From the NCBI RefSeq assembly GCF_017313765.1, contig NZ_JAFLNC010000004.1, forward strand, positions 186,001-250,000: a stretch of 64,000 nt of DNA, given 5' to 3'. Position numbers and translations under genes: made by a program. Each line of letters opens with the position of its first letter. The stretch's first letter is position 1. The DNA is from Sneathiella sedimenti (GTDB taxonomy: Bacteria > Pseudomonadota > Alphaproteobacteria > Sneathiellales > Sneathiellaceae). Below the pieces are notes generated by a model. It worked only from the letters and a program-made list of their open reading frames with translations, had not been told where the DNA came from and did no database searches. Below are positions 1-64,000 of the stretch, piece after piece.

Positions 1-921
1 GTAACTCTCGAACGTCTTGTCCACATGCCGCTCGTCCGGGTTGACCCAGGAGATGACAAAGACCGTGTAGCCCTGCTCGGTGCACCATTTGATGAAGGAG
101 TTCTCTGCCTTCAGGTCGAGAATATAGAATTTATTGATCCAGGGCGGCGTGATCAGCAGCGGCCGCTTATACACCTCTTTCGTGGTCGGCGCATACTGGA
201 GGAGCTGCATCAGGTCGTTCTCGAAAATCACCTTGCCGGGCGTCACCGCGATATTGCGCCCGACCTCGAAGGCGGATTCGTCCGTCATCTTCGGGATCAG
301 CTGCCCTTTCGTGCGCTTGAGATCGTCGAGCATGTTCTCCAGCCCGTGCACCAGGTTCTCGCCCTTGCTTTCCACGGTTTTCTTCAGGACATCCGGGTTG
401 GACCAGAAGAAGTTCGACGGTGACATCGCGTCCGTATAGAGCTTGGTATAAAACTCCGCCTTCTGCTTTGTCTGCTTGTCCAGCCCATCGACATCGGCAA
501 CCGTTTCCTGGATCCAGTTGGCGGTCATCAGGTAGGACTGCTTGATATAGTCAAAAATCTGGTTCTGGCTCCATTCCTCGGACTTGAAGCGTTTGTCACC
601 CGATTCCGGCGTCACCAGTGGCCCTGCTTCTTGCCCGCTGGCCCGCAACGCGGCACTCTGCCAGAGATCCATGTAGTTCTTCCACAGCGCGGCCTGCGCC
701 TCGATGATCTTGCCCGGATCGGCCATCATCTTGTTCATCAGCTCCATGAAGGTCTTGCCGACGGTTCCCGGGTCGGGATCGATATGGGTTTTTTGCTGGT
801 TGTTCAGAAATTCGGTGACGAGCTCCTGGCTCTGCGCGGCAATTTTTGCGAAATTCTCTGCGAATTCCTTGGACGCCTCTAAGGCTTCCTGGCTGCTTTC
901 GAGCGGCTCCTTGTTCGACAT
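1..921 (-). CDS. phaC: Class I poly(3-hydroxyalkanoate) synthase, N-terminal part (cut by window edge)
   Basis: This is the first 307 codons of a PHA synthase, which polymerises 3-hydroxyacyl-CoA into storage polyester on granule surfaces. The frame reads without a stop from the ATG at 921 to the window edge. The family hallmarks visible are TPPWINKFYILDL and, at the very end, FVISWVNPDERHVDKTF. In the family the catalytic Cys lipase-like box lies just beyond this point, so catalytic residues cannot be checked here. Full-length class I enzymes are about 600 residues, so roughly half is present. The N-terminal 90 residues are helical and polar, as is usual. A candidate extended -10 promoter lies about 145 bases upstream. 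The family assignment is secure; class I rather than III is inferred from the long N-terminus. Confidence 0.93.
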   Translation of the reverse strand, partial: MSNKEPLESSQEALEASKEFAENFAKIAAQSQELVTEFLNNQQKTHIDPDPGTVGKTFMELMNKMMADPGKIIEAQAALWKNYMDLWQSAALRASGQEAGPLVTPESGDKRFKSEEWSQNQIFDYIKQSYLMTANWIQETVADVDGLDKQTKQKAEFYTKLYTDAMSPSNFFWSNPDVLKKTVESKGENLVHGLENMLDDLKRTKGQLIPKMTDESAFEVGRNIAVTPGKVIFENDLMQLLQYAPTTKEVYKRPLLITPPWINKFYILDLKAENSFIKWCTEQGYTVFVISWVNPDERHVDKTFESY

Positions 922-1065
922 GCTGACATATTCTCCCTGAGTTGCTCTCGTCTGTGATGACCGACAGATTTCAGGCTGAATAAAATTCCCCGATAGCCCT
1001 GAAATCGTCAGAAAACATTGCGAATTTCTCCCTCTTATGTTTAATGATAGCGTTGTTTTTTTAAG

Positions 1066-1074
1066 AGTATATCA
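1066..1074 (-). promoter_or_regulatory. Candidate extended -10 promoter for phaC
   Basis: Read on the - strand this is TGATATACT, which fits the extended -10 pattern TGnTATAnT. It sits in an AT-rich block between phaC and the divergent OmpA-domain gene. No convincing -35 is present; TTGAGA lies 15 bases further upstream. The same nonamer occurs upstream of the sulfotransferase gene at 14675-14683, also on the - strand. Confidence 0.35.
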
Positions 1075-1137
1075 AAAACTTGCCAATCTCAATGCGGGCC
1101 TCGGGTCAAAGCGGGGACAGGCAGGACGGACATCTTG

Positions 1138-2301
1138 ATGACCATGACGCCACACGTATTCGAAAATCGCCTTTTACGCGCCTCTCGCCTCTTGCTGTGC
1201 GGGGTCCTTCTGCTGGGCTTGTTGGCAGGGACCGCCTGTTCCACCGACAATACCGACGAGCAGGAGGCGGCGGAATATCCGAACCTGAACAAGGTACCGG
1301 AGAAGCCGGAAACGGTTGCCTCGCTGGCGGAGGCCAAGGAGATCGAGGAAGGGCTGCGCGCCGATCGCGACAAGGCCCGCTATACCGATGAGACCCTCCG
1401 TGCCGATACGTCGTTGCAGCCGCCGCTGGCGGCGCCCCCAAAACCGGTGGTCGAGGAAGTAAAGACGGAAACCGTCACCGAGGTGACCGAAACGGTGAAA
1501 GCGGACGGTTCTGAAACAGTGACCGAGACCGTAACCGAGGTTGTCGAGGACAAAACCACCGAAGCGGCGGCCCCTGCCGTTGCCGCCGTGGCCCAGGAAA
1601 AAGTGACGGAAACACCGCTGCCCGCACCCGAAGTTGCAGCGGCCGCAACCGACGAGACCCCGACGGCAGCGCCCATGCGCGACCAGGTGATTAGCGGCGA
1701 GACCACGCCAAAGCCGGCCGTCGCCAGTGTCTATGAGCAGCAGCTTGCGGCCCAGAACGCAACCCGCCTGCCGGATACCATAAGCGCGAGCGGCGCCTCC
1801 AATACGGCGTCAACGGCGTCAACCGAGGCATCGGCCCCGGCAGCAACGGCCGCGTCCTCTTCCTCCTCTTCCGGCAATTCGCTGACCCTTAATCCGCCGG
1901 CCAATGAGGGCGGGCGCGTCATCCAGAATTATGCCGCCTCCGACGGGTCAAGGCCGATCGAAACCATTTACTTCGCGCAAGGCTCTCACCGCATCAGCGC
2001 GGCGGACAGGGCCAAGCTCGACCGCATCGCCCGCACCCAGAAGGCGACCGGCGGCACGCTGAAGATCGTCGGCCACGCCTCCAGCCGGACGCGGGACATG
2101 CCCGAAGCGCGGCACATGATCGTCAATCTCAATGTCTCGCAACTGCGGGCATCGAAGATTGCGGAGTATTTTATCGAGGCGGGGGTTGAACCGTCCAATC
2201 TTTTGGTCGAATCCGTCAGCGATGCGGAACCCCTGATCAATGAGCCGATGCCGAGTGCCGAAGCAAAGAACCGCCGCGCGGAAATCTTTCTTCTAAATTA
2301 A
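1138..2301 (+). CDS. OmpA-domain envelope protein
   Basis: A 387-residue exported protein. It has a hydrophobic N-terminal segment ending in LLAGTACS, which may be a lipoprotein signal although the -3 residue is Gly instead of the usual Leu. A long low-complexity Ala/Thr/Pro/Glu linker follows (about residues 40-260), including a stretch rich in TVTE repeats near 108-140. The C-terminal 110 residues form an OmpA-like peptidoglycan-binding domain (IETIYFAQGS near its start, NRRAEIFLL at the end). The family is known to tether the outer membrane to peptidoglycan. The ATG at 1138 is preferred because AGGACGGA lies about 7 bases upstream. The gene is divergent from phaC. Its precise role is unknown. 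Confidence 0.8.
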   Translation: MTMTPHVFENRLLRASRLLLCGVLLLGLLAGTACSTDNTDEQEAAEYPNLNKVPEKPETVASLAEAKEIEEGLRADRDKARYTDETLRADTSLQPPLAAPPKPVVEEVKTETVTEVTETVKADGSETVTETVTEVVEDKTTEAAAPAVAAVAQEKVTETPLPAPEVAAAATDETPTAAPMRDQVISGETTPKPAVASVYEQQLAAQNATRLPDTISASGASNTASTASTEASAPAATAASSSSSSGNSLTLNPPANEGGRVIQNYAASDGSRPIETIYFAQGSHRISAADRAKLDRIARTQKATGGTLKIVGHASSRTRDMPEARHMIVNLNVSQLRASKIAEYFIEAGVEPSNLLVESVSDAEPLINEPMPSAEAKNRRAEIFLLN

Positions 2302-2402
2302 CGAAAAGTCGTTTAAATACCCGCGTAGGAATAACCCCAGGCTCCCGGAACGCCCGAAATGCGCGCCGGGAACCGCTTTATTAATGTAACAGGAAAAGGC
2401 TG

Positions 2403-3611
2403 ATGGATCCGGATTTCCACCGAATAAAACGCTTGCCGCCATATGTATTCGAAGAAGTGAATCGAATGAAAGCAAAGGCGCGAGCGGCCGGAGAAGACAT
2501 CATCGATCTCGGTATGGGCAATCCCGACAGCCCAACGCCGCCGCATATCGTTGAAAAGCTGGTGGAAACAGTGCGCGACGGCCGCACCCATCGCTATTCG
2601 ACCAGCCGGGGCATTCCCGGGCTGCGCCGCGCCAACGCCGCCTATTATAAGCGCCGCTTCGATGTCGAGATCGACCCGGAGACGGAAACCATTGCGACAC
2701 TTGGCTCGAAAGAGGGGCTGGCCAACCTCGCCATGGCGATCACTACGCCGGGCGATGTCATTCTGTCGCCGAACCCGAGCTACCCGATTCACCCCTATGG
2801 CTTCATCATCGCCGGGGCCGTTGTCCGTCATTTCGAGGTCGGGCCGGGAATTGACTTCTTTGCTGCGCTGGAGCGCGCGGTGCGGCACTGCATCCCGACG
2901 CCGACCTGCCTGATCCTCAATTTCCCGTCGAACCCGACGGCAATGACGGTGGATCTGGAGTTCTACAAGGAAGTCGTGAAATTCGCCAAGGAGCACGGGA
3001 TGTACATCCTGTCCGACCTGGCCTATGCGGAGATTTACTTCGGCGACGTCAAGCCGCCGTCGATCCTGCAGGTGGAGGGCGCGCGCGATATCGCGGTCGA
3101 GTTTACCTCGCTCAGCAAGACCTATTCCATGCCGGGCTGGCGCATGGGATTCGCGACCGGTAACAAACGGCTGGTCGGCGCGCTGGCCCGTATCAAGTCC
3201 TATCTCGATTACGGCGCCTTCACCCCGATCCAGGTGGCGGCGACGGCAGCCCTCAACGGCCCGCAGGACTGTGTTGAGGATTTCCGGCAGCTTTACAAGC
3301 ACCGGCGCGACGTGCTGATCTCCGGCTTTGCCGCGGCGGGATGGGAGGTGCCGTCCCCGGAGGCGACCATGTTCGCCTGGGCGCCAATCCCGGAACCCTT
3401 CACGCATCTGGGCAGCCTCGAATTTTCGAAACTCCTGCTGCAGGAAGCGAAAGTTGCAGTCGCCCCCGGCCTTGGCTTTGGGGAACATGGGGACGGCTTT
3501 GTCCGTGTCGCCATGGTTGAGAATGAGCAGCGGATTCGCCAGGCGAGCCGCAACATCAAGAAATTCATGGCGAATGCAGATCAGCATCTCGCCAGAAAAG
3601 AGGCGTCCTGA
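2403..3611 (+). CDS. PLP-dependent aminotransferase (AlaC / LL-diaminopimelate aminotransferase-like)
   Basis: A 402-residue class I/II fold-type I aminotransferase. The PLP-binding lysine is in SLSKTYSMPGWRMGF (Lys239), and the N-terminal GMGNPDSPTPPHIV and NFPSNPTA motifs are family-typical. Homologues of this type are annotated either as alanine/glutamate-pyruvate aminotransferase (AlaC) or as LL-DAP aminotransferase; sequence alone does not decide. AGGAAAAGG precedes the ATG. The stop is two bases before the homoserine dehydrogenase start, so the two are surely co-transcribed. That places it next to the aspartate-family amino acid pathway, a pairing common in alphaproteobacteria. Confidence 0.88.
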   Translation: MDPDFHRIKRLPPYVFEEVNRMKAKARAAGEDIIDLGMGNPDSPTPPHIVEKLVETVRDGRTHRYSTSRGIPGLRRANAAYYKRRFDVEIDPETETIATLGSKEGLANLAMAITTPGDVILSPNPSYPIHPYGFIIAGAVVRHFEVGPGIDFFAALERAVRHCIPTPTCLILNFPSNPTAMTVDLEFYKEVVKFAKEHGMYILSDLAYAEIYFGDVKPPSILQVEGARDIAVEFTSLSKTYSMPGWRMGFATGNKRLVGALARIKSYLDYGAFTPIQVAATAALNGPQDCVEDFRQLYKHRRDVLISGFAAAGWEVPSPEATMFAWAPIPEPFTHLGSLEFSKLLLQEAKVAVAPGLGFGEHGDGFVRVAMVENEQRIRQASRNIKKFMANADQHLARKEAS

Positions 3612-3613
3612 TC

Positions 3614-4906
3614 GTGAGTACAAATGTAAGAATTGGTATCGCCGGGCTCGGCACTGTCGGCGCGGGTGTGTTGAAGATCATCAAGGAGCATGGCGACCTG
3701 CTGGAGGCGCGCTCCGGGGCGCATCTGACAGTCACCGCCGTTTCCGGACGCGATAAAACCAAAGACCGCGGCGTCTCGCTGGACGGGCTGACATGGTATG
3801 ATGATGCCCGCGCGCTCGCCGACGATCCGAATGTGGATATCGTGCTGGAACTGATCGGCGGAAGCGATGGCATCGCCAAGGACCTCTGCGTGAAATCCCT
3901 TTTGAACGGCAAGCCGGTGGTCACCGCGAACAAGGCCCTGCTGGCCGAGCATGGCAACGCGCTTGCGAAACTCGCCGAGGAACATAATGCCCAGCTCGCC
4001 TATGAAGCGGCAGTCGCCGGCGGCATCCCGATCATCAAGGCGCTGCGCGAAGGGCTGGCGGGCAATGCCATCTCCCGCGTTTACGGCATCCTGAACGGCA
4101 CCTGCAACTATATCCTCACCGAGATGGAGGAGACGGGCGGCGAGTTTGACGCCATCCTGAAGGACGCGCAGGACCTGGGCTATGCCGAGGCCGATCCCAG
4201 TTTTGATATCGATGGCGTCGATGCTGCGCATAAGCTCGCGATCCTGACCAGCGTCGCCTTCGGCACCCCGGTCGACTTCGCACAGGTCTATATCGAGGGG
4301 ATCCGTAACGTCACCGCCGCCGATATCACTGCGGCGAGTGAGCTTGGCTACCGTATCCGCCTTCTGGGTGTGGCCCGGCGGACAGAGAAGGGGATCGAGC
4401 AGCGGGTGCATCCCTGCATGGTCCGGCATGAGACCACCATCGCCAATGTGAACGGCGTCTTCAACGCGGTTGTCGTGGATGGCGATTTCGTCGACGAGAC
4501 GTCCTATGTCGGGCGCGGTGCGGGCGAGGGGCCGACGGCCTCCGCCGTGGTCGCTGATATCGTTGATATCGCGCTTGGCCGCCACACCCCGACTTTCGGC
4601 ATTCCGGTCTCGAAGATGACGGAGATCCCGACGGTTCCGGTCGAGGATCATGTGGGGGCCTATTACGTCTGTCTCACCGTCTATGACAAGCCGGGCGTGA
4701 TTGCCGATGTGTCGGCGGTATTCCGCGATGAAAACATTTCCATCGAGAGCCTGCTTCAGCGCGGCCGCTCCAAGCAGGAGGCGGTTTCCGTCATCCTCGT
4801 CACCCATGAGGTGCAGGAGGCGGCGTTGGTGCGGGCGCTTGGAAAAATAGAGAAATTCGCCCATAGTGTGGCAAAGCCGCGTATGATTCGCATTGTGTCA
4901 CTATAG
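3614..4906 (+). CDS. hom: Homoserine dehydrogenase
   Basis: A 430-residue NAD(P)-dependent enzyme reducing aspartate semialdehyde to homoserine, the branch point to threonine and methionine. An N-terminal Rossmann fold shows IAGLGTVGAGV near residue 7. The catalytic domain carries NGTCNYILTEM and GYAEADPSFDIDG. A C-terminal ACT domain from about residue 350 (AYYVCLTVYDKPGVIADV) implies feedback control, threonine in the family. It is monofunctional, with no aspartokinase fused. The start is GTG, two bases after the aminotransferase stop. Full length for the ACT-bearing family. Confidence 0.97.
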   Translation: MSTNVRIGIAGLGTVGAGVLKIIKEHGDLLEARSGAHLTVTAVSGRDKTKDRGVSLDGLTWYDDARALADDPNVDIVLELIGGSDGIAKDLCVKSLLNGKPVVTANKALLAEHGNALAKLAEEHNAQLAYEAAVAGGIPIIKALREGLAGNAISRVYGILNGTCNYILTEMEETGGEFDAILKDAQDLGYAEADPSFDIDGVDAAHKLAILTSVAFGTPVDFAQVYIEGIRNVTAADITAASELGYRIRLLGVARRTEKGIEQRVHPCMVRHETTIANVNGVFNAVVVDGDFVDETSYVGRGAGEGPTASAVVADIVDIALGRHTPTFGIPVSKMTEIPTVPVEDHVGAYYVCLTVYDKPGVIADVSAVFRDENISIESLLQRGRSKQEAVSVILVTHEVQEAALVRALGKIEKFAHSVAKPRMIRIVSL

Positions 4907-4965
4907 GTGTTGGGTAGCAGTGAGCGTGACAGGATGATCGCGCCAAGAGTAATGGAAGAAGAAAT

Positions 4966-5925
4966 ATGACTAAGTCCTCGCATTTGGATAGAAATCTCAC
5001 CCTGGAAATCGTCCGTGTGACGGAAGCCGCCGCGCGCGCCGCCTGTAATTTGGTAGGCCTCGGCGATGAGAAGGCCGCCGACCAGGCCGCCGTGGACGCG
5101 ATGCGGACCGCACTCAACCTCCTGAATATTGAAGGCCGGATCGTCATCGGCGAGGGCGAGCGGGACGAAGCGCCGATGCTCTATATCGGCGAGGAAGTCG
5201 GCACGGGCAAGGGCCCGAAGATCGACATCGCGCTTGACCCGCTGGAAGGCACGACCCTGACCGCCAAAGGCGGACCGAACGCGCTGGCCGTGATCGCGTT
5301 CGCGGAGGAAGGGAACTTCCTGAACGCGCCGGATACCTATATGGAAAAGATCGCCGTCGGCGGTGGCTACCCCGAAGGGATCATCGATATCAACAAGTCA
5401 GCCGGTGAAAACCTCCGCGCAATTGCCGAGGCAAAGGGCGTGCCGGTCAATCAGACCATGGCCTGCGTCCTCGATCGGCCGCGCCATGCAGAAATTATCG
5501 CTGATATCCGCGAGACGGGCGCGCGTATCCAGTTGATCTCCGACGGTGACGTGGCCGGCGTGATGGCGACTGCAAATCCCGACACGGGCATCGATATGTA
5601 TGTCGGCACCGGCGGCGCACCGGAAGGCGTTCTCGCCGCGGCGGCGCTTCGTTGCATCGGTGGACAGATGCAGGGTCGCCTGGTCTTCCGCAATGACGAC
5701 GAGAAGGCCCGTGCCGCCAAATGGGGCATCACCGACCTGCACCGGATCTATAACCTTGAGGAACTGGCTGCCGGGGAAGTCATCTTTGCGGCAACCGGCG
5801 TAACCGACGGCTCCATGCTGCGCGGCGTGCGCCAGCGGGGCGACCGGGTCTATACGGAAACCATCGTGATGCGGTCCTACTCCGGCACGGTGCGCTACAT
5901 CCGGGGCGATCATAAAGCTAAATAA
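4966..5925 (+). CDS. glpX: Class II fructose-1,6-bisphosphatase
   Basis: A 319-residue cytosolic phosphatase converting fructose-1,6-bisphosphate to fructose-6-phosphate in gluconeogenesis. It is the GlpX type: EGRIVIGEGERDEAPMLYIGE and the metal/phosphate motif ALDPLEGT are present, as is the substrate-loop region YVGTGGAPEGVLAAAAL. Length matches the family. It lies 59 bases after hom and 13 bases before recJ, all on the same strand; hom-glpX-recJ is a recurrent alphaproteobacterial order. The start has a purine-rich GGAAGAAG upstream. Confidence 0.97.
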   Translation: MTKSSHLDRNLTLEIVRVTEAAARAACNLVGLGDEKAADQAAVDAMRTALNLLNIEGRIVIGEGERDEAPMLYIGEEVGTGKGPKIDIALDPLEGTTLTAKGGPNALAVIAFAEEGNFLNAPDTYMEKIAVGGGYPEGIIDINKSAGENLRAIAEAKGVPVNQTMACVLDRPRHAEIIADIRETGARIQLISDGDVAGVMATANPDTGIDMYVGTGGAPEGVLAAAALRCIGGQMQGRLVFRNDDEKARAAKWGITDLHRIYNLEELAAGEVIFAATGVTDGSMLRGVRQRGDRVYTETIVMRSYSGTVRYIRGDHKAK

Positions 5926-5938
5926 CGGGGACTGATTC

Positions 5939-7726
5939 ATGGACGCGCCTTTCGCGCCGGCCTTTCTGGATGTTGAAAATTCCCTGACGTCCCGGCGCTG
6001 GCGATTGCGGTCCGAGAATGAACGCCTCGGCCTTGCCATCTCCCAGCGGCTGGACGTGCCAGAAATTGTCGGCCGGGTGATGGCGGGGCGCGGTGTCCCG
6101 CTGGAGGAGGCGGAGCAGTACCTGACGCCGCAGCTGCGCCACCTGCTGCCCGATCCGTCCAGTTTCAAGGATATGGATGCGGGGGCGGCGCGCATTGCGG
6201 CGGCGATCCAGGCGGGGGAGAAGGTCGCCGTCTTTGGCGACTATGACGTGGATGGCGCAACTTCCTCCGGTCTGTTGAAGCGATTCTTTAACGCGATTCG
6301 CCAACCCCTTGAAATATATATCCCCGACCGCATGAAGGAAGGCTACGGCCCGAATGCACCGGCGATGGACACGCTGAAAGGGCGGGGGATCGACCTGGTC
6401 ATCACCGTCGACTGCGGGATTGTTTCCTTCGACGTGTTGAAACATGCCCGGGAGATCGGGCTGGACGTGATCGTTGTCGATCATCACCAGGCCGAAACGC
6501 GCCTGCCCGAGGCGGTGGCCGTCATCAATCCCAAGCGCCATGACGAGAGCCAGCAATTTACCTATCTTGCCGCTGTCGGCGTCACCTTCCTGCTGGTGGT
6601 GGCGATCAACCGCGCGCTCCGAAACGCGGGCTGGTACAACGACGCCCGGCCGGAGCCGGATCCGCGCCATTGGCTCGACCTGGTAGCGCTGGGGACGGTC
6701 TGCGACGTGGTGCCACTGATCGGGCTTAACCGCGCCTTTGTCGCGCAAGGGCTGAAAGTAATGGCGCGGCGGGGCAATGCGGGCCTCGCGGCACTTGCCG
6801 ATGTGGCCGGGCTGGATGAGACGCCGGGCACCTATCACGCGGGGTTCCTGCTAGGCCCCCGGGTCAATGCCGGGGGGCGGGTCGGGCGTCCTGAATACGG
6901 CCCGGAACTGCTGTCCAGCGACAGCCCGGATAAGTGCCGGGAACTGGCCGGGCATCTCGATCGCTATAACAAGGAACGCAAGGAGATCGAGGCCGAGGTG
7001 CAGACAGAGGCGCTGCTGATGGTGGAGAAAAGCAGTCTCAAGAATGATTCGGTGATTGTCGTCGCCGGGGAGGGGTGGCATCCCGGCGTGATCGGTATTG
7101 TCGCCAGCCGCCTGAAGGACACCTATCAGCGCCCGGCGGTCGTGATCGCGCTGGACGGCGGGACGGGCAAGGGCTCCGGCCGCTCGATTCCCGGTGTGGA
7201 TATGGGCGCCGCCGTGGGGGCCGCGCGGCATAAGGAGCTTATCGTCGCCGGCGGCGGCCATCTGATGGCGGCAGGGCTGACCATTGCGTCGGACAAGATC
7301 GACGCCTTTCGCGCCTTTCTGAACGAGCGGCTGGCAAAGGACGTGAGCGACGCGGCGAGGGCGGCCAGCCTCGGCCTTGACGGCGCGCTCTCCATCGAGG
7401 GGGCAACACCGGAGCTTGTGGCGCTGCTGGAGCAGGCGGGGCCTTACGGAGCCGGAAACCCAGAGCCGAGATTCGCATTACCGCGTGTCCGGCTGGTGCA
7501 GGCGAGCATTGTCGGCGAAAATCATGTGCGCTGTATCCTCACCGGGACGGCCGGTCGCGGGCGTTTGACGGGGATATGCTTCCGCGCACTGGAAACGCCG
7601 CTTGGGGACGCCCTGCTGGGCCATAACGGCGGCAGTTTTCATATTGCCGGGCATCTGAGAAAGAATAACTGGCGCGGAAACGTCTCGGCCCAGTTGCTGA
7701 TTGAGGACGCCTACCGCCTCGCATAA
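5939..7726 (+). CDS. recJ: Single-stranded-DNA-specific exonuclease RecJ
   Basis: A 595-residue 5'-3' ssDNA exonuclease acting in recombinational repair and mismatch repair. The DHH phosphoesterase core shows FGDYDVDGATSSG near residue 100, VITVDCGI and VIVVDHHQAE. The DHHA1 region has GWHPGVIGIVASRLK, and GGGHLMAAGLT follows. The C-terminal OB-like domain ends at YRLA. Length is normal for RecJ. It starts 13 bases after glpX and is followed by the tRNA-Glu pair, where the transcription unit probably ends. Confidence 0.97.
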   Translation: MDAPFAPAFLDVENSLTSRRWRLRSENERLGLAISQRLDVPEIVGRVMAGRGVPLEEAEQYLTPQLRHLLPDPSSFKDMDAGAARIAAAIQAGEKVAVFGDYDVDGATSSGLLKRFFNAIRQPLEIYIPDRMKEGYGPNAPAMDTLKGRGIDLVITVDCGIVSFDVLKHAREIGLDVIVVDHHQAETRLPEAVAVINPKRHDESQQFTYLAAVGVTFLLVVAINRALRNAGWYNDARPEPDPRHWLDLVALGTVCDVVPLIGLNRAFVAQGLKVMARRGNAGLAALADVAGLDETPGTYHAGFLLGPRVNAGGRVGRPEYGPELLSSDSPDKCRELAGHLDRYNKERKEIEAEVQTEALLMVEKSSLKNDSVIVVAGEGWHPGVIGIVASRLKDTYQRPAVVIALDGGTGKGSGRSIPGVDMGAAVGAARHKELIVAGGGHLMAAGLTIASDKIDAFRAFLNERLAKDVSDAARAASLGLDGALSIEGATPELVALLEQAGPYGAGNPEPRFALPRVRLVQASIVGENHVRCILTGTAGRGRLTGICFRALETPLGDALLGHNGGSFHIAGHLRKNNWRGNVSAQLLIEDAYRLA

Positions 7727-7767
7727 CCCTGTCCACGGTAAAATTTGAAAAAATTCCAATTTTTTAC

Positions 7768-7796
7768 TTGATATGTCGGGCGAAGATCGGTAAATC
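7768..7796 (+). promoter_or_regulatory. Candidate sigma-70 promoter of the tRNA-Glu genes
   Basis: TTGATA (7768-7773), a 17-base spacer and TAAATC (7791-7796) lie 22 bases upstream of the first tRNA. The spacing is ideal and the -35 is one base off consensus; the -10 is weaker. Position and lack of other candidates make it the likely tRNA promoter. Confidence 0.45.
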
Positions 7797-7818
7797 CTGC
7801 CCCTGCGACCGGATACGT

Positions 7819-7893
7819 GTCCCCTTCGTCTATCGGTTAGGACGCCAGATTTTCATTCTGGAAAGAGGAGTTCGATTCTCCTAGGGGATACCA
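7819..7893 (+). tRNA. tRNA-Glu (anticodon UUC)
   Basis: A 75-base cloverleaf with encoded CCA. The anticodon stem CCAGA/TCTGG encloses the loop TTTTCAT, giving anticodon TTC. The T arm is GAGGAGTTCGATTCTCC. The acceptor stem pairs GTCCCCT with AGGGGAT, with a G-U pair at the first position and A as discriminator base. Confidence 0.96.
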
Positions 7894-7922
7894 TCCGGTC
7901 CGCGGCTGTACCCTTACATTGC

Positions 7923-7997
7923 GTCCCCTTCGTCTATCGGTTAGGACGCCAGATTCTCATTCTGGAAAGAGGAGTTCGATTCTCCTAGGGGATGCCA
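7923..7997 (+). tRNA. tRNA-Glu (anticodon CUC)
   Basis: Nearly identical to the tRNA 29 bases upstream. It differs at the anticodon first base (loop TTCTCAT, anticodon CTC) and at the discriminator base, which is G here and A in the first copy. CCA is encoded. The pair is probably one transcript and arose by duplication; together they read both Glu codons. Confidence 0.95.
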
Positions 7998-8099
7998 ACG
8001 CCGCGGCGGACAGATCTATTTGCTCTCTTCCATTTTTCGTCCCGATCACTAAGTATAGGGTAATCGCGCCTGCTGTGACTTTAACTGACGGAGATATTG

Positions 8100-8402
8100 A
8101 TGAATTTGCGCCTGTGTTTTGAACATAAAGCCGGAGTGAATATCGACGAGGCCACCGTCTTTCGTCATTACGCGGAGAATTACCTGAACGGGTTTAACGT
8201 GAAATGGGCCGGCTCGATCAGCATCCCGCACCATGATACGAAAACCAGCCCGATGGAGCCGCTCTGGCAGTATATAATCCCGGATGCCTCCACGGCGGCC
8301 CGCGACTACCTGATCGAGTATCTCGATCGCAACCCGATGGCCGGCTATTTCGTCCATGTCTATGAAGTCGACAGCGGCACCGGCGACCAGAAAATTCACT
8401 AG
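8100..8402 (+). CDS. Small protein of unknown function
   Basis: A 100-residue soluble protein that I do not recognise. It begins MNLRLCFEHKAGVNIDEATV and is rich in aromatic residues (about nine Tyr/Trp), with no signal peptide or membrane segment. ACGGAGA lies 5-6 bases before the ATG at 8100, which is why this start is preferred over the TTG one codon earlier. Codon usage matches the host. It stands alone between the tRNA pair and the convergent pentapeptide-repeat gene. Confidence 0.65.
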   Translation: MNLRLCFEHKAGVNIDEATVFRHYAENYLNGFNVKWAGSISIPHHDTKTSPMEPLWQYIIPDASTAARDYLIEYLDRNPMAGYFVHVYEVDSGTGDQKIH

Positions 8403-8418
8403 ACCTTAAGGGGTGTTG

Positions 8419-9693
8419 CTAGGCGCTGGCTTTTGTGTCGAAGCGGGCGTCTTCCATGTCGGCGCCGTCAAAGATGGCCCCGTTCAGTTTTGCGCCCCTG
8501 AAATTGGCGTCGATGAGGTTGGCGTCGGTCATGTTCGCGCCTTCGAGGTTGGCGCCCACAAAGCTCGCCGCTGACAGGTTGGCGGGCCATTTCTTGCCCA
8601 GGGGCTCCCCCTTGGGCCCTTTGAGGTCCACGGCGGTGAGAATGGCGCCCTTCATTTGCGCGTTCTTGAGGTTGGAGCGGGACAGGTTGACCCCCTCCAT
8701 CATCGCGTCGGTCAGGTCCACATCCTCCATGATGCATTGCGACATGTCGGACATCACGGTCTGGCAGCCGCGCATGATGGTGCCCTTGAGGTTGGCGCCC
8801 TTCATGGTCGCGCCACTCATGGCGCAGCCGGTAAAGTCCATGCCTGACAGGTCCATGCCCGACAGGTCGGCGCGCTCGCCTTTCAGGCCGTTGGTCTCGA
8901 CCCAGAGGAAATGCTTCTTGAGGATGCCCTGCAGGTTCGGCGGGAGCGGGGTGGATTCCTCCTCCGGAATCAGATGTGCGGCGGCGGCCTTGGATTTGGA
9001 GAAGTCGACATTCTCCAGCTTCGCGCCGTCGAGTTTCACATTGTCGAAATTGCAGCCCTCGACCTTGGCACCGGACAGGTCAACATTGCTGAGATCCGCC
9101 CCGGCAAGATCGGCGCCGGTCAGGTCGCAGCCCGCCATGTTAGAGCCCATGAAGCCCGCGCCATGCAGGTCCGCGTTTGATAGATTGGCCCCGCGCAGCT
9201 GGGAATAGGCGAAGTTCGCATTGCCGAGCGCCGCACCGGACAGGTTGGCGCCGTTGAGATTGGCTTTTTCCGCGACCACATCCTCCATTTCCGCATCGGA
9301 CAGGTCACTGGCGGGGAAGGTGACGGTTTCGCCGCCGGACAGTATGAGGGAGCCGCCGCGAAAATCCGCTTCCTGCAGGTTCGCGCCATTGAGTTTCGCG
9401 CCCTTCAGCTCCGCGCCGCGCAAATCGGCCCGGATCAGCAGGCTGTCGCGCATGTCCGCCTTGGTGAGGTCCGCGGCGTATAGATCGGCGGCAATCAGGT
9501 TGGCGCCCCGGAAAATGGTCCGCGAGAGCTTGCAGCCCGAGAGGCAGGATTTCTGGAGTTTCGCCCCGGCAAAATTCGCCCCGGTAAAATCGGCATGCTT
9601 GAAATTCGCGCGTGCCCCTTTCTTGGAGTCGGCGAGCCACCGTCCGTGGTCGGCAAGCATTTGCATAATTTCCTGTGGCGTCATTGTTGTCAT
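8419..9693 (-). CDS. Pentapeptide-repeat protein with two solenoid blocks
   Basis: 424 residues, mostly tandem A(D/N)LxX pentapeptides that fold in the family as a right-handed quadrilateral beta helix. Two blocks are visible: about residues 28-240 and 285-420. Each is preceded by a similar helical cap with L-x2-H-x2-W spacing (LADHGRWLADSKKG near residue 13 and LKKHFLWVETNGLKG near 258), suggesting internal duplication. A short non-repeat segment (SGGETVTFPAS) interrupts the first block. No signal peptide or membrane segment is seen. Some pentapeptide proteins mimic DNA and protect gyrase, but most are uncharacterised, and nothing here assigns a target. Confidence 0.88.
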   Translation of the reverse strand: MTTMTPQEIMQMLADHGRWLADSKKGARANFKHADFTGANFAGAKLQKSCLSGCKLSRTIFRGANLIAADLYAADLTKADMRDSLLIRADLRGAELKGAKLNGANLQEADFRGGSLILSGGETVTFPASDLSDAEMEDVVAEKANLNGANLSGAALGNANFAYSQLRGANLSNADLHGAGFMGSNMAGCDLTGADLAGADLSNVDLSGAKVEGCNFDNVKLDGAKLENVDFSKSKAAAAHLIPEEESTPLPPNLQGILKKHFLWVETNGLKGERADLSGMDLSGMDFTGCAMSGATMKGANLKGTIMRGCQTVMSDMSQCIMEDVDLTDAMMEGVNLSRSNLKNAQMKGAILTAVDLKGPKGEPLGKKWPANLSAASFVGANLEGANMTDANLIDANFRGAKLNGAIFDGADMEDARFDTKASA

Positions 9694-9867
9694 GCGGAGC
9701 TCTCTTTGGTCGAACCCTGTCTTGTCCGTGATAAGACTAGATTAACATTTTTCACACATACTTCAGGGGCAGTAACGGCCTGTCGTCTGGCTTTTATACC
9801 CAGACAAGGTTAATAGTTAGTTGCTATCTGCTGTTAAATGACGAATCAACGCCGGGGACGAATAGAA

Positions 9868-10125
9868 ATGTTTCAAGTGACGCAGGAGCAGGTCGATGCT
9901 CTTGAAATTTGGGTAAAGGACCGCCGCGAAGCCTATGTTCGCAAGGGGTTCCATCTGGCGGCGAACGCAGGGGCGACGCCGCTTGCATCATTCTCGGTGG
10001 ATGGCGGGCTGAAGCCGGAGGACCTGGAAAAATCAATCATGGAACTGCGCAAGGAATATGAACTGGCGGAAATGTTCCATAAGGACGCGAAACAGATGCT
10101 TCACGCCGGACGGCAGGGCGGCTGA
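9868..10125 (+). CDS. Small hypothetical protein, mainly helical
   Basis: An 85-residue charged protein beginning MFQVTQEQVDALEIWVKDRR, probably alpha-helical, cytoplasmic and unrecognised. A start at 9868 is preferred over the upstream in-frame ATG at 9838 because GGGGAC lies about 9 bases before it, while nothing resembling a ribosome site precedes 9838. It is convergent with the PilZ gene, with the two stops 2 bases apart. The upstream intergenic region holds a short hairpin, GTCTGG (9785-9790) pairing with CCAGAC (9800-9805). Confidence 0.6.
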   Translation: MFQVTQEQVDALEIWVKDRREAYVRKGFHLAANAGATPLASFSVDGGLKPEDLEKSIMELRKEYELAEMFHKDAKQMLHAGRQGG

Positions 10126-10127
10126 CG

Positions 10128-10466
10128 TCAGTTAACCACGTGGAAGCGTTCGCGGCGCTTCTTGGCCAGCAGGCCGGAAATCTTTTGGATCAGCGCCTGC
10201 TCCTTCTCTTCTGAAAACGCAAACTTCACCCCGACACCGTTCTCCATCTGGCGGACGATGCGGGCGGGGATGATCCCGACATTCTCGATCTCGAGCGTAA
10301 TTTCGGTCGCGTCGGGCAGGCGCATGTCCATCTGCAGCCCGGCCCCGCCGAGCGAGATATTGAGGATACGCGCGTGCAGGCGGCCGCCGTCATGGGCAAT
10401 CTCGGTCTCCCGGGCCAGTTCTACGCGGCGATGGGCGCGGCGGTTCTCGATATCGGATGCGGTCAT
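10128..10466 (-). CDS. PilZ-domain protein
   Basis: A 112-residue single-domain protein. The PilZ signature for cyclic di-GMP binding is present as RRAHRRVEL (RxxxR-type) followed by NISLGGAGL (the D/N-x-S-x-x-G motif). It therefore plausibly senses c-di-GMP; the partner cannot be told from sequence. The ATG at 10466 is chosen because GCAGGAG lies 6 bases upstream; a longer in-frame start at 10496 exists. The C-terminal tail is basic (AKKRRERFH). Confidence 0.85.
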   Translation of the reverse strand: MTASDIENRRAHRRVELARETEIAHDGGRLHARILNISLGGAGLQMDMRLPDATEITLEIENVGIIPARIVRQMENGVGVKFAFSEEKEQALIQKISGLLAKKRRERFHVVN

Positions 10467-10659
10467 CTTGGCTCCTGCGGGTGGGCCCGTCTTCACGGGC
10501 CGCAGCTGTTGTTAAACGGGCAGTCTCGCCGAGATTGGTTAATAAGTCGTTTGCAGTGCCGCTAAATCGCCATAAAGCAGGGATAGGAGGGCGGGCGTTA
10601 ACCTTTCATTTACTCTCTCGCTTTACTCTTGGGGAACAATTATCAGGAAAGGGTCCGTT

Positions 10660-10911
10660 ATGCGGCAACAGGAACTCACGTCTCTCGTCGAGGGATTGAA
10701 ATCCGAATTCTCGAAAGCGCCCCGGCTTAACCGCAAATCCATCGCGGACCGGGCAAACGGCGCCAACATCGCCGCGCTTGACCTGATACTTGAGACCACA
10801 AGCACGGAGCAGGAGGGGCCCGCGACGCGGGAACAGGCACAAACCCTGAAGGCACTGTCACATGAATTCAAGGAAATATCCGGCATCCTCGGCGGACTTC
10901 GCACCCGGTAA
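10660..10911 (+). CDS. Small hypothetical protein
   Basis: An 83-residue polar helical protein (MRQQELTSLVEGLKSEF at the start) with no recognisable domain, signal or membrane segment. AGGAAAGGG precedes the ATG by 6 bases. A near-match to the CtrA site, TTAA-N7-TTTA, lies at 10598-10612, about 50 bases upstream. It sits between the PilZ gene and a membrane-protein gene in a stretch of small orphans. Confidence 0.55.
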   Translation: MRQQELTSLVEGLKSEFSKAPRLNRKSIADRANGANIAALDLILETTSTEQEGPATREQAQTLKALSHEFKEISGILGGLRTR

Positions 10912-10992
10912 TCCGGGGGGCAGGGTCCCTGCGCGCAGATTTGCGGCCCGAGAGACGGGAATAGGGTTAAAATCTGGTTTGGCAAAGCTGCC

Positions 10993-11020
10993 GAATATGT
11001 TACATCTGCTGTGCATATTC
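10993..11020. repeat. Inverted repeat upstream of a membrane-protein gene
   Basis: GAATATG (10993-10999) and CATATTC (11014-11020) are perfect inverted copies 14 bases apart, about 50 bases before the gene at 11070. The spacing suits a dimeric repressor site; there is no T-run, so it is not an obvious terminator. Confidence 0.4.
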
Positions 11021-11069
11021 CGGATAGTCGGCGCTCGTCGCGTTTCCATTGAATGTTGAATAGTAGAAA

Positions 11070-11675
11070 ATGCCGCTCGTATCTGACCTGAAAGAAAAAC
11101 TGACATCCCTTTGGCAAGCCGTGCTCACCCGCACCAGGGCCAGTTCCTGGACGGAGCGGGCAATTGTTGCCGCGCCGGTACTGGCGTCGTTGCTGGTCGC
11201 CGGGGTGACATTGCTGCTCGATATCTTCCTCCGCGGTATGACCGGGCTGGGGTGGATCTTCTCGCTTCTCGGCACGGCCGGGCTTCTCCTCGTCTTCTTT
11301 GCGCCGCTGGCCTATGTCGGCGTCTACCTCTACAAGCGCGTCTGGCACCGGTTGAAAGAGCGGCGCTTCATGGATGCGCTCTGGATCGGGCTTTATCTGC
11401 CCCATGCCTTCGCCGTGCTGATCGTCGTGATTGCCCAGCTGGAGGGATCGGAGAATATCACCAGCCTCTCCGCCGCGATCATCACCTGGGCGATGCTGAG
11501 CCTGTTGCTCTCGCCGTTCAGCGTGCTGCTGACCCTGCTGGTCTGGTCCTACCTGCCGAAGGAAATCCGCCTGCCGAGGGAGCTGTTGCAGCTCCCCTCG
11601 CGCCTTAACGCCCGCGGCCAGAACCTCCTCGCCCCGCCTGCACCGAAAGACGACAGCGACGCTTTGCGGACCTGA
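11070..11675 (+). CDS. Uncharacterised integral membrane protein
   Basis: 201 residues with about four hydrophobic segments: roughly residues 28-48, 58-85, 105-125 and 135-160. A short cytoplasmic-looking N-terminus precedes them and a polar, proline-containing C-terminal tail follows. I do not recognise a family. There is no signal peptide apart from the first membrane segment. It stands alone, 264 bases before the acyl-CoA dehydrogenase, with inverted repeats on both sides. Codon usage is host-like, which supports a real gene. Confidence 0.65.
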   Translation: MPLVSDLKEKLTSLWQAVLTRTRASSWTERAIVAAPVLASLLVAGVTLLLDIFLRGMTGLGWIFSLLGTAGLLLVFFAPLAYVGVYLYKRVWHRLKERRFMDALWIGLYLPHAFAVLIVVIAQLEGSENITSLSAAIITWAMLSLLLSPFSVLLTLLVWSYLPKEIRLPRELLQLPSRLNARGQNLLAPPAPKDDSDALRT

Positions 11676-11803
11676 AGTCGGACGTTTTCATCATAGTTCG
11701 GGCGACTGGGTCCTCCGCCAGCGTGGGATTTTTATAGAATTATCGCAGCCCTGCCACCAGTTCCTCCCGCTGCACTTCCCGCTTTACTTTGATCGCTAAT
11801 ATG

Positions 11804-11854
11804 TGCAGAATTTTGCGTCGATAAAACAAGAACAAGCAGACGCAAAAAACTGCA
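11804..11854. repeat. Long inverted repeat upstream of the acyl-CoA dehydrogenase gene
   Basis: Two 16-base arms at 11804-11819 and 11839-11854 are inverted copies with 14 of 16 positions pairing. The two mismatches are adjacent A-A pairs in the middle of the stem. The 19-base loop is AC/A-rich, and AT-rich sequence follows before the gene start at 11940. It may be an operator, a leader hairpin or a terminator of the upstream gene. No clear T-run follows on the + strand. Confidence 0.55.
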
Positions 11855-11939
11855 TAAATAACAATAAATTATAGCGACGTCCGGCGACCGAGACAGGGGC
11901 CGGGTGACGTTCAAAATCCCGAGAAGAAGGAGCAGGAAA

Positions 11940-13175
11940 ATGGCCGCTATTGCGTTCGAACTCCCCGAGTCAGTGGAACAGGTACGCGACGGAATTCGCG
12001 CGTTCGCCGAGCAGGAGGTGATCCCCCGGCATGAGAGGAACCGTGATCTTCTGGAAAATCCGCGCCTGAAATATGACGAGGACGGGCGCCTCTCCGCGCC
12101 GGTGCGGGCGCTGATCAAGGAAATCCGCATGGCCTCGGCCGAGGCGGGCTATTACCATATGTGCGTGCCGGAGGCGCTGGGTGGCGGCGGTTTCGGCATG
12201 CAGGCCTATTACGCCTGCTGGGAGGAGCTGTTCCATACCTGCGGGCCGCAGAACTGGATGATGCTCTATGCGTTGTCGCATTGGGCCTTCGGGCCGAGCC
12301 GGCTGCTCGAGAAGGTGACAGATCGCGCGCGGGACGAGATTCTGGGCCCGCTCATGTCCGGCGAGAAATCCATGTGCTTCGGCCTGTCCGAGCCGGGGGC
12401 GGGCTCCGACGCCTCGATGATCAAGACACGCGCCCGCAAGGACGGGGACGGCTGGGTCATCAACGGGCGCAAGATCTGGACCTCCAACGCGCCGATCGCC
12501 GATTACTGCGTGCTGTTCGCGGTGACCGATGCGGAAAAGGCGGCGGCGAAAAAGGGCGGCATTTCCGCCTTCATCGTGCCGACGGACGCGCCCGGCTTTG
12601 TGATGCAGCGCGTCGTCAAGCTGTTCGGCCATATCGGCGGGGACGAGGCGGAGCTGGTGTTCGAGGATTTGCGGGTCGAGCCCTGGCAGGTTGTCGGCGA
12701 ACTGGACAACGGCTTCGGGGCGGCGCTCTACGGGGTGTCGCTCGGGCGGATCTATAACTCGGCCCGCGCGGTGGGGTTGGGGCGCTGGTCGGTGGAGCTG
12801 GCGCTTGAATACGCCAAGCAGCGCATCGCCTTTGGCAAACCGATTGCGGAGTATCAGGGGGTGAGTTTCCCGCTCGCCACCGCCGCGACGGAGCTGCATG
12901 CCGCCCATCTGATGGGGCTGAACGCGACGAAACTCCTCGATCAGGGGGAGGCCGCGATCAAGGAACTCTCTATGACCAAGGCCTATTCGGTGCAGGTCGG
13001 GCTCAAGGCCGTCGATCAGGCGATGCAGGCCCACGGCGCGATGGGGCTGACCAACGAGGTCGGCCTCGCCGAGGCATGGCAATACTTGCGCATTATCAAT
13101 ATCGCCGACGGCTCCAACGAGATCCTGAACAAGACCATCGCGCAGAGACTACTGAAAGGCGACGTGGATTTGTGA
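11940..13175 (+). CDS. Acyl-CoA dehydrogenase family protein
   Basis: A 411-residue FAD-dependent enzyme oxidising acyl-CoA to enoyl-CoA, typically in fatty-acid or branched-chain catabolism. The family motif CFGLSEPGAGSDASMI is near residue 140, and a C-terminal QAHGAMGLTNEVGLAE with RIINIADGSNEILNKTIAQ completes the fold. The region normally carrying the catalytic Glu was not resolved, so substrate class is open. AAGGAGCAGGA precedes the ATG at 11940, so the upstream GTG frame extension is rejected. It is a single gene followed by tRNA-Gln. Confidence 0.93.
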   Translation: MAAIAFELPESVEQVRDGIRAFAEQEVIPRHERNRDLLENPRLKYDEDGRLSAPVRALIKEIRMASAEAGYYHMCVPEALGGGGFGMQAYYACWEELFHTCGPQNWMMLYALSHWAFGPSRLLEKVTDRARDEILGPLMSGEKSMCFGLSEPGAGSDASMIKTRARKDGDGWVINGRKIWTSNAPIADYCVLFAVTDAEKAAAKKGGISAFIVPTDAPGFVMQRVVKLFGHIGGDEAELVFEDLRVEPWQVVGELDNGFGAALYGVSLGRIYNSARAVGLGRWSVELALEYAKQRIAFGKPIAEYQGVSFPLATAATELHAAHLMGLNATKLLDQGEAAIKELSMTKAYSVQVGLKAVDQAMQAHGAMGLTNEVGLAEAWQYLRIINIADGSNEILNKTIAQRLLKGDVDL

Positions 13176-13197
13176 GGGAGGAGTGGGCAGCGAAAGT

Positions 13198-13272
13198 TGG
13201 CTGGGGAACCAGGACTCGAACCTGGATTGACGGAGTCAGAGTCCGCTGTCCTACCATTAGACGATTCCCCAT
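13198..13272 (-). tRNA. tRNA-Gln (anticodon CUG)
   Basis: On the - strand this is a 75-base cloverleaf with acceptor TGGGGAA/TTCCCCA, discriminator G and encoded CCA. The anticodon stem GCGGA/TCCGT encloses CTCTGAC, giving anticodon CTG (reads CAG). The T arm CCAGGTTCGAATCCTGG is perfect. It lies 23 bases after the acyl-CoA dehydrogenase stop, in opposite orientation. Confidence 0.95.
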
Positions 13273-13461
13273 CCTGAAAAAACTGGATGTGATTTTCCAG
13301 AACCTAATAACGAACATTGAACACTGCGTCAAGCGTTGTGGCTCTCATCCTTTTTATATCTGTCCGGCCGGGTTTCTTTTGGATTTGTGATATCGCCTGC
13401 CGCGCAGGTCGGGAGTGGTTTTCGCGCCAATTGTTCCGGCAGGCGCTGCGGGTTTCGGGCT

Positions 13462-14625
13462 TTACATATTGATTCCGCGTCGGAAAATTTCTGATGCGGT
13501 GCTGTCAAGCTGGCTGGCACAGGCGGCAAAGCACGCCAGCCAGTCCTCGCCAAGCGATCGCTTCTGCGTGATCAGGTAACGGGCAATATCCCGTAAAATG
13601 GAGATGTCGACATGATCAATGTCTTTCGTTACCACGGGCTTATGCTTCCCGTCATAGCGATAGGACAAGGCGCAGGAAAATTTTTGGCCGATATCTTCGT
13701 TGAAGGCTTCCACAGACTTTCTGTATTTCTCCTCGAGGGTTTGCAGCGTCGCTTCCGTGGCCGCGATTTCGGTTCGTTTGTGCTTATAGGTATTTACCAG
13801 ATAGCGGGAGGCCAGCCCCGGTGCCGACTCGGGCCCAGTGTAGGGATTGCCGGTTTCCGCCATCTGATCCAGATGCTGATCCCACCATTGTCCGATAACT
13901 CTGATGACGGCCATTTCGTCAATATCCAGGGAACGATTGACCCTGATTGGCAACATTTTATCCAGCTTCTCATAATCGATGCGGGTTGCGTTGCAAAAGG
14001 CCCGGGCTATGTCTCTTTTGTGCTTATTATAAGAAATAAGCTCCACATCCGCGAAATTATTCACCAGAAGGTAGGAAAGGGCGATGTGGGGGTGCTCTCC
14101 CCTGTCCCGGATATAGGTCTCGATGGATTGGGCCTTTAAATTGCCTTCCAGCCTCATTTCATGGGCATAGAGAGAAAAAAGAAAGTCGATCGGGTCCCGG
14201 ACATAGGCAATGATTTTCAGCTCAATATGGTATTTTTCAACGAAGGCCTTTAACGCGGCAACGGTAACATCATTGAGGACGATGGCTTCGCTGGAAATGA
14301 TAACCGTCTTGTACCGGTTTTTGAAATAGCGATGATATAGTCTTTTCTCCCTTGCATATTGATGTATCAGGCGATGCAGTCTTCGTCCCGTTTTCGGGGG
14401 ACGCAGGAAATGGTTCAGATAAAGCCGTAATCTTTCGCCGTTTCCGGATCCAATATTATACTTGATACTCTCCGGGTTGCCTTTCTCATAGAAGATGCCC
14501 TGTCGGGCAAGTCCCGCTGCATTATTGGCAAGCCAGGATTGCAGCGCAGAAGAGCCGGTTTTAACAAACCCGACATGCAGTATCAAACGCCTGCTGCTCG
14601 GGCCTTTGACCAAATTCAATATCAC
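13462..14625 (-). CDS. Sulfotransferase-like P-loop protein
   Basis: A 387-residue protein with the two nucleotide-binding motifs of the PAPS-dependent sulfotransferase family. The 5'-phosphosulfate loop is ILHVGFVKTGSSALQ near residue 15, and the 3'-phosphate motif is IIAYVRDPIDFLFSLYAHEM near residue 140. In bacteria such enzymes sulfate surface polysaccharides or lipids; the acceptor here is unknown. The C-terminal half is not recognisable. Base composition is visibly more AT-rich than the neighbours, and the gene lies next to tRNA-Gln in a stretch with AT-rich flanks, so acquisition by transfer is plausible. Confidence 0.8.
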   Translation of the reverse strand: MILNLVKGPSSRRLILHVGFVKTGSSALQSWLANNAAGLARQGIFYEKGNPESIKYNIGSGNGERLRLYLNHFLRPPKTGRRLHRLIHQYAREKRLYHRYFKNRYKTVIISSEAIVLNDVTVAALKAFVEKYHIELKIIAYVRDPIDFLFSLYAHEMRLEGNLKAQSIETYIRDRGEHPHIALSYLLVNNFADVELISYNKHKRDIARAFCNATRIDYEKLDKMLPIRVNRSLDIDEMAVIRVIGQWWDQHLDQMAETGNPYTGPESAPGLASRYLVNTYKHKRTEIAATEATLQTLEEKYRKSVEAFNEDIGQKFSCALSYRYDGKHKPVVTKDIDHVDISILRDIARYLITQKRSLGEDWLACFAACASQLDSTASEIFRRGINM

Positions 14626-14674
14626 AACTGGAACTCACGTAGCTATTAGTCCAGGTTGTTTCTATTTTTTTTAA

Positions 14675-14683
14675 AGTATATCA
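14675..14683 (-). promoter_or_regulatory. Candidate extended -10 promoter of the sulfotransferase gene
   Basis: Read on the - strand this is TGATATACT, the extended -10 pattern, about 50 bases upstream of the start at 14625. It is the same nonamer as the candidate phaC promoter, and in both places it is followed by a run of A on the - strand. Confidence 0.4.
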
Positions 14684-14893
14684 TAGTTGTGTGAAATATA
14701 AAAGCACAGGTTGATCCTGAAAAATTCTAAACAACTCGATACCGGATCCGGGCCGGAACCTGTCAACACCCTTAAATCCGGGCAGGGCAAAAATATATAT
14801 ATGAACCTTCAGTCGAAAACTGCTAACATTGGGAAAAGGGAGTGCGGCCTTAGCTGTCGCGCCCGCAGATTATTTACCTGGAGGTAGTCCTGG

Positions 14894-16009
14894 GTGGCAA
14901 CAACACAACCCCGGAGAACAGACAAGAGTGACCGCAGAAGATATCGACGTAATTTCAACAATGGCAGGGATTCCTCGTCCGACATATTCGGAGCGCTGGA
15001 TCTTGGGACCAATAACTGCCGGCTGCTGATCGCGAAGCAGCAGGGCAAGGGATTTCGCGTCATCGATAGCTTTTCGCGGATCGTGCGGCTTGGCGAGGGC
15101 GTCAGTCTCACCGGCCAGCTATCCGAGGCGGCGATTGAGAGAACGGTAGAGGCGCTCGGCATCTGCGCGGACAAGATGCGTCGTGCCGGTGTCACCCATA
15201 TGCGCTGCGTCGCGACGGAGGTCTGCCGCAAGGCGGACAACAGCGAGGATTTTCTCGACCGCGTGCGCATTGATTGCGGGATCGAGCTCGATATCATCTC
15301 AACGGCGGAAGAGGCGGCGCTGGCGGCGGAGGGCTGCGGCCCGCTTATCGATTACCGGCATCAGAACGCGCTGGTGTTCGACATCGGTGGCGGCAGTACG
15401 GAGCTGGTCTGGCTCGGCCTCAAGGGGCGCAAGCAGAGCGAGGTTCTGGGCTGGATGTCCATTCCCGTCGGCGTGGTCACCCTGACCGAGCGGCACGGCG
15501 GGATGCAGGTTTCCCCGGCGGCCTATGCCGAGATGATCACCGACGTCTGCCAACATGTCGATGAGTTCGAGGCGGCGCACGGAATCGCCGGGCAGATTCG
15601 GGACGGCCGTGTGCAGATGCTGGGCACCTCCGGCACGGTGACGACACTTGCGGGGGTGCATTTCGGGCTGGAACGCTACAGCCGGCGCCGGGTTGACGGG
15701 GCGTGGCTCAATACCTCCGCGATGATCGATATCTGTCACCGGCTGTCGACCAGCGATTACGAGACGCGGAAGAAGGAACCCTGTATCGGGGAGGAACGGG
15801 CCGATCTGGTCGTGTCCGGCTGCGCAATTGTTGAGGCGATGCACAGCCGCTGGCCAGTGAAGAAACTGCGGGTTGCCGATCGCGGCCTGCGCGAGGGAAT
15901 GCTGCTCGGCATGATGCGGCGGGCCACGCGGGACCGCCGACGAGCGGCAGAGGCAGCAGCGCGACAGCGTAAACAGAAGGCGGCGAGGGAGCCGAAGGCA
16001 GCGACATGA
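14894..16009 (+). CDS. Ppx/GppA family phosphatase
   Basis: 371 residues of the exopolyphosphatase/guanosine-pentaphosphatase family (actin-like ATPase fold). ALDLGTNNCRLLIA near residue 34 and the second phosphate motif VFDIGGGSTELVW near 160 are diagnostic. The protein is shorter than two-domain Ppx, ending after the core with a basic Arg/Lys/Ala tail. Polyphosphate and pppGpp are the family substrates; which applies cannot be decided. The start is GTG with GGAGG 9 bases upstream. It overlaps rlmE by 4 bases (ATGA), a common alphaproteobacterial pairing. Confidence 0.9.
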   Translation: MATTQPRRTDKSDRRRYRRNFNNGRDSSSDIFGALDLGTNNCRLLIAKQQGKGFRVIDSFSRIVRLGEGVSLTGQLSEAAIERTVEALGICADKMRRAGVTHMRCVATEVCRKADNSEDFLDRVRIDCGIELDIISTAEEAALAAEGCGPLIDYRHQNALVFDIGGGSTELVWLGLKGRKQSEVLGWMSIPVGVVTLTERHGGMQVSPAAYAEMITDVCQHVDEFEAAHGIAGQIRDGRVQMLGTSGTVTTLAGVHFGLERYSRRRVDGAWLNTSAMIDICHRLSTSDYETRKKEPCIGEERADLVVSGCAIVEAMHSRWPVKKLRVADRGLREGMLLGMMRRATRDRRRAAEAAARQRKQKAAREPKAAT

Positions 16010-16752
16010 GTAATGGACCGAAACGACCCGGCGGCAAGAGTGGCAGCGGCACCGGCATGACCGGGCGGCTGCTCCACACCAAGGTGAAGTCGGCGCGGGG
16101 GCGCAAGACCTCCTCCACCAACTGGCTGCAGCGGCAGCTGAATGACCCCTATGTGGCGGAAGCCCGGACGCGGGGCCTGCGCAGCCGTGCGGCGTTCAAG
16201 CTGATGCAGCTTGATGAGCGCTACAAGCTTCTCAAATCCGGCGATTCGGTGGTCGATCTCGGCGCGGCGCCGGGCGGTTGGACCCAGGTCGCGGTGGATC
16301 GCGTCGGCGCCGAGAAGGGCAAGGGGCAGGTGCTCGCCGTCGATATCCTGGAGATGGAGCCGATGTCCGGCGCCCAGATCATGCAGCTCGACTTCACCGA
16401 GGAGGGCGCCGATGACAAGGTGAAAGCCGCCCTCGGCGGGCCCGCGAATGCGGTTATCTCCGACATGGCCGCGCCAACGACGGGCCATAAGCAGACCGAT
16501 CATTTGCGCATTGTCTTCATGTGCGAACTCGCGCTCGCCTTCGCCATTGACGTGCTCGCGCCGGACGGGGTGTTTATCGCCAAGGTTCTCAAGGGCGGCA
16601 CGGAAAACGACCTTCTGGAGCAGATGAAGAAGAATTTCACCCATGTCCGTCACGCCAAGCCCGAGGCCAGCCGCGCCGACAGCCGCGAGGCCTATGTTAT
16701 CGCCACCGGTTTCCGCGGGAAAAACGACGCGGAAGAGGACGAAACAGCGTAA
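16006..16752 (+). CDS. rlmE: 23S rRNA (uridine-2'-O)-methyltransferase RlmE
   Basis: A 248-residue FtsJ/RrmJ-type SAM methyltransferase that 2'-O-methylates U2552 of 23S rRNA during late large-subunit assembly. LGAAPGGWTQV is the SAM-binding motif. Candidates for the K-D-K-E catalytic tetrad are SRAAFKLMQLDE, ISDMAAPTTGH, FIAKVLKGG and the Glu in the C-terminal DSREAYVIATGF. The N-terminal 40 residues are basic and rich in Gly/Arg, extending the protein beyond the E. coli enzyme. The ATG overlaps the ppx/gppA stop, which implies translational coupling. Confidence 0.95.
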   Translation: MSNGPKRPGGKSGSGTGMTGRLLHTKVKSARGRKTSSTNWLQRQLNDPYVAEARTRGLRSRAAFKLMQLDERYKLLKSGDSVVDLGAAPGGWTQVAVDRVGAEKGKGQVLAVDILEMEPMSGAQIMQLDFTEEGADDKVKAALGGPANAVISDMAAPTTGHKQTDHLRIVFMCELALAFAIDVLAPDGVFIAKVLKGGTENDLLEQMKKNFTHVRHAKPEASRADSREAYVIATGFRGKNDAEEDETA

Positions 16753-16886
16753 TTCCGCAACTCCCAAAAAAATGTAATTCCGGTAATTTTCGCCCTATTA
16801 ATTTTGAAATCTGCCTGTATGATTGCGCGGCAATTCCATAGATCAAACTGTTGGTAGCTGTGTAGTTCTGCACCGGCCGGGAATGA

Positions 16887-19696
<2,810 letters not shown>

Positions 19697-19835
19697 TTGC
19701 CCTCCGCCAGGTTGCCGTGCTCACCATCTCGTGAATCGGATTGCCGATTTTATTCGGTATAATGTAATCCGAAACAGCGGATGGACCGTATAGACCTGAA
19801 AAGCGCCAGAAAGATAATGGGAGAGGTTGAAGACA

Positions 19836-20342
19836 ATGACATTTCGCAAAATAGTAACGGCTTTTCTGACCGTATTCGCCGCGCAGCTTCTGGCCGCGCA
19901 GATCGTTTTTTCCGCCGGAAGTGGCGGCGGCAGCGGTGGCGGTGACGGAAATGCGGGCAGCACGGCCAGCAGTTCGCAAAGTGCTGATTTTGCCGCCGGA
20001 AAGGCCGCCATTGACGCGGAACAGTGGGATGCGGCCATCGCCGCCTTCACCAAGGTGACGATGAGCGAGCCCGAAAATGCCGATGCCTACAACTATCTCG
20101 GCTATGCCAACCGCAAGCTGAAAAAATATGACGCGGCCTTTGCCAACTACAACAAGGCGCTCGCCATCAACCCCGAGCATAAGGGCGCGAATGAGTATAT
20201 CGGCGAAGCCTATCTGCAGACGGGCAACCTCAAAATGGCGGAGGAACATCTCGGGAAACTGGACTCGATCTGCTTCTTCGGCTGCCCCGAGTATACCATG
20301 CTGAAACGCGCGGTTGACGACTACAAGGCGAAGCAAAGCTGA
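19836..20342 (+). CDS. Exported TPR-repeat protein
   Basis: 168 residues. The N-terminal hydrophobic segment (about residues 6-28) ends in FSA and looks like a cleavable signal peptide, so the protein is probably periplasmic. A short Gly/Ser-rich linker follows, then at least two to three TPR units: WDAAIAAFTKVTMSEPENADAYNYLGYANRKLKKYDAAF and the following helices. It is a likely protein-interaction scaffold with unknown partner. GGGAGAGG precedes the ATG at 19836, preferred over the TTG at 19827. It sits between the rsmB-like gene and guaA on the same strand. Confidence 0.8.
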   Translation: MTFRKIVTAFLTVFAAQLLAAQIVFSAGSGGGSGGGDGNAGSTASSSQSADFAAGKAAIDAEQWDAAIAAFTKVTMSEPENADAYNYLGYANRKLKKYDAAFANYNKALAINPEHKGANEYIGEAYLQTGNLKMAEEHLGKLDSICFFGCPEYTMLKRAVDDYKAKQS

Positions 20343-20368
20343 GGCGGGTAAAAAACTGCCAATACCGG

Positions 20369-20419
20369 TCATAAACGGGCTGGACAGAAATCCACAAACT
20401 GTCTAAACCCCGTTTATGA
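20369..20419 (+). promoter_or_regulatory. Perfect inverted repeat spanning the guaA start codon
   Basis: TCATAAACGGG (20369-20379) is repeated perfectly inverted as CCCGTTTATGA (20409-20419); the second arm contains the guaA ATG (20416-20418). A second stem, GACAG (20383-20387) with CTGTC (20399-20403), nests inside. No Shine-Dalgarno-like sequence is visible between the arms. It could be an mRNA hairpin hiding the start codon or a repressor site. Confidence 0.6.
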
Positions 20420-21963
20420 AAAACAGTATTCTGATCATTGACTTCGGTAGTCAGGTCACCCAGCTGATCGCGCGGCGCGTCCGGGAGGCTGGGGTTTACA
20501 GCGAAATCATCCCCTTCAATACAGCGGCCGAGCGGCTGCAAGACTTCGACCCGGCGGGGATTATCCTCTCGGGCGGTCCGGCCTCGGTGATCGGCGACGA
20601 GACGCCGCGCGCCCCGGAAGCGGTTTTCGAGATGGGCGTGCCCGTCCTTGGCATCTGTTACGGACAGCAGACCATGGTCAACCAGCTTGGCGGCAAGGTC
20701 GAGGCGCCGGACCATCGGGAGTTCGGCCGCGCCGATATCAATGTCACCGCCACCTGCGACCTCTTTTACGGCGTATGGGAGCCGGGCGCGCAGGATCAGG
20801 TCTGGATGAGCCATGGCGATCATGTGGTGGCCATCCCCGACGGCTTCTCCGTTGTCGCTACGTCAAGCGGCGCGCCGTTCGCGGCCATTGCCGATGACAC
20901 GAAAAAATTCTACGGCGTGCAGTTCCATCCGGAGGTCGTCCATACTCCGCGGGGCGCGGCGCTGCTGTCCAATTTCGTGCATAAGATCTGCGGCCTCGCC
21001 GGGGACTGGACCATGGCCGCCTTCAAGGATCAGGCGATGGATGCCATCCGCCGACAGGTCGGGGGCGGAAAAGTCATCTGCGGTCTGTCGGGCGGGGTCG
21101 ACAGTTCCGTTGTCGCCGTCCTTATCCATGAGGCGATCGGCGACCAGCTGACCTGCGTCTATGTCGATACGGGCCTGATGCGCGCGGGCGAATCGGAGCA
21201 GGTGGTGAGCCTGTTCCGCGACAAATACAACATCCCCCTCATTCATCGCGACGCGTCCGACCTGTTCCTCGGGGAGCTGGAAGGCGTTGAGGACCCGGAA
21301 ACCAAGCGCAAGACCATCGGCCGCCTTTTCATCGATGTGTTCGATGAGGAAGCCAGCAAGGTTGGCGGCGCGGAATTCCTCGCCCAGGGCACGCTCTACC
21401 CGGATGTGATCGAGAGTGTCTCTTTCGCCGGCGGTCCCTCCGTCACCATCAAGTCGCATCATAACGTTGGCGGCCTGCCCGAACGGATGAACATGAAGCT
21501 GGTCGAGCCGCTCCGCGAGCTGTTCAAGGACGAGGTGCGTGATTTGGGCCGCGAGCTTGGCATGGCGTCGGAACTCGTTGACCGGCATCCCTTCCCGGGG
21601 CCGGGCCTCGCCATCCGCATTCCGGGCGCGATCACCCGCGACCGGCTGGAGATCCTCAGAAAAGCCGATACCATCTATCTCGACGAGATCCGCAAGGCGG
21701 GCCTCTATAACGAGATCTGGCAGGCCTTCGCCGTCCTGCTGCCCGTGCGCACCGTTGGCGTGATGGGCGATAACCGCACCTATGAATATGTCTGTGCGCT
21801 CCGCGCCGTGACCTCCACCGACGGCATGACCGCCGACTACTACCCCTTCACCCACGAGTTTCTGGGCCGCACCTCGACGCGCATCATCAACGAGGTCAAG
21901 GGCATCAACCGCGTCGTCTATGACACCACGTCGAAGCCGCCCGGAACGATTGAGTGGGAGTAG
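20416..21963 (+). CDS. guaA: GMP synthase (glutamine-hydrolysing)
   Basis: A 515-residue enzyme aminating XMP to GMP. The N-terminal class I glutamine amidotransferase has nucleophile Cys81 in GICYGQQ and the catalytic His/Glu in GVQFHPEV. The ATP pyrophosphatase domain carries the P-loop [13 protein letters not shown] near residue 223. The C-terminal dimerisation domain ends with the typical [10 protein letters not shown]. Length is exact for the family. The start codon lies within the arm of an 11-bp inverted repeat and lacks a visible ribosome site, unlike its neighbours. Confidence 0.98.
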
Positions 21964-22067
21964 GGGAATAAAAATACTGGTTGATTAAGGTCCCTAGGTT
22001 GATTTATGGAAGTGACTTGACTGGGTGACAATACGCCACCCTGTGTTGCTTGAGGGGAGTGCCCAGT

Positions 22068-22688
22068 ATGAAAATCGCGATCCTTACCTTTCAGGGGTTT
22101 AACGAGATCGATTCCCTTGTCGCCTACCGGATGCTGCACTGGCTGCAGAAGCCGGACTGGGAGATTACCATCTGCAGTCCCGAGGCGGAAGTGACCTCCA
22201 TGGGTGGGCTTTCCATCCGGGCGCACTCCGCCCTTGAGGACGCGAGCGAGGCCGATGCGGTGATGATCGGCAGCGGCTCTCTCACCCGCCAGATTGTCGA
22301 GGATGAGAGCATCATGAGCCGGATCAGGCTTGACCCTGCGCGTCAGGTGATCGCCGCGCAATGCTCCGGTACCCTGATGGCGGCGAAACTCGGCCTGCTC
22401 GGTGGCGTGCCAGCCTGCACCGACAGCGCAACCAAGCAATGGGTGCTGGACGCCGGTGTTGAGGTTCTGAACCAGCCGCTTGTCGCCCATGGTAATGTGG
22501 CGACAGCGGGCGGCTGTCTTGGCTCCGCCTATCTCACCGGATGGACCATCGCCATGCTGGACAGCCTCGACACAGCGTCAACGGCGCTTCACTATTTCGC
22601 CCCGGTCGGGGAGAAGGACGGGTTTCTCAAGCGCGCCCAGCAGAACATCTCGCCCTACCTGCGGGAACGGGAGTATATGGAGGCCTAG
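22068..22688 (+). CDS. DJ-1/PfpI family protein
   Basis: 206 residues of the class I glutamine-amidotransferase-like fold. The nucleophile-elbow Cys99 is in AAQCSGTLM, and the conserved acidic residue precedes it in FQGFNEIDS near residue 13. The group includes chaperones, glyoxalases and isonitrile hydratases, and this one is closest in layout to the stand-alone enzymes; the substrate is unknown. GAGGGGAG lies 8 bases before the ATG at 22068. The upstream hairpin GGGTG/CACCC near 22023-22041 separates it from guaA. Confidence 0.82.
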   Translation: MKIAILTFQGFNEIDSLVAYRMLHWLQKPDWEITICSPEAEVTSMGGLSIRAHSALEDASEADAVMIGSGSLTRQIVEDESIMSRIRLDPARQVIAAQCSGTLMAAKLGLLGGVPACTDSATKQWVLDAGVEVLNQPLVAHGNVATAGGCLGSAYLTGWTIAMLDSLDTASTALHYFAPVGEKDGFLKRAQQNISPYLREREYMEA

Positions 22689-22773
22689 GCCACCGCGCTA
22701 TTTAGCTTTCCTTAAGGTTAATGCGATAGATTTCCTGAAGTAACAGGACAAGTCGCAGTAACAGGAGAGCTAT

Positions 22774-23928
22774 GTGCAGTATCGGCCGGAAATCGACGGC
22801 TTGCGGGCGGTTGCCGTCGGGCTTGTCCTCCTGTATCACGCCGGGTTCGGTTTCCTCGGCCGGAATGACTGGTTTGCGGCGGCCGATATTGGCGTCGATA
22901 TCTTCTTTGTGATCAGCGGCTACCTGATTACGACCATCATCCTCAAGGAAATGCGCGAGACCGGCGCCTTCAGTTTCCGGAATTTTTATGAACGGCGGGC
23001 ACGGCGTATCTTGCCGGCCCTGTTCTTCGTTATTCTGGTCAGTTTTCCGGTGGCCCTCTATATTCTGTCGTCCAGTGAGCTGACGGCGTTTCTCGACAGC
23101 ATCCTCTATATCGTCTTCTTCATCTCCAACTATTTTTTCTATCAGCAGGGGGTCCAGATTGGCGCGGAATCCCTGTCCATCGAGCCGTTCCTCCATACCT
23201 GGAGCCTGGCGATCGAGGAGCAGTTCTACCTGATCTTCCCGGTTATCCTGCTGCTGAGCGCCCGGTATTCCCCGAAATTCACCCTGTCGCTGTTCTTTAC
23301 GCTGTTCTTTCTCAGCCTGCTGTTCGCGGATTTCAACACCTACCGCCGCTCCGAGTTTAACTATTTCATGCTGATCTCGCGGTTCTGGGAATTGCTGGCC
23401 GGGGCGATCCTCGCCTTTCTGGAGAATGAGTATGGCAAGATCCGGCACCAGTTCCTGAACGGCGTTATGCCGGTGGTCGGCATGTCCATGATCCTCTGGT
23501 TCCTTCTGTTGTTTGATCCGGGGCCGGCGCATCCGAGCCTGACGACCCTTGTGCCGGTGGTCGGGACGGCGCTTGTCATCGCCTTCGCCTCGCGCGAGGA
23601 CCTGGTCGGCGTGATACTGGGATCAAGGCCGCTCGTTGCCCTGGGGCTGATTTCCTATTCGCTGTATCTCTGGCATTTTCCCGTTTTTGCTTATTTCGAC
23701 AGAACCCAGCCGGCCCCGACGAACCTGGACAAGATCGGCTGGGTCGTGCTGTCCATCATACTGGCGACGCTCTCCTATTTCCTGATCGAGCAGCCTTTCC
23801 GCAACCGCCGGCTTATCACCGCGAAGCCGTTTTTCCTGTCGATCGCGACTGTTGCCATCGTGATTGTCGGTTTGTCATTTTTGGGCGAGCCGGGTAAGAT
23901 TAGCGAGCTAACCGCTATACTTGACTAG
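22774..23928 (+). CDS. Acyltransferase-3 family membrane protein (no SGNH domain)
   Basis: 384 residues, mostly transmembrane (about ten segments). It shows the acyltransferase-3 signatures YRPEIDGLRAVAVGLVLLYH, FFVISGYLIT, FYERRARRILPAL and WSLAIEEQFYL. The His in the first motif is the family's proposed catalytic residue. Many relatives continue into a periplasmic SGNH esterase domain of over 200 residues; here the protein stops after the membrane core. Likely role: acylating a surface or periplasmic glycan. The start is GTG with AGGAG 6 bases upstream. A 10-bp direct repeat AGTAACAGGA occurs at 22739 and 22757. Confidence 0.88.
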   Translation: MQYRPEIDGLRAVAVGLVLLYHAGFGFLGRNDWFAAADIGVDIFFVISGYLITTIILKEMRETGAFSFRNFYERRARRILPALFFVILVSFPVALYILSSSELTAFLDSILYIVFFISNYFFYQQGVQIGAESLSIEPFLHTWSLAIEEQFYLIFPVILLLSARYSPKFTLSLFFTLFFLSLLFADFNTYRRSEFNYFMLISRFWELLAGAILAFLENEYGKIRHQFLNGVMPVVGMSMILWFLLLFDPGPAHPSLTTLVPVVGTALVIAFASREDLVGVILGSRPLVALGLISYSLYLWHFPVFAYFDRTQPAPTNLDKIGWVVLSIILATLSYFLIEQPFRNRRLITAKPFFLSIATVAIVIVGLSFLGEPGKISELTAILD

Positions 23929-23946
23929 AAACCCGGGACCACCTGT

Positions 23947-24336
23947 ATGCATGTCACGATCACACCTCTCTTCGCGGCCCTGCTGGGGCTGATTTTCTTT
24001 TTCCTGAGCCTGCGCACCTCGCTGGAGCGGCGGCGGGCCCGGGTGTCGATTGGCGATGGGGGTGACAAGGGGCTGCTGATGGCCATTCGGGCCCATGGGA
24101 ACTTCATCGAATATGTGCCGATCTCGCTGCTGCTGATGGCCTTTCTGGAAATGCGCGCCGTCAGCATCTACGTGATTATGGTGCTGGGCACGATGCTGGT
24201 CGCGGGCCGTTGCCTGCATGCCATCGGGATCAGCCGCGCCAACGCGAATATCCGCCTGCGACAGATCGGCGCGGGCCTCTCCCTGCTTGTGCTGCTGATC
24301 GGCAGCCTGTGGCTGCTCTACAGCTATCTCATCTGA
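23947..24336 (+). CDS. MAPEG family membrane protein
   Basis: 129 residues with four hydrophobic segments. The MAPEG hallmark RAHGNFIEYVPISLLLMAFLE lies near residue 50, and a conserved GR follows in LVAGRCLHAIGI. The family includes membrane glutathione transferases and related eicosanoid enzymes. Bacterial members of this short type are usually annotated as inner-membrane YecN-like proteins. It follows the acyltransferase by 18 bases and converges on the GST gene, which fits a detoxification theme but proves nothing. Confidence 0.88.
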   Translation: MHVTITPLFAALLGLIFFFLSLRTSLERRRARVSIGDGGDKGLLMAIRAHGNFIEYVPISLLLMAFLEMRAVSIYVIMVLGTMLVAGRCLHAIGISRANANIRLRQIGAGLSLLVLLIGSLWLLYSYLI

Positions 24337-24354
24337 CACTGCGCGAGAGACGCC

Positions 24355-24984
24355 TCACGCCACCTTTTCGTCTGCTGGCCAGGGGTTTTTCCACGCGGGG
24401 ATCTGCTCCAGGCCATCGAGCCAGCGGGTGATGTTGGGGAAGTTTTCAAACGGCATGTCCGCCTCTTTCCAGTAGCGCGCCATGGAGCCGAGGGAGAAAT
24501 CGGCGACGGTCAGCCGGCCCGCCGCTGCAAAGTCCTTGCCGGCGAGATGGGCGTCCAGCACCTTGGCGTATTTGAGGCAGTTCTTCTCGGATTTTTCCAG
24601 AACCGTGACATCGGGCGGGCCCATGTTGAAGGTCTTCTTGACGATTTTCTCGACATAATAGGGGCCGACAGCCGGGGTCCAGTGCCCCTCGTTCCAGGTG
24701 AGCCAGCGCAACACCTCGACCTGCTCCTCGAGATTCTCGGTCGGCCACATGTCAGAGCCGGCCTTGATGCAGAGATGCGCCATGATCGCCGCCGATTCAA
24801 ACAGGACGATCTCGCCATCCACCAGCGTCGGGGCCTTCTTGTTGGGGTTGATCGCCTTATACTCCGGTGTATGCAGGCCGCCGGTGACGGGATCAATCCG
24901 GACCAGTTCTGCTTCGATACCCAGATGCTTGACGAGGGCAAGGACGCGCAACGGCGCCTGTGCATGTATCCAGTAAATCTTCAT
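24355..24984 (-). CDS. Glutathione S-transferase family protein
   Basis: 209 residues. The N-terminal thioredoxin-like domain has PNKKAPTLVDGEIVLFESAAI, the glutathione-binding cis-Pro and Glu-Ser region. The all-helical C-terminal domain carries the N-capping motif RLTVADFSLGSMA. The cytosolic, probably conjugating enzyme uses an unknown electrophile. It lies 95 bases downstream of the TetR gene on the same strand and could share its transcript. Confidence 0.93.
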   Translation of the reverse strand: MKIYWIHAQAPLRVLALVKHLGIEAELVRIDPVTGGLHTPEYKAINPNKKAPTLVDGEIVLFESAAIMAHLCIKAGSDMWPTENLEEQVEVLRWLTWNEGHWTPAVGPYYVEKIVKKTFNMGPPDVTVLEKSEKNCLKYAKVLDAHLAGKDFAAAGRLTVADFSLGSMARYWKEADMPFENFPNITRWLDGLEQIPAWKNPWPADEKVA

Positions 24985-25079
24985 ATCTCATCCTTCTGAC
25001 AATTTCCCGAAACATGCCTGCGCGGTCCCGGCGCTGTCAATAATGGAGGGGAAAAAAGCAGCCGGAATGGTGCGGAGCG

Positions 25080-25670
25080 TCACACCCTGATCCCGTCGAG
25101 CAGCGCGTCGATTGCGGCACGGTACGGGGCAGGGGGGTGTCCTTCGGCAATGGCGAGCGCCGCCCTGTCAAAGGCCGCCGCGAGGAGATCGGCGAGGGCC
25201 GCCCGCGGAATATCCCCGATCAGGCCCTGGCGGTGCGCCTCCTCAAGCCCGGCGAGCAGGGTCTGTCCGCCGGTGAGCCGGTCCAGACGCTCCATCTCGA
25301 TCACGCCGAGCACCACCGGTCCCTCGAGCAGGAGAAGCCGGGCCCGGCCCGGAATCGTCATGGCCTCGAAATAGGCCGTTGCCCCGGTCGAGAGCGCGGT
25401 TAGCGGGTTCGCTATGCCCTCCGTTTGGTCGTTGATGGACGCCGCAACTTCCTGCATCTCCGCCTCGATAACCGCCCGGAACAGGTCCGCCTTGTCCTTG
25501 AAGTGATGGTACAGCGCGCCGCGCGTGACTTTTGCACGGGTGACAATCTCCGGTGTCCCGGTTTCCGCGTAGCCTTTCTCGACAAACAGCGCGCGCGCCG
25601 AGTTGACCAAGGCCGCACGGGTGGTTTCCGTGCGTTCCTTATTTGAGCGTATAGATCTTTTTTCTTGCAT
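25080..25670 (-). CDS. TetR/AcrR family transcriptional regulator
   Basis: 196 residues. The N-terminal helix-turn-helix spans about residues 15-60 (FVEKGYAETGTPEIVTRAKV, GALYHHFKDKADLFRAVI), and the rest is the ligand-binding helical domain. It is divergent from the VOC gene and upstream of the GST gene, so it may control both. The start codon lies inside an imperfect palindrome (25668-25686), suggesting autoregulation. No strong ribosome site precedes the start. Confidence 0.95.
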   Translation of the reverse strand: MQEKRSIRSNKERTETTRAALVNSARALFVEKGYAETGTPEIVTRAKVTRGALYHHFKDKADLFRAVIEAEMQEVAASINDQTEGIANPLTALSTGATAYFEAMTIPGRARLLLLEGPVVLGVIEMERLDRLTGGQTLLAGLEEAHRQGLIGDIPRAALADLLAAAFDRAALAIAEGHPPAPYRAAIDALLDGIRV

Positions 25671-25686
25671 ACATGCAGCCTGTATG
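25668..25686. promoter_or_regulatory. Candidate TetR-family operator
   Basis: CATACA-N7-TGTATG is an inverted repeat between the divergent tetR and VOC genes, overlapping the tetR start codon. It resembles the AcrR-type operator with TACATACA half-sites. A further ACATAC half-site occurs at 25695-25700. Confidence 0.55.
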
Positions 25687-25735
25687 TAAAATGAACATAC
25701 GCAGACTATATCTTATTTAACGGAGGAAACAAAGA

Positions 25736-26146
25736 ATGAAGTGCACCCAATTTTATCCCGTTATCATGACCGACAAGGTGCAGGAAACGGCCGATTTCTA
25801 TGTCTCGAATTTTCGTTTCCACAAGGTGTTCGACAGCGACTGGTACCTTCACCTGCAGTCAGCGGAGGATCCGGACGTGAATATCGCGGTGCTCGACGGT
25901 ACGCATGAAACCATCCCCGCGGTGGGGCGGGGACGCGTTTCGGGCCTGCTGATTAATTTCGAGGTGGAGAATGTGGACAAGGAATATGACCGGGCGAAAG
26001 CCGCCAACCTGCCGATCCTGCTGGAGCTGCGCGACGAGCCCTTCGGCCAGCGGCATTTCATCACGCAGGATCCGAGCGGAGTCATGATTGACGTGATCAA
26101 GCCGATTCCGCCGAGCGCGGAATTCGCGGCCCAATTTGCCGATTAA
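25736..26146 (+). CDS. VOC superfamily (glyoxalase/bleomycin-resistance-like) protein
   Basis: 136 residues, one VOC module. It has the beginning [23 protein letters not shown] and the ending [20 protein letters not shown] typical of this fold. Members bind a metal for isomerase or dioxygenase chemistry, or sequester antibiotics. Histidine/glutamate metal ligands are not all evident, so the activity is open. ACGGAGGAAAC lies before the ATG. Divergent transcription from tetR across a palindrome makes it the prime regulatory target. Confidence 0.85.
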
Positions 26147-26173
26147 TGACGGCGCAAGACGCCGTCGGGCGGC

Positions 26174-26365
26174 CTAGTGATGGATGGGGGGGTCGGTGCG
26201 GCGGCGCTTGTATTTGCTGCCGCGCTCGATCTCGTCATTGATCTCGTCGGCGATATCGTTCCAGCCATACTGCCGCGCGGCGTGAAGGGCGCGCTGCAAT
26301 CCGCAGGTATCGATAAGGTTCTGCGCTATCTGTCGCTTGCGCTTGTCGAGGGACTGACTGGCCAT
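26174..26365 (-). CDS. Small conserved-looking hypothetical protein
   Basis: 63 residues, very charged and helical, beginning MASQSLDKRKRQIAQNLIDT and ending in a basic KYKRRRTDPPIHH tail. The single domain NLIDTCGLQRALHAARQYGWNDIADEI could be a helix-hairpin. No function is recognised. CCGGAG lies about 8 bases before the ATG. It converges on the VOC gene. Confidence 0.55.
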   Translation of the reverse strand: MASQSLDKRKRQIAQNLIDTCGLQRALHAARQYGWNDIADEINDEIERGSKYKRRRTDPPIHH

Positions 26366-27337
26366 CTACTCTGTCTCCGGTTCTTCAATTCAGAACGCTG
26401 CATTTGGGAGAAGATTACGGCCAAATCATGAAATTACCGTAAAGAGTTGGCGAGGGACGGGTTTTATACCGCCCGGGACCGCATCCGCCACCCGCACCGT
26501 CAGGGGTCGGCTGCCCTCCCCGGGAGTCCGCCGATAGTGTCTTTTATTGCGGATTTTCATCGGCGATCCGCCGTAGGGGCGAGCCAGCGAACAACCGTTG
26601 GTGGATGTCCGGGTTTGAAAATCACGAGCCTGGACGAGGAGGAAAAATATTTTTCCTTGGTAAATTAGGGACTTGCGAATTCGTCCGTCAGGCGGTCGCG
26701 CGAACTGCCCGAGATGGCGGGGTTTGCCGGCGCTGCCGAGGGCGGTTTTTCCATTAGAGTTATTGCATGTACGGCACGGCTGTGTTATACTGCAAGGGCT
26801 AGAAGGAATTGGTTTTCACTGCCACTTCGCCCCCTTTTTCCGGGGGATTTTAAAGGAGGTTTTAGGACAGATTGGATATCAAATTCCCTATATATAGCGA
26901 TGTCAATGATACCACAAAGAAGAGACCCTCTGCGAATTGGTATCACCGGAATTGGGACAATTTTTACGGGACGCTATCGTAAAGGCGCCTTGCGGATAAT
27001 AAGGAAGTTCTGTGCCGGATAAAAAATTGGCATCGCGCAAGTCGGCGGAAACCGGCGTTTATTCAATTACGAACAGGCTCATGGTTTCCTGAACGATTTC
27101 TTGGACGCCCAGGTGGGACCCCTCGGACGAAATTTGCCGCGACCTCTGTCAGTATTTATGGGACGGAGCCGCATAATTGTCCGCCGCGTCTCACCAACAG
27201 GAAATGATCCTACGACGGATTGACGCGCCCCCGGCCAGGGCGCCAAACCCAACGGCGGATCAGGACCGGTGTCCATCTTTCCAGCCATACCCGGATGCCC
27301 TGGAGGGGGAGACCCCGCACCGTCCGGATCGCGCCTC
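26366..27337. other. Gene-poor stretch of about 970 bases
   Basis: No reading frame here looks convincingly protein-coding; the longest (about 100 codons at 26714-27022) has no ribosome site and no family resemblance. Two features stand out: a perfect 18-base palindrome at 26640-26657, and a hairpin CCCCC/GGGGG near 26831-26847 followed by ATTTT. Base composition fluctuates between GC-rich and AT-rich blocks. It may hold a small RNA, a decayed gene or regulatory DNA; I cannot tell which. Confidence 0.5.
26640..26657. repeat. Perfect 18-base AT-rich palindrome
   Basis: AGGAAAAATATTTTTCCT equals its own reverse complement. It lies within the gene-poor stretch and has no loop, so a DNA-protein site is likelier than an RNA hairpin. 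Confidence 0.6.
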
Positions 27338-27520
27338 TTACCCGCCGTCACCGAAGGTCTTGTAGAGGAAGGCGACCACCAGCGCCACGGCGAGCCAGAT
27401 CGCGATGTTGCGCAACAGGACCGCCTTGCCGGTGCGCCGCGTGTAGTAGAGAAAGCCCGGTAGTACCAGCGCGAGCACCATCACCATGGCCACCAGCTGT
27501 AAAATTTGCCCTTCGCTCAT
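27338..27520 (-). CDS. Small inner-membrane protein
   Basis: 60 residues with two hydrophobic segments (about 8-25 and 36-54) joined by a basic loop YYTRRTGKAVLLRN, so probably a hairpin with cytoplasmic loop. The C-terminal segment (LRNIAIWLAVALVVAFLYKT) resembles the N-terminal anchors of several alphaproteobacterial envelope proteins. Function unknown. The ribosome site is weak (GGAA). It is divergent from the yfgM-like gene. Confidence 0.55.
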   Translation of the reverse strand: MSEGQILQLVAMVMVLALVLPGFLYYTRRTGKAVLLRNIAIWLAVALVVAFLYKTFGDGG

Positions 27521-27682
27521 GAAATTCCGTTCCGAATGGTTATATACTCCGTCATACTATATAGTTTCGCGAGCTTTCCGGCCAAAATATCAAAATTTGG
27601 CGGATGCACGAGACAACATTTGCTTAAATTCGTCCGGCGGTTTATTTTGCACCGGATTTTGACGGCGGAACTGGAGTTTTTT

Positions 27683-28330
27683 GTGGCCGATATTTTTAAC
27701 GAAGTGGATGAGGACGTCCGTAAGGACAAATCGCTGGCGCTATGGAAGGCCTATGGCAAATATGTCATCGGTGCCGCGGTCCTGATCGTGGTGGCGACCG
27801 CGTCCTATGTGGGATGGCAGAATTACGTCCAGAACCAGTCACGCACCCAGGGCGCCGAGTTTGAGGCTGCTGCGGCGCTGGTGGCGGATGGAAAGCTTGG
27901 TGAAGGGGCGGCGGCTTTTGCCGGGCTCGCAGAATCGGGCAATGCCGGATACCGCCCGCTTGCCGCCCTTCGTGAGGCCGAGGCCATGATCGCCGCGGGC
28001 GAGGGCGAGAAGGCCCTCATCGTGTATGACCAGCTCGCCGCCGACAGTGGCATCGATGAGGAATTTTCCACTCTCGCCAATCTGCTTGCGGGCTATTACC
28101 TGATGGATGCCGGAACGACCAGCGAGGTTCGTGACCGGATTGCCCCCTTGACGGAACCGGGAAGCCTGTTCAGCGCGTCGGCCAATGAATTGCTCGCGCT
28201 CACCTATATCAAGGATGGCGACACCGCGCAGGCGAAAGAGGTTCTCGCGCTGGTCCAGAATGACGCCGCCACGCCCGACGATGTCAAGAGCCGGGTAACT
28301 CAGCTTCTCGCCGCGATCGAGGGTAAATGA
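27683..28330 (+). CDS. YfgM-like TPR protein (ancillary SecYEG/BamB-associated)
   Basis: 215 residues. A short cytoplasmic N-terminus (ADIFNEVDEDVRKDKSLALWKAYGKY) leads into one membrane anchor (about residues 28-48), then a periplasmic TPR-like domain. This layout matches the YfgM/TPR_21 family that neighbours bamB and der in many proteobacteria and is linked to periplasmic chaperone traffic. The GTG at 27683 is chosen because CTGGAG lies 6 bases upstream and the family begins at this point; an in-frame opening runs further up without a start site. It overlaps bamB by 4 bases. Confidence 0.82.
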   Translation: MADIFNEVDEDVRKDKSLALWKAYGKYVIGAAVLIVVATASYVGWQNYVQNQSRTQGAEFEAAAALVADGKLGEGAAAFAGLAESGNAGYRPLAALREAEAMIAAGEGEKALIVYDQLAADSGIDEEFSTLANLLAGYYLMDAGTTSEVRDRIAPLTEPGSLFSASANELLALTYIKDGDTAQAKEVLALVQNDAATPDDVKSRVTQLLAAIEGK

Positions 28331-29682
28331 TCGGCATGCAGATGCGCTTTCGGCACAATCTGATCCGGCAGGCTCTGCGACCGGCCCTTCTGGGGACGGC
28401 GCTGGTGACGCTTGGCGCCTGTTCCTGGTTCGGCAATGACGAGCCGCCGCCGCTTCCCGGAGACCGGATCTCGATCCTCTCGCTGGAACAGACGCTGGAG
28501 GCCGATGCCGGCCTCGCCGATCTGGAAGTGCGCCTGCCTGTCCCCTATGAGAATGCCAACTGGCCGCAGGCCGGGGGCATCCCCTCCCATGCACTCTATC
28601 ATCTCGAGCTGGGCGATGACCTGAAGGAAGCCTGGCGTGTCGATATCGGCGACGGATCGGACGATGAGAACCGCATGTTCTCCTCCCCGGTGATCGCGAA
28701 CGGCAAGGTCTATGTCATGGACGCCAGCACCACCGTCACCGCCTATTCGGCGGAGGATGGCAAAAAGCTGTGGGGCCGTGACCTGACGCCCGAGGATGAG
28801 GATGACGGCAGCATCGGCGGCGGCGTTTCCTATGAATACGGCCGTGTTTTCGCCACCACCTCCTACGGCGATGTGATCGCGCTGGACGGGGAGAGCGGCG
28901 AGGTTCTCTGGAAAACCAGCCTCAATGTGCCGGTCCGTGCCGCGCCAACCATTGCCGACAAGCAGGTCTTCGCCATCACCTTCGACAGCCGGATTTTCGC
29001 CCTCGACGCGGCAACCGGGGAAATCAACTGGAATTTTGAGGGCGGGGTGGAAACCACCGGCCTTCTGGGCGCGGCCAGCCCGGCCTTCGCCGGCGGGACG
29101 GTCGTCGTTCCGTTCGCAAGCGGGGAAGTCTTCGCCCTGCGCGCCGTCAACGGGCAGCAGGCCTGGAGCGAACAGCTCGTCCGCCGCCGCTTTTACAGCT
29201 CGCTCACCTCGCTCACCGATATCAATGCCTTCCCGGTCATCGACCGGGGCGTCGTCTATGCCGCCAGCTATTCCGGCCGCATGATCGCCGTCGATCTCCG
29301 CTCGGGCAACCGGCTGTGGGACCAGGAAATCTCGACGCTTCAGACCCCGTGGGTCGCGGGCGACTTCCTGTTCGTGGTCACGACTGACGGCGACCTTGTC
29401 TGTCTGTCGCGGCGCAATGGCCTGATCCGCTGGGTCCGTCCGCTCGGCAAGTATGAGGACCCGGAGGAAAAGCGCGACCTGATCATCTGGTCCGGCCCGA
29501 TCCTGGCGAGCGACCGGCTGATCCTGGTGTCCAATTACGGGGTGGCCGTGTCGGTGTCCCCCTATGACGGGAAGGTTCTCGGCCAGATTGAACTTTCCGA
29601 CAATGCGTCGATCCCGCCGGTAGTCGCCGGGAACACCCTTTATATCCTGACTGACAACGCCGATCTGGTGGCGTTGCGTTAA
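28327..29682 (+). CDS. bamB: Outer-membrane assembly lipoprotein BamB
   Basis: 451 residues. The lipoprotein signal ends LVTLGACSWFG (lipobox LGAC). An eight-bladed PQQ-like beta propeller follows, shown by recurring motifs such as VYVMDASTTVTAYSAEDGKKLW, VIALDGESGEVLWK and FALDAATGEINWNF. In the BAM complex it helps insert beta-barrel proteins. Somewhat longer than E. coli BamB (about 390) because of the N-terminal extension. It overlaps the yfgM-like gene (ATGA) and is followed 17 bases later by der, the usual order. Confidence 0.92.
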   Translation: MIGMQMRFRHNLIRQALRPALLGTALVTLGACSWFGNDEPPPLPGDRISILSLEQTLEADAGLADLEVRLPVPYENANWPQAGGIPSHALYHLELGDDLKEAWRVDIGDGSDDENRMFSSPVIANGKVYVMDASTTVTAYSAEDGKKLWGRDLTPEDEDDGSIGGGVSYEYGRVFATTSYGDVIALDGESGEVLWKTSLNVPVRAAPTIADKQVFAITFDSRIFALDAATGEINWNFEGGVETTGLLGAASPAFAGGTVVVPFASGEVFALRAVNGQQAWSEQLVRRRFYSSLTSLTDINAFPVIDRGVVYAASYSGRMIAVDLRSGNRLWDQEISTLQTPWVAGDFLFVVTTDGDLVCLSRRNGLIRWVRPLGKYEDPEEKRDLIIWSGPILASDRLILVSNYGVAVSVSPYDGKVLGQIELSDNASIPPVVAGNTLYILTDNADLVALR

Positions 29683-29699
29683 CATATTGAATTAAGAAC

Positions 29700-31037
29700 A
29701 TGTCTTTTACCGTTGCGATCATTGGCCGTCCGAATGTCGGCAAGTCGACCTTGTTCAACCGTCTGGTGGGCAAGAAGCTGGCGCTTGTCGATGACACGCC
29801 GGGCGTCACCCGCGACCGCCGCGAGGGCGAGGCGAACATCAGCAACCTGCATTTCCGCGTGATCGACACGGCGGGGCTTGAGGAAAGGTTCGACGATAGC
29901 CTGGAAGGCCGCATGCGCCGCCAGACGGAAATCGCGCTGGCCGAGGCGCATGTCGCGCTGATGCTGATCGATGCGCGCACGGGCATCACCCCGCTGGACA
30001 AGCATTTCGCGGACTGGCTCCGCAAATCGGAAACACCGGTTATTCTGGTTGCCAATAAATGCGAGGGCAAGGCCGGCATGCCGGGCCTGATGGAGAGTTT
30101 CTCCCTCGGCCTTGGGGAGCCGATCGCGCTCTCCGCCGAGCATGGCGAGGGTATGGCGGAACTCTTTGACGTGCTGCTCCCGTTCGAGAAGCAGGAGGCG
30201 GAGGAGGACGAACAGGACGAGGAAAAACCGCTGCAGCTCGCCATCGTCGGCCGCCCGAATGCGGGCAAGTCAACGCTCGTCAATTACCTCATCGGCGAGG
30301 ACCGCATGCTGACCGGGCCCGAGGCCGGGGTCACGCGCGATGCCATCGCCGTTGAATGGAACTATGAAGGCCGCGCCATCAAGCTCGTCGATACGGCGGG
30401 CCTGCGCAAGAAGGCGCGGGTGCAGAAGAAGCTCGAAAAGCTCTCCGTTGCCGACAGTCTCCGGGTGATCCGCATGGCGGAGGTGGTCGTCCTCATGGTC
30501 GATGCGGAGGAAACCTTCGAGAAACAGGATCTCACCATCGCCGCTCATGTGATCGAGGAGGGGCGCGCCCTCGTCATCGCGGTGAATAAATGGGACACGG
30601 TGAAGGACCGGCAGGGCACGCTCAAGCTCATCCGCGACCGGCTCTCCATCTCGCTGCCGCAGGTGCGCGGCGTGCCGGTGGTGACCCTCTCGGCGCTCTC
30701 GGGGCGCGGGGTGGAAAAGCTGATCCCGACGGTGCTGGAGGTGTATGAGCTTTGGAATACCCGCATCTCGACCGCGCGGCTCAACCGCTGGCTGGAGGTG
30801 ATGCTGGAGCAGCATCCGCCGCCCATGGCCAAGGGACGCCGCCTTAAAATCCGTTATATGACGCAGGTCAAGGCCCGCCCGCCGACCTTCTCGCTGTTTA
30901 TGTCCTCACGTGGCGAACTGCCGGAAAGCTATATCCGCTATCTGATCAACGGCCTCCGCGAGGACTTTAACCTCCCCGCTGTCCCCATCCGCCTTTTCCC
31001 ACGCACGGGCAAAAATCCTTACGCGGATAAGGGTTAG
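29700..31037 (+). CDS. der: Ribosome-assembly GTPase Der (EngA)
   Basis: 445 residues. Two tandem GTPase domains show P-loops GRPNVGKST (near residue 9) and GRPNAGKST (near residue 184). Each is followed by [14 protein letters not shown] and DTAGLRK, and NKCEG and NKWD specify guanine. The C-terminal KH-like domain carries [20 protein letters not shown]. It is essential for 50S subunit maturation. The acidic linker [12 protein letters not shown] separates the two domains. The end overlaps the convergent SDR gene by 4 bases. Confidence 0.98.
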
Positions 31038-31732
31038 GCTTTAAACAACGCCCCATTCTCCTCACTCAGCACGGCGTCGAGGAACATCTGCGCTTTGGTT
31101 TCGGGGAGCGGGTGGTCCTCGGGGTTTTCGGCGGGGTAGGCGATGGCACGGAGGCGGGTGCGGGTCGGGCCGGGATCAATCAGGTTGACTTTGACGTTGG
31201 TCTTGGCGACCTCTGCGGCGTAGGTTTTGGCAATCGTCTCAAGCGCGGTCTTGCTCGCGGCATAGGCGCTCCAGAACTGTTTGTTCTCATGGGCAATGCT
31301 GGAGGTGACAAAGAGGGCGCGGCCCGCCTCGCTCTGGCGGAGTAGCGGATCGACGGCGCGGATCAGCCGCCAGTTGGCATGGACATTGAGCTTGAACACA
31401 TCGTCCCACAGCTCCGGCACATATTGCTGCGTCGGCATCAGCTTGCCGACCATGCCCGCATTACCAACGAGGATATCGAGCTTTTTCCAGCGCTCGTAGA
31501 GCGGCATGGCGAGGCCGTCGATGGCGGCGGTATCCAGCAGGTCGAGCGGGACGAGCGTCGCACTGCCGCCCGCATTCTGGATCTCGTCATCCACTTCCTC
31601 CAGCCCGCCGACGGAGCGCGCGACGAGAATGACATGGGCGCCCTCGGCCGCGAACCTCTTCGCCACTGCCGCGCCAATACCGCTGGAGGCGCCGGTGATC
31701 AGCGCCACTTTATCTTGTAATTTACCGGACAT
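31034..31732 (-). CDS. SDR family oxidoreductase
   Basis: 232 residues of the short-chain dehydrogenase fold. The NAD(P) motif is [13 protein letters not shown] near residue 14, the stabilising NAG motif is in LVGNAGMVG, and the catalytic Ser/Tyr/Lys are in FVTSSIAHE and [11 protein letters not shown]. It is close in layout to YciK-type enzymes, whose substrate is unknown. It starts 24 bases after purF on the same strand. The two overlapping stops with der show tight packing. Confidence 0.92.
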
Positions 31733-31756
31733 GGGATCTTTCGCTAATTTATCGGT

Positions 31757-33229
31757 TTAATATCGTTCGGCGAGCAGGGTCAGCTCCTTGTCGACGCCGC
31801 TCTCGTTATCGACGAGCTCGATCGGGTAGTCGCCGGTGAAGCAGGCATCGCAATATTGCGGCTGTTTCGCGTTGCGGCCCTCTTCGCCCATGGCCTTGTA
31901 AAGACCGTCGAGGGAGATGAAGTTGAGGCTGTCCGCGCCGATAAAGGCGCACATCTCGGCAAGCTCATACTGTGCGGCGAGGAGTTTCGCCCGGCTCGGC
32001 GTATCGACCCCGTAGAAGCAGCTATGGGTGGTGGGCGGGCTGGCGATGCGCATATGCACCTCCGTCGCGCCGGCCTCGCGCACCATCTGCACGATCTTGG
32101 TGGAGGTGGTACCGCGAACGATACTGTCATCGACGAGGATGACCCGCTTGCCGTTAATCAGGGCGCGGTTGGCGTTATGCTTGAGCTTGACGCCGAGATG
32201 GCGGATCTGGTCCGTCGGCTCGATAAAGGTGCGGCCGACATAATGGTTGCGGATGATCCCCAGATCAAAGGGGATGCCCGATTTTTCCGCATAGCCGATG
32301 GCGGCGGGCGTGCCGCTGTCCGGCACGGGAATCACGAGATCGGCCTCGACCGGGTTTTCCGTGGCCAGCTGGCTGCCGATGGATTTGCGCACATCATAGA
32401 CCGAGCGCCCCTCGACCACGCTGTCGGGACGGGAGAAGTAGATATGCTCGAACACACAGAAGCGCTTGGGCGGCGTGGAGAAGGGGAAATGGGTGGAAAT
32501 GCCGCTGTCATCGACGACGACAACCTCGCCCGGCGAGACATCGCGGACAAACTCCGCCCCGATGATATCGAGGGCGCAGGTCTCCGACGTCAGGATATAG
32601 GCGTTCTCGAGCTTGCCGAGCACCAGCGGGCGCACGCCGAACGGGTCGCGCATGCCGACCATCTTCTTGCTGGTCAGGGCGACGAGGGAATAGGCGCCGG
32701 TGATTTTCGACATCGCATCGACGAGGCAGTCAACAACGCGGGTCTTCTTGCTGTTGGCGACCAGGTGGATGATCACCTCGGTATCCATGGTCGACTGGAA
32801 GATGCTGCCCTCCTGCACGAGGCGGCGGTGCAGGGTGGAGGCATTGGTCAGGTTGCCGTTATGGGCGACGGCGAGGCCGCCATTTGCGAGATCGGCGAAG
32901 ATCGGCTGGACATTGCGCAGCACGGTGCCGCCGGTGGTGGCGTAGCGGTTATGGCCGAGCGCGGCGTTGCCCTTCAGGCTCTTGATGACTTCCTCGGTCG
33001 AGAAATTGTCGCCGACCTTGCCCATGGCCTTGTGGCTGTGGAAATGCCGGCCGTCATGGCTGACGATCCCGGCGGCTTCCTGGCCGCGATGCTGCAGCGC
33101 ATGAAGGCCGAGGGCGGCGAGGGCGCCCGCTTCCGGGTGGCCGTAAATTCCGAAAACCCCGCATTCCTCATGCAGCTTGTCATCATCGAACGGATTGCAA
33201 GAAACGTGGGCGGCGGAAGACTCAGTCAT
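31757..33229 (-). CDS. purF: Amidophosphoribosyltransferase
   Basis: 490 residues catalysing the first step of purine synthesis, PRPP plus glutamine to phosphoribosylamine. The N-terminal nucleophile Cys is in EECGVFGIYGHPEAG and is preceded by about 22 residues that the family removes as a propeptide. The PRTase motif VILVDDSIVRGTTSTK and the ending CDACFTGDYP are present; in some members the latter region carries cysteines for an Fe-S cluster. The ATG overlaps the cvpA stop by 4 bases, a conserved cvpA-purF coupling. Confidence 0.98.
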   Translation of the reverse strand: MTESSAAHVSCNPFDDDKLHEECGVFGIYGHPEAGALAALGLHALQHRGQEAAGIVSHDGRHFHSHKAMGKVGDNFSTEEVIKSLKGNAALGHNRYATTGGTVLRNVQPIFADLANGGLAVAHNGNLTNASTLHRRLVQEGSIFQSTMDTEVIIHLVANSKKTRVVDCLVDAMSKITGAYSLVALTSKKMVGMRDPFGVRPLVLGKLENAYILTSETCALDIIGAEFVRDVSPGEVVVVDDSGISTHFPFSTPPKRFCVFEHIYFSRPDSVVEGRSVYDVRKSIGSQLATENPVEADLVIPVPDSGTPAAIGYAEKSGIPFDLGIIRNHYVGRTFIEPTDQIRHLGVKLKHNANRALINGKRVILVDDSIVRGTTSTKIVQMVREAGATEVHMRIASPPTTHSCFYGVDTPSRAKLLAAQYELAEMCAFIGADSLNFISLDGLYKAMGEEGRNAKQPQYCDACFTGDYPIELVDNESGVDKELTLLAERY

Positions 33230-33921
33230 TTGGGTTTTTCCTGTGTGCTCTTGGTTAGGTTTTCCATTTGCTGGCGGGCTTTGTCGTCATAGCCCTTGTC
33301 GAGGAGGTTCACGGCCCCGTCGACACTGTTTTTCAGGCCATCCTTGACCCCGTCGGGCAACTCGTCATATTTCTGCTTGAGGCGATCCATCGTGTCCTTG
33401 TCGCTTTCTTTCGAAATATTCAGGTTCTCCTGCATATCGGGCGGCAACAGCCGCGCCACGAATTCTCCGCTTGCTTCAATAATCGGCAGCATCCTCGCCT
33501 GCAATATCCACTCCGGCCGATCCTTTTCCGGGATGAACTGGACGAAAACCAGCCAGGCAATGCCGAGCAGGATAGCGCCGCGCGCGATGCCGAAGAAAAT
33601 CCCCAGCGAGCGGTCCAGCGCGCCAAGGCTCGACGCCTTGACCTTTTCCGAGATTGCATGGCTGATATAGGACAAAATGACCAGAGAGAGAATAAAAATC
33701 ACCGCCCCGGTCAAAATATCTGCGATCAGCAGGTTCAGAATGAACTCCCGGGCGATCGGCTGGGCAATCGGAAACAGGTAGAGACTGAGGAAAATTGCAC
33801 CGACCCAGCCCGCCACCGAGAGCGTTTCCTTCACGAATCCGCGGATGAAGCCGAAAATCGCCGAGATGAGAAGAATGACCAGTATGGCGGCGTCCGCGCC
33901 TTGGATGGGCATATTTTCCAT
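33226..33921 (-). CDS. cvpA: CvpA family membrane protein
   Basis: 231 residues. Four hydrophobic segments occupy the first 140 residues, starting AAILVILLISAIFGFIRGFV with the family Gly-Phe-x-Arg-Gly turn. The C-terminal 80 residues are polar and likely cytoplasmic or periplasmic. In E. coli it is needed for colicin V production and envelope stress tolerance; its biochemical role is unclear. TAGGAG lies 6 bases before the ATG. It precedes purF with a 4-base overlap. Confidence 0.93.
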   Translation of the reverse strand: MENMPIQGADAAILVILLISAIFGFIRGFVKETLSVAGWVGAIFLSLYLFPIAQPIAREFILNLLIADILTGAVIFILSLVILSYISHAISEKVKASSLGALDRSLGIFFGIARGAILLGIAWLVFVQFIPEKDRPEWILQARMLPIIEASGEFVARLLPPDMQENLNISKESDKDTMDRLKQKYDELPDGVKDGLKNSVDGAVNLLDKGYDDKARQQMENLTKSTQEKPK

Positions 33922-33929
33922 GGGTACTC

Positions 33930-35309
33930 CTATACTGCCCGGGTCATCGGTTTTGTCTCGGAGAAAAGCGAGACGATTTCCCGTAAATGCTCAATTTCGA
34001 TAATCTTCATGGGGCCGGCCTTGACCTTGCTGCCGGCGGGGATGATGGCGGTGGTGAAGCCGAGCTTCGCCGCCTCCTTCAAACGGGCGTCGGTCTGGCC
34101 AACCGGGCGAATCTCTCCCGACAGGCCGATCTCGCCGAAAAACAGGCTGCCCGGCGGCACCGGAATGTCCGAGATGGAGGAGACAAGCGCTGCGGCAACC
34201 GCAAGGTCCGCCGCCGGTTCCTGCACGCGCAGGCCGCCTGCCACGTTGAGATAGACCTCGCTGCCCGCGAAGGAGAGATCGCAGCGGGTATCGAGCACGG
34301 CCAGCACCATGGCAAGGCGGCTGGTGTCCCAGCCGATTACGGCGCGGCGCGGCGTCGCCTGCGAGGTGGCCGCGACCAGCCCCTGGATTTCCACAAGCAG
34401 CGGGCGCGTCCCCTCCATGCCGGCAAAGACGGAGGCGCCGCTGATTGTCTTGTCGGGGCTTGAGATAAACAGGGAGGAGGGGTTCGCCACCTCCTTCAGC
34501 CCGGCATCCGACATCTCGAACACGCCGATCTCGTCCGTCGCGCCGAAGCGGTTTTTCACCGCGCGCAGGATACGGAACTGATGGCCACGGTCGCCCTCGA
34601 AATAGAGCACGGTGTCGACCATATGCTCCAGCACGCGGGGGCCGGCGATCTGCCCGTCCTTGGTGACATGGCCGACGAGGATGACGCTGGTGCCGGTTTT
34701 CCGGGCCAATCGGATCAGCTCCTGCGCGGAGGCGCGCACTTGCGCGACCGTGCCCGGGGCACTCGGCAGGTTGTCGGCAAAGACGGTCTGGATCGAATCG
34801 ATCACCAGCAGTTTCGGCGTTGCCGTCTTTTCCACGCTGGTGATGATATCGCGGATCGAGTTGGCGGAGGCCAGCTGCACCGGCGCGTCGGCAAGGCCGA
34901 GCCGCTGGGCGCGCATGGAAATCTGCTGCGTTGCCTCCTCGCCGGAGATGTAGATACAGGGGGAGCCCGCCATCGCCATTTTCGCGACCGCCTGTAACAG
35001 CAGGGTCGACTTGCCGATGCCCGGATCGCCGCCGATCAGGATGGAGGAGCCGGGGACGAAGCCGCCGCCCAGTACCCGGTCCAGCTCCCCGATCTGGCTG
35101 GCCGTGCGTTTATATTCGGAGATGTCGGCATTGAGCGCGGTGAAGGTGAGGGCGCGGCCCTTGCCGGTGCTGAGGCCGCTCGGCACGGCGACATCGGCCG
35201 TGCTTTCCAGCAGAGAGTTCCACTCCCCGCAGGACTCACAGCGGCCTTGCCATTTCCGGTAGGTTTCGCCACAACTTTGGCAGGTGAATTGTTCGCTGGA
35301 TCGCGCCAT
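33930..35309 (-). CDS. radA: DNA repair protein RadA (Sms)
   Basis: 459 residues. An N-terminal four-cysteine zinc finger (CQSCGETYRKWQGRCESCGEW) leads into a RecA-like ATPase with Walker A GGDPGIGKST. The RadA-specific KNRFG motif is in AVKNRFGATDE. A Lon-like C-terminal domain follows (LRVQEPAADLAVAAALVSS). It drives branch migration in recombination repair. The gene is 8 bases upstream of cvpA, so radA-cvpA-purF form one unit. Confidence 0.97.
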   Translation of the reverse strand: MARSSEQFTCQSCGETYRKWQGRCESCGEWNSLLESTADVAVPSGLSTGKGRALTFTALNADISEYKRTASQIGELDRVLGGGFVPGSSILIGGDPGIGKSTLLLQAVAKMAMAGSPCIYISGEEATQQISMRAQRLGLADAPVQLASANSIRDIITSVEKTATPKLLVIDSIQTVFADNLPSAPGTVAQVRASAQELIRLARKTGTSVILVGHVTKDGQIAGPRVLEHMVDTVLYFEGDRGHQFRILRAVKNRFGATDEIGVFEMSDAGLKEVANPSSLFISSPDKTISGASVFAGMEGTRPLLVEIQGLVAATSQATPRRAVIGWDTSRLAMVLAVLDTRCDLSFAGSEVYLNVAGGLRVQEPAADLAVAAALVSSISDIPVPPGSLFFGEIGLSGEIRPVGQTDARLKEAAKLGFTTAIIPAGSKVKAGPMKIIEIEHLREIVSLFSETKPMTRAV

Positions 35310-35376
35310 TCAGCTTTCCGTCCAAAAAAATCCGGTCACAGCCGTCATAAATTCAATAGGGGCGGCCATCCGCCAT

Positions 35377-36153
35377 TCAGGGTTTCAAAATATCCAGTTT
35401 GATCGGCCCGTCCACATCGCCATGGACGAACTGCTCCACATAGGGATCACCGCAGGTATGAATCTCCGAGGCGAGCCCCGCCCACACAACACTTCCCTTA
35501 TAAAGGAGGGCGATGCGGTCTGCAATTTTTTGCGCGCTCTCCATATCGTGGGAAATGGTGAGGGTGGTGGCGCCAAGATCCTGCGTGCAATCACGGATCA
35601 GGTTATCGATCACGTCGCCCATGATCGGGTCGAGGCCGGTCGTCGGCTCATCGAAAAAGATGATCTCCGGGTCCGCCGCGATGGCCCGGGCGAGGCCGAC
35701 GCGCTTCTGCATGCCGATGGAAAGCTCCGCCGAGTGTTTTTCCGCGAGATCGGGACCGAGGCCGACAAGCGCCAGTTTCTGGATGGCGATGTCCTTCGCG
35801 TCCTTGCGGTTCATGCCATGGGCCTGGATCAGGCCGAAGGCGACATTCTCCCACACGGTCAGGCTGTCGAACAGCGCCGCATACTGGAACAGCATCCCGG
35901 TTTTCCGCAGGATCTGCTCGCGCTTATGGGTGTTGGCGTTGGTGATATCCTCCCCGTCGATGAGGATCTGGCCGCTTTCCGGTTTCAGCAGGCCAAGGAT
36001 GCATTTCAGCATCACCGACTTGCCAGTGCCCGAACCGCCGATGACAACCAGCGATTCCCCCGCCATGATGGAAAGGTTGAGGTTGTCGAGAATGACTTTC
36101 TTGCCGAACGCCTTGCAGACGTTGCGAAGCTCGATTTTTGGGACGTCCGACAT
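35377..36153 (-). CDS. mlaF: Mla-type ABC transporter ATP-binding protein
   Basis: 258 residues. Walker A is VIGGSGTGKSVML, the signature region is AELSIGMQKRVGLARA in the divergent Mla form, and Walker B is IIFFDEPTTGLDP. It energises retrograde or anterograde phospholipid transport between the membranes. It follows mlaE by 4 bases. No MCE-domain mlaD, mlaC or mlaB lies nearby, so the partner genes must be elsewhere or absent. Confidence 0.9.
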   Translation of the reverse strand: MSDVPKIELRNVCKAFGKKVILDNLNLSIMAGESLVVIGGSGTGKSVMLKCILGLLKPESGQILIDGEDITNANTHKREQILRKTGMLFQYAALFDSLTVWENVAFGLIQAHGMNRKDAKDIAIQKLALVGLGPDLAEKHSAELSIGMQKRVGLARAIAADPEIIFFDEPTTGLDPIMGDVIDNLIRDCTQDLGATTLTISHDMESAQKIADRIALLYKGSVVWAGLASEIHTCGDPYVEQFVHGDVDGPIKLDILKP

Positions 36154-36157
36154 CGGC

Positions 36158-36934
36158 TTAATCGATCAGCAGGACGGTGAGGAAATAGTCGCTGATCAGG
36201 ATCATGACGAAGGAGGAGACCACCGCATTCGTTGTCGCCTTGCCCACCCCTTGCGCGCCGCCGGTCGAGTTGAACCCGTGGTAGCAGCCCATCAGCGTGA
36301 CGATAAAGCCGAACACGCTGGCCTTGATCAGGCCGGACACCACGTCGCGAATTTCGAGGAATTCAAAGGTGTTGTTAAGATAGTTGCTGGCATTGAAGCC
36401 GAGCTTTTCCGTCGCCACCAGGAAGCCGCCCGACACCCCGATGATATCGCCGACCAGCACGAGGAAGGGGAGCGTTACCAGCCCGGCAATCAGCCGCGGC
36501 GCGACGAGATATTTAAACGGGTTGGTGGAGAGGGTGACGAGGGCGTCAATCTGCTCGGTCACCCGCATGGTGCCGATCTCGGCGGCGATGGCCGCGCCCA
36601 CACGTCCGGCGATCATCAAACCCGATAGCACCGGTGCCAGTTCACGGGTGAGGCCGATGACAACGATTGTCGCGACGGCACTCTCCGCATTGAAGCGGGA
36701 GGAGCCGACATAAATCTGCAGCGCCAGCACCATCCCGGTGAATAGCGCCGTCATCCCCACAACGGGGAGGGAGTAATAGCCGATATCCATCATCTGCTTG
36801 CCGAGAAGGCGGAGATAATAGGGCGGTACGATGCAATGACGCAGGCTGTGGGCGGTGAAGATGGCGATCCGGCCGACCGCTGCCATGAAGGAGAGGAAAA
36901 CCCGACCAATAGTGGCTAGAAAGTTATGTTCCAT
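36158..36934 (-). CDS. mlaE: Mla-type ABC transporter permease
   Basis: 258 residues of the MlaE/DUF140 permease family with five to six membrane segments. Conserved family stretches are GMVLALQIYVG, GLTRELAPVLSGLMIAGRVGAAIAAEIGTMRVTEQIDAL and the ending GVGKATTNAVVSSFVMILISDYF. It works with the ATPase encoded next to it in phospholipid traffic that maintains outer-membrane asymmetry. Alr is 3 bases downstream of its start, so the genes are read as one unit with alr. Confidence 0.92.
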   Translation of the reverse strand: MEHNFLATIGRVFLSFMAAVGRIAIFTAHSLRHCIVPPYYLRLLGKQMMDIGYYSLPVVGMTALFTGMVLALQIYVGSSRFNAESAVATIVVIGLTRELAPVLSGLMIAGRVGAAIAAEIGTMRVTEQIDALVTLSTNPFKYLVAPRLIAGLVTLPFLVLVGDIIGVSGGFLVATEKLGFNASNYLNNTFEFLEIRDVVSGLIKASVFGFIVTLMGCYHGFNSTGGAQGVGKATTNAVVSSFVMILISDYFLTVLLID

Positions 36935-36937
36935 GTC

Positions 36938-38050
36938 CTAGACCGCCGCGTCCAGATATTCACGATAATAGCGGCTGCCAAGCGCGGTGAGGACTTCATA
37001 GGGGATGGTGTCCGCATGGACCGCCACTTCATCAAGCGGGACTGCGCCGCCTATCAGGTCGACAAAGGCGCCGGGTGCACAATCGCCCGCCGGAACCTTA
37101 CTGACATCAACGGTGATTATATCCATGGAAACGCGTCCTACTACTGGAACCTTGATATTGTTAATCGCACATTCAGCCTTATTACCCAGGACGCGAAAAT
37201 AGCCGTCTGCATAGCCGACAGAAACGGTTGCAATCCGGCTCGACCCCTCAGTTCGGAATGTCGCACCATAGCCAACGGGAAATTCGCTGTCAACGTCCGC
37301 CACCCGCAGGATACGTCCGCGCAAATGCACCACCTCCCGCATCGGATTGGGCGCGCCGGCATGGGGGTTGCCGCCAAACAGGGCAATGCCCGGCCGGACC
37401 ATGTCGAAATGATAGTCGGGCCCGAGGAAAATCCCGGCGGAGTTGGCGAAGGAAACCGGCGTGTTGCGTAGCTTCTTGGGCAGGATGCTCCGGAAAAACT
37501 CGAGCTTCTCAAGCTGTTCGCGGTTCATCGGATCGTCGGCCACATCGGCGCAGGAAAGATGGCTCATCACGAAGTCGATCTCGATATTGTTGAGCAGCTC
37601 CGGCGCCGCGGCGAGTTCCCGGATCTCTGCCTCCAGCAGGCCAAGGCGGGTCATCCCGGTATCCAGATGCAAAAGCGCGTGAAGCGGCCCGCGTGTTTTC
37701 GCGAACGCCGCCCATTGGCGGATATCATGCAGGGAGTTGAGGACAGGATCGAGGCGATGCGCGAGATAGATTTCCTCCGTGTCGGGGAGGAGGCCGGCGA
37801 GAATATGGATTTTGGCGTCGGGCAATAGCGCGCGTAGGGTAACGCCTTCCCCGGGCAGGGCAACAAAAAACCGCCGGCACCCCGCTGCATAGAGGGCCGG
37901 GCCGACTTTCTCGATCCCGAGACCATAGGCATTGGCCTTGACCGAGGCCGCACATTCGGCGGGCGCGGCCTTGTCCCGCAGCAAGCAGTAATTTTCCTTG
38001 AGAGCCCCGAGATTGATCGTCAGATGCGCTCCCGCCAGTTTACGCTCCAT
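36938..38050 (-). CDS. alr: Alanine racemase
   Basis: 370 residues, PLP-dependent, interconverting L- and D-alanine for peptidoglycan. The cofactor lysine lies in SVKANAYGLGI near residue 39, the second catalytic Tyr is in the C-terminal half, and SVGYADGYFR is the typical C-terminal barrel motif. Length fits the family. It lies 11 bases after dnaB; dnaB-alr is a frequent pair in alphaproteobacteria. Confidence 0.96.
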   Translation of the reverse strand: MERKLAGAHLTINLGALKENYCLLRDKAAPAECAASVKANAYGLGIEKVGPALYAAGCRRFFVALPGEGVTLRALLPDAKIHILAGLLPDTEEIYLAHRLDPVLNSLHDIRQWAAFAKTRGPLHALLHLDTGMTRLGLLEAEIRELAAAPELLNNIEIDFVMSHLSCADVADDPMNREQLEKLEFFRSILPKKLRNTPVSFANSAGIFLGPDYHFDMVRPGIALFGGNPHAGAPNPMREVVHLRGRILRVADVDSEFPVGYGATFRTEGSSRIATVSVGYADGYFRVLGNKAECAINNIKVPVVGRVSMDIITVDVSKVPAGDCAPGAFVDLIGGAVPLDEVAVHADTIPYEVLTALGSRYYREYLDAAV

Positions 38051-38061
38051 CCGCGGCGCTC

Positions 38062-39540
38062 CTAGTGATGTTCCGGCAGATATTCGTCGGAGATGTAGTC
38101 GCCAAAGCGGGTGAATTCCGGCTTGAAGTGCAGCTTGATGATGCCGATCGGGCCATGACGTTGCTTGCCGATGATCACTTCCGCGAGATTATGGAGGCGG
38201 CCCATGCGTTCCTGCCAGTCGGCATGCTCGGGCGTGCCCTCGGCGGGTTCCTTGCGTTCCTCGTAATAGCCTTCGCGATACACGAACATGACCACGTCGG
38301 CGTCCTGCTCGATCGAGCCGGATTCGCGCAAGTCCGAAAGCTGCGGCCGCTTGTCGTCCCGGTTCTCGACCTGGCGGCTGAGCTGGGAAAGGGCAATTAC
38401 GGGGATATCCAGCTCCTTGGCGACGGCTTTCAGCCCCTGCGTCACCTCGGAGATTTCCTGCACGCGGTTCTCGGCGCGACGGCCGGAACCTTTCATCAGC
38501 TGCAGATAGTCAACCACAATAAGGCCGAGGCCGTGGCTGCGCTTGAGCCGCCGTGCGCGGGTCCGGAGCGCCGCGATGGAGAGCGCGGGCGTATCGTCGA
38601 TATAGAGCGGGAGTTCGGAGAGCCGCGCCGTTTCCGGAACCAGCTTGTTGGCGAACTCGTCATCTGAGAGATCGCCGCGACGGAGCTTTTCGGAGCTGAT
38701 CTCGGTCGCCTCGGCGAGGACACGGCCGACCAGCTGCTCGGCCGACATTTCAAGGGAGAAGAAGCCGACAACCGCGCCTTCCTTGCCGTCGCTCGCGTGA
38801 TAGGCCTTCGCCGCGTTATAGGCGATGTTGGTGGCGAGAGAGGTTTTCCCCATCGACGGACGTCCGGCGAGGATGAGCAGGTCGGACTTGTGCAGGCCGC
38901 CGAGCTTGCCGTCCATGTCTTTCAGGCCCGTCGTCACGCCGACCAGATTGCCGTCGCGCTGGAATGCCTCTTCGATGGATTTCAGGGCCTCGTCCACGGC
39001 GAGGCGGATCGGCATCAGTGCCCCTTCATGCACGCCATTCTCGGCGAGGGAGAAGAGTTTCTGCTCCGCATTCTCGATTTGCGACTGGGAGGTTTCCTCC
39101 AGATCCGAATCATAGGCGGTGTTGACGATTTCCTCGCCGAGCAGGATCAGCTCCCGCCGCATGGCAAGGTCATAGATCAGCCGGCCGTAATTCTCCGCAT
39201 TGATGATCGCGGTGGCGGAGGCGGCGAGGCGGGCGAGATATTGCGAGCCGCCGATATCGGCGAGGCCTTCGTCGCGGTCGAAATAGGATTTGAGCGTCAC
39301 CGGGTCGGCGATTTCCCCGCGCTCAATCAGCAGGGTGGCGGCATCATAAATGCGCCGATGGACGTCCTCGGCGAAATGCTCCGCCTTCAGGAAGCCAGAT
39401 ACCTTGGCCGCCGCGTCATTGTTGACGAGAATCGCGCCGAGAAGATCCTGCTCCGCCTCAATATTATGCGGGGCCGTGCGGTAGGCGGGGCCAGCCTTGT
39501 CCTCGTCCAGACGGTCGTCGTTAAGCGATACGGTTTCCAT
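38062..39540 (-). CDS. dnaB: Replicative DNA helicase DnaB
   Basis: 492 residues. The N-terminal primase-interaction domain (PHNIEAEQDLLGAILVN) is followed by a RecA-like helicase with Walker A LAGRPSMGKTSLATNI, Walker B LIVVDYLQLM and the arginine-finger region SQLSRQVENRDDKRPQLSDLRESG. It unwinds DNA ahead of the replisome as a hexamer. Upstream lie two head-to-head perfect DnaA boxes (39617-39637) and the rplI terminator, so it probably has its own promoter. The acidic N-terminus begins METVSLNDDRLDEDK. Confidence 0.98.
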   Translation of the reverse strand: METVSLNDDRLDEDKAGPAYRTAPHNIEAEQDLLGAILVNNDAAAKVSGFLKAEHFAEDVHRRIYDAATLLIERGEIADPVTLKSYFDRDEGLADIGGSQYLARLAASATAIINAENYGRLIYDLAMRRELILLGEEIVNTAYDSDLEETSQSQIENAEQKLFSLAENGVHEGALMPIRLAVDEALKSIEEAFQRDGNLVGVTTGLKDMDGKLGGLHKSDLLILAGRPSMGKTSLATNIAYNAAKAYHASDGKEGAVVGFFSLEMSAEQLVGRVLAEATEISSEKLRRGDLSDDEFANKLVPETARLSELPLYIDDTPALSIAALRTRARRLKRSHGLGLIVVDYLQLMKGSGRRAENRVQEISEVTQGLKAVAKELDIPVIALSQLSRQVENRDDKRPQLSDLRESGSIEQDADVVMFVYREGYYEERKEPAEGTPEHADWQERMGRLHNLAEVIIGKQRHGPIGIIKLHFKPEFTRFGDYISDEYLPEHH

Positions 39541-39615
39541 GGGGGGATGTTAGCACAGCCACCGGCTGCTATTCACGTTTATTCTGAATATGGTCCAGAA
39601 AGAGAAATGTAATTT

Positions 39616-39638
39616 CTGTGGATAACGATTATCCACAG
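39616..39638. promoter_or_regulatory. Head-to-head pair of DnaA boxes upstream of dnaB
   Basis: TGTGGATAA (39617-39625) and TTATCCACA (39629-39637) are both perfect matches to the DnaA-box consensus TTATCCACA, on opposite strands, separated by CGA. With flanking C and G the arms are 10 bp. The centre is about 87 bp upstream of the dnaB start codon, between that gene and the rplI terminator. Confidence 0.8.
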
Positions 39639-39654
39639 GCTGTGAACTTCGGGG

Positions 39655-39690
39655 ATAAAAAAACGGCGCCCTGAAGGCACCGTTTTTCAA
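39655..39690 (-). terminator. Intrinsic terminator of the rpsF-rplI operon
   Basis: On the - strand ACGGTGCC pairs with GGCGCCGT around a 5-base loop and is followed by a run of seven T. It lies about 20 bases beyond the rplI stop. A-rich sequence on the other side makes it potentially bidirectional. Confidence 0.8.
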
Positions 39691-39708
39691 CTCTCAAGAG
39701 GAGGCGGG

Positions 39709-40320
39709 TTACGCGTCGTCTTTTGGTTCTTCGCCGGCGGCTACTTGCTCAAGTTCCTCAACATCCACATCGGCGGTGGATTCGAAGACATTGACGACCG
39801 CTTCATCGCGTTCGTTAAGTGCAGCTTCGGCAGCTTCCTCGACAGATTCGCCGCGGGCCTGGATTTCCGCTTCCTCAGCGGAGCGGGCGATGTTGACCGT
39901 CACACCGACGGCAACTTCCGGATGCAGGCGCACCTTGATGTCATGCAGGCCAAGGGTTTTGAGAACCTTGTCCAGCTCGATCTGCTTGCGGGTCACGGTG
40001 AAGCCAGCCTCGGTAACCGCCTTGGCGATGTCCTGGGTGCTGACCGAACCGTACAGCTGCTGGGATTCGGAGGCGGCACGGATCAGGACAACGGCCTGGC
40101 CATCGAGCTTTTCCCCGACCTTTTCCGCTTCTGCGCGGCGTTTCAGGTTGTCCGCTTCAAGCTGGGCGCGCTGGGCTTCGAAAATCGACAGATTTTCCTT
40201 GTTCGCCCGAAGCGCCTTTTTCTGCGGCAACAGATAATTGCGGGCATAGCCGTTTTTGACTTTTACGACGTCGCCCATTTGACCGAGTTTCTCAACTCTT
40301 TCCAGTAATACTACTTCCAT
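39709..40320 (-). CDS. rplI: 50S ribosomal protein L9
   Basis: 203 residues. The N-terminal rRNA-binding domain begins [32 protein letters not shown] with the family signature, then the long helix and C-terminal domain follow. The tail is an acidic extension ([21 protein letters not shown]-like, about 40 residues) beyond E. coli L9 (149), as is common in alphaproteobacteria. The ATG at 40320 shares one base with the DUF2232 stop (TGATG), so an upstream in-frame extension is rejected. Confidence 0.95.
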
Positions 40321-41273
40321 CAGTCTTCCTCCTGGCGGGGGGGTGCGGCAAAGCGGCGCCTGAACCCAACCCAATTTTCCATCAGCCCCAATATCGCGAT
40401 TATCAGGACCAGCCATAACATCATAACCGTCGCCACATAGATCGCGCCCAGTATAAACGGGCGGCCGTTCCACCTATGCGACACCACATGGATGACCGCC
40501 ATTCCCTGCAGGAAGAACAGTATCTCCAGCGTGATCACAAGCGCCCCCAGAAGAGGGACGGTCGCGTCCAGCAGGACGCTGAGGACCGTCGCTCCGATGA
40601 AGGCCAGCGCCAGCCAGTTGGGCAGCGCCATCTTCGTCAGTTCCGGTGTCGGCCGGAGATTCCTGTTAAAGCGGACCAGCACCCCTTGGGCGAGGCAGCC
40701 ACTCAACAGGATAAACACTCCCCACAACGGACCCAGAAATTGTGGCATCAGCATCACAAATTCCGCGCCGGTCAGTGCCGGGGCGACACCCTGTATTTCC
40801 GTCATCTGCACCAGCATCTGGTCGAACCCGTCGATCAGACCCTGCCGCAGCGCATCGTCCCATTGAAGCAGGCCCATGGCCAGCAACGTTAGTCCGACGC
40901 AGATACCCGCCCACCATATCATCAGATAATCGGCCGGGTACCAGTATTTTACGCCATCCGTTTCCCGCCATAGCAGCGCCTGACGCACCAGCAGAATAAC
41001 CGGAGCACCGGAAATCACTGCATAGGCCAGAGCGAAGCTCGGATTGATCGCAATCGCTGCGACCAATACGCTGCTCAGGATCGAGATCAGGGCACTTCTC
41101 AGCCCAAACCCCAGCCCGGACACGAACAGCGGGACCAGTGACAATATCCAAAAGATCAGGGTCTGGAGCGCCGTCCCAAAAGAGGAGCCGCCAGCATTTC
41201 CCGCGATGGAAAGCATGACGAGCGCGGTATTCAGAACACCGAGCGCAACGGCAACTGCCAGTTCCTTGACCAT
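40320..41273 (-). CDS. DUF2232 family membrane protein
   Basis: 317 residues with about eight hydrophobic segments and short loops. The arrangement between rpsR and rplI and the multi-pass layout match the DUF2232 family (YybS-like) of alphaproteobacteria. Function unknown. ATG at 41273 is chosen over the TTG at 41279; neither has a strong ribosome site. The stop shares a base with the rplI start, which implies translational coupling. Confidence 0.78.
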
Positions 41274-41319
41274 AGTCAATATATTCCGGGGCCTGCATAC
41301 TTGCGCCGCCCCCGGCTTT

Positions 41320-41556
41320 CTATTTTACAAGAAACGGCAGGAGTGCGAGGTTTCTGGCCCGTTTGATCGCTGTTGCCAGTTCGCGCTGTTTCTTTGCGGA
41401 AACGGCGGTGATCCGGCTTGGCATGATTTTACCGCGCTCAGACACGTAGCGCTGCAGAAGCTTGACATCTTTATAGTCGATCTTCGGCGCGCCGTCTCCC
41501 GTGAACGGGCAGGTTTTGCGGCGGCGGAAAAACGGGCGGCGTTGTGCGTCAGCCAT
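41320..41556 (-). CDS. rpsR: 30S ribosomal protein S18
   Basis: 78 residues. It has [53 protein letters not shown], which is diagnostic for bS18. The ATG shares one base with the rpsF stop (TAATG). S18 pairs with S6 on the small-subunit platform. Confidence 0.98.
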
Positions 41557-41993
41557 TATTCTTCCCCTTCATCAGTTGTTTTCTCGGCATCATCATCATC
41601 GTCAGAGGCTTTTGCGGGTTTCGCATCATCGCCATCTTCTTCAGAATCACGACGGCGTTCCGGACGGGTGCTGCGGCTCTGCAGCATGACGGAATCGCCT
41701 TCTTCCAGCTCTTCGACCTTGATGGTCATGTGGCGCAGCACGTCTTCATTCAGACGCAGATTGCGTTCCATTTCCTTCATGGCGTCGACCGGTGTGTCGA
41801 GGTTGAGGAGAACGTAATGGCCCTTGCGGTTTTTCTTGATCTTGTAGGCAAGATTGCGAAGGCCCCAGTTTTCGACCTTGGCGACGGTTCCGCCACCATC
41901 GGTGATAAAGCTGGACATATTTTCGGTCAGCGTTTCCACCTGCTGGGTGGAGATGTCCTGACGCGCAATAATAACTGTCTCATACAGAGGCAT
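41556..41993 (-). CDS. rpsF: 30S ribosomal protein S6
   Basis: 145 residues. The core [22 protein letters not shown] and [31 protein letters not shown] are bS6. The C-terminal 45 residues are Arg- then Asp/Glu-rich, longer than the E. coli protein without its modified Glu tail. In other bacteria the S6:S18 complex binds the rpsF leader to regulate the operon; two hairpins lie upstream here. AAGGAG precedes the ATG. Confidence 0.97.
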
Positions 41994-42020
41994 ATATAAA
42001 GCTCCTTATGGCTCTTGAAT

Positions 42021-42070
42021 GTCTGGAGTTACACAGCGTAACCGAACAGACTTAGCCGACCTCCGTCGGC
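42021..42070 (-). promoter_or_regulatory. Two consecutive hairpins in the rpsF leader
   Basis: On the - strand GCCGAC-GGAG-GTCGGC (42070 to 42055) is a perfect 6-bp stem. Three bases later GTCTG...CAGAC encloses GTTAC-GCTGT-GTAAC (42051 to 42021), with a 4-base and a 2-base internal loop. They lie 27 bases before the rpsF start, where other bacteria have an S6:S18-binding autoregulatory element. Confidence 0.5.
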
Positions 42071-42090
42071 AAGGAGTATTGAGGCGGCGG

Positions 42091-42118
42091 ACTATACAGA
42101 TTTTACCACTATATGCAA
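42091..42118 (-). promoter_or_regulatory. Promoter of the rpsF operon
   Basis: On the - strand TTGCAT (42118-42113), 16 bases, then TATAGT (42096-42091). Both hexamers are close to the sigma-70 consensus, and the start point would lie just before the leader hairpins. Confidence 0.6.
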
Positions 42119-42124
42119 GTGGGC

Positions 42125-42152
42125 TTGACAGGAAATTTTGCTGCAATATGAC
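42125..42152 (+). promoter_or_regulatory. Candidate promoter of fabD
   Basis: A perfect TTGACA (42125-42130) is followed after 16 bases by TATGAC (42147-42152). The fabD ATG is 39 bases further on. It is divergent from the rpsF promoter. Confidence 0.5.
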
Positions 42153-42190
42153 TGTGACAGTAACTTGATCAGAATTGGACCCGAAAAACC

Positions 42191-43144
42191 ATGACACGTG
42201 CATTTGTATTTCCCGGCCAGGGCAGCCAGGCCGTCGGTATGGGGCAGGAGCTGGCGCAGAGCCACGCCGCCGCCCGTGAAGTCTTCGAAGAGGTGGATGA
42301 GGCCCTTGGCCAGAACCTCACCAAACTGATGTTCGAAGGCCCGATCGAGGAACTGACCCTGACCGAGAATGCGCAGCCCGCGCTGATGGCGGTCAGTATG
42401 GCCGTGGTCCGGATCCTGGAAAAAGACGGCAATATGGATTTTGCCAAGACCGCCAAATATGTCGCCGGGCATTCACTGGGCGAGTATTCGGCCCTGACGG
42501 CGGCGGGCGCATTGACCCTCTCTGATGCGGCGCGGCTTCTGAAAGCGCGCGGCCTGGCCATGCAGCAGGCGGTACCGGTTGGTGTCGGCGCGATGGCCGC
42601 GCTTCTGGGTCTTAATATCGAGCCCGTCGAGGAAGTCGTTGCCGAGGCGCGTGAAAAGGCCAAGGCCGGCGAGGTTGTCTCTGCCGCCAATGACAATGCG
42701 GATGGGCAGGTCGTTCTGTCCGGTCACAAGGGCGCCGTCGAGGTGGCGATCGAGATTGCCAAGGAGAAGGGCGCGAAGAAGGCCATGCTGCTCCCGGTGA
42801 GCGCGCCGTTCCATTGCCCGCTGATGCAGCCCGCCGCCGACGAGATGGCGGAACGGCTGAAAGAGGTCGTGATCACGCCGCCGCGCGTGCCGCTGGTCGC
42901 CAATGTGACCGCAAGCGAGGTGAGCGACCCGGACACCATCCGCCGGCTGCTGGTGGAGCAGGTGACGGGCCGGGTGCGCTGGCGTGAAAGCGTCCTTTAT
43001 ATGGGCGAGCAGGGGGTTTCGGAGCTGGTCGAGCTCGGCGCCGGCAAGATCCTGACCGGCATGGTTCGCCGGATTAACCGCGAGATGACCGGCTCGGCCG
43101 TCGGGACGCCGGCGGATATCGACGCTTTTCTGGCGAAACTCTAA
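42191..43144 (+). CDS. fabD: Malonyl-CoA:ACP transacylase
   Basis: 317 residues. The nucleophile Ser95 is in the GHSLGEYSAL motif, FPGQGSQAVGMG opens the fold, and the catalytic His is in SAPFHCPLMQPA. It charges acyl carrier protein with malonyl groups for fatty-acid elongation. First of a fab gene cluster on the + strand; it has its own good -35 and lies 22 bases before fabG. Confidence 0.98.
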   Translation: MTRAFVFPGQGSQAVGMGQELAQSHAAAREVFEEVDEALGQNLTKLMFEGPIEELTLTENAQPALMAVSMAVVRILEKDGNMDFAKTAKYVAGHSLGEYSALTAAGALTLSDAARLLKARGLAMQQAVPVGVGAMAALLGLNIEPVEEVVAEAREKAKAGEVVSAANDNADGQVVLSGHKGAVEVAIEIAKEKGAKKAMLLPVSAPFHCPLMQPAADEMAERLKEVVITPPRVPLVANVTASEVSDPDTIRRLLVEQVTGRVRWRESVLYMGEQGVSELVELGAGKILTGMVRRINREMTGSAVGTPADIDAFLAKL

Positions 43145-43166
43145 GGGAAACGGGAGTATTCTATAC

Positions 43167-43904
43167 ATGTTCGATCTGACAGGAAAATGCGCACTGGTTA
43201 CCGGTGCCTCCGGCGGTCTCGGCGCGGCGATTGCGCGGGACCTGCACAAGCAGGGCGCAACGGTCGCCCTTTCCGGCACGCGGGAGGATGCGCTGAAGGT
43301 GGTGGCCTCCGAACTCGGGGATCGCGTCCATGTGCTGCCCTGCAACCTCTCCGACATGGCGGCAGTGGATAACCTGATCAAGCAGGCCGAGGACGCAATG
43401 GGCCAGCTCGATATTCTCGTCAACAATGCCGGGCTGACCCGCGATGGGCTTGCCATGCGGATGAAGGATGAGGACTGGGATGCGGTCATGGATGTCAACC
43501 TCAAGGCCGCGTTCAAGCTATCGCGCAACGCTCTGCGCGGCATGATGAAGCGGCGTTCGGGGCGGATCATCAGCATTACCTCCATCGTCGGGGTGACCGG
43601 CAATCCGGGCCAGATGAACTATGCGGCCTCGAAAGCGGGGATGATCGGCATGTCGAAATCCCTCGCGCAGGAAGTCGCAACCCGCGGTATCACGGTAAAT
43701 TGTGTGGCCCCCGGATTTATCGAGACGGCGATGACCGCCGCGCTGCCCGATGCCCAGAAAGAGGCGCTTCTTACAGCGGTTCCTGCCGGGAAACTCGGCG
43801 ATCCCGCTGATATTTCGGCGGCAGTTGTCTATCTCTCCTCGGACGAGGCGGCCTATGTGACCGGGCAGACATTGCATGTCAACGGCGGCATGGCAATGAT
43901 TTGA
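43167..43904 (+). CDS. fabG: 3-oxoacyl-ACP reductase
   Basis: 245 residues, short-chain dehydrogenase fold. The cofactor motif GASGGLGAAIA is near residue 13, NNAGLTRDGL is conserved, and the catalytic Ser-Tyr-Lys are in ISITSIVGVTGNPGQMNYAASKAG. It reduces 3-oxoacyl-ACP with NADPH. The gene is 22 bases after fabD and before acpP in the standard order. Confidence 0.98.
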   Translation: MFDLTGKCALVTGASGGLGAAIARDLHKQGATVALSGTREDALKVVASELGDRVHVLPCNLSDMAAVDNLIKQAEDAMGQLDILVNNAGLTRDGLAMRMKDEDWDAVMDVNLKAAFKLSRNALRGMMKRRSGRIISITSIVGVTGNPGQMNYAASKAGMIGMSKSLAQEVATRGITVNCVAPGFIETAMTAALPDAQKEALLTAVPAGKLGDPADISAAVVYLSSDEAAYVTGQTLHVNGGMAMI

Positions 43905-44004
43905 CCGGGACAGCCCGGGCCCCATATAAAATCAAATCGCGGTGAGGTTTTCTTTGCAAGACGAACAAAGTATGTTAGGAAGCCGCACCAAATTGACCGC
44001 CAAT

Positions 44005-44025
44005 GGTGCTTGAATTTTTAGCACC
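44005..44025. repeat. Inverted repeat just upstream of the acpP -35
   Basis: GGTGCT (44005-44010) and AGCACC (44020-44025) are perfect inverted copies around a 9-base AT-rich loop, abutting the candidate -35 at 44026. It could be a repressor or activator site, or the end of the fabG transcript; no T-run follows. Confidence 0.4.
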
Positions 44026-44053
44026 TTGGGGGTAAGGAATGAGCACATATAAT
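44026..44053 (+). promoter_or_regulatory. Promoter of acpP
   Basis: TTGGGG (44026-44031), 16 bases, then a perfect TATAAT (44048-44053). The acpP ATG is 33 bases downstream with CTAAGGAT before it. A separate strong promoter fits the high demand for ACP. Confidence 0.6.
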
Positions 44054-44085
44054 TTTGAACTGTCGGATTATCTAAGGATACAGCT

Positions 44086-44316
44086 ATGAGTGATATCGCA
44101 GGGCGTGTAAAAAAAATCGTCGTTGAGCATCTCGGTGTAGATGAAAGCAAAGTAACAGACGAAGCGAGCTTCATTGACGATCTGGGGGCAGACAGCCTGG
44201 ATACGGTTGAGCTTGTGATGGCGTTCGAAGAAGAATTCGGAATCGAGATTCCGGATGACGCCGCTGAAAAAATTCTGACAGTGAAAGACGCGATCACGCA
44301 TATCGAAGCTGCTTGA
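44086..44316 (+). CDS. acpP: Acyl carrier protein
   Basis: 76 residues, acidic. The 4'-phosphopantetheine attachment site is Ser37 in [20 protein letters not shown]. It carries acyl intermediates for fatty-acid and lipid A synthesis. Position between fabG and fabF, length and sequence are all standard. Codon usage is strongly biased, as in highly expressed genes. Confidence 0.99.
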
Positions 44317-44373
44317 TCGGGCGGGGCCCTGGGCCCCGAACTCCCTTTCCTGAAACTAATCATTGGGTGACGC

Positions 44374-45630
44374 ATGCGACGAGTGGTGGTAACCGGGTTG
44401 GGGCTTGTGACCCCTCTGGCAAACGGTGTTCAGCCGACATGGAAGAGGCTGATCAACGGTGAATCCGGAGCAGGAATGCTCACCAAGATCGATACGACGG
44501 ACCTGCCGGTTCGCTACGGCTGTGAAGTGCCGATCGATCCCGATACACCGGATGCCTTTATTGCAGACAATGTTCTGGAGCCGAAAGAACAGCGTAAAGT
44601 CGATTCCTTCATCCTGTTCGGCATCGCCGCCGCGGATGAGGCGATCAAGGACAGCGGCTGGGAACCGTCGACAGAAGAAGAATTCTGCCGCACCGGCGTG
44701 ACCATCGGGTCCGGTATCGGTGGCCTGCCGTCGATCGAGGCGAATGCCATCACCCTCCATGAACGCGGACCCCGGCGCATCGGGCCGTTCTTTATTCCCG
44801 GCGCGCTGATAAACCTGGTCTCCGGCCAGGTGTCCATCCGTCACGGCTACAAGGGCCCGAACCACGCCGTGGTGACCGCCTGCTCGACCGGCGCCCATGC
44901 GATTGGCGACGCCGCGCGGATGATCGCCGATGACGACGCCGACGTGATGGTGGCCGGTGGCGCTGAAGGCGCGATCTGCCGTCTCGGCATTGCCGGGTTT
45001 GCCTCCGCCAAGGCGCTCTCCAACTCCTACCATGATGCGCCGGAAACGGCCTCTCGCCCCTATGACAAGGGCCGCGACGGTTTCGTGATGGGCGAGGGCG
45101 CAGGTGTTGTCGTTCTCGAAGAATATGAACATGCCAAGAAGCGCGGCGCGAAAATCTACGCCGAGGTTCTGGGCTACGGCCTGTCGGGCGACGCCCATCA
45201 TATCACGGCGCCCGCGTCGGATGGTGACGGCGGTTATCGCGCGATGCAGATGGCGCTGAAGAAATCCGGCCTGAGCGTCGACGACATCGGCTATGTCAAT
45301 GCGCATGGCACCTCGACCATGGCTGACTTCATCGAGGTCGGCGCGGTTGAACGGCTGTTCGGCGCCCAGGCGAAGAATGTCGCCATGTCCTCCACCAAAT
45401 CCGCCATCGGCCACCTGCTCGGTGCCGCGGGCGGGGTGGAAGCGATCTTTTCCATCCTCGCGATGAATGAGGGGATCCTGCCGCCGACCATCAACTTGCA
45501 GGAGCCGTCAGAAAGCTGCGAGCTTAACCTCGTGCCGAACAAGGCGCAGGAAAAGAAGGTGGATGCGGTTCTCTCCAACTCCTTCGGGTTTGGGGGCACC
45601 AACGCCAGCCTCGTCATGAAGCGCGTCTGA
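44374..45630 (+). CDS. fabF: 3-oxoacyl-ACP synthase II
   Basis: 418 residues, thiolase fold. The catalytic triad is Cys170 in VTACSTGAHA, His311 in VNAHGTSTMAD and His347 in IGHLLGAAGGVEA. It elongates acyl-ACP by malonyl condensation; the Cys-His-His pattern separates it from FabH. 57 bases after acpP and 23 before mltG. Confidence 0.98.
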   Translation: MRRVVVTGLGLVTPLANGVQPTWKRLINGESGAGMLTKIDTTDLPVRYGCEVPIDPDTPDAFIADNVLEPKEQRKVDSFILFGIAAADEAIKDSGWEPSTEEEFCRTGVTIGSGIGGLPSIEANAITLHERGPRRIGPFFIPGALINLVSGQVSIRHGYKGPNHAVVTACSTGAHAIGDAARMIADDDADVMVAGGAEGAICRLGIAGFASAKALSNSYHDAPETASRPYDKGRDGFVMGEGAGVVVLEEYEHAKKRGAKIYAEVLGYGLSGDAHHITAPASDGDGGYRAMQMALKKSGLSVDDIGYVNAHGTSTMADFIEVGAVERLFGAQAKNVAMSSTKSAIGHLLGAAGGVEAIFSILAMNEGILPPTINLQEPSESCELNLVPNKAQEKKVDAVLSNSFGFGGTNASLVMKRV

Positions 45631-45653
45631 CCCGCGTAGGGGCGGATGCCACG

Positions 45654-46631
45654 ATGAGGCCGGTTCTCTATACCCTGATTGCGCTGATCGTCGGCGCGGG
45701 CCTCGCGCTTGCGGGGATACTGGGGTATGGCTGGCACCTGTTCAATGCCGAGGGCCCGCTTGACACGGAAACGGTCTATGTCCTCGAGAAGGGAACAGGC
45801 CTGCGTGCCCTTGCCGTCGATCTTGAGAAAAATCAAATTATAAACAATGATCTGGCGTTCGTTCTTGGTGTAAGACTTGAAGACAAGGCGGCGCGCCTGC
45901 AGGCTGGGGAATACCAGATTCCCGCCGCCATTTCCGGCATCGACCTGATGGCGCTTTTCGTTTCGGGCAAGGTGATCGAGCGGCGGCTGACCATCCCTGA
46001 AGGTCTGCAAAGCCGAGAGATCAAGGCGCTTATCGAGGCGGCCCCGGGACTGGAGGGGGAGATCACCCGCAATATGCCCGAAGGGGCGTTTCTGCCGGAA
46101 ACCTACCAATACCGGTTGGGCGATAGCCGCGATGAACTGATCGACCGCATGGCCACGGCGATGCAGGGAGCGATTGACTCGGTCATCGCCTCGACGCCGT
46201 TGCCGCCGGAGCTGAAATCAGAGGCGGACCTGGTGATCCTCGCCTCCATCGTCGAAAAGGAAACCGCGCTTGCAGAGGAACGGCCGCGGGTTGCCGGGGT
46301 GTTTCTCAACCGCCTGCGCAAAGGGATGATGCTGCAATCGGACCCGACCGTGGTCTACGGCATTACCGAAGGCATGCGCGATCTTGGCCGGCCGCTCAGC
46401 AAGAAGGATCTGGCCACCCCGACCGACTATAACACCTACCAGATGATGGGTCTGCCCAAGGGGCCGATCGCCAACCCGGGCCTTGAAAGTCTGAGCGCTG
46501 TGCTGCAGCCCGAAGAAACCAAGTTCCTTTATTTCGTGGCCGACGGCACCGGCGGGCATGCCTTCTCGACCACCCTCGCCGGGCATAACGACAATGTCCG
46601 CAAATGGCGAAAACTCAACAAGAAGAAGTAG
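45654..46631 (+). CDS. mltG: Endolytic murein transglycosylase MltG
   Basis: 325 residues. An N-terminal membrane anchor (about residues 4-24) is followed by a LysM-like region and the YceG fold. The catalytic Glu lies in ILASIVEKETAL, with RVAGVFLNRLRKGMMLQSDPTVVYG downstream. It cuts nascent peptidoglycan strands and helps set glycan length. fabF-mltG adjacency is widespread in proteobacteria. The ending HAFSTTLAGHNDNVRKWRKL is typical. Confidence 0.95.
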   Translation: MRPVLYTLIALIVGAGLALAGILGYGWHLFNAEGPLDTETVYVLEKGTGLRALAVDLEKNQIINNDLAFVLGVRLEDKAARLQAGEYQIPAAISGIDLMALFVSGKVIERRLTIPEGLQSREIKALIEAAPGLEGEITRNMPEGAFLPETYQYRLGDSRDELIDRMATAMQGAIDSVIASTPLPPELKSEADLVILASIVEKETALAEERPRVAGVFLNRLRKGMMLQSDPTVVYGITEGMRDLGRPLSKKDLATPTDYNTYQMMGLPKGPIANPGLESLSAVLQPEETKFLYFVADGTGGHAFSTTLAGHNDNVRKWRKLNKKK

Positions 46632-46716
46632 TTTCCAACCCCGTCGCCCGATTTGACACAAAAATCACCATCCGAACGTCATAGCCGTAAATAACGGACG
46701 AAGGAGCGGGTGGCTC

Positions 46717-48003
46717 ATGGCGGTGAGTACGGATACCATACAAACGCTGCTCAGGCAGCGGCAGGACCTGCGCGAGGCGCTCCTGGATTTGCGCAAAGAA
46801 ATCGAGACGCTGGATGCGTCCTCCCTCGAGCTGGTGAACAGGAATATCAAGAACCCGAGCCCGGCATCGACCGCCCCGGCGGCGACATCACCACCTCCCA
46901 AAACAATAGCGGTCCAGCCCTCTCCAGCCAAGACGTCAGAGGAGGCAGGAGAGACAGAGGCAATAAAGAAGACCGAGGCGCCCGTCGCGCCACCAACCGC
47001 GCCCGAACCACAGGCCGAGCCAGAGGCAGTAACCTCGGTCCCCGCCGCCGCATCCGACGCCCCGACACCGGAACAGGAAGGGACGGCATCGGGCGAATCC
47101 TCGCGCCGGGAGCCAGTGCTGGCGGCACCCGGCAAGCCGCCCGAGCAGACGGCGGCACCGGCAGATCCGCCCGCCTTACCCGAAGAGCCGGCCCCGAAAG
47201 CCGATTCCCCGGCGGCGCTGCCCGCCCAGGAAGCCACAGACGGGGAGGAAGACGCCGATCCCGATGATCTGGCGGCGCTGCTGGAGAGGGCGCGGGGTCT
47301 GTCCGATTACCTGCTTGATCACCCCTCGAAACTGCCGCCCGCGGAACTCGGCGCCCTCGATACCGCGATCACGGTAAGTGCGGCGGCCAAAACCACGGCG
47401 GAGAAGAAAGCCTGCTATCACACCCTACAGGCGGCTTACCGCAAGATTTCCGCCGCAACCTTTGCCGCCTCCGGGGTGAATGGCACAACCTTGCAGGACA
47501 GCGCGGCCGGCGCGCCGCTGCTCTGGGCGCTTCCCCTCGCGATCGCGATTCTGACCATCATGGTCTTTCCGATGCTGTTGCTGGCGCGGCATCTGTCGGG
47601 GGAAATGTTCACCGATGAGTTTGCCGCGGATTTAATCTGGTCCTTTGGCCTTCTGGCGGCCTTTCTCTGGGGCACAGTGGGGGCGCTCAGCCTGCTGACC
47701 CTCAATATAGGACAGGCGGTGCGTCATCGCCGGTTTGACGGGGGTGTCCGCTACTCGCCGGGTTTGCGCGGCGCGCTTGGTGGCCTGACCGGGACGGTCT
47801 TCTTCACGGTGGTTGAGATCGGATTGCCCATGACCGACGCGACAGCGGATTTCGCCCTCGATATGGCGGCCTTCATCGGCGGGTTGCTGTCTGCGATCCT
47901 GTTCGCCGGGGTGCAGCGTGCCCTCAACGCCGTGACAGGCTGGCTGGCGTCCGGGACGACACCCGCGACGGGCGCGAAAGCATTGCGCGCGCCCAAAAAA
48001 TAA
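46717..48003 (+). CDS. Orphan membrane protein with long disordered linker
   Basis: 428 residues that I do not recognise. An N-terminal helix, probably coiled-coil (LLRQRQDLREALLDLRKEIETLD), precedes about 130 residues of Pro/Ala/Glu low complexity. A polar helical part (about 200-260) comes next, then about four to five hydrophobic segments in the last 170 residues. There is no signal peptide, so the N-terminus is likely cytoplasmic. It sits in what is otherwise the conserved mltG-yicC-gmk block, suggesting a lineage-specific insertion. Codon use is host-like. A short stem CCGT/ACGG lies before it. Confidence 0.65.
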   Translation: MAVSTDTIQTLLRQRQDLREALLDLRKEIETLDASSLELVNRNIKNPSPASTAPAATSPPPKTIAVQPSPAKTSEEAGETEAIKKTEAPVAPPTAPEPQAEPEAVTSVPAAASDAPTPEQEGTASGESSRREPVLAAPGKPPEQTAAPADPPALPEEPAPKADSPAALPAQEATDGEEDADPDDLAALLERARGLSDYLLDHPSKLPPAELGALDTAITVSAAAKTTAEKKACYHTLQAAYRKISAATFAASGVNGTTLQDSAAGAPLLWALPLAIAILTIMVFPMLLLARHLSGEMFTDEFAADLIWSFGLLAAFLWGTVGALSLLTLNIGQAVRHRRFDGGVRYSPGLRGALGGLTGTVFFTVVEIGLPMTDATADFALDMAAFIGGLLSAILFAGVQRALNAVTGWLASGTTPATGAKALRAPKK

Positions 48004-48079
48004 CGCCGCGCGCTTGTCGCCTTCCGCGGAAGCGGATATACAGGGTTCCAGATCCTTTACCCTTGCGCATGAGGCCGAT

Positions 48080-48970
48080 TTGACCATTAACAGTATGACG
48101 GGGTTTGCCCGGGCGAGCGGTTCGCTTGACGGGGTCGGCTGGCTCTGGGAAGTGAAAAGCGTCAACGGCCGGGGGCTGGAAGTACGCTGCCGCCTGCCGT
48201 CGGGCTTCGACTATCTCGAAGACAAGTTGCGAAAAGCGGTCAAGGCCCGGTTCGAACGGGGCAATATCAATCTTCACCTGCAGCTTGAAAGCCGGACCAC
48301 CGGCGTCGCCTATCGCGTTAATCAGGATTTTCTTGAAGAGCTTCTTGCCCTTGCCGGGAACTATGTGGAGGACGGGCAGGCCCGCCGCCCGCGGATGGAC
48401 GGCATGCTGGGCTTGCGCGGCGTGATCGAGCCGAAGGAGGACCCGGCGGCAGATGTCGATGCGGAGACCTTCGCGGCGGCGCTGCTGGCCTCGGCGGAGG
48501 AGCTGATCAACAGCCTTGAACAGGCGCGCGCGGAAGAGGGGGCGCAGCTGCACCCGGTTCTGCTCGCGCAGCTGGACGAAATTGAAACGCTGGTCGGTCG
48601 CGCAGGTGAGATCACCAAAAGCTGGCCCGAACGGGCCCGTGCCAAGATCAAGGCGCAGATGGCCCTGATCCTGGAGGCGGCGGAACTGGAGGAGGGGCGG
48701 CTGGAGCAGGAGCTGGCGCTGCTCACCACTAAGGCGGACATCTCCGAGGAGATCGACAGGCTCACCGGCCATATCGTGGCAACGCGAGAGTTGCTGGAAA
48801 GCAGTACGAAGGGCGGCGTGGGGCGACGGCTGGACTTCATCTGCCAGGAGTTCAACCGCGAGGCCAACACCCTCTGCTCCAAGGCCCATGACCGGGACCT
48901 CACCCAGATCGGCCTCGACCTCAAGGTGCTGGTCGACAAGATGCGCGAACAAGTTCAGAATATTGAGTAG
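48080..48970 (+). CDS. YicC/YloC family endoribonuclease
   Basis: 297 residues. It opens MTGFARASGSLDGVGWLWEVKSVNGRGLEVRCRLPSGFD, diagnostic for YicC, and the C-terminal DUF1732 region ends KAHDRDLTQIGLDLKVLVDKMREQVQN. E. coli YicC is an RNase acting on some small RNAs. The TTG at 48080 with GAGG 5 bases upstream gives MTINSMTGFA; the ATG at 48095 is an alternative, and a longer frame opening has no family support. It lies 12 bases before gmk. Confidence 0.88.
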   Translation: MTINSMTGFARASGSLDGVGWLWEVKSVNGRGLEVRCRLPSGFDYLEDKLRKAVKARFERGNINLHLQLESRTTGVAYRVNQDFLEELLALAGNYVEDGQARRPRMDGMLGLRGVIEPKEDPAADVDAETFAAALLASAEELINSLEQARAEEGAQLHPVLLAQLDEIETLVGRAGEITKSWPERARAKIKAQMALILEAAELEEGRLEQELALLTTKADISEEIDRLTGHIVATRELLESSTKGGVGRRLDFICQEFNREANTLCSKAHDRDLTQIGLDLKVLVDKMREQVQNIE

Positions 48971-48982
48971 GAAGAGTTGAAG

Positions 48983-49633
48983 ATGTCACCTGAAGTCGAG
49001 ACGGAGGCCCTGACAAGACGAGGCCTCATGCTGGTGCTCTCCTCCCCGTCGGGTGCCGGGAAAACCACCATTTCCCGCGCGCTGCTGAAGGAGGATGACA
49101 ATCTGGTCATGTCGGTCTCGGCCACCACCCGGCCGCGCCGTCCGGGAGAGCAGGACGGCAAGGACTATTTCTTCGTCGAGCCGGTGGATTTCAACCTGAT
49201 GATCAATCGCGACGAGCTGTTGGAACATGCCAAGGTGTTTAGCCATTACTACGGCACACCGCGCGGCCCCGTGGAGGACGCGCTGTCGGAGGGGCAGGAC
49301 ATCCTCTTCGATATCGACTGGCAGGGCACGCAGCAACTCGCCCATAAGGCCCGCACCGATCTGGTGAGCGTCTTTATCCTGCCGCCGTCAACCGAGGCGC
49401 TGGAAAAGCGCCTGAAGACGCGGGCGCAGGACCCGGCCGAGGTGATTGACCAGCGGATGTCCAAGGCGGCTGAGGAGATCAGCCATTGGAGTGAATATGA
49501 CTATGTGGTCATCAATGATGACCTGGACCGTTGTCTTGCGGAGGTAAAGGCGATCCTGACCGCGGAGCGCGTCCGCCGTACCCGCCGCACCGGCCTGATC
49601 CAGTTTGTCAGCCGTCTGCGCGAAGGGTACTAG
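48983..49633 (+). CDS. gmk: Guanylate kinase
   Basis: 216 residues converting GMP to GDP. The P-loop is [15 protein letters not shown] near residue 20, with [21 protein letters not shown] and [17 protein letters not shown] binding nucleotide. ATG at 48983 is preferred to a TTG two codons earlier because of AGGAAGAG upstream. The stop overlaps the convergent rsmA stop by 4 bases. It continues the guanine pathway begun by guaB and guaA elsewhere in the window. Confidence 0.97.
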
Positions 49634-50463
49634 GCCGCCGTGTAGACTCGCGCCAATGCGCAGAATTCCTCAACCGATAGTTCCTCGGCCCGACGGGTTG
49701 GGGTGATCCCGGCTTGTTCCAGGATCTCCTCGGCGGGCTTGCCGAGGGGCTTGAGGCTGGCGCGCAGCATCTTGCGGCGCTGCCCGAAGGCGGCGGCAAC
49801 AACCGTCTCCAGCACAGCCTGATCGGCGGGATAGAGCGGAGTCTCGCGCGGGCGCAGGGTCACCACCGTGCTGGTCACTTTTGGCGGCGGGGTGAAGGCG
49901 CGCGGCGAGATGTCAAACTCCCGCTTAGTCTCGCACAGCCACTGGCAGAGAATGCTGAGACGGCCATAGGCCTTGGTGCGGGGGACCGCCGTGATCCGGT
50001 CGGAAACCTCCTTCTGGAACATCAGGGTAAGGCTCGAGAACCGTTCCCGCCTGTTCAGCCATTTGATCAGCAGCGGCGTCGCCACATTATAAGGCAGGTT
50101 CGCAATGATCTTCGCCCTGCCGTCAAACAGCGCGGTCTCGTCGATCTCCAGCGCATCCTCATTCATGATTTCGAGGCGGCCGGGATAGGCGTTCGAGATA
50201 TCATCAAGGGCAGAGAGGCAGCGGCGGTCCTTCTCGATGACGATGAGCCGTGCCGCGCCCGCGTCCAGGATCGCGCGGGTCAGGCCACCGGGGCCGGGGC
50301 CAATCTCGATGACTGTCTCGCCGTCTAGTTTTCCTGCGCAGCGGGCGATGCGGCCCGTCAGGTTGAGGTCGAGCAGGAAATTCTGCCCCAGTGATTTTTC
50401 CGCATTGAGGCCATAGCGGGCAATCACTTCCCGAAGGGGTGGCAGGTCGTCGCCCTCAGTCAT
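49630..50463 (-). CDS. rsmA: 16S rRNA dimethyladenosine transferase KsgA
   Basis: 277 residues. The SAM motif is [16 protein letters not shown], and the catalytic [15 protein letters not shown] is the NLPY signature. [10 protein letters not shown] opens the fold. It dimethylates A1518 and A1519 late in 30S assembly. The ATG at 50463 lies inside the pdxA stop region (8-base overlap), the standard surA-pdxA-rsmA order; a longer in-frame start is rejected for this reason. Confidence 0.97.
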
Positions 50464-51433
50464 TGTCTGTGCTGGACATAACGGCCGCCATCTGGATCGC
50501 CGCAATCAGGCTGGACGGGTTGGCGAGGCCCTTGCCGGCAATATCCTCCGCCGTGCCGTGATCGGGCGACGTACGGATGAAGGTGAGGCCGAGCGTGACA
50601 TTCACGCCGCCGTCGAAATCGAGGGTCTTGATCGGGATCAGTGCCTGGTCATGATACATGCAGATCGCCGCGTCATACCTCTCCCGCGCTGCCGGATGGA
50701 ACAGGCTGTCGGCGGCGAAGGGGCCGGAGATGTTCATTCCGTCGGCGTCCAGCTTCTCGACAACAGGGCGGATAACGGTTTCCTCCTCCGTGCCGATGCT
50801 GCCGTCCTCCCCGGCGTGGGGATTGAGCCCGGCAACGACAAGGCGGGGGTTTTCAAGGCCGAAGCGGCGCTTCAGGTCGGTATGGGTCGTCTCAATCACA
50901 TGGGTGAGACCCTCTGCGGTAAGCCGCGCCGGGACCTCGCGGATCGGGATATGGACCGTGGCGGGCACCACTTTCAGCTTTGGGCAGGCGAGCATCATCA
51001 CCGACTGGCCGGGCCGATGATCAAGCGCGGCGAGATATTCCGTATGGCCCGGATGGGTGAACCCGGCCTCATACAGCCGTTTCTTGTGGATCGGGTTGGT
51101 CACAATGGCATGGACGGTGCCTTGCTGGCACAGCTCGGTGCCGAGGCGGATGGCCTCGATGGTCTGTTCCGCCGCGTTGAGTGCAGGGTCGAGCGGCAGG
51201 ACGGGGAGGGCATCCGCGAACACCGCCCGCGCGTCGTCGGGGGAGGAGATTTCCCGGAGCGGGACTTCAGGCTCGAACGTCCGAAGCTGCGCCCTGATTG
51301 TTTCACGTCCGCCGATCAGGAAAAACGGCGCGAGCTCTTGCTCCCTTCTAAGGGTCCAGGCCTTGGCGGTAATCTCGATCCCGATTCCGCTCGGATCGCC
51401 CATGGTGACGGCAAGAAGGGGCAGGTCTGTCAT
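50456..51433 (-). CDS. pdxA: 4-hydroxythreonine-4-phosphate dehydrogenase
   Basis: 325 residues, NAD- and metal-dependent, in DXP-dependent pyridoxal phosphate synthesis. [13 protein letters not shown] opens the fold, metal-binding histidines are in [10 protein letters not shown]-like sequence and [15 protein letters not shown], and [14 protein letters not shown] and [21 protein letters not shown] are diagnostic. It lies 21 bases after surA and overlaps rsmA by 8. Confidence 0.97.
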
Positions 51434-51454
51434 CGGGTCACCATTTCCACGACG

Positions 51455-52720
51455 CTAGCGGGTTTCGATGGTCGCGGCATTATGGATATCCTGCAGATAG
51501 CCGCGGGCCCGGTTCTCGGCGCGGCGCAGCATGATTTCGCGGCGGATCTCCTCCGGGTCATTGCTGCGCGCCTGCGGGTCGTTGCGGTCGCAGACAACGA
51601 AGATGCGATAGAGATTGTCGTCCTGATAGGGCGCGCTGACTTCTCCGGGCTTCATGTCCTTAAGGATGGCCTTGATATTGTCCGGCATGTCCCCGAGACG
51701 GACTTTCCCGATACTCCCGCTGTCAGGACTGTTGAGCTCCCGCAGCAGGTCCGGCACCTGTTTGCAGTTGTCGATAAAGTTGCTGATCGTGTTCGCGAGC
51801 TTTTCCTGGGTCTCGCTGCCGCCCGTATCCCCGGCGCCGCCCGGAACAATGATCTGGGTGATATCGAGGACCACGTCATCCGCGTTGGTATCCAGGATTT
51901 TCCGTTCCTGCTGCACCATCAGGATATAGTAACCGTCAGCCGTGCGCACCGGATCGGAAACCTGTCCCGGCCGCAGATCGGGCAGGACCGCGCCGATTTC
52001 GGGCGGCACTTCATCCGCCAGCACCCAGCCGATCGACCCGCCGGAGGCGGCTGTGGCCCCCTGGCTGAACTGGGCGGCGGCGCGCTGGAAGGAGGCGCCC
52101 GAACGGAGCTGGGAGACGAGGTCGGCGACCGCTTCGCGGACCTGACCTTCCGGTGTGTTGGATTCCACTGGCAGGTAAATCTCGCTCAACAGATACTCGC
52201 TCTTGCCCTTGTTGTTCTCAAGCCGCTTCTGTACGGCCTCCACTTCCTCGTCGGAAATGGTGATGCGGGGGACGATCCGTTGCTGGATCAGGCGGTTCCA
52301 TATCAGGTTGGCGCGCACCTGCGTCAGCATCGTGTCGATATCGATATTGTTCTGCTGGAGCATCCGGTTGATCTGTCCCGGCTCCATGTCGTTGGTTCTC
52401 TCCAGGTAGGCGACAGCCTCCAGCACCTGCTCATCGCTGATGGTGATATTGAAGCGGTCGGCCTCCTGTAATTTCAGCCGGTCGTCAATCAGTCGCGCCA
52501 CGGTCGGGTTGACCAGCTGTTGCCGGGTCTCCCGCGTGTCGGGAAAGCCCGACAGCATGATCGTCAGGGCAATCCGCTGATCAAGGTCATAGCCGGAAAT
52601 GATTTCGTCATTGACGATGGCGACGATTTTCTGCACGTCCTGCGCCAGCGCCGTCATCATGACAAGCATAACGGCGATGCCTGCGAGCAGGGAGCTTTTC
52701 AACATTTGACGGATTGGCAT
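51455..52720 (-). CDS. surA: Periplasmic chaperone SurA (peptidylprolyl isomerase)
   Basis: 421 residues. A signal peptide (LLAGIAVMLVMMTALAQ) precedes the SurA N-terminal domain (KIVAIVNDEIISGYDLDQRIAL) and parvulin-type rotamase modules (about 175-275 and 285-390). It escorts beta-barrel proteins such as LptD to the BAM complex. It is encoded directly after lptD. The middle SIGWVLADEVPPEIGAVL is the parvulin core. Confidence 0.94.
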   Translation of the reverse strand: MPIRQMLKSSLLAGIAVMLVMMTALAQDVQKIVAIVNDEIISGYDLDQRIALTIMLSGFPDTRETRQQLVNPTVARLIDDRLKLQEADRFNITISDEQVLEAVAYLERTNDMEPGQINRMLQQNNIDIDTMLTQVRANLIWNRLIQQRIVPRITISDEEVEAVQKRLENNKGKSEYLLSEIYLPVESNTPEGQVREAVADLVSQLRSGASFQRAAAQFSQGATAASGGSIGWVLADEVPPEIGAVLPDLRPGQVSDPVRTADGYYILMVQQERKILDTNADDVVLDITQIIVPGGAGDTGGSETQEKLANTISNFIDNCKQVPDLLRELNSPDSGSIGKVRLGDMPDNIKAILKDMKPGEVSAPYQDDNLYRIFVVCDRNDPQARSNDPEEIRREIMLRRAENRARGYLQDIHNAATIETR

Positions 52721-52798
52721 TCTTACAAATCTTTACGTGTGTTTACAAAAATTTCAGCCATTGGATATAGCGCGTGCATAGAATAGCTTGTTCCGGGC

Positions 52799-54967
52799 CT
52801 AGTTGAAAGGCAGCAGTCGGAATTTGACGCTGACCCGGGTTTCCGGCTCGACATCCCGGTCGCGGGTGAAGGACCTTTTCGCCTCCAGCGCAAAGCCGAA
52901 ACACTCATCCAGATATTCAAATCCAAGCGTGCCGTCAATGGAATTACCGCCATCGACAAGATTACGCCGGTAGCTGCCATAGACGCTCCAGAAATCGGCG
53001 ACCTTGGTCTTGCCTTCGATGAAGACTTCCTCGCGCTTGTCCTGGGTCAGGCCGTTGGGGTCATCCCGCAGATAGACATAACCGAGGTTGAACCAGTGGT
53101 CGAAGGTACCGAGCTTCATGGTCACCTCGTTGCGGGCAAGATAGAGGCTGTCATGATCAAGCCGCACGCGGTTGACGAATTGCAGATAGTCGGCGGGACG
53201 GATTTCCAGGCGGGCGACATAGTCAGAGAACTGGTCCTCCAGCCCGGTGCCGTTCGCAAAACCGGTGTTATCGCTGAAATTATAGCTCTGCCCGAACAGC
53301 AGGGTCGTGTAGCCACCGGAGGCGCCATAGACGCCCATGTTGATGCCATAATTGACGCGGGCGCCGGTTTCCACCTCGTCCAGCCCGGCGTAGCGGTTGG
53401 AGCCGAACAGGTTGGTGTCGTCAAACTCGAAGCTGAGGCTGTCCTCGTTCGGCGTATCCTTGTCACCCACGACATCGGACCAGACGGCCTCGACAATCGG
53501 CTCGACCATCTGGCGGATGCTGCCGGCCTGACGGACGAAGGGGTAGCGCCATTCCACCGAAGCCGAGGGAACGAGGCGGCCATAGAAGTCATTCTGGTCC
53601 GTCGCGCTGGAGGGGTCGTCCGGATTGGCGAGAATGTCATGGGCATAGTAGAGATCGCCGCGGAGCGAGGTATCGAAGGTGATGACCTGCCCGTTCGATG
53701 TAGTGTAGGGAACATGATATCCCCCTTCCAGCGAGAAGCGGTCCGTATCCTGCCCGTCGGTGCGGTAGATCGCGAGCACGTCGGCGTCGGCGCTGAACCG
53801 TCCGCCGAAGGAATTGGGCTCGCCAACAAAGGAATAATTCCACCACGCCGGGACAATCGGCGTCTCGCCGGAGACATCGTCCTCGGTCAGCCCCTGGAAG
53901 CTGTAGGCGCTGAGCAGCGAGAAGTTTCGCCCGCGCTGACCCTGGAGATAAAGGGTGGAGGTCAGGGTATCCAGATCGCTGATGTCATATTTTTCAAGAT
54001 AGGTGTCGTTGGTGGTGCGGAAGACATCGAAGCCCCAGACCCAGCCGTCGTCAATCCGGAACTGGCCGTCGCCCCGAATATGACCCTGGAACGCCTCTTC
54101 GCCGGTCTCGATATTGTTGTTGTCCACCTCTTCCACATAGGTGAGGGACCCGTCGACTTGAAAATCGCCGCTCTCCACCGCCTGACGGTATTCCGCCGCC
54201 ATCTGCACCCCTTCCTTCGTGGTAAAGGTCGGGGTGATTGTTATGTCCTTGTCGTCGGAGATGACATAGTAATAGGGGATCTTGATGCCATAGCCGAGGG
54301 TCGAGCTGTCGAACACGGTCGGCGCGAGGAACCCGCTCTCGCGGTCCACCGTCGGGTCGGGATGCGAGAAATAGGGCGTATACATGATCGGCACGCCGAA
54401 GAATTCCAGAAAGGCGTTGCGGTAGGTGATGGTCTTTTCTGTCCGGTCATGCACCACCTTCTCGGACTTGATCTGCCAGATCGGAGCGCGATTAGGATCT
54501 TCCCTGCAGGGCTCGCAGCTTGTAAAGACAGCCTTGGTCATGACGGTGCGGTTTTCATCCTCCCGCACGGCGTCATGCGCGGCGAGACGGGAATTATCGG
54601 TAAACAGCAGCTTGAAGTTTCGGATCGCGCCGGTCTTGAGCTCGTTCTCAAGCTCCATGTTATCGGCAAACAGGACATTGCCGGTCGGGTCCATCAGGAC
54701 AACATTACCCTCCGCCCGCACGGTATCGGCGGTAATGTTGTAGATCACCTTGTCGGCCTTCAGGATACGCTCTCCCTGCACAATCTCGACATTGCCGGTG
54801 GCCTCGACCCGCTGCTCGGTATTGAAATAGGTCACCTCCTCGGCAGACAGCAACGCCTCCTTGGAGAGGTCAAGTTCTGTCGACGGTGTCTCCTGTGCGA
54901 AGCTGACGCTGAACGGCGTCGGCAGCAGCAGAAGCGCGGCGAGAGTTAAAGGCATCATGCGCCGCAT
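52799..54967 (-). CDS. lptD: LPS-assembly outer-membrane protein LptD
   Basis: 722 residues. A signal peptide (LTLAALLLLPTPFSVSFA) precedes an LptA-like jellyroll (AEEVTYFNTEQRVEATGNVEIVQGERILKADKVIYN), then the 26-strand barrel region. Conserved cysteines are seen in CEPCREDPNRAPIW and near the end in LDECFGFALEAKRSF, matching the family's inter-domain disulfides. It inserts LPS into the outer leaflet with LptE. The gene is last of lptF-lptG-lptD before surA. Length matches alphaproteobacterial LptD. Confidence 0.96.
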   Translation of the reverse strand: MRRMMPLTLAALLLLPTPFSVSFAQETPSTELDLSKEALLSAEEVTYFNTEQRVEATGNVEIVQGERILKADKVIYNITADTVRAEGNVVLMDPTGNVLFADNMELENELKTGAIRNFKLLFTDNSRLAAHDAVREDENRTVMTKAVFTSCEPCREDPNRAPIWQIKSEKVVHDRTEKTITYRNAFLEFFGVPIMYTPYFSHPDPTVDRESGFLAPTVFDSSTLGYGIKIPYYYVISDDKDITITPTFTTKEGVQMAAEYRQAVESGDFQVDGSLTYVEEVDNNNIETGEEAFQGHIRGDGQFRIDDGWVWGFDVFRTTNDTYLEKYDISDLDTLTSTLYLQGQRGRNFSLLSAYSFQGLTEDDVSGETPIVPAWWNYSFVGEPNSFGGRFSADADVLAIYRTDGQDTDRFSLEGGYHVPYTTSNGQVITFDTSLRGDLYYAHDILANPDDPSSATDQNDFYGRLVPSASVEWRYPFVRQAGSIRQMVEPIVEAVWSDVVGDKDTPNEDSLSFEFDDTNLFGSNRYAGLDEVETGARVNYGINMGVYGASGGYTTLLFGQSYNFSDNTGFANGTGLEDQFSDYVARLEIRPADYLQFVNRVRLDHDSLYLARNEVTMKLGTFDHWFNLGYVYLRDDPNGLTQDKREEVFIEGKTKVADFWSVYGSYRRNLVDGGNSIDGTLGFEYLDECFGFALEAKRSFTRDRDVEPETRVSVKFRLLPFN

Positions 54968-54970
54968 CGT

Positions 54971-56065
54971 TTAGCCATCCTCCAGGTGAAACATCATGGC
55001 CAACCCGAACAGGGTAATCGCCGCCGCGGGAATCCAGGCCGACAGGATAATCGGCAAATTCCCGGACAAACCAAGCGCGTAGATGATGTCCGTCATAAAG
55101 TAGAATACAAACCCGGTGGTGATCCCGCCGAGCACCATGATAACCGTACGTCCCTGGCGCAGGGTACGTAACGAAAAGGTCGCCGCCACCAGCACCATGG
55201 CCAGCATCAGGATCGGCCCCGCCATCAGGCTGTACCAGTGCAGGCGGTGCCGGTCCCCGGAGAAGCCCGCCAGTTCCAGCGTCTCGATAAAGCCGGGCAG
55301 GTCCCAGAAGGAGAGGGTCGCCGGGGAGGCAAAACTTTCCTGGATCTGCAGTACCGTGAGAGAGGTGGGAAGTTCCATCTTGTCGCGCCGCTCCGCCGGC
55401 TTGTTGGGGCCGGTAATCACGACAGTGTCCAGCTCCCAATACCCCGGATGCAGTCGCGCCTGTTCCGCATCGATCCGTCCCGTGAACTGGTCATCGCGGT
55501 CATAGTTGAAGATAATTACCTCGGTCAGGTCCAGCCCGCGGTTGATGGCGCCGCGTGCGTGAATGACGGAGAGACCCGTATCATCCACCTGCCGAAGCCA
55601 GAGATCGTTCGTCGACAGTGTCAGCAGGTTCGTTTGCGTCTCGAAATACTTGGCTTCCATCCGGTCATTCCGCGCCTGCATGGCAGCGGCAATGGGATTG
55701 ATAACGGTCAGGACCAGCAGGCCGAGCATGAAGGCGATAAACAGGGACGGGAAGAGGAACTGCCAGACCGACACGCCGGTCGCGCGAATGACCGTCAGTT
55801 CGCTGGATTTCGACAGACGGAAGAAGGTCAGCATGGCCCCGAACAGGGCGATAAAGGGCAGCAGTTTCAGCGCCAGGGTCGGAATACGCATGATCACCAT
55901 CTGCAGCAGGATAAAGATCGTGATATCCTCCCGGTCACCGCCACGGCGCAAGGCCTCGATAAAGTCGGCGAGAAACACGATCGTAATCAGGACACCGAAT
56001 ATCACGGCGACATTCTTGATGAACTGCTTGGCAAGATAGATGGAGAGCGTTTCTGGTAACAGCAT
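54971..56065 (-). CDS. lptG: LPS export ABC transporter permease LptG
   Basis: 364 residues of the LptF/LptG YjgP family: three N-terminal and three C-terminal membrane segments flanking a periplasmic beta-jellyroll. ATG shares one base with the lptF stop (TGATG). LLPFIALFGAMLTFFRLSKSSELTVIRATGVSVWQF is the coupling-helix region. With LptB (not in this window) it extracts LPS from the inner membrane. Confidence 0.93.
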   Translation of the reverse strand: MLLPETLSIYLAKQFIKNVAVIFGVLITIVFLADFIEALRRGGDREDITIFILLQMVIMRIPTLALKLLPFIALFGAMLTFFRLSKSSELTVIRATGVSVWQFLFPSLFIAFMLGLLVLTVINPIAAAMQARNDRMEAKYFETQTNLLTLSTNDLWLRQVDDTGLSVIHARGAINRGLDLTEVIIFNYDRDDQFTGRIDAEQARLHPGYWELDTVVITGPNKPAERRDKMELPTSLTVLQIQESFASPATLSFWDLPGFIETLELAGFSGDRHRLHWYSLMAGPILMLAMVLVAATFSLRTLRQGRTVIMVLGGITTGFVFYFMTDIIYALGLSGNLPIILSAWIPAAAITLFGLAMMFHLEDG

Positions 56066-57198
56066 CAGCCCGTCTCCCCGCCGATCACGCCGTCTGGGAT
56101 TTTCTTGTTGTCCAGGAAGGGGATGCGCCCGCCACTGGCGAGATAGGCCGCGGCCATCGACGCCAGTACCGGCAGCAGATACAGGGCAAGTGTGACAAGG
56201 ACAGGCTGCACCGACGCCCGGAACAGCGCCATGGCGGCGATCAGCAGGAGCACGCCTGCCGCCGCCGCAACGATCATCCGCCGCGACCGGCCCCGGCGGG
56301 AAAACTCCCCGCCCATTACCCCGGCAAGTGCGATAAAGACAAGCGCGACCGCATAGAGGGGCAGCACGATCCTTTGCTGCAGTTCGGCGTTCAACTTATG
56401 CGCCTCCCGGCGGACGCGGTCGCTGTCCTCCGGATTGAGGAGTTCCCAGATATAGCGATGCTCCGGCGAGAGCCAGCGGGCGCCGCTCTTCTTCTCGAAC
56501 TGGCTGACATCGAGGGTATATTGATCGAAATAAAGCAGGCTGAGCTTGGCGTCATCTTTCGAGACTTCCTGCAGGTTGCCCGCATTCATGATAAAGCGGG
56601 GCCCCTCATCCGTTTTTACAAAGGCACCGCGCTCCGCCATGTAGGTGACCGGCGTTTCCGGCACCCGCTCATCATGCACGAGGATGCCCAGCATCTCGCC
56701 GGCCGGTGTTTTCTCGCGGATATAGACGGTCACCCCGTCGGTGAGCGAATTGAACACCCCTTCGCGCAGCACCACCGCGGCGAGGCTGTCCTGCCAGGCG
56801 ACGCGCAGTTCCGTAACGGTCCGGTTGCCATAAGGTACCAGGAAAAAGCCGAGGATATACATGACCAGCGTGACGATCAGCGCCACATAAATGGCGGGCT
56901 TTGCCAGCGCGGACTTGCTGAGGCCCGCCGCCCACATGACGATCAGTTCGCTGTCCGAATAGAGCTTGTTGAAGGCGAACAGGGTGCCGAAAAACAGGCC
57001 GAGAAGCAGGGTGTAGCGGAGGATGTCGGGAAGCAGCAGGAGCGAGAGATACAGGAAAGTGGAAACCGGTAAACCGTTAATCAGCTTTTCAACGAACTTG
57101 AGGGACTGCGACAGCCAGATCACCCCGGTCAATGAAAAGGTTATGAAGAGCATTGGAACGGCCAATTGCTTCATAATATAACGGTTCATATTTTTCAT
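56065..57198 (-). CDS. lptF: LPS export ABC transporter permease LptF
   Basis: 377 residues, YjgP/YjgQ fold paired with LptG. MNRYIMKQLAVPMLFITFSLTGVIWL is the first segment and LYSDSELIVMWAAGLSKSALAKPA the coupling helix. The start is uncertain: the ATG at 57198 or that at 57189, neither with a clear ribosome site. It is the first gene of the - strand lpt-surA-pdxA-rsmA run, divergent from pepA across about 130 bases. Confidence 0.92.
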   Translation of the reverse strand: MKNMNRYIMKQLAVPMLFITFSLTGVIWLSQSLKFVEKLINGLPVSTFLYLSLLLLPDILRYTLLLGLFFGTLFAFNKLYSDSELIVMWAAGLSKSALAKPAIYVALIVTLVMYILGFFLVPYGNRTVTELRVAWQDSLAAVVLREGVFNSLTDGVTVYIREKTPAGEMLGILVHDERVPETPVTYMAERGAFVKTDEGPRFIMNAGNLQEVSKDDAKLSLLYFDQYTLDVSQFEKKSGARWLSPEHRYIWELLNPEDSDRVRREAHKLNAELQQRIVLPLYAVALVFIALAGVMGGEFSRRGRSRRMIVAAAAGVLLLIAAMALFRASVQPVLVTLALYLLPVLASMAAAYLASGGRIPFLDNKKIPDGVIGGETG

Positions 57199-57327
57199 GG
57201 GGGGAGTATAGCGATAGTTTTGCTTGTTGCCAGTCAGGAAAGGACGCGCTATGAAAAATATTAAGCACAAATTATTGATGAGGCCTCGTATGGCCGATTC
57301 AAATAACGAAAACTATAGGAATTCTCC

Positions 57328-58836
57328 ATGAAGTTCGCATTTTCTGAAATCTCCCTTCCCAAGCGCGGGTCGCTCGCGGTCGCGATCTATGCCGATAAAG
57401 TCTTGTCCCCGACCGCGCAGGAAGTTGATGAAAAGTCCGGCGGTGCCGTGACCCGGGCGCTGGAGTCCAGCCGCTTCACGGGCAAGAAAGGCGACTTTCT
57501 GGAGATCATGGCGCCGAATGGCCTGGAAGTTTCGCGGGTGATCCTGTTTGGTCTCGGCGAGGTGGAGAAACTCGGCCAGATGGATATGGAGGCGCTCGGC
57601 GGCTCGCTCGTGAAACGTCTGAATGCCTCCGGCGCGCGCAGCGTCACCGTCATTCTTGATGAATTGAACGCCGACGAGATCAAGACCAATGAGGCCGCGG
57701 CCTCTGTCGCCATGGGCGCGATGCTTGGCTCCTACCGCTTCACCAAGTACAAAACCGATATTGACGAGGCGAAAGAGCCGTCGCTGACGCGCATGACTGT
57801 GTCCTGCAAGGGTTCGGCCACGGCGCGCAAGGCCTTCGCAGATATGGAGGCTATTGCCGAAGGCGTGTTCCTCACCCGTGACCTGGTGAGCGAGCCGGCC
57901 AATGCACTCTATCCGGAAAGCTTCGCCGAGCAGTGCCTTGCGCTGTCGGACATGGGCGTTCATGTCGAGGTGCTGGACGAGGCGAAGATGCAGCGGCTCG
58001 GCATGGGCGCGCTGCTGGGCGTGGGGCAGGGCTCTCGCCGGGAAAGCCGCCTCGTCGTCATGCAGTGGAACGGCGCGACCGGCAAGAAGGCCAGCCGCAA
58101 GCCGCTTGCCTTTGTCGGCAAGGGCGTCTGCTTCGATACCGGGGGCATCTCGCTAAAACCCGCCGCGGGGATGGAGGAAATGAAATGGGACATGGGCGGT
58201 GCGGGCACCGTCACCGGCCTGATGAAGGCGCTCGCGGGCCGCAAGGCCAAGGTCAACGCGGTCGGTGTTATCGGCCTCGTTGAGAATATGCCCGACGGCA
58301 ACGCGCAGCGGCCGGGCGATATCGTCACCTCCATGTCCGGGCAGACGATCGAGATCCTGAACACCGACGCGGAGGGCCGTCTCGTGCTCGCCGATGCGCT
58401 GTGGTACACGCAGGACCGCTTCAAGCCGGAATTCATGGTCGATCTCGCAACGCTTACCGGGGCGATCATCATCACGCTCGGCCATGAAAATGCCGGGCTG
58501 TTCTCGAACAACGATGACCTCTCCAGCCAGATTTTCGAGGCGGGCAAGGCCGTGGGCGAGGGGGTCTGGCGCCTGCCGATGTCCGACGCCTATGCCAAGC
58601 AGGTCAAATCCCCCATCGCCGATCTGCAGAATATCGGCACCGGCGGGCGCGGCGCGGGCTCGATCGTCGCGGCGGAATTTTTGCAAAAATTCGTGAACGA
58701 TGTGCCATGGGTCCATCTCGATATCGCCGGCATGGCCTGGTCCAAGGCCGACAAGCCGACGGTGCCAAAGGGTGGCACGGGCTATGGCGTCCGCCTGCTC
58801 GACAAGTTCGTGCGGGATAATTACGAGGGCAAATAG
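57328..58836 (+). CDS. pepA: Leucyl aminopeptidase (M17)
   Basis: 502 residues. The C-terminal catalytic domain has the metal-binding NTDAEGRLVLADAL and VGKGVCFDTGGISLKPAAGM, with WDMGGAGTVTGLMKALA between. The hexameric cytosolic enzyme removes N-terminal residues; in E. coli it also binds DNA in Xer recombination and represses some operons. Encoded divergently from lptF, a frequent arrangement, and followed 6 bases later by holC. Confidence 0.97.
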   Translation: MKFAFSEISLPKRGSLAVAIYADKVLSPTAQEVDEKSGGAVTRALESSRFTGKKGDFLEIMAPNGLEVSRVILFGLGEVEKLGQMDMEALGGSLVKRLNASGARSVTVILDELNADEIKTNEAAASVAMGAMLGSYRFTKYKTDIDEAKEPSLTRMTVSCKGSATARKAFADMEAIAEGVFLTRDLVSEPANALYPESFAEQCLALSDMGVHVEVLDEAKMQRLGMGALLGVGQGSRRESRLVVMQWNGATGKKASRKPLAFVGKGVCFDTGGISLKPAAGMEEMKWDMGGAGTVTGLMKALAGRKAKVNAVGVIGLVENMPDGNAQRPGDIVTSMSGQTIEILNTDAEGRLVLADALWYTQDRFKPEFMVDLATLTGAIIITLGHENAGLFSNNDDLSSQIFEAGKAVGEGVWRLPMSDAYAKQVKSPIADLQNIGTGGRGAGSIVAAEFLQKFVNDVPWVHLDIAGMAWSKADKPTVPKGGTGYGVRLLDKFVRDNYEGK

Positions 58837-58842
58837 AACTCC

Positions 58843-59295
58843 GTGAGTGAGGTCAGCTTTTATCACCTGCAATCGGACCCGATCGAGCGGGCGCTGCCGC
58901 GTCTGCTCGAGAAGGTGACGGAGCGCGGCTTTCGCGTGATTGTGCGCGGGGTGACGGAGGAACGGCTCGACATCCTCGATGAGAGCCTCTGGTCCTACCG
59001 GAGCGAGAGTTTCCTGCCCCATGCGCGCGACGAGTCCGGCCTCGATCCCGCGGCGCAACCGATCCTGCTCACCCTTGCGGGCGAGGGGAATGCGAACGGC
59101 GCCAATGTCCTCGTCCTGACGGAGGACGCCGCGGCCGATGACCTCGCAAGCTTCGAGCGCTGCCTCTATATGTTCGACGGTAATGACGAGACGGCGCTCA
59201 CCGCCGCCCGGACCCGCTGGAAAGCCTTCAAGGAGCAGGATATTGCGGTCAGCTACTATCAGCAGACCGAGGCGGGCTGGGAAAAGAAGGCGTGA
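58843..59295 (+). CDS. holC: DNA polymerase III chi subunit
   Basis: 150 residues. It opens SEVSFYHLQSDPIERALPRLLEK and contains LDILDESLWSYRSESFLPHAR, matching the HolC family. The subunit links the clamp loader to single-strand-binding protein. GTG start. pepA-holC is a conserved pair in proteobacteria. Confidence 0.95.
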   Translation: MSEVSFYHLQSDPIERALPRLLEKVTERGFRVIVRGVTEERLDILDESLWSYRSESFLPHARDESGLDPAAQPILLTLAGEGNANGANVLVLTEDAAADDLASFERCLYMFDGNDETALTAARTRWKAFKEQDIAVSYYQQTEAGWEKKA

Positions 59296-59341
59296 GGGGG
59301 TTTTTGCGCGGCGCGCGCCCCGCCGCTTCGGCGACGAGCGG

Positions 59342-59485
59342 ATGGACGTGATCCGCCACCGCGACCGGCAATTCTTCCACTCCCACCATTTCAAGCACGA
59401 GCTGATCCTCTTCGCCTTCTTCCTCGTCGCCTTGTATGCCTATTTCGAGCTTATCTCCTCACTGGGGATTGAAGGGCAGATTTAG
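59342..59485 (+). CDS. Possible small membrane protein
   Basis: 47 residues, one hydrophobic segment (LILFAFFLVALYAYFELI) after a basic and His-rich N-terminus (MDVIRHRDRQFFHSHHFK). No strong ribosome site; it follows holC by 46 bases and may be co-transcribed. Codon pattern is host-like, which supports coding, but the short length leaves doubt. Confidence 0.45.
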   Translation: MDVIRHRDRQFFHSHHFKHELILFAFFLVALYAYFELISSLGIEGQI

Positions 59486-59704
59486 GGGGATTTACGGGGG
59501 GTAAGTCGGCGCTTTAGCTGCTAGCGCTAGATGGACAAGGGTAGAGGATGACATTCGACAATTATAGATAGGAATAAAAAATTCTGGCTGCAATTTTCAA
59601 TTAATTTCCTTCAAGCCATTGATATTTAATCTAAATTAATGTTTACTTCATCTCCGAGTGTCGAGAACAAAAGGTGTCCCAACACACCACTCCATACAAA
59701 CACC

Positions 59705-59733
59705 TTGCATCACTCACCACATTATTGTATAAA
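59705..59733 (+). promoter_or_regulatory. Promoter of the islet gene
   Basis: TTGCAT (59705-59710), exactly 17 bases, then TATAAA (59728-59733). Both are close to the sigma-70 consensus, with AGGATGAGG ahead of the ATG at 59766. This is one of the best-looking promoters in the window. Confidence 0.65.
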
Positions 59734-59765
59734 ATGGCGAATCATTGGAAGGATGAGGTGGTGTC

Positions 59766-60278
59766 ATGGGTAACAGCGATGTACTTCTAACTCGCAAAAA
59801 TGTCGAGGATATGAAGCAAGAGTTGGATGAGGTGAATAGAATGCGTGACCAGTTAGCTAAACGCGCAGATATTCTCACAATGCGCCTTGAGGCGGCCAAA
59901 CTCTTTCTTGGCGATGATTTAGTCGAAGAGGTAACTTTAACGGACATTCCGGCCCCCACGCTAGCTGAGGATATTGAGCCTCTCCCTGATGCTATTAGAC
60001 GTGTTCTAAAGGAGAAGGGGGGGTTTCTTACGCATATGCAAATTCGTGAGTTGATATCTCGTGACCCTCTCCAAAAGAAGCGTTTTAAGGATAATCCGAA
60101 TTATTATTATACTGCCATTAAACGGCTGAAGGACCGCCATGAAATCATCCAGAGTGGTCGCCGCTATAGTATTGCAACAAAAGAGACGCCAGACGAGCAA
60201 TCGTCTAGCGCCTCAAAAGTCACCGGCGAATTGCTAGATTCGCTTGTCGATAGCCTAGATATCAAAGACCTGCTCTAG
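59766..60278 (+). CDS. Low-GC orphan: coiled coil plus winged-helix-like C-terminus
   Basis: 170 residues; no family recognised with confidence. Residues 10-50 form a probable coiled coil (VEDMKQELDEVNRMRDQLA). Residues 70-137 (LPDAIRRVLKEKGGFLTHMQ, then NYYYTAIKRLKDRHEIIQ and GRRYSI) look like a small winged-helix domain of the HARE-HTH kind. The C-terminus is acidic and Ser/Leu-rich. GC content of a line I counted is near 43%, far below neighbours. AGGATGAGG lies 7 bases before the ATG, so it is well expressed in principle. Probably acquired. A hairpin-rich region with a terminator follows. Confidence 0.7.
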   Translation: MGNSDVLLTRKNVEDMKQELDEVNRMRDQLAKRADILTMRLEAAKLFLGDDLVEEVTLTDIPAPTLAEDIEPLPDAIRRVLKEKGGFLTHMQIRELISRDPLQKKRFKDNPNYYYTAIKRLKDRHEIIQSGRRYSIATKETPDEQSSSASKVTGELLDSLVDSLDIKDLL

Positions 60279-60300
60279 GCTGAACTTCCTGTAACACTCA

Positions 60301-60500
60301 GGCCAGACTCGCGGCTGGTAGTCCCCGAGAGATTGGGGGTGGAGCATGGCAATACCATAGTTCCACTACCATTCCCGCCCATACAAGATTCGCGAACTTG
60401 TATGGGTGGCAGTGCCCGTTTGGGGCACAGGGCGACGGTAGGATCCACCGTCATCCACCACATCTTGACGGGGCGCACATAGCGTCCCGTCATCTTTTTG
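60301..60500 (+). ncRNA. Candidate structured RNA: seven hairpins ending in a terminator
   Basis: Consecutive stems on paper are: CCAG/CTGG (60303/60315); CCCC/GGGG (60323/60335); GTGGA/TCCAC enclosing ATGG/CCAT (60339-60366); a 13-bp stem with one G-U (60375-60387/60397-60409) whose loop TTCGCGAA is self-complementary; GTGCCC/GGGCAC (60412/60423); GACGGT/ACCGTC (60434/60447); and the terminator stem. The density far exceeds chance and no protein frame is convincing. It may be a 3' UTR of the upstream gene or a separate small RNA. Extents are approximate. Confidence 0.55.
60466..60499 (+). terminator. Intrinsic terminator closing the islet
   Basis: GACGGGGCGC (60467-60476) pairs with GCGTCCCGTC (60482-60491) with a single G-U, around loop ACATA. 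One further T-A pair extends it, and ATCTTTTTG follows. It suits termination of + strand transcription from the promoter at 59705. Confidence 0.8.
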
Positions 60501-60590
60501 TTATCATGATTTTCTTATATTTGCAAGTGAAAAGGTCGAAATCTTAAGTGATTCCAATAGCTTGCCGAAATCTCAGGAAGCCGCTAGTTT

Positions 60591-60671
60591 TTAACGCCCA
60601 TCGTCAATGTCAACGCTATCGATAAGGAGCCGCTCCAGAAACTCGCGAACAGCTTCGCCGGGGTCCGCCTA
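60591..60671 (-). pseudogene. Possible C-terminal remnant of a lost gene
   Basis: A 26-codon open stretch between two in-frame stops, TAG at 60671-60669 and TAA at 60593-60591, on the - strand. It would read DPGEAVREFLERLLIDSVDIDDG-like sequence, with host-like composition and amphipathic helix character. It has no start codon. It may be the tail of a gene deleted when the islet arrived; too short to identify. Confidence 0.2.
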
Positions 60672-60686
60672 ACCCTCGGCGAGTAG

Positions 60687-62579
60687 TTACGCCGCGCCTT
60701 CGGCTTCAAGTTCTTCCGTTAGCGCGAGCCATTTTTCCTCGGTTTGGGCGAGGTCCGCTTTCAGGCGGCCGATCTGGTCGGTGAGTTTGGCCTGATGCGC
60801 CGGGCCCTTGTCGTAGGTGGCGGGGTCGGCGAGTTCGGCTTCGAGCTTTTTCTGCTGGGCGGTCAGGTCCTGCATCGTCTTTTCGAGGCGGGTGACTTCT
60901 TTTCGCTTCGGGGCGAGGGCGGCACGGGCAGCGGCGCGCGCCTTTCGCGCCTCTTTCCCGGATAGCTTCGGCTGCCCCGGCGCCGTGTCATTCTTGCGGC
61001 CGTTGCTGCCACCGCGCGCGGCGTCGAGCACTTCTTTCTTGTAATCCTCGATATCGCCATCATAGGCATGCACGCCGCCATCCTTCACCAGCCAGAGCCG
61101 GTCGGCGACGAGGGAGACGAGATGCGGGTCATGGCTGATGAGCAGGACCGCGCCCTCATATTCATTGAGGCCCTGGATCAGCGCCTCCCGACTGTCAACG
61201 TCGAGATGGTTGGTCGGCTCGTCAAGGATAAGCAGATGCGGTTTTTCCTCCGCAATCAGGCAAAAGTTGAGCCGCGCCTTTTCGCCGCCCGAAAGCTGCT
61301 TTACCGCGGTGTCGGTCTTCTGACGCGAAAACCCGAACTGCCCGAGACGGGCCCGCACCTTTGACTCTTGCGCATTCTCCATCTTCGCGGCGAGATGCTG
61401 GTAGGCGGTCTCATTCTCATGCATCTCGTCAAGCTGATGCTGCGCGAAGAAGCCGATTTTGAGCTTGTTCGATTTCTGCATTTTCCCGGTTTCGGGTTGC
61501 AGCCTGTTGGCGAGCAGCTTGGCGAAGGTCGACTTGCCGTTGCCGTTGGAACCAAGGAGCGCGATCCGGTCGTCCATGTCGATGCGCAGGTCGAGCCCGC
61601 GCAGCACGGGCTTGCCTGGCGCATAGCCGACGGCGCAATGCTCCATCGTGATGATGGGGGAGGAAAGCGGCTCCGGCGCGTGGAAGGTCAGGCTCGCCGT
61701 ATGTTCATCGACAATGCCGACGACGGGCTTCATCTTCTCCAGCATCTTCACGCGGCTCTGCGCCTGACGTGCCTTGGATGCCTTGGCGCGGAAGCGATCG
61801 ACAAAGCTCTGCAGATGCTTGCGCTGGGTTTCCTGCTTGCGGGCCATGCCGGCCAGAAGCTCCATCTGCTCGCGGCGGGTCTTCTCGAAGAAATCGTAGT
61901 TGCCGGTGTATTTGACGAGCTTCATCTGGTCGAGATGGGCGATTTCCGTCACCACGTTATTCAGCAGGTCCTTGTCATGGCTGATGATGACGAGGGTGCG
62001 CTGGTAATTGCGGAGGAAATTCTCCAGCCACAGGGTCGCCTCGAGATCGAGATAGTTGCTCGGCTCATCGAGGAGGAGCAGGTCGGGTTCCGCAAACAGC
62101 GTGCCCGCGAGCGCGACACGTGTGCGCCAGCCGCCGGAGAAGGAGGAGCAGGAGCGCTGCTGCGCCTCATGGTCGAAACCAAGACCGGCGAGGATTTTCG
62201 CGGCCCGTGCCTCCGCCGTGTGGGCGTCGATATCGGCCAGGCGGGTGTGGATTTCGGCGATGCGCATGCCGTCGGTGGCGGTCTCCGCCTCCTTCATCAG
62301 GCGCGCCCGCTCGACATCGGCGGAGAGTACGGCCTCGATCAGGCTTTCCGGTCCGCCCGGAGCCTCCTGCGGCAGGACACCCAGGCGCGCACCGTTGCGC
62401 AGCTCGATGGTGCCGCCGTCGGGATGAATTTCCCCGGTGATCATCTTGAGCAGCGTCGACTTGCCGGTGCCGTTGCGCCCGATCAGGCCAAATTTATGCC
62501 CGACCGGAATATGCAGCGAGGCATTTTCCAGCAGTGTACGTCCGGCGATGCGGTATGTCAGATCCTTGATTTGAAGCAT
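60687..62579 (-). CDS. ABC-F family ATPase (Uup/YheS-like)
   Basis: 630 residues. Two ABC domains on one chain without membrane segments: Walker A GLIGRNGTGKSTLLKM and LLGSNGNGKSTFAKL, signatures SSFSGGWRTRVALAG and LSGGEKARLNFCLI, Walker B LLLLDEPSNYLDL and LLILDEPTNHLDV. A C-terminal Ala/Lys/Glu-rich coiled coil (about 540-630) follows. ABC-F proteins act on stalled ribosomes or confer antibiotic resistance; this layout resembles housekeeping Uup/YheS. The start at 62579 (MLQIKDLTYRIAG) is chosen over a longer frame. Divergent from the ArsR gene. Confidence 0.93.
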   Translation of the reverse strand: MLQIKDLTYRIAGRTLLENASLHIPVGHKFGLIGRNGTGKSTLLKMITGEIHPDGGTIELRNGARLGVLPQEAPGGPESLIEAVLSADVERARLMKEAETATDGMRIAEIHTRLADIDAHTAEARAAKILAGLGFDHEAQQRSCSSFSGGWRTRVALAGTLFAEPDLLLLDEPSNYLDLEATLWLENFLRNYQRTLVIISHDKDLLNNVVTEIAHLDQMKLVKYTGNYDFFEKTRREQMELLAGMARKQETQRKHLQSFVDRFRAKASKARQAQSRVKMLEKMKPVVGIVDEHTASLTFHAPEPLSSPIITMEHCAVGYAPGKPVLRGLDLRIDMDDRIALLGSNGNGKSTFAKLLANRLQPETGKMQKSNKLKIGFFAQHQLDEMHENETAYQHLAAKMENAQESKVRARLGQFGFSRQKTDTAVKQLSGGEKARLNFCLIAEEKPHLLILDEPTNHLDVDSREALIQGLNEYEGAVLLISHDPHLVSLVADRLWLVKDGGVHAYDGDIEDYKKEVLDAARGGSNGRKNDTAPGQPKLSGKEARKARAAARAALAPKRKEVTRLEKTMQDLTAQQKKLEAELADPATYDKGPAHQAKLTDQIGRLKADLAQTEEKWLALTEELEAEGAA

Positions 62580-62656
62580 GGGGCACTCTCTAACAGAAAG
62601 CGCGCCCGCCCGAAAGCCGGAAAATCGCCAATAGACGCGAAATCGGAGAGTTCTTC

Positions 62657-62686
62657 TTGACATGCAGGTAAATACCTGCATATTAT
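62657..62686 (+). promoter_or_regulatory. ArsR-type operator inside a sigma-70 promoter
   Basis: A perfect TTGACA (62657-62662) and TATTAT (62681-62686) are 18 bases apart. Filling the spacer is ATGCAGGTA-AA-TACCTGCAT (62662-62681), two 9-bp inverted arms. Binding there would block RNA polymerase directly. The gene start at 62706 has AAGAGGTAG upstream. Confidence 0.7.
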
Positions 62687-62705
62687 CCAGTTCAAGAGGT
62701 AGAGT

Positions 62706-63032
62706 ATGGATGATGACAAGACATTCAAGGCGCTGGGCGATCCGACACGCAGGAAGCTGCTGGACCTGCTCTGCGAGAAGAACGGCCAGACGCTCGGACA
62801 GCTATGCGAGCATCTGGACATGAAGCGCCAATCCGTGACGCAGCATATCGGGCTGCTGGAGGAGGCCAATCTTGTCTCAACGGTAAAGCGGGGGCGGGAG
62901 AAGCATCATTTCCTCAACCCGGTGCCGCTGCAGATGGTTTACGAGCGATGGATACGGAAATTCGAGCAGCAGCGCCTCGCCCTGCTGCATGATCTGAAAA
63001 CCGAACTGGAAGGAGAGCAAGATGGGCAATGA
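62706..63032 (+). CDS. ArsR family transcriptional regulator
   Basis: 108 residues. The winged helix reads DDKTFKALGDPTRRKLLDLL, LGQLCEHLDMKRQSVTQHIGLLEEANLV and REKHHFLNP. No metal-binding Cys motif (ELCVCDL) is present, so a small-molecule or protein-linked signal is likelier than metal. It is co-translated with an SRPBCC protein (11-base overlap), a pairing seen in many bacteria. Likely autorepressed through the palindrome in its promoter. Confidence 0.94.
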   Translation: MDDDKTFKALGDPTRRKLLDLLCEKNGQTLGQLCEHLDMKRQSVTQHIGLLEEANLVSTVKRGREKHHFLNPVPLQMVYERWIRKFEQQRLALLHDLKTELEGEQDGQ

Positions 63033-63498
63033 GAAAACGACATTCGTTTATGTGACCTATATCCGCGCGAGCGCGGAGAAGATATTCGAGGCCATCACCC
63101 GGCCGGAGATCGCTGCCCGTTACTGGGGGCATGAGAATGTCTCCGACTGGAAGCCGGGCTCCCGGTGGGAGCATATCCGCGCCGATGCCGCCCGCGATGT
63201 CAAGCTGGCCGGTGATGTGGTCGAGAGTGATCCGCCGAAACGCCTCGTCATCACCTGGGCGGGCGCCTCCGAATATGACAACCCCGATGCCCACAGCCGG
63301 GTAACGTTTGACCTTGTGCCCTATGACGACATGGTGCGGCTGACCGTCACCCATGACGAGCTGGAGGCCGGCAGCGGCATGGCAGCCGGAATCAGCAAGG
63401 GCTGGCCGCTCGTGCTCTCCAGCCTCAAGTCCTATCTGGAAACAGATGAGGGGATTGATGTCTTCGCTGAGCCCTGTGCGACCGACGCGGCCGCCTAG
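63022..63498 (+). CDS. SRPBCC / AHSA1-like protein
   Basis: 158 residues with a START-like hydrophobic cavity fold. It shows the family opening VYVTYIRASAEKIFEAITRPEIAARYW and W/P-rich strands DWKPGSRWEHI. Related proteins bind lipophilic ligands or act as cochaperone-like domains. The start overlaps arsR by 11 bases. It could hand the regulator its ligand; that is inference. Confidence 0.9.
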   Translation: MGNEKTTFVYVTYIRASAEKIFEAITRPEIAARYWGHENVSDWKPGSRWEHIRADAARDVKLAGDVVESDPPKRLVITWAGASEYDNPDAHSRVTFDLVPYDDMVRLTVTHDELEAGSGMAAGISKGWPLVLSSLKSYLETDEGIDVFAEPCATDAAA

Positions 63499-63507
63499 GA
63501 CATCGAT

Positions 63508-64000
63508 CTATCCCGCGCGGATCATCGCCTGGACGGAAGTCTGGCTGGCGGTGATCAGCGCGTCCAGCGGCAGATGCGCTGGCTCGGCAAGGATCTGCAG
63601 GGCGACGCCGCGCAGCAGGCCGATGATCAGGGCCGAGAGGATCGCCGGATCGAGGGAGGAGGGGAGTTCCCCTCTTTCCATCCCGAGGGCGAGATAGGAC
63701 ATGATCTCGCCGCGGAACACCTGGTTCACATGGGCGATTTCCTCCGCCATCCCCGGCAGGGAACCAAGCCCTTCTCCCATCAGCACATAGAGCGCGCGGA
63801 TGCGGGTGCCGCGGGCGGCAACATCCTTGAGATAGACCTCGATAAAGCGCGATAGCTGCGCCGGGGCGGGCAGGGGATCGCGCTCCTTCGTCCGGGGGCT
63901 GAGGCTTTCGTCGGCCTCGAACCGGTTGAGAATATGGGCGATGACGGCACGGAGCACCCGCTCCTTGCTGCCGAAGCGGTTACTGACCAGCGTGCCCGTG
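63508..64000 (-). CDS. TetR family regulator, N-terminus cut by window edge
   Basis: The C-terminal 163 residues of a TetR-type protein. The open frame runs upstream to the window edge, reading GTLVSNRFGSKERVLRAVI, which is the end of the TetR helix-turn-helix. The ligand-binding domain ends ASQTSVQAMIRAG. The true start lies beyond the window. It converges on the SRPBCC gene 9 bases away. Confidence 0.88.
   Translation of the reverse strand, partial: TGTLVSNRFGSKERVLRAVIAHILNRFEADESLSPRTKERDPLPAPAQLSRFIEVYLKDVAARGTRIRALYVLMGEGLGSLPGMAEEIAHVNQVFRGEIMSYLALGMERGELPSSLDPAILSALIIGLLRGVALQILAEPAHLPLDALITASQTSVQAMIRAG

What the first reader, a model, noticed from the sequence alone, without database searches (positions are those of the whole stretch)
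60301..60500. Array of seven hairpins with terminator after a low-GC orphan gene
About 190 bases fold on paper into seven consecutive stems, including a 13-bp stem with a self-complementary loop and a final intrinsic terminator. The sequence does not match riboswitch or sRNA patterns I know. With the promoter at 59705 and the orphan gene it forms a self-contained unit: promoter, protein, structured RNA, terminator. It could be a protein-RNA module such as a small defence or toxin-antitoxin-like system, or a structured 3' UTR. The function is entirely inference.
Basis: partly seen in the sequence, partly recalled or inferred. Interest (0 to 1): 0.68.

Follow-up and report, generated by a model that had tools for sequence, protein, structure and literature searches.

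The report
Mobile-gene RNA with micro-ORF
Behind a small DNA-binding-type gene lies a strongly folded RNA region that looks like a diverged member of an apparently undescribed RNA group, which travels with related genes in transposons and phages of alphaproteobacteria and carries a tiny start-stop reading frame.

Summary
The hairpin array is real: 60320-60496 folds 7.2 s.d. better than shuffles and gave the lowest scores in a scan of the 64 kb. Rfam has no match. The 'orphan' gene encodes a coiled-coil/winged-helix protein with rare, scattered relatives. The two relatives with enough sequence (G087, G664) also have hairpin-rich DNA downstream, with a core shared with the window: GGTGG..C, ATG, few codons, stop (window 60338-60360). 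Searching for the core alone gave six more copies in viral contigs; one (L140) has a gene of the same protein family directly upstream. G087, G664 and L140 share the order small basic gene - wHTH gene - RNA - IS1-like transposase; inverted repeats bound two of them. Pairs covary modestly in four copies. The window copy has no transposase or repeats, is diverged, and models of the other copies do not find it; its membership rests on protein, position and core. Most likely a translation-sensing regulatory RNA; the function is inferred.

The parts
59766..60278 (+). gene of a 170-aa coiled-coil + winged-helix (cc-wHTH) protein
   Evidence: ORF; relatives G087 E 2.1e-7, G664 by profile E 2.8e-24, L075
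60183..60214 (.). 14-bp hairpin inside the gene; G087 also has a hairpin near the end of its gene (seen by eye)
   Evidence: terminator scan; sequence of G087
60301..60318 (+). weak first stem
   Evidence: in the minimum-energy fold, not in the centroid
60323..60338 (+). hairpin just before the Shine-Dalgarno-like sequence
60338..60354 (+). core GGTGGAGCATGGCAATA, 3 mismatches to the consensus of the other copies
   Evidence: only such site in 64 kb on both strands; 12 of 20000 region shuffles do as well
60346..60360 (+). micro-ORF ATG GCA ATA CCA TAG
   Evidence: sequence; translation not tested
60339..60366 (+). stem that encloses most of the Shine-Dalgarno-like sequence and the ATG
60375..60409 (+). 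13-bp hairpin with palindromic loop
60412..60428 (+). 6-bp hairpin
60430..60456 (+). hairpin
60466..60500 (+). intrinsic terminator

Best explanation
Shown: 60301-60500 is a strongly structured, terminator-ended region behind a coiled-coil/winged-helix gene, and related genes elsewhere are followed by hairpin-rich DNA with a shared core (GGTGG..CATG, few codons, stop). Inferred: the window holds a diverged, transposase-less copy of this passenger gene + RNA pair, which elsewhere sits in transposons with IS1-like transposases and in phage contigs. The RNA is probably the 3' part of the wHTH message and works as a translation-sensing regulator. Ribosomes that start and stop at the micro-ORF, partly hidden in a stem, would change the folding of the flanking hairpins and so set how much expression goes past it; in the full elements what lies past it is the transposase gene. 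In the window no gene follows at once on the same strand, so there it would act as structured 3' end and terminator of the wHTH gene, or be a relic.
For: Structure far above chance. Core behind both other family genes with enough sequence, G087 and G664, and from the core back to a family gene in L140 (profile E 3.9e-16; E 3e-18 to G664). Window core: only site within 3 mismatches in 64 kb; 12 of 20000 shuffles. In nine of nine copies the ATG is followed by a stop after 2-4 codons, with TAG, TAA and TGA used. First hairpin: 3 of 8 pairs changed on both sides in four copies; 7 of 49 pairs between L098 and L112. Order small basic gene - wHTH - RNA - transposase in G087, G664, L140, with PF03400 above cut-off for the G664 and G087 transposases and inverted repeats of 20 and 17 bases around these two.
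Against: Models of the other copies do not find the window copy (R2: 2.7 bits, E 8.3 without filters; not; R3: no hit in the window), and R2 misses L079. The window protein and L140's show no significant pairwise match (E 0.08). L140 and L127 are not significantly structured by the 200-base test (z -0.63, -1.40), nor is L079 over 221 bases (z -1.22). Early stops also occur in 7 of 39 non-members. Control tests on four copies are modest (10-14 of 500 shuffles reach the values; the second hairpin is only 68% paired in that alignment). No transcript or translation data; in the window nothing follows for it to regulate.
Confidence: 0.4

Rival explanations
1. Ordinary structured 3' UTR and terminator of a horizontally acquired gene; the core match in the window is chance or a relic without function.
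For: The array ends in a terminator and no gene follows on the strand before the opposite-strand ABC-F gene; covariance and sequence models do not find the window copy.
Against: Core unique in 64 kb, lies behind a gene whose two testable relatives have the same core there; z -7.2 is more than one terminator needs.
Confidence: 0.28
2. Minigene-type translation inhibitor, like the bar minigenes of phage lambda (recalled): a strong start followed by a few codons and a stop sheds peptidyl-tRNA and drains a rare tRNA.
For: Seven of nine copies have an AUA codon third; early peptidyl-tRNA drop-off is an established process (passages of PMC10192219).
Against: L127 (MSS) and L140 (MT) lack AUA; five of the other copies were found with patterns that fixed AATA or were chosen with it.
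Confidence: 0.13
3. Scaffold or guide RNA of the transposon, bound by the wHTH protein or the transposase.
For: RNA lies between the wHTH gene and the transposase gene in G087, G664, L140.
Against: Long hairpins vary freely in sequence; no variable guide tested; other copies lie in contigs where I saw no such transposase next to them (L079, L089, L098).
Confidence: 0.07
4. Small defence or toxin-antitoxin module.
For: Self-contained gene plus RNA in a variable islet; two relatives carry genes that look like RHS toxin tips at the same site (by eye).
Against: No PADLOC match for the window or G087 protein; no RNA repeats; related copies stand beside a transposase gene.
Confidence: 0.06

Closest known systems
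Leader-peptide / micro-ORF attenuators (erm-type and similar; recalled)
   Same: Shine-Dalgarno, short reading frame and alternative hairpins in one RNA, next to a gene on the same strand in the full elements
   Different: Only 2-4 codons, lies behind a wHTH gene, and in the window no gene follows on the strand
Lambda bar minigenes (recalled)
   Same: ATG, one or a few codons often with ATA, stop, after a good Shine-Dalgarno
   Different: Large hairpin context, passenger protein, ATA not in all copies
Transposon-borne structured RNAs: omega RNA of IS200/IS605, bridge RNA of IS110 (recalled)
   Same: Structured RNA carried in a transposon near the transposase gene
   Different: IS1-like transposase, contains a micro-ORF, no guide function known; no Rfam match
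IS1/IS1595-type elements with passenger genes (recalled)
   Same: DDE_Tnp_IS1 domain in G664 and G087, inverted repeats, passenger genes
   Different: The window copy has no transposase and no such repeats

Membership tests
cc-wHTH-linked micro-ORF RNA group (defined in this report) | family cc-wHTH gene directly upstream | tested here: met
   window gene related to G087 (E 2.1e-7) and to the G664 profile
cc-wHTH-linked micro-ORF RNA group (defined in this report) | core GGTGG..CATG with stop after 2-4 codons | tested here: met
   60338-60360, 3 mismatches, 12 of 20000 shuffles
cc-wHTH-linked micro-ORF RNA group (defined in this report) | recognised by a model of the other copies | tested here: not met
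   R2 E 8.3, R3 no hit
cc-wHTH-linked micro-ORF RNA group (defined in this report) | covariation that includes the window copy | not testable with these tools
   too diverged to align; searches for intermediates exhausted the caps
Any Rfam family | match at gathering score | tested here: not met
   window: only three tRNAs; six other loci: none
IS1-type transposon | transposase and terminal inverted repeats around the islet | tested here: not met
   no transposase ORF in 59296-60690; no match to the G087 repeat within 5 of 17
Toxin-antitoxin or defence system | match to a known component | tested here: not met
   PADLOC none for the window and G087 proteins; toxicity not testable
Leader-peptide attenuator | regulated gene directly downstream on the same strand | tested here: not met
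   window: none before the opposite-strand ABC-F gene; full elements: transposase
Lambda bar-type minigene | peptidyl-tRNA drop-off at an ATA codon | not testable with these tools
   ATA in 7 of 9 copies

The most novel reading that the evidence does not exclude
A new class of transposon- and phage-borne structured RNA in alphaproteobacteria that works with a dedicated winged-helix protein and uses a 2-4 codon start-stop frame as a ribosome switch or ribosome sink to control the mobile element; the window holds a copy that has shed its transposase and kept the protein-RNA pair.
Probability: 0.25. Interest if true: 0.82.

Novelty: new variant of a known kind. Interest (0 to 1): 0.6.

Why it matters
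If the group is real, it adds a structured RNA with a conserved micro-ORF to the inventory of IS1-like mobile elements, and gives a testable case of a start-stop reading frame as a control device. It also gives a family context to genes that annotation would call orphan.

Tried and rejected
Relatives of the protein: patterns in genome contigs (400 stretches, none confirmed) and viral contigs (none); tblastn in plasmids and phages with the window and G087 proteins (none) and in plasmids with the G664 protein (none). Of 60 relatives only the window's own genome matched. Other hits (G037; a second place in G000 with two TGA beside a glnB-like gene) and (two FliJ-like, one GyrA-like by eye; G137 not read) were taken as unrelated. 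L075's contig ends about 107 bases after the stop; its stretch there has z -2.7, and its genome (G873) has no core within one mismatch, so it neither supports nor excludes the link.

Relatives of the RNA: blastn none in plasmids and phages for the window, none in plasmids for G664, L079, L112, none in phages for L112. A one-sequence model found only the window convincingly (9 of 385 genomes at E up to 1, the best other hit E 0.03, those loci not inspected; 1 of 24). Core pattern in 185 genomes of the class: 4 with a match, two being the window and G087, two in long frames. In 14 chosen genomes with one mismatch allowed: 7 with a match, exact ones in G000, G087 and G664, the rest taken as chance. 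The L098 protein found only itself.

Other ideas: repeats (no direct repeats; no long copies in the genus); protein structure (mean pLDDT 55; no PDB match); PDB by sequence (best E 0.77); weak Pfam, NCBIfam and PHROGs matches below any cut-off. The 72-aa antisense ORF at 60275-60493 was not searched. The proteins before the core in L079 and L098 look like coiled coil plus wHTH to the eye; L079 has no detectable homology to the family, L098 was not compared. The IS1595-like transposases near the core in L112 and L127, the IS1-like one in L140 and the small basic genes are named by eye, without a family search.

Statistics to read with care: the Fisher value 2.3e-5 relates low z to early stop among 31 distinct sites, after ten repeats of the same 60 bases were dropped; z at most -2.1 in 8 sites, 7 of them members. 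In one search the rule fails: members L127 and L140 have unremarkable z, two non-members have z near -4, and 6 of 15 non-members have an early stop. L079, L089, L098 and L112 were called members after I had seen both features; L127 and L140 on extended similarity.

Literature: six searches (I saw listings and abstract beginnings) and passages of PMC10192219 and PMC6429828 showed nothing that describes this RNA. Lambda bar, erm leaders, omega and bridge RNAs and IS1595 passenger genes are recalled.

Full report
Observation. The array at 60301-60500 is there and is more than chance. The fold of 60279-60510 has seven stems (six in the centroid), z -5.7; the core 60320-60496 has z -7.2; in 854 windows across the 64 kb, two of them placed on the array by me, the array gives the four lowest values. 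The terminator is confirmed; a promoter at 59705 is not. Rfam has no match.

Surroundings. The islet (about 59500-60687) lies between a holC-like gene and an ABC-F gene, named by eye. Ten relatives of the genus were fetched across this site; all ten have both flanking genes, and between them 64 to 4062 bases of other content, with partial copies of the holC 3' end in three (G001, G003, G016) and genes that look like RHS tips in two. Apart from chance-level matches the RNA was not found in the 23 other genomes of the genus, nor the gene in 59 other relatives. A single acquisition by this genome is the simplest reading.

The gene has relatives. Among 385 genomes of the class one convincing relative was found (G087, E 2.1e-7); a DNA pattern for its conserved peptide gave L075; the profile of three gave G664 (E 2.8e-24; 2 of 299 genomes of the phylum matched, the window's own included). 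In 205 genomes of G664's genus only G664 matched. They share an N-terminal helical stretch and a C-terminal N-Y-[FY]-Y-T-A-x-x-R-L-K motif. Naming it a winged helix is my reading of the sequence; the structure model was poor.

RNA behind the relatives. Behind the G087 gene lies a hairpin-rich stretch (z -4.7), behind the G664 gene too (z -4.1); L075 is cut off by its contig end. By eye the window, G087 and G664 share a core: GGTGG, two bases, C, ATG, a few codons, stop. I then searched for the core alone. Viral contigs gave L079, L089, L098 and L112, and, with a pattern that left the codons free, L127 and L140. I called these six members for hairpin context or extended similarity; the remaining hits I took as chance, most of them in longer frames. 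L098 and L112 are 73% identical over 209 aligned bases. L140 carries a gene of the same protein family directly upstream and an IS1-like transposase gene downstream, the order of G087 and G664. Inverted repeats of 17 and 20 bases bound the G087 and G664 elements; the ends in L140 are not settled. So the pair was reached from both sides: from protein to RNA in both other testable relatives, and from RNA to protein in L140. L079 and L098 have other proteins upstream, without detectable homology for L079 and not compared for L098.

Structure and frame. In L098, L112, L140 and L127 the first hairpin keeps pairing with changes on both sides (3 of 8 pairs; 7 of 49 pairs between L098 and L112 alone); the second hairpin is kept with different arms when read by hand but is 68% paired in the automatic alignment. 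In nine copies the frame reads MAIP (window), MTI (G664), MII (G087), MIIA, MIIE, MII, MTI, MSS and MT. Against this, early stops also occur in 7 of 39 non-members, and several copies were found with patterns that fixed the codons.

How secure is the window copy. Its core is the only site within 3 mismatches of the other copies' consensus in 64 kb on both strands, and 12 of 20000 shuffles of the region do as well. But the models of the other copies do not find it; they find L089 (E 2e-5) and G087 (E 0.002), G664 only weakly (E 0.23) and L079 not at all. I therefore call the window a probable, diverged relative.

Mechanism. The Shine-Dalgarno-like sequence and the ATG lie in a stem (60339-60366) beside another (60323-60338), and a terminator ends the array. 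In the full elements the next gene on the strand is the transposase. A translation-sensing regulator between passenger operon and transposase is the reading I prefer; it is inferred. In the window no gene follows at once on the strand, so there the RNA may only end and stabilise the wHTH message. Minigene, scaffold and defence readings remain as rivals.

Novelty. None of the library searches or paper searches used here showed this RNA, but most subscription papers and the transposon databases were not available, so it may be known under a name I could not search.

Noticed in passing
window 58843-60687; L039, L040, L041: The 3' end of the holC-like gene is an insertion hot spot in the genus, with diverged partial copies of holC (about 67-79% identical pieces) downstream in three genomes.
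   Followed up: partly
L038 2722-3246; L039 3146-3658 (read in the orientation of holC): Genes that look like RHS toxin tips, with further RHS-core-like remnants at the 3' edge of the islet (by eye).
   Followed up: no
window 59341-59485: A 48-aa frame that matches the C-terminal end of a 200-aa membrane protein complete in G018: a remnant left beside the islet.
   Followed up: no
L112 5527-5970; L098 13097-13558: Two similar coiled-coil plus wHTH-like genes of another subtype near the RNA copies, one directly after an IS1595-like transposase (by eye).
   Followed up: no
L127 2354-2428: A tRNA-like gene with an odd two-base anticodon call lies shortly after the RNA on the same strand.
   Followed up: no
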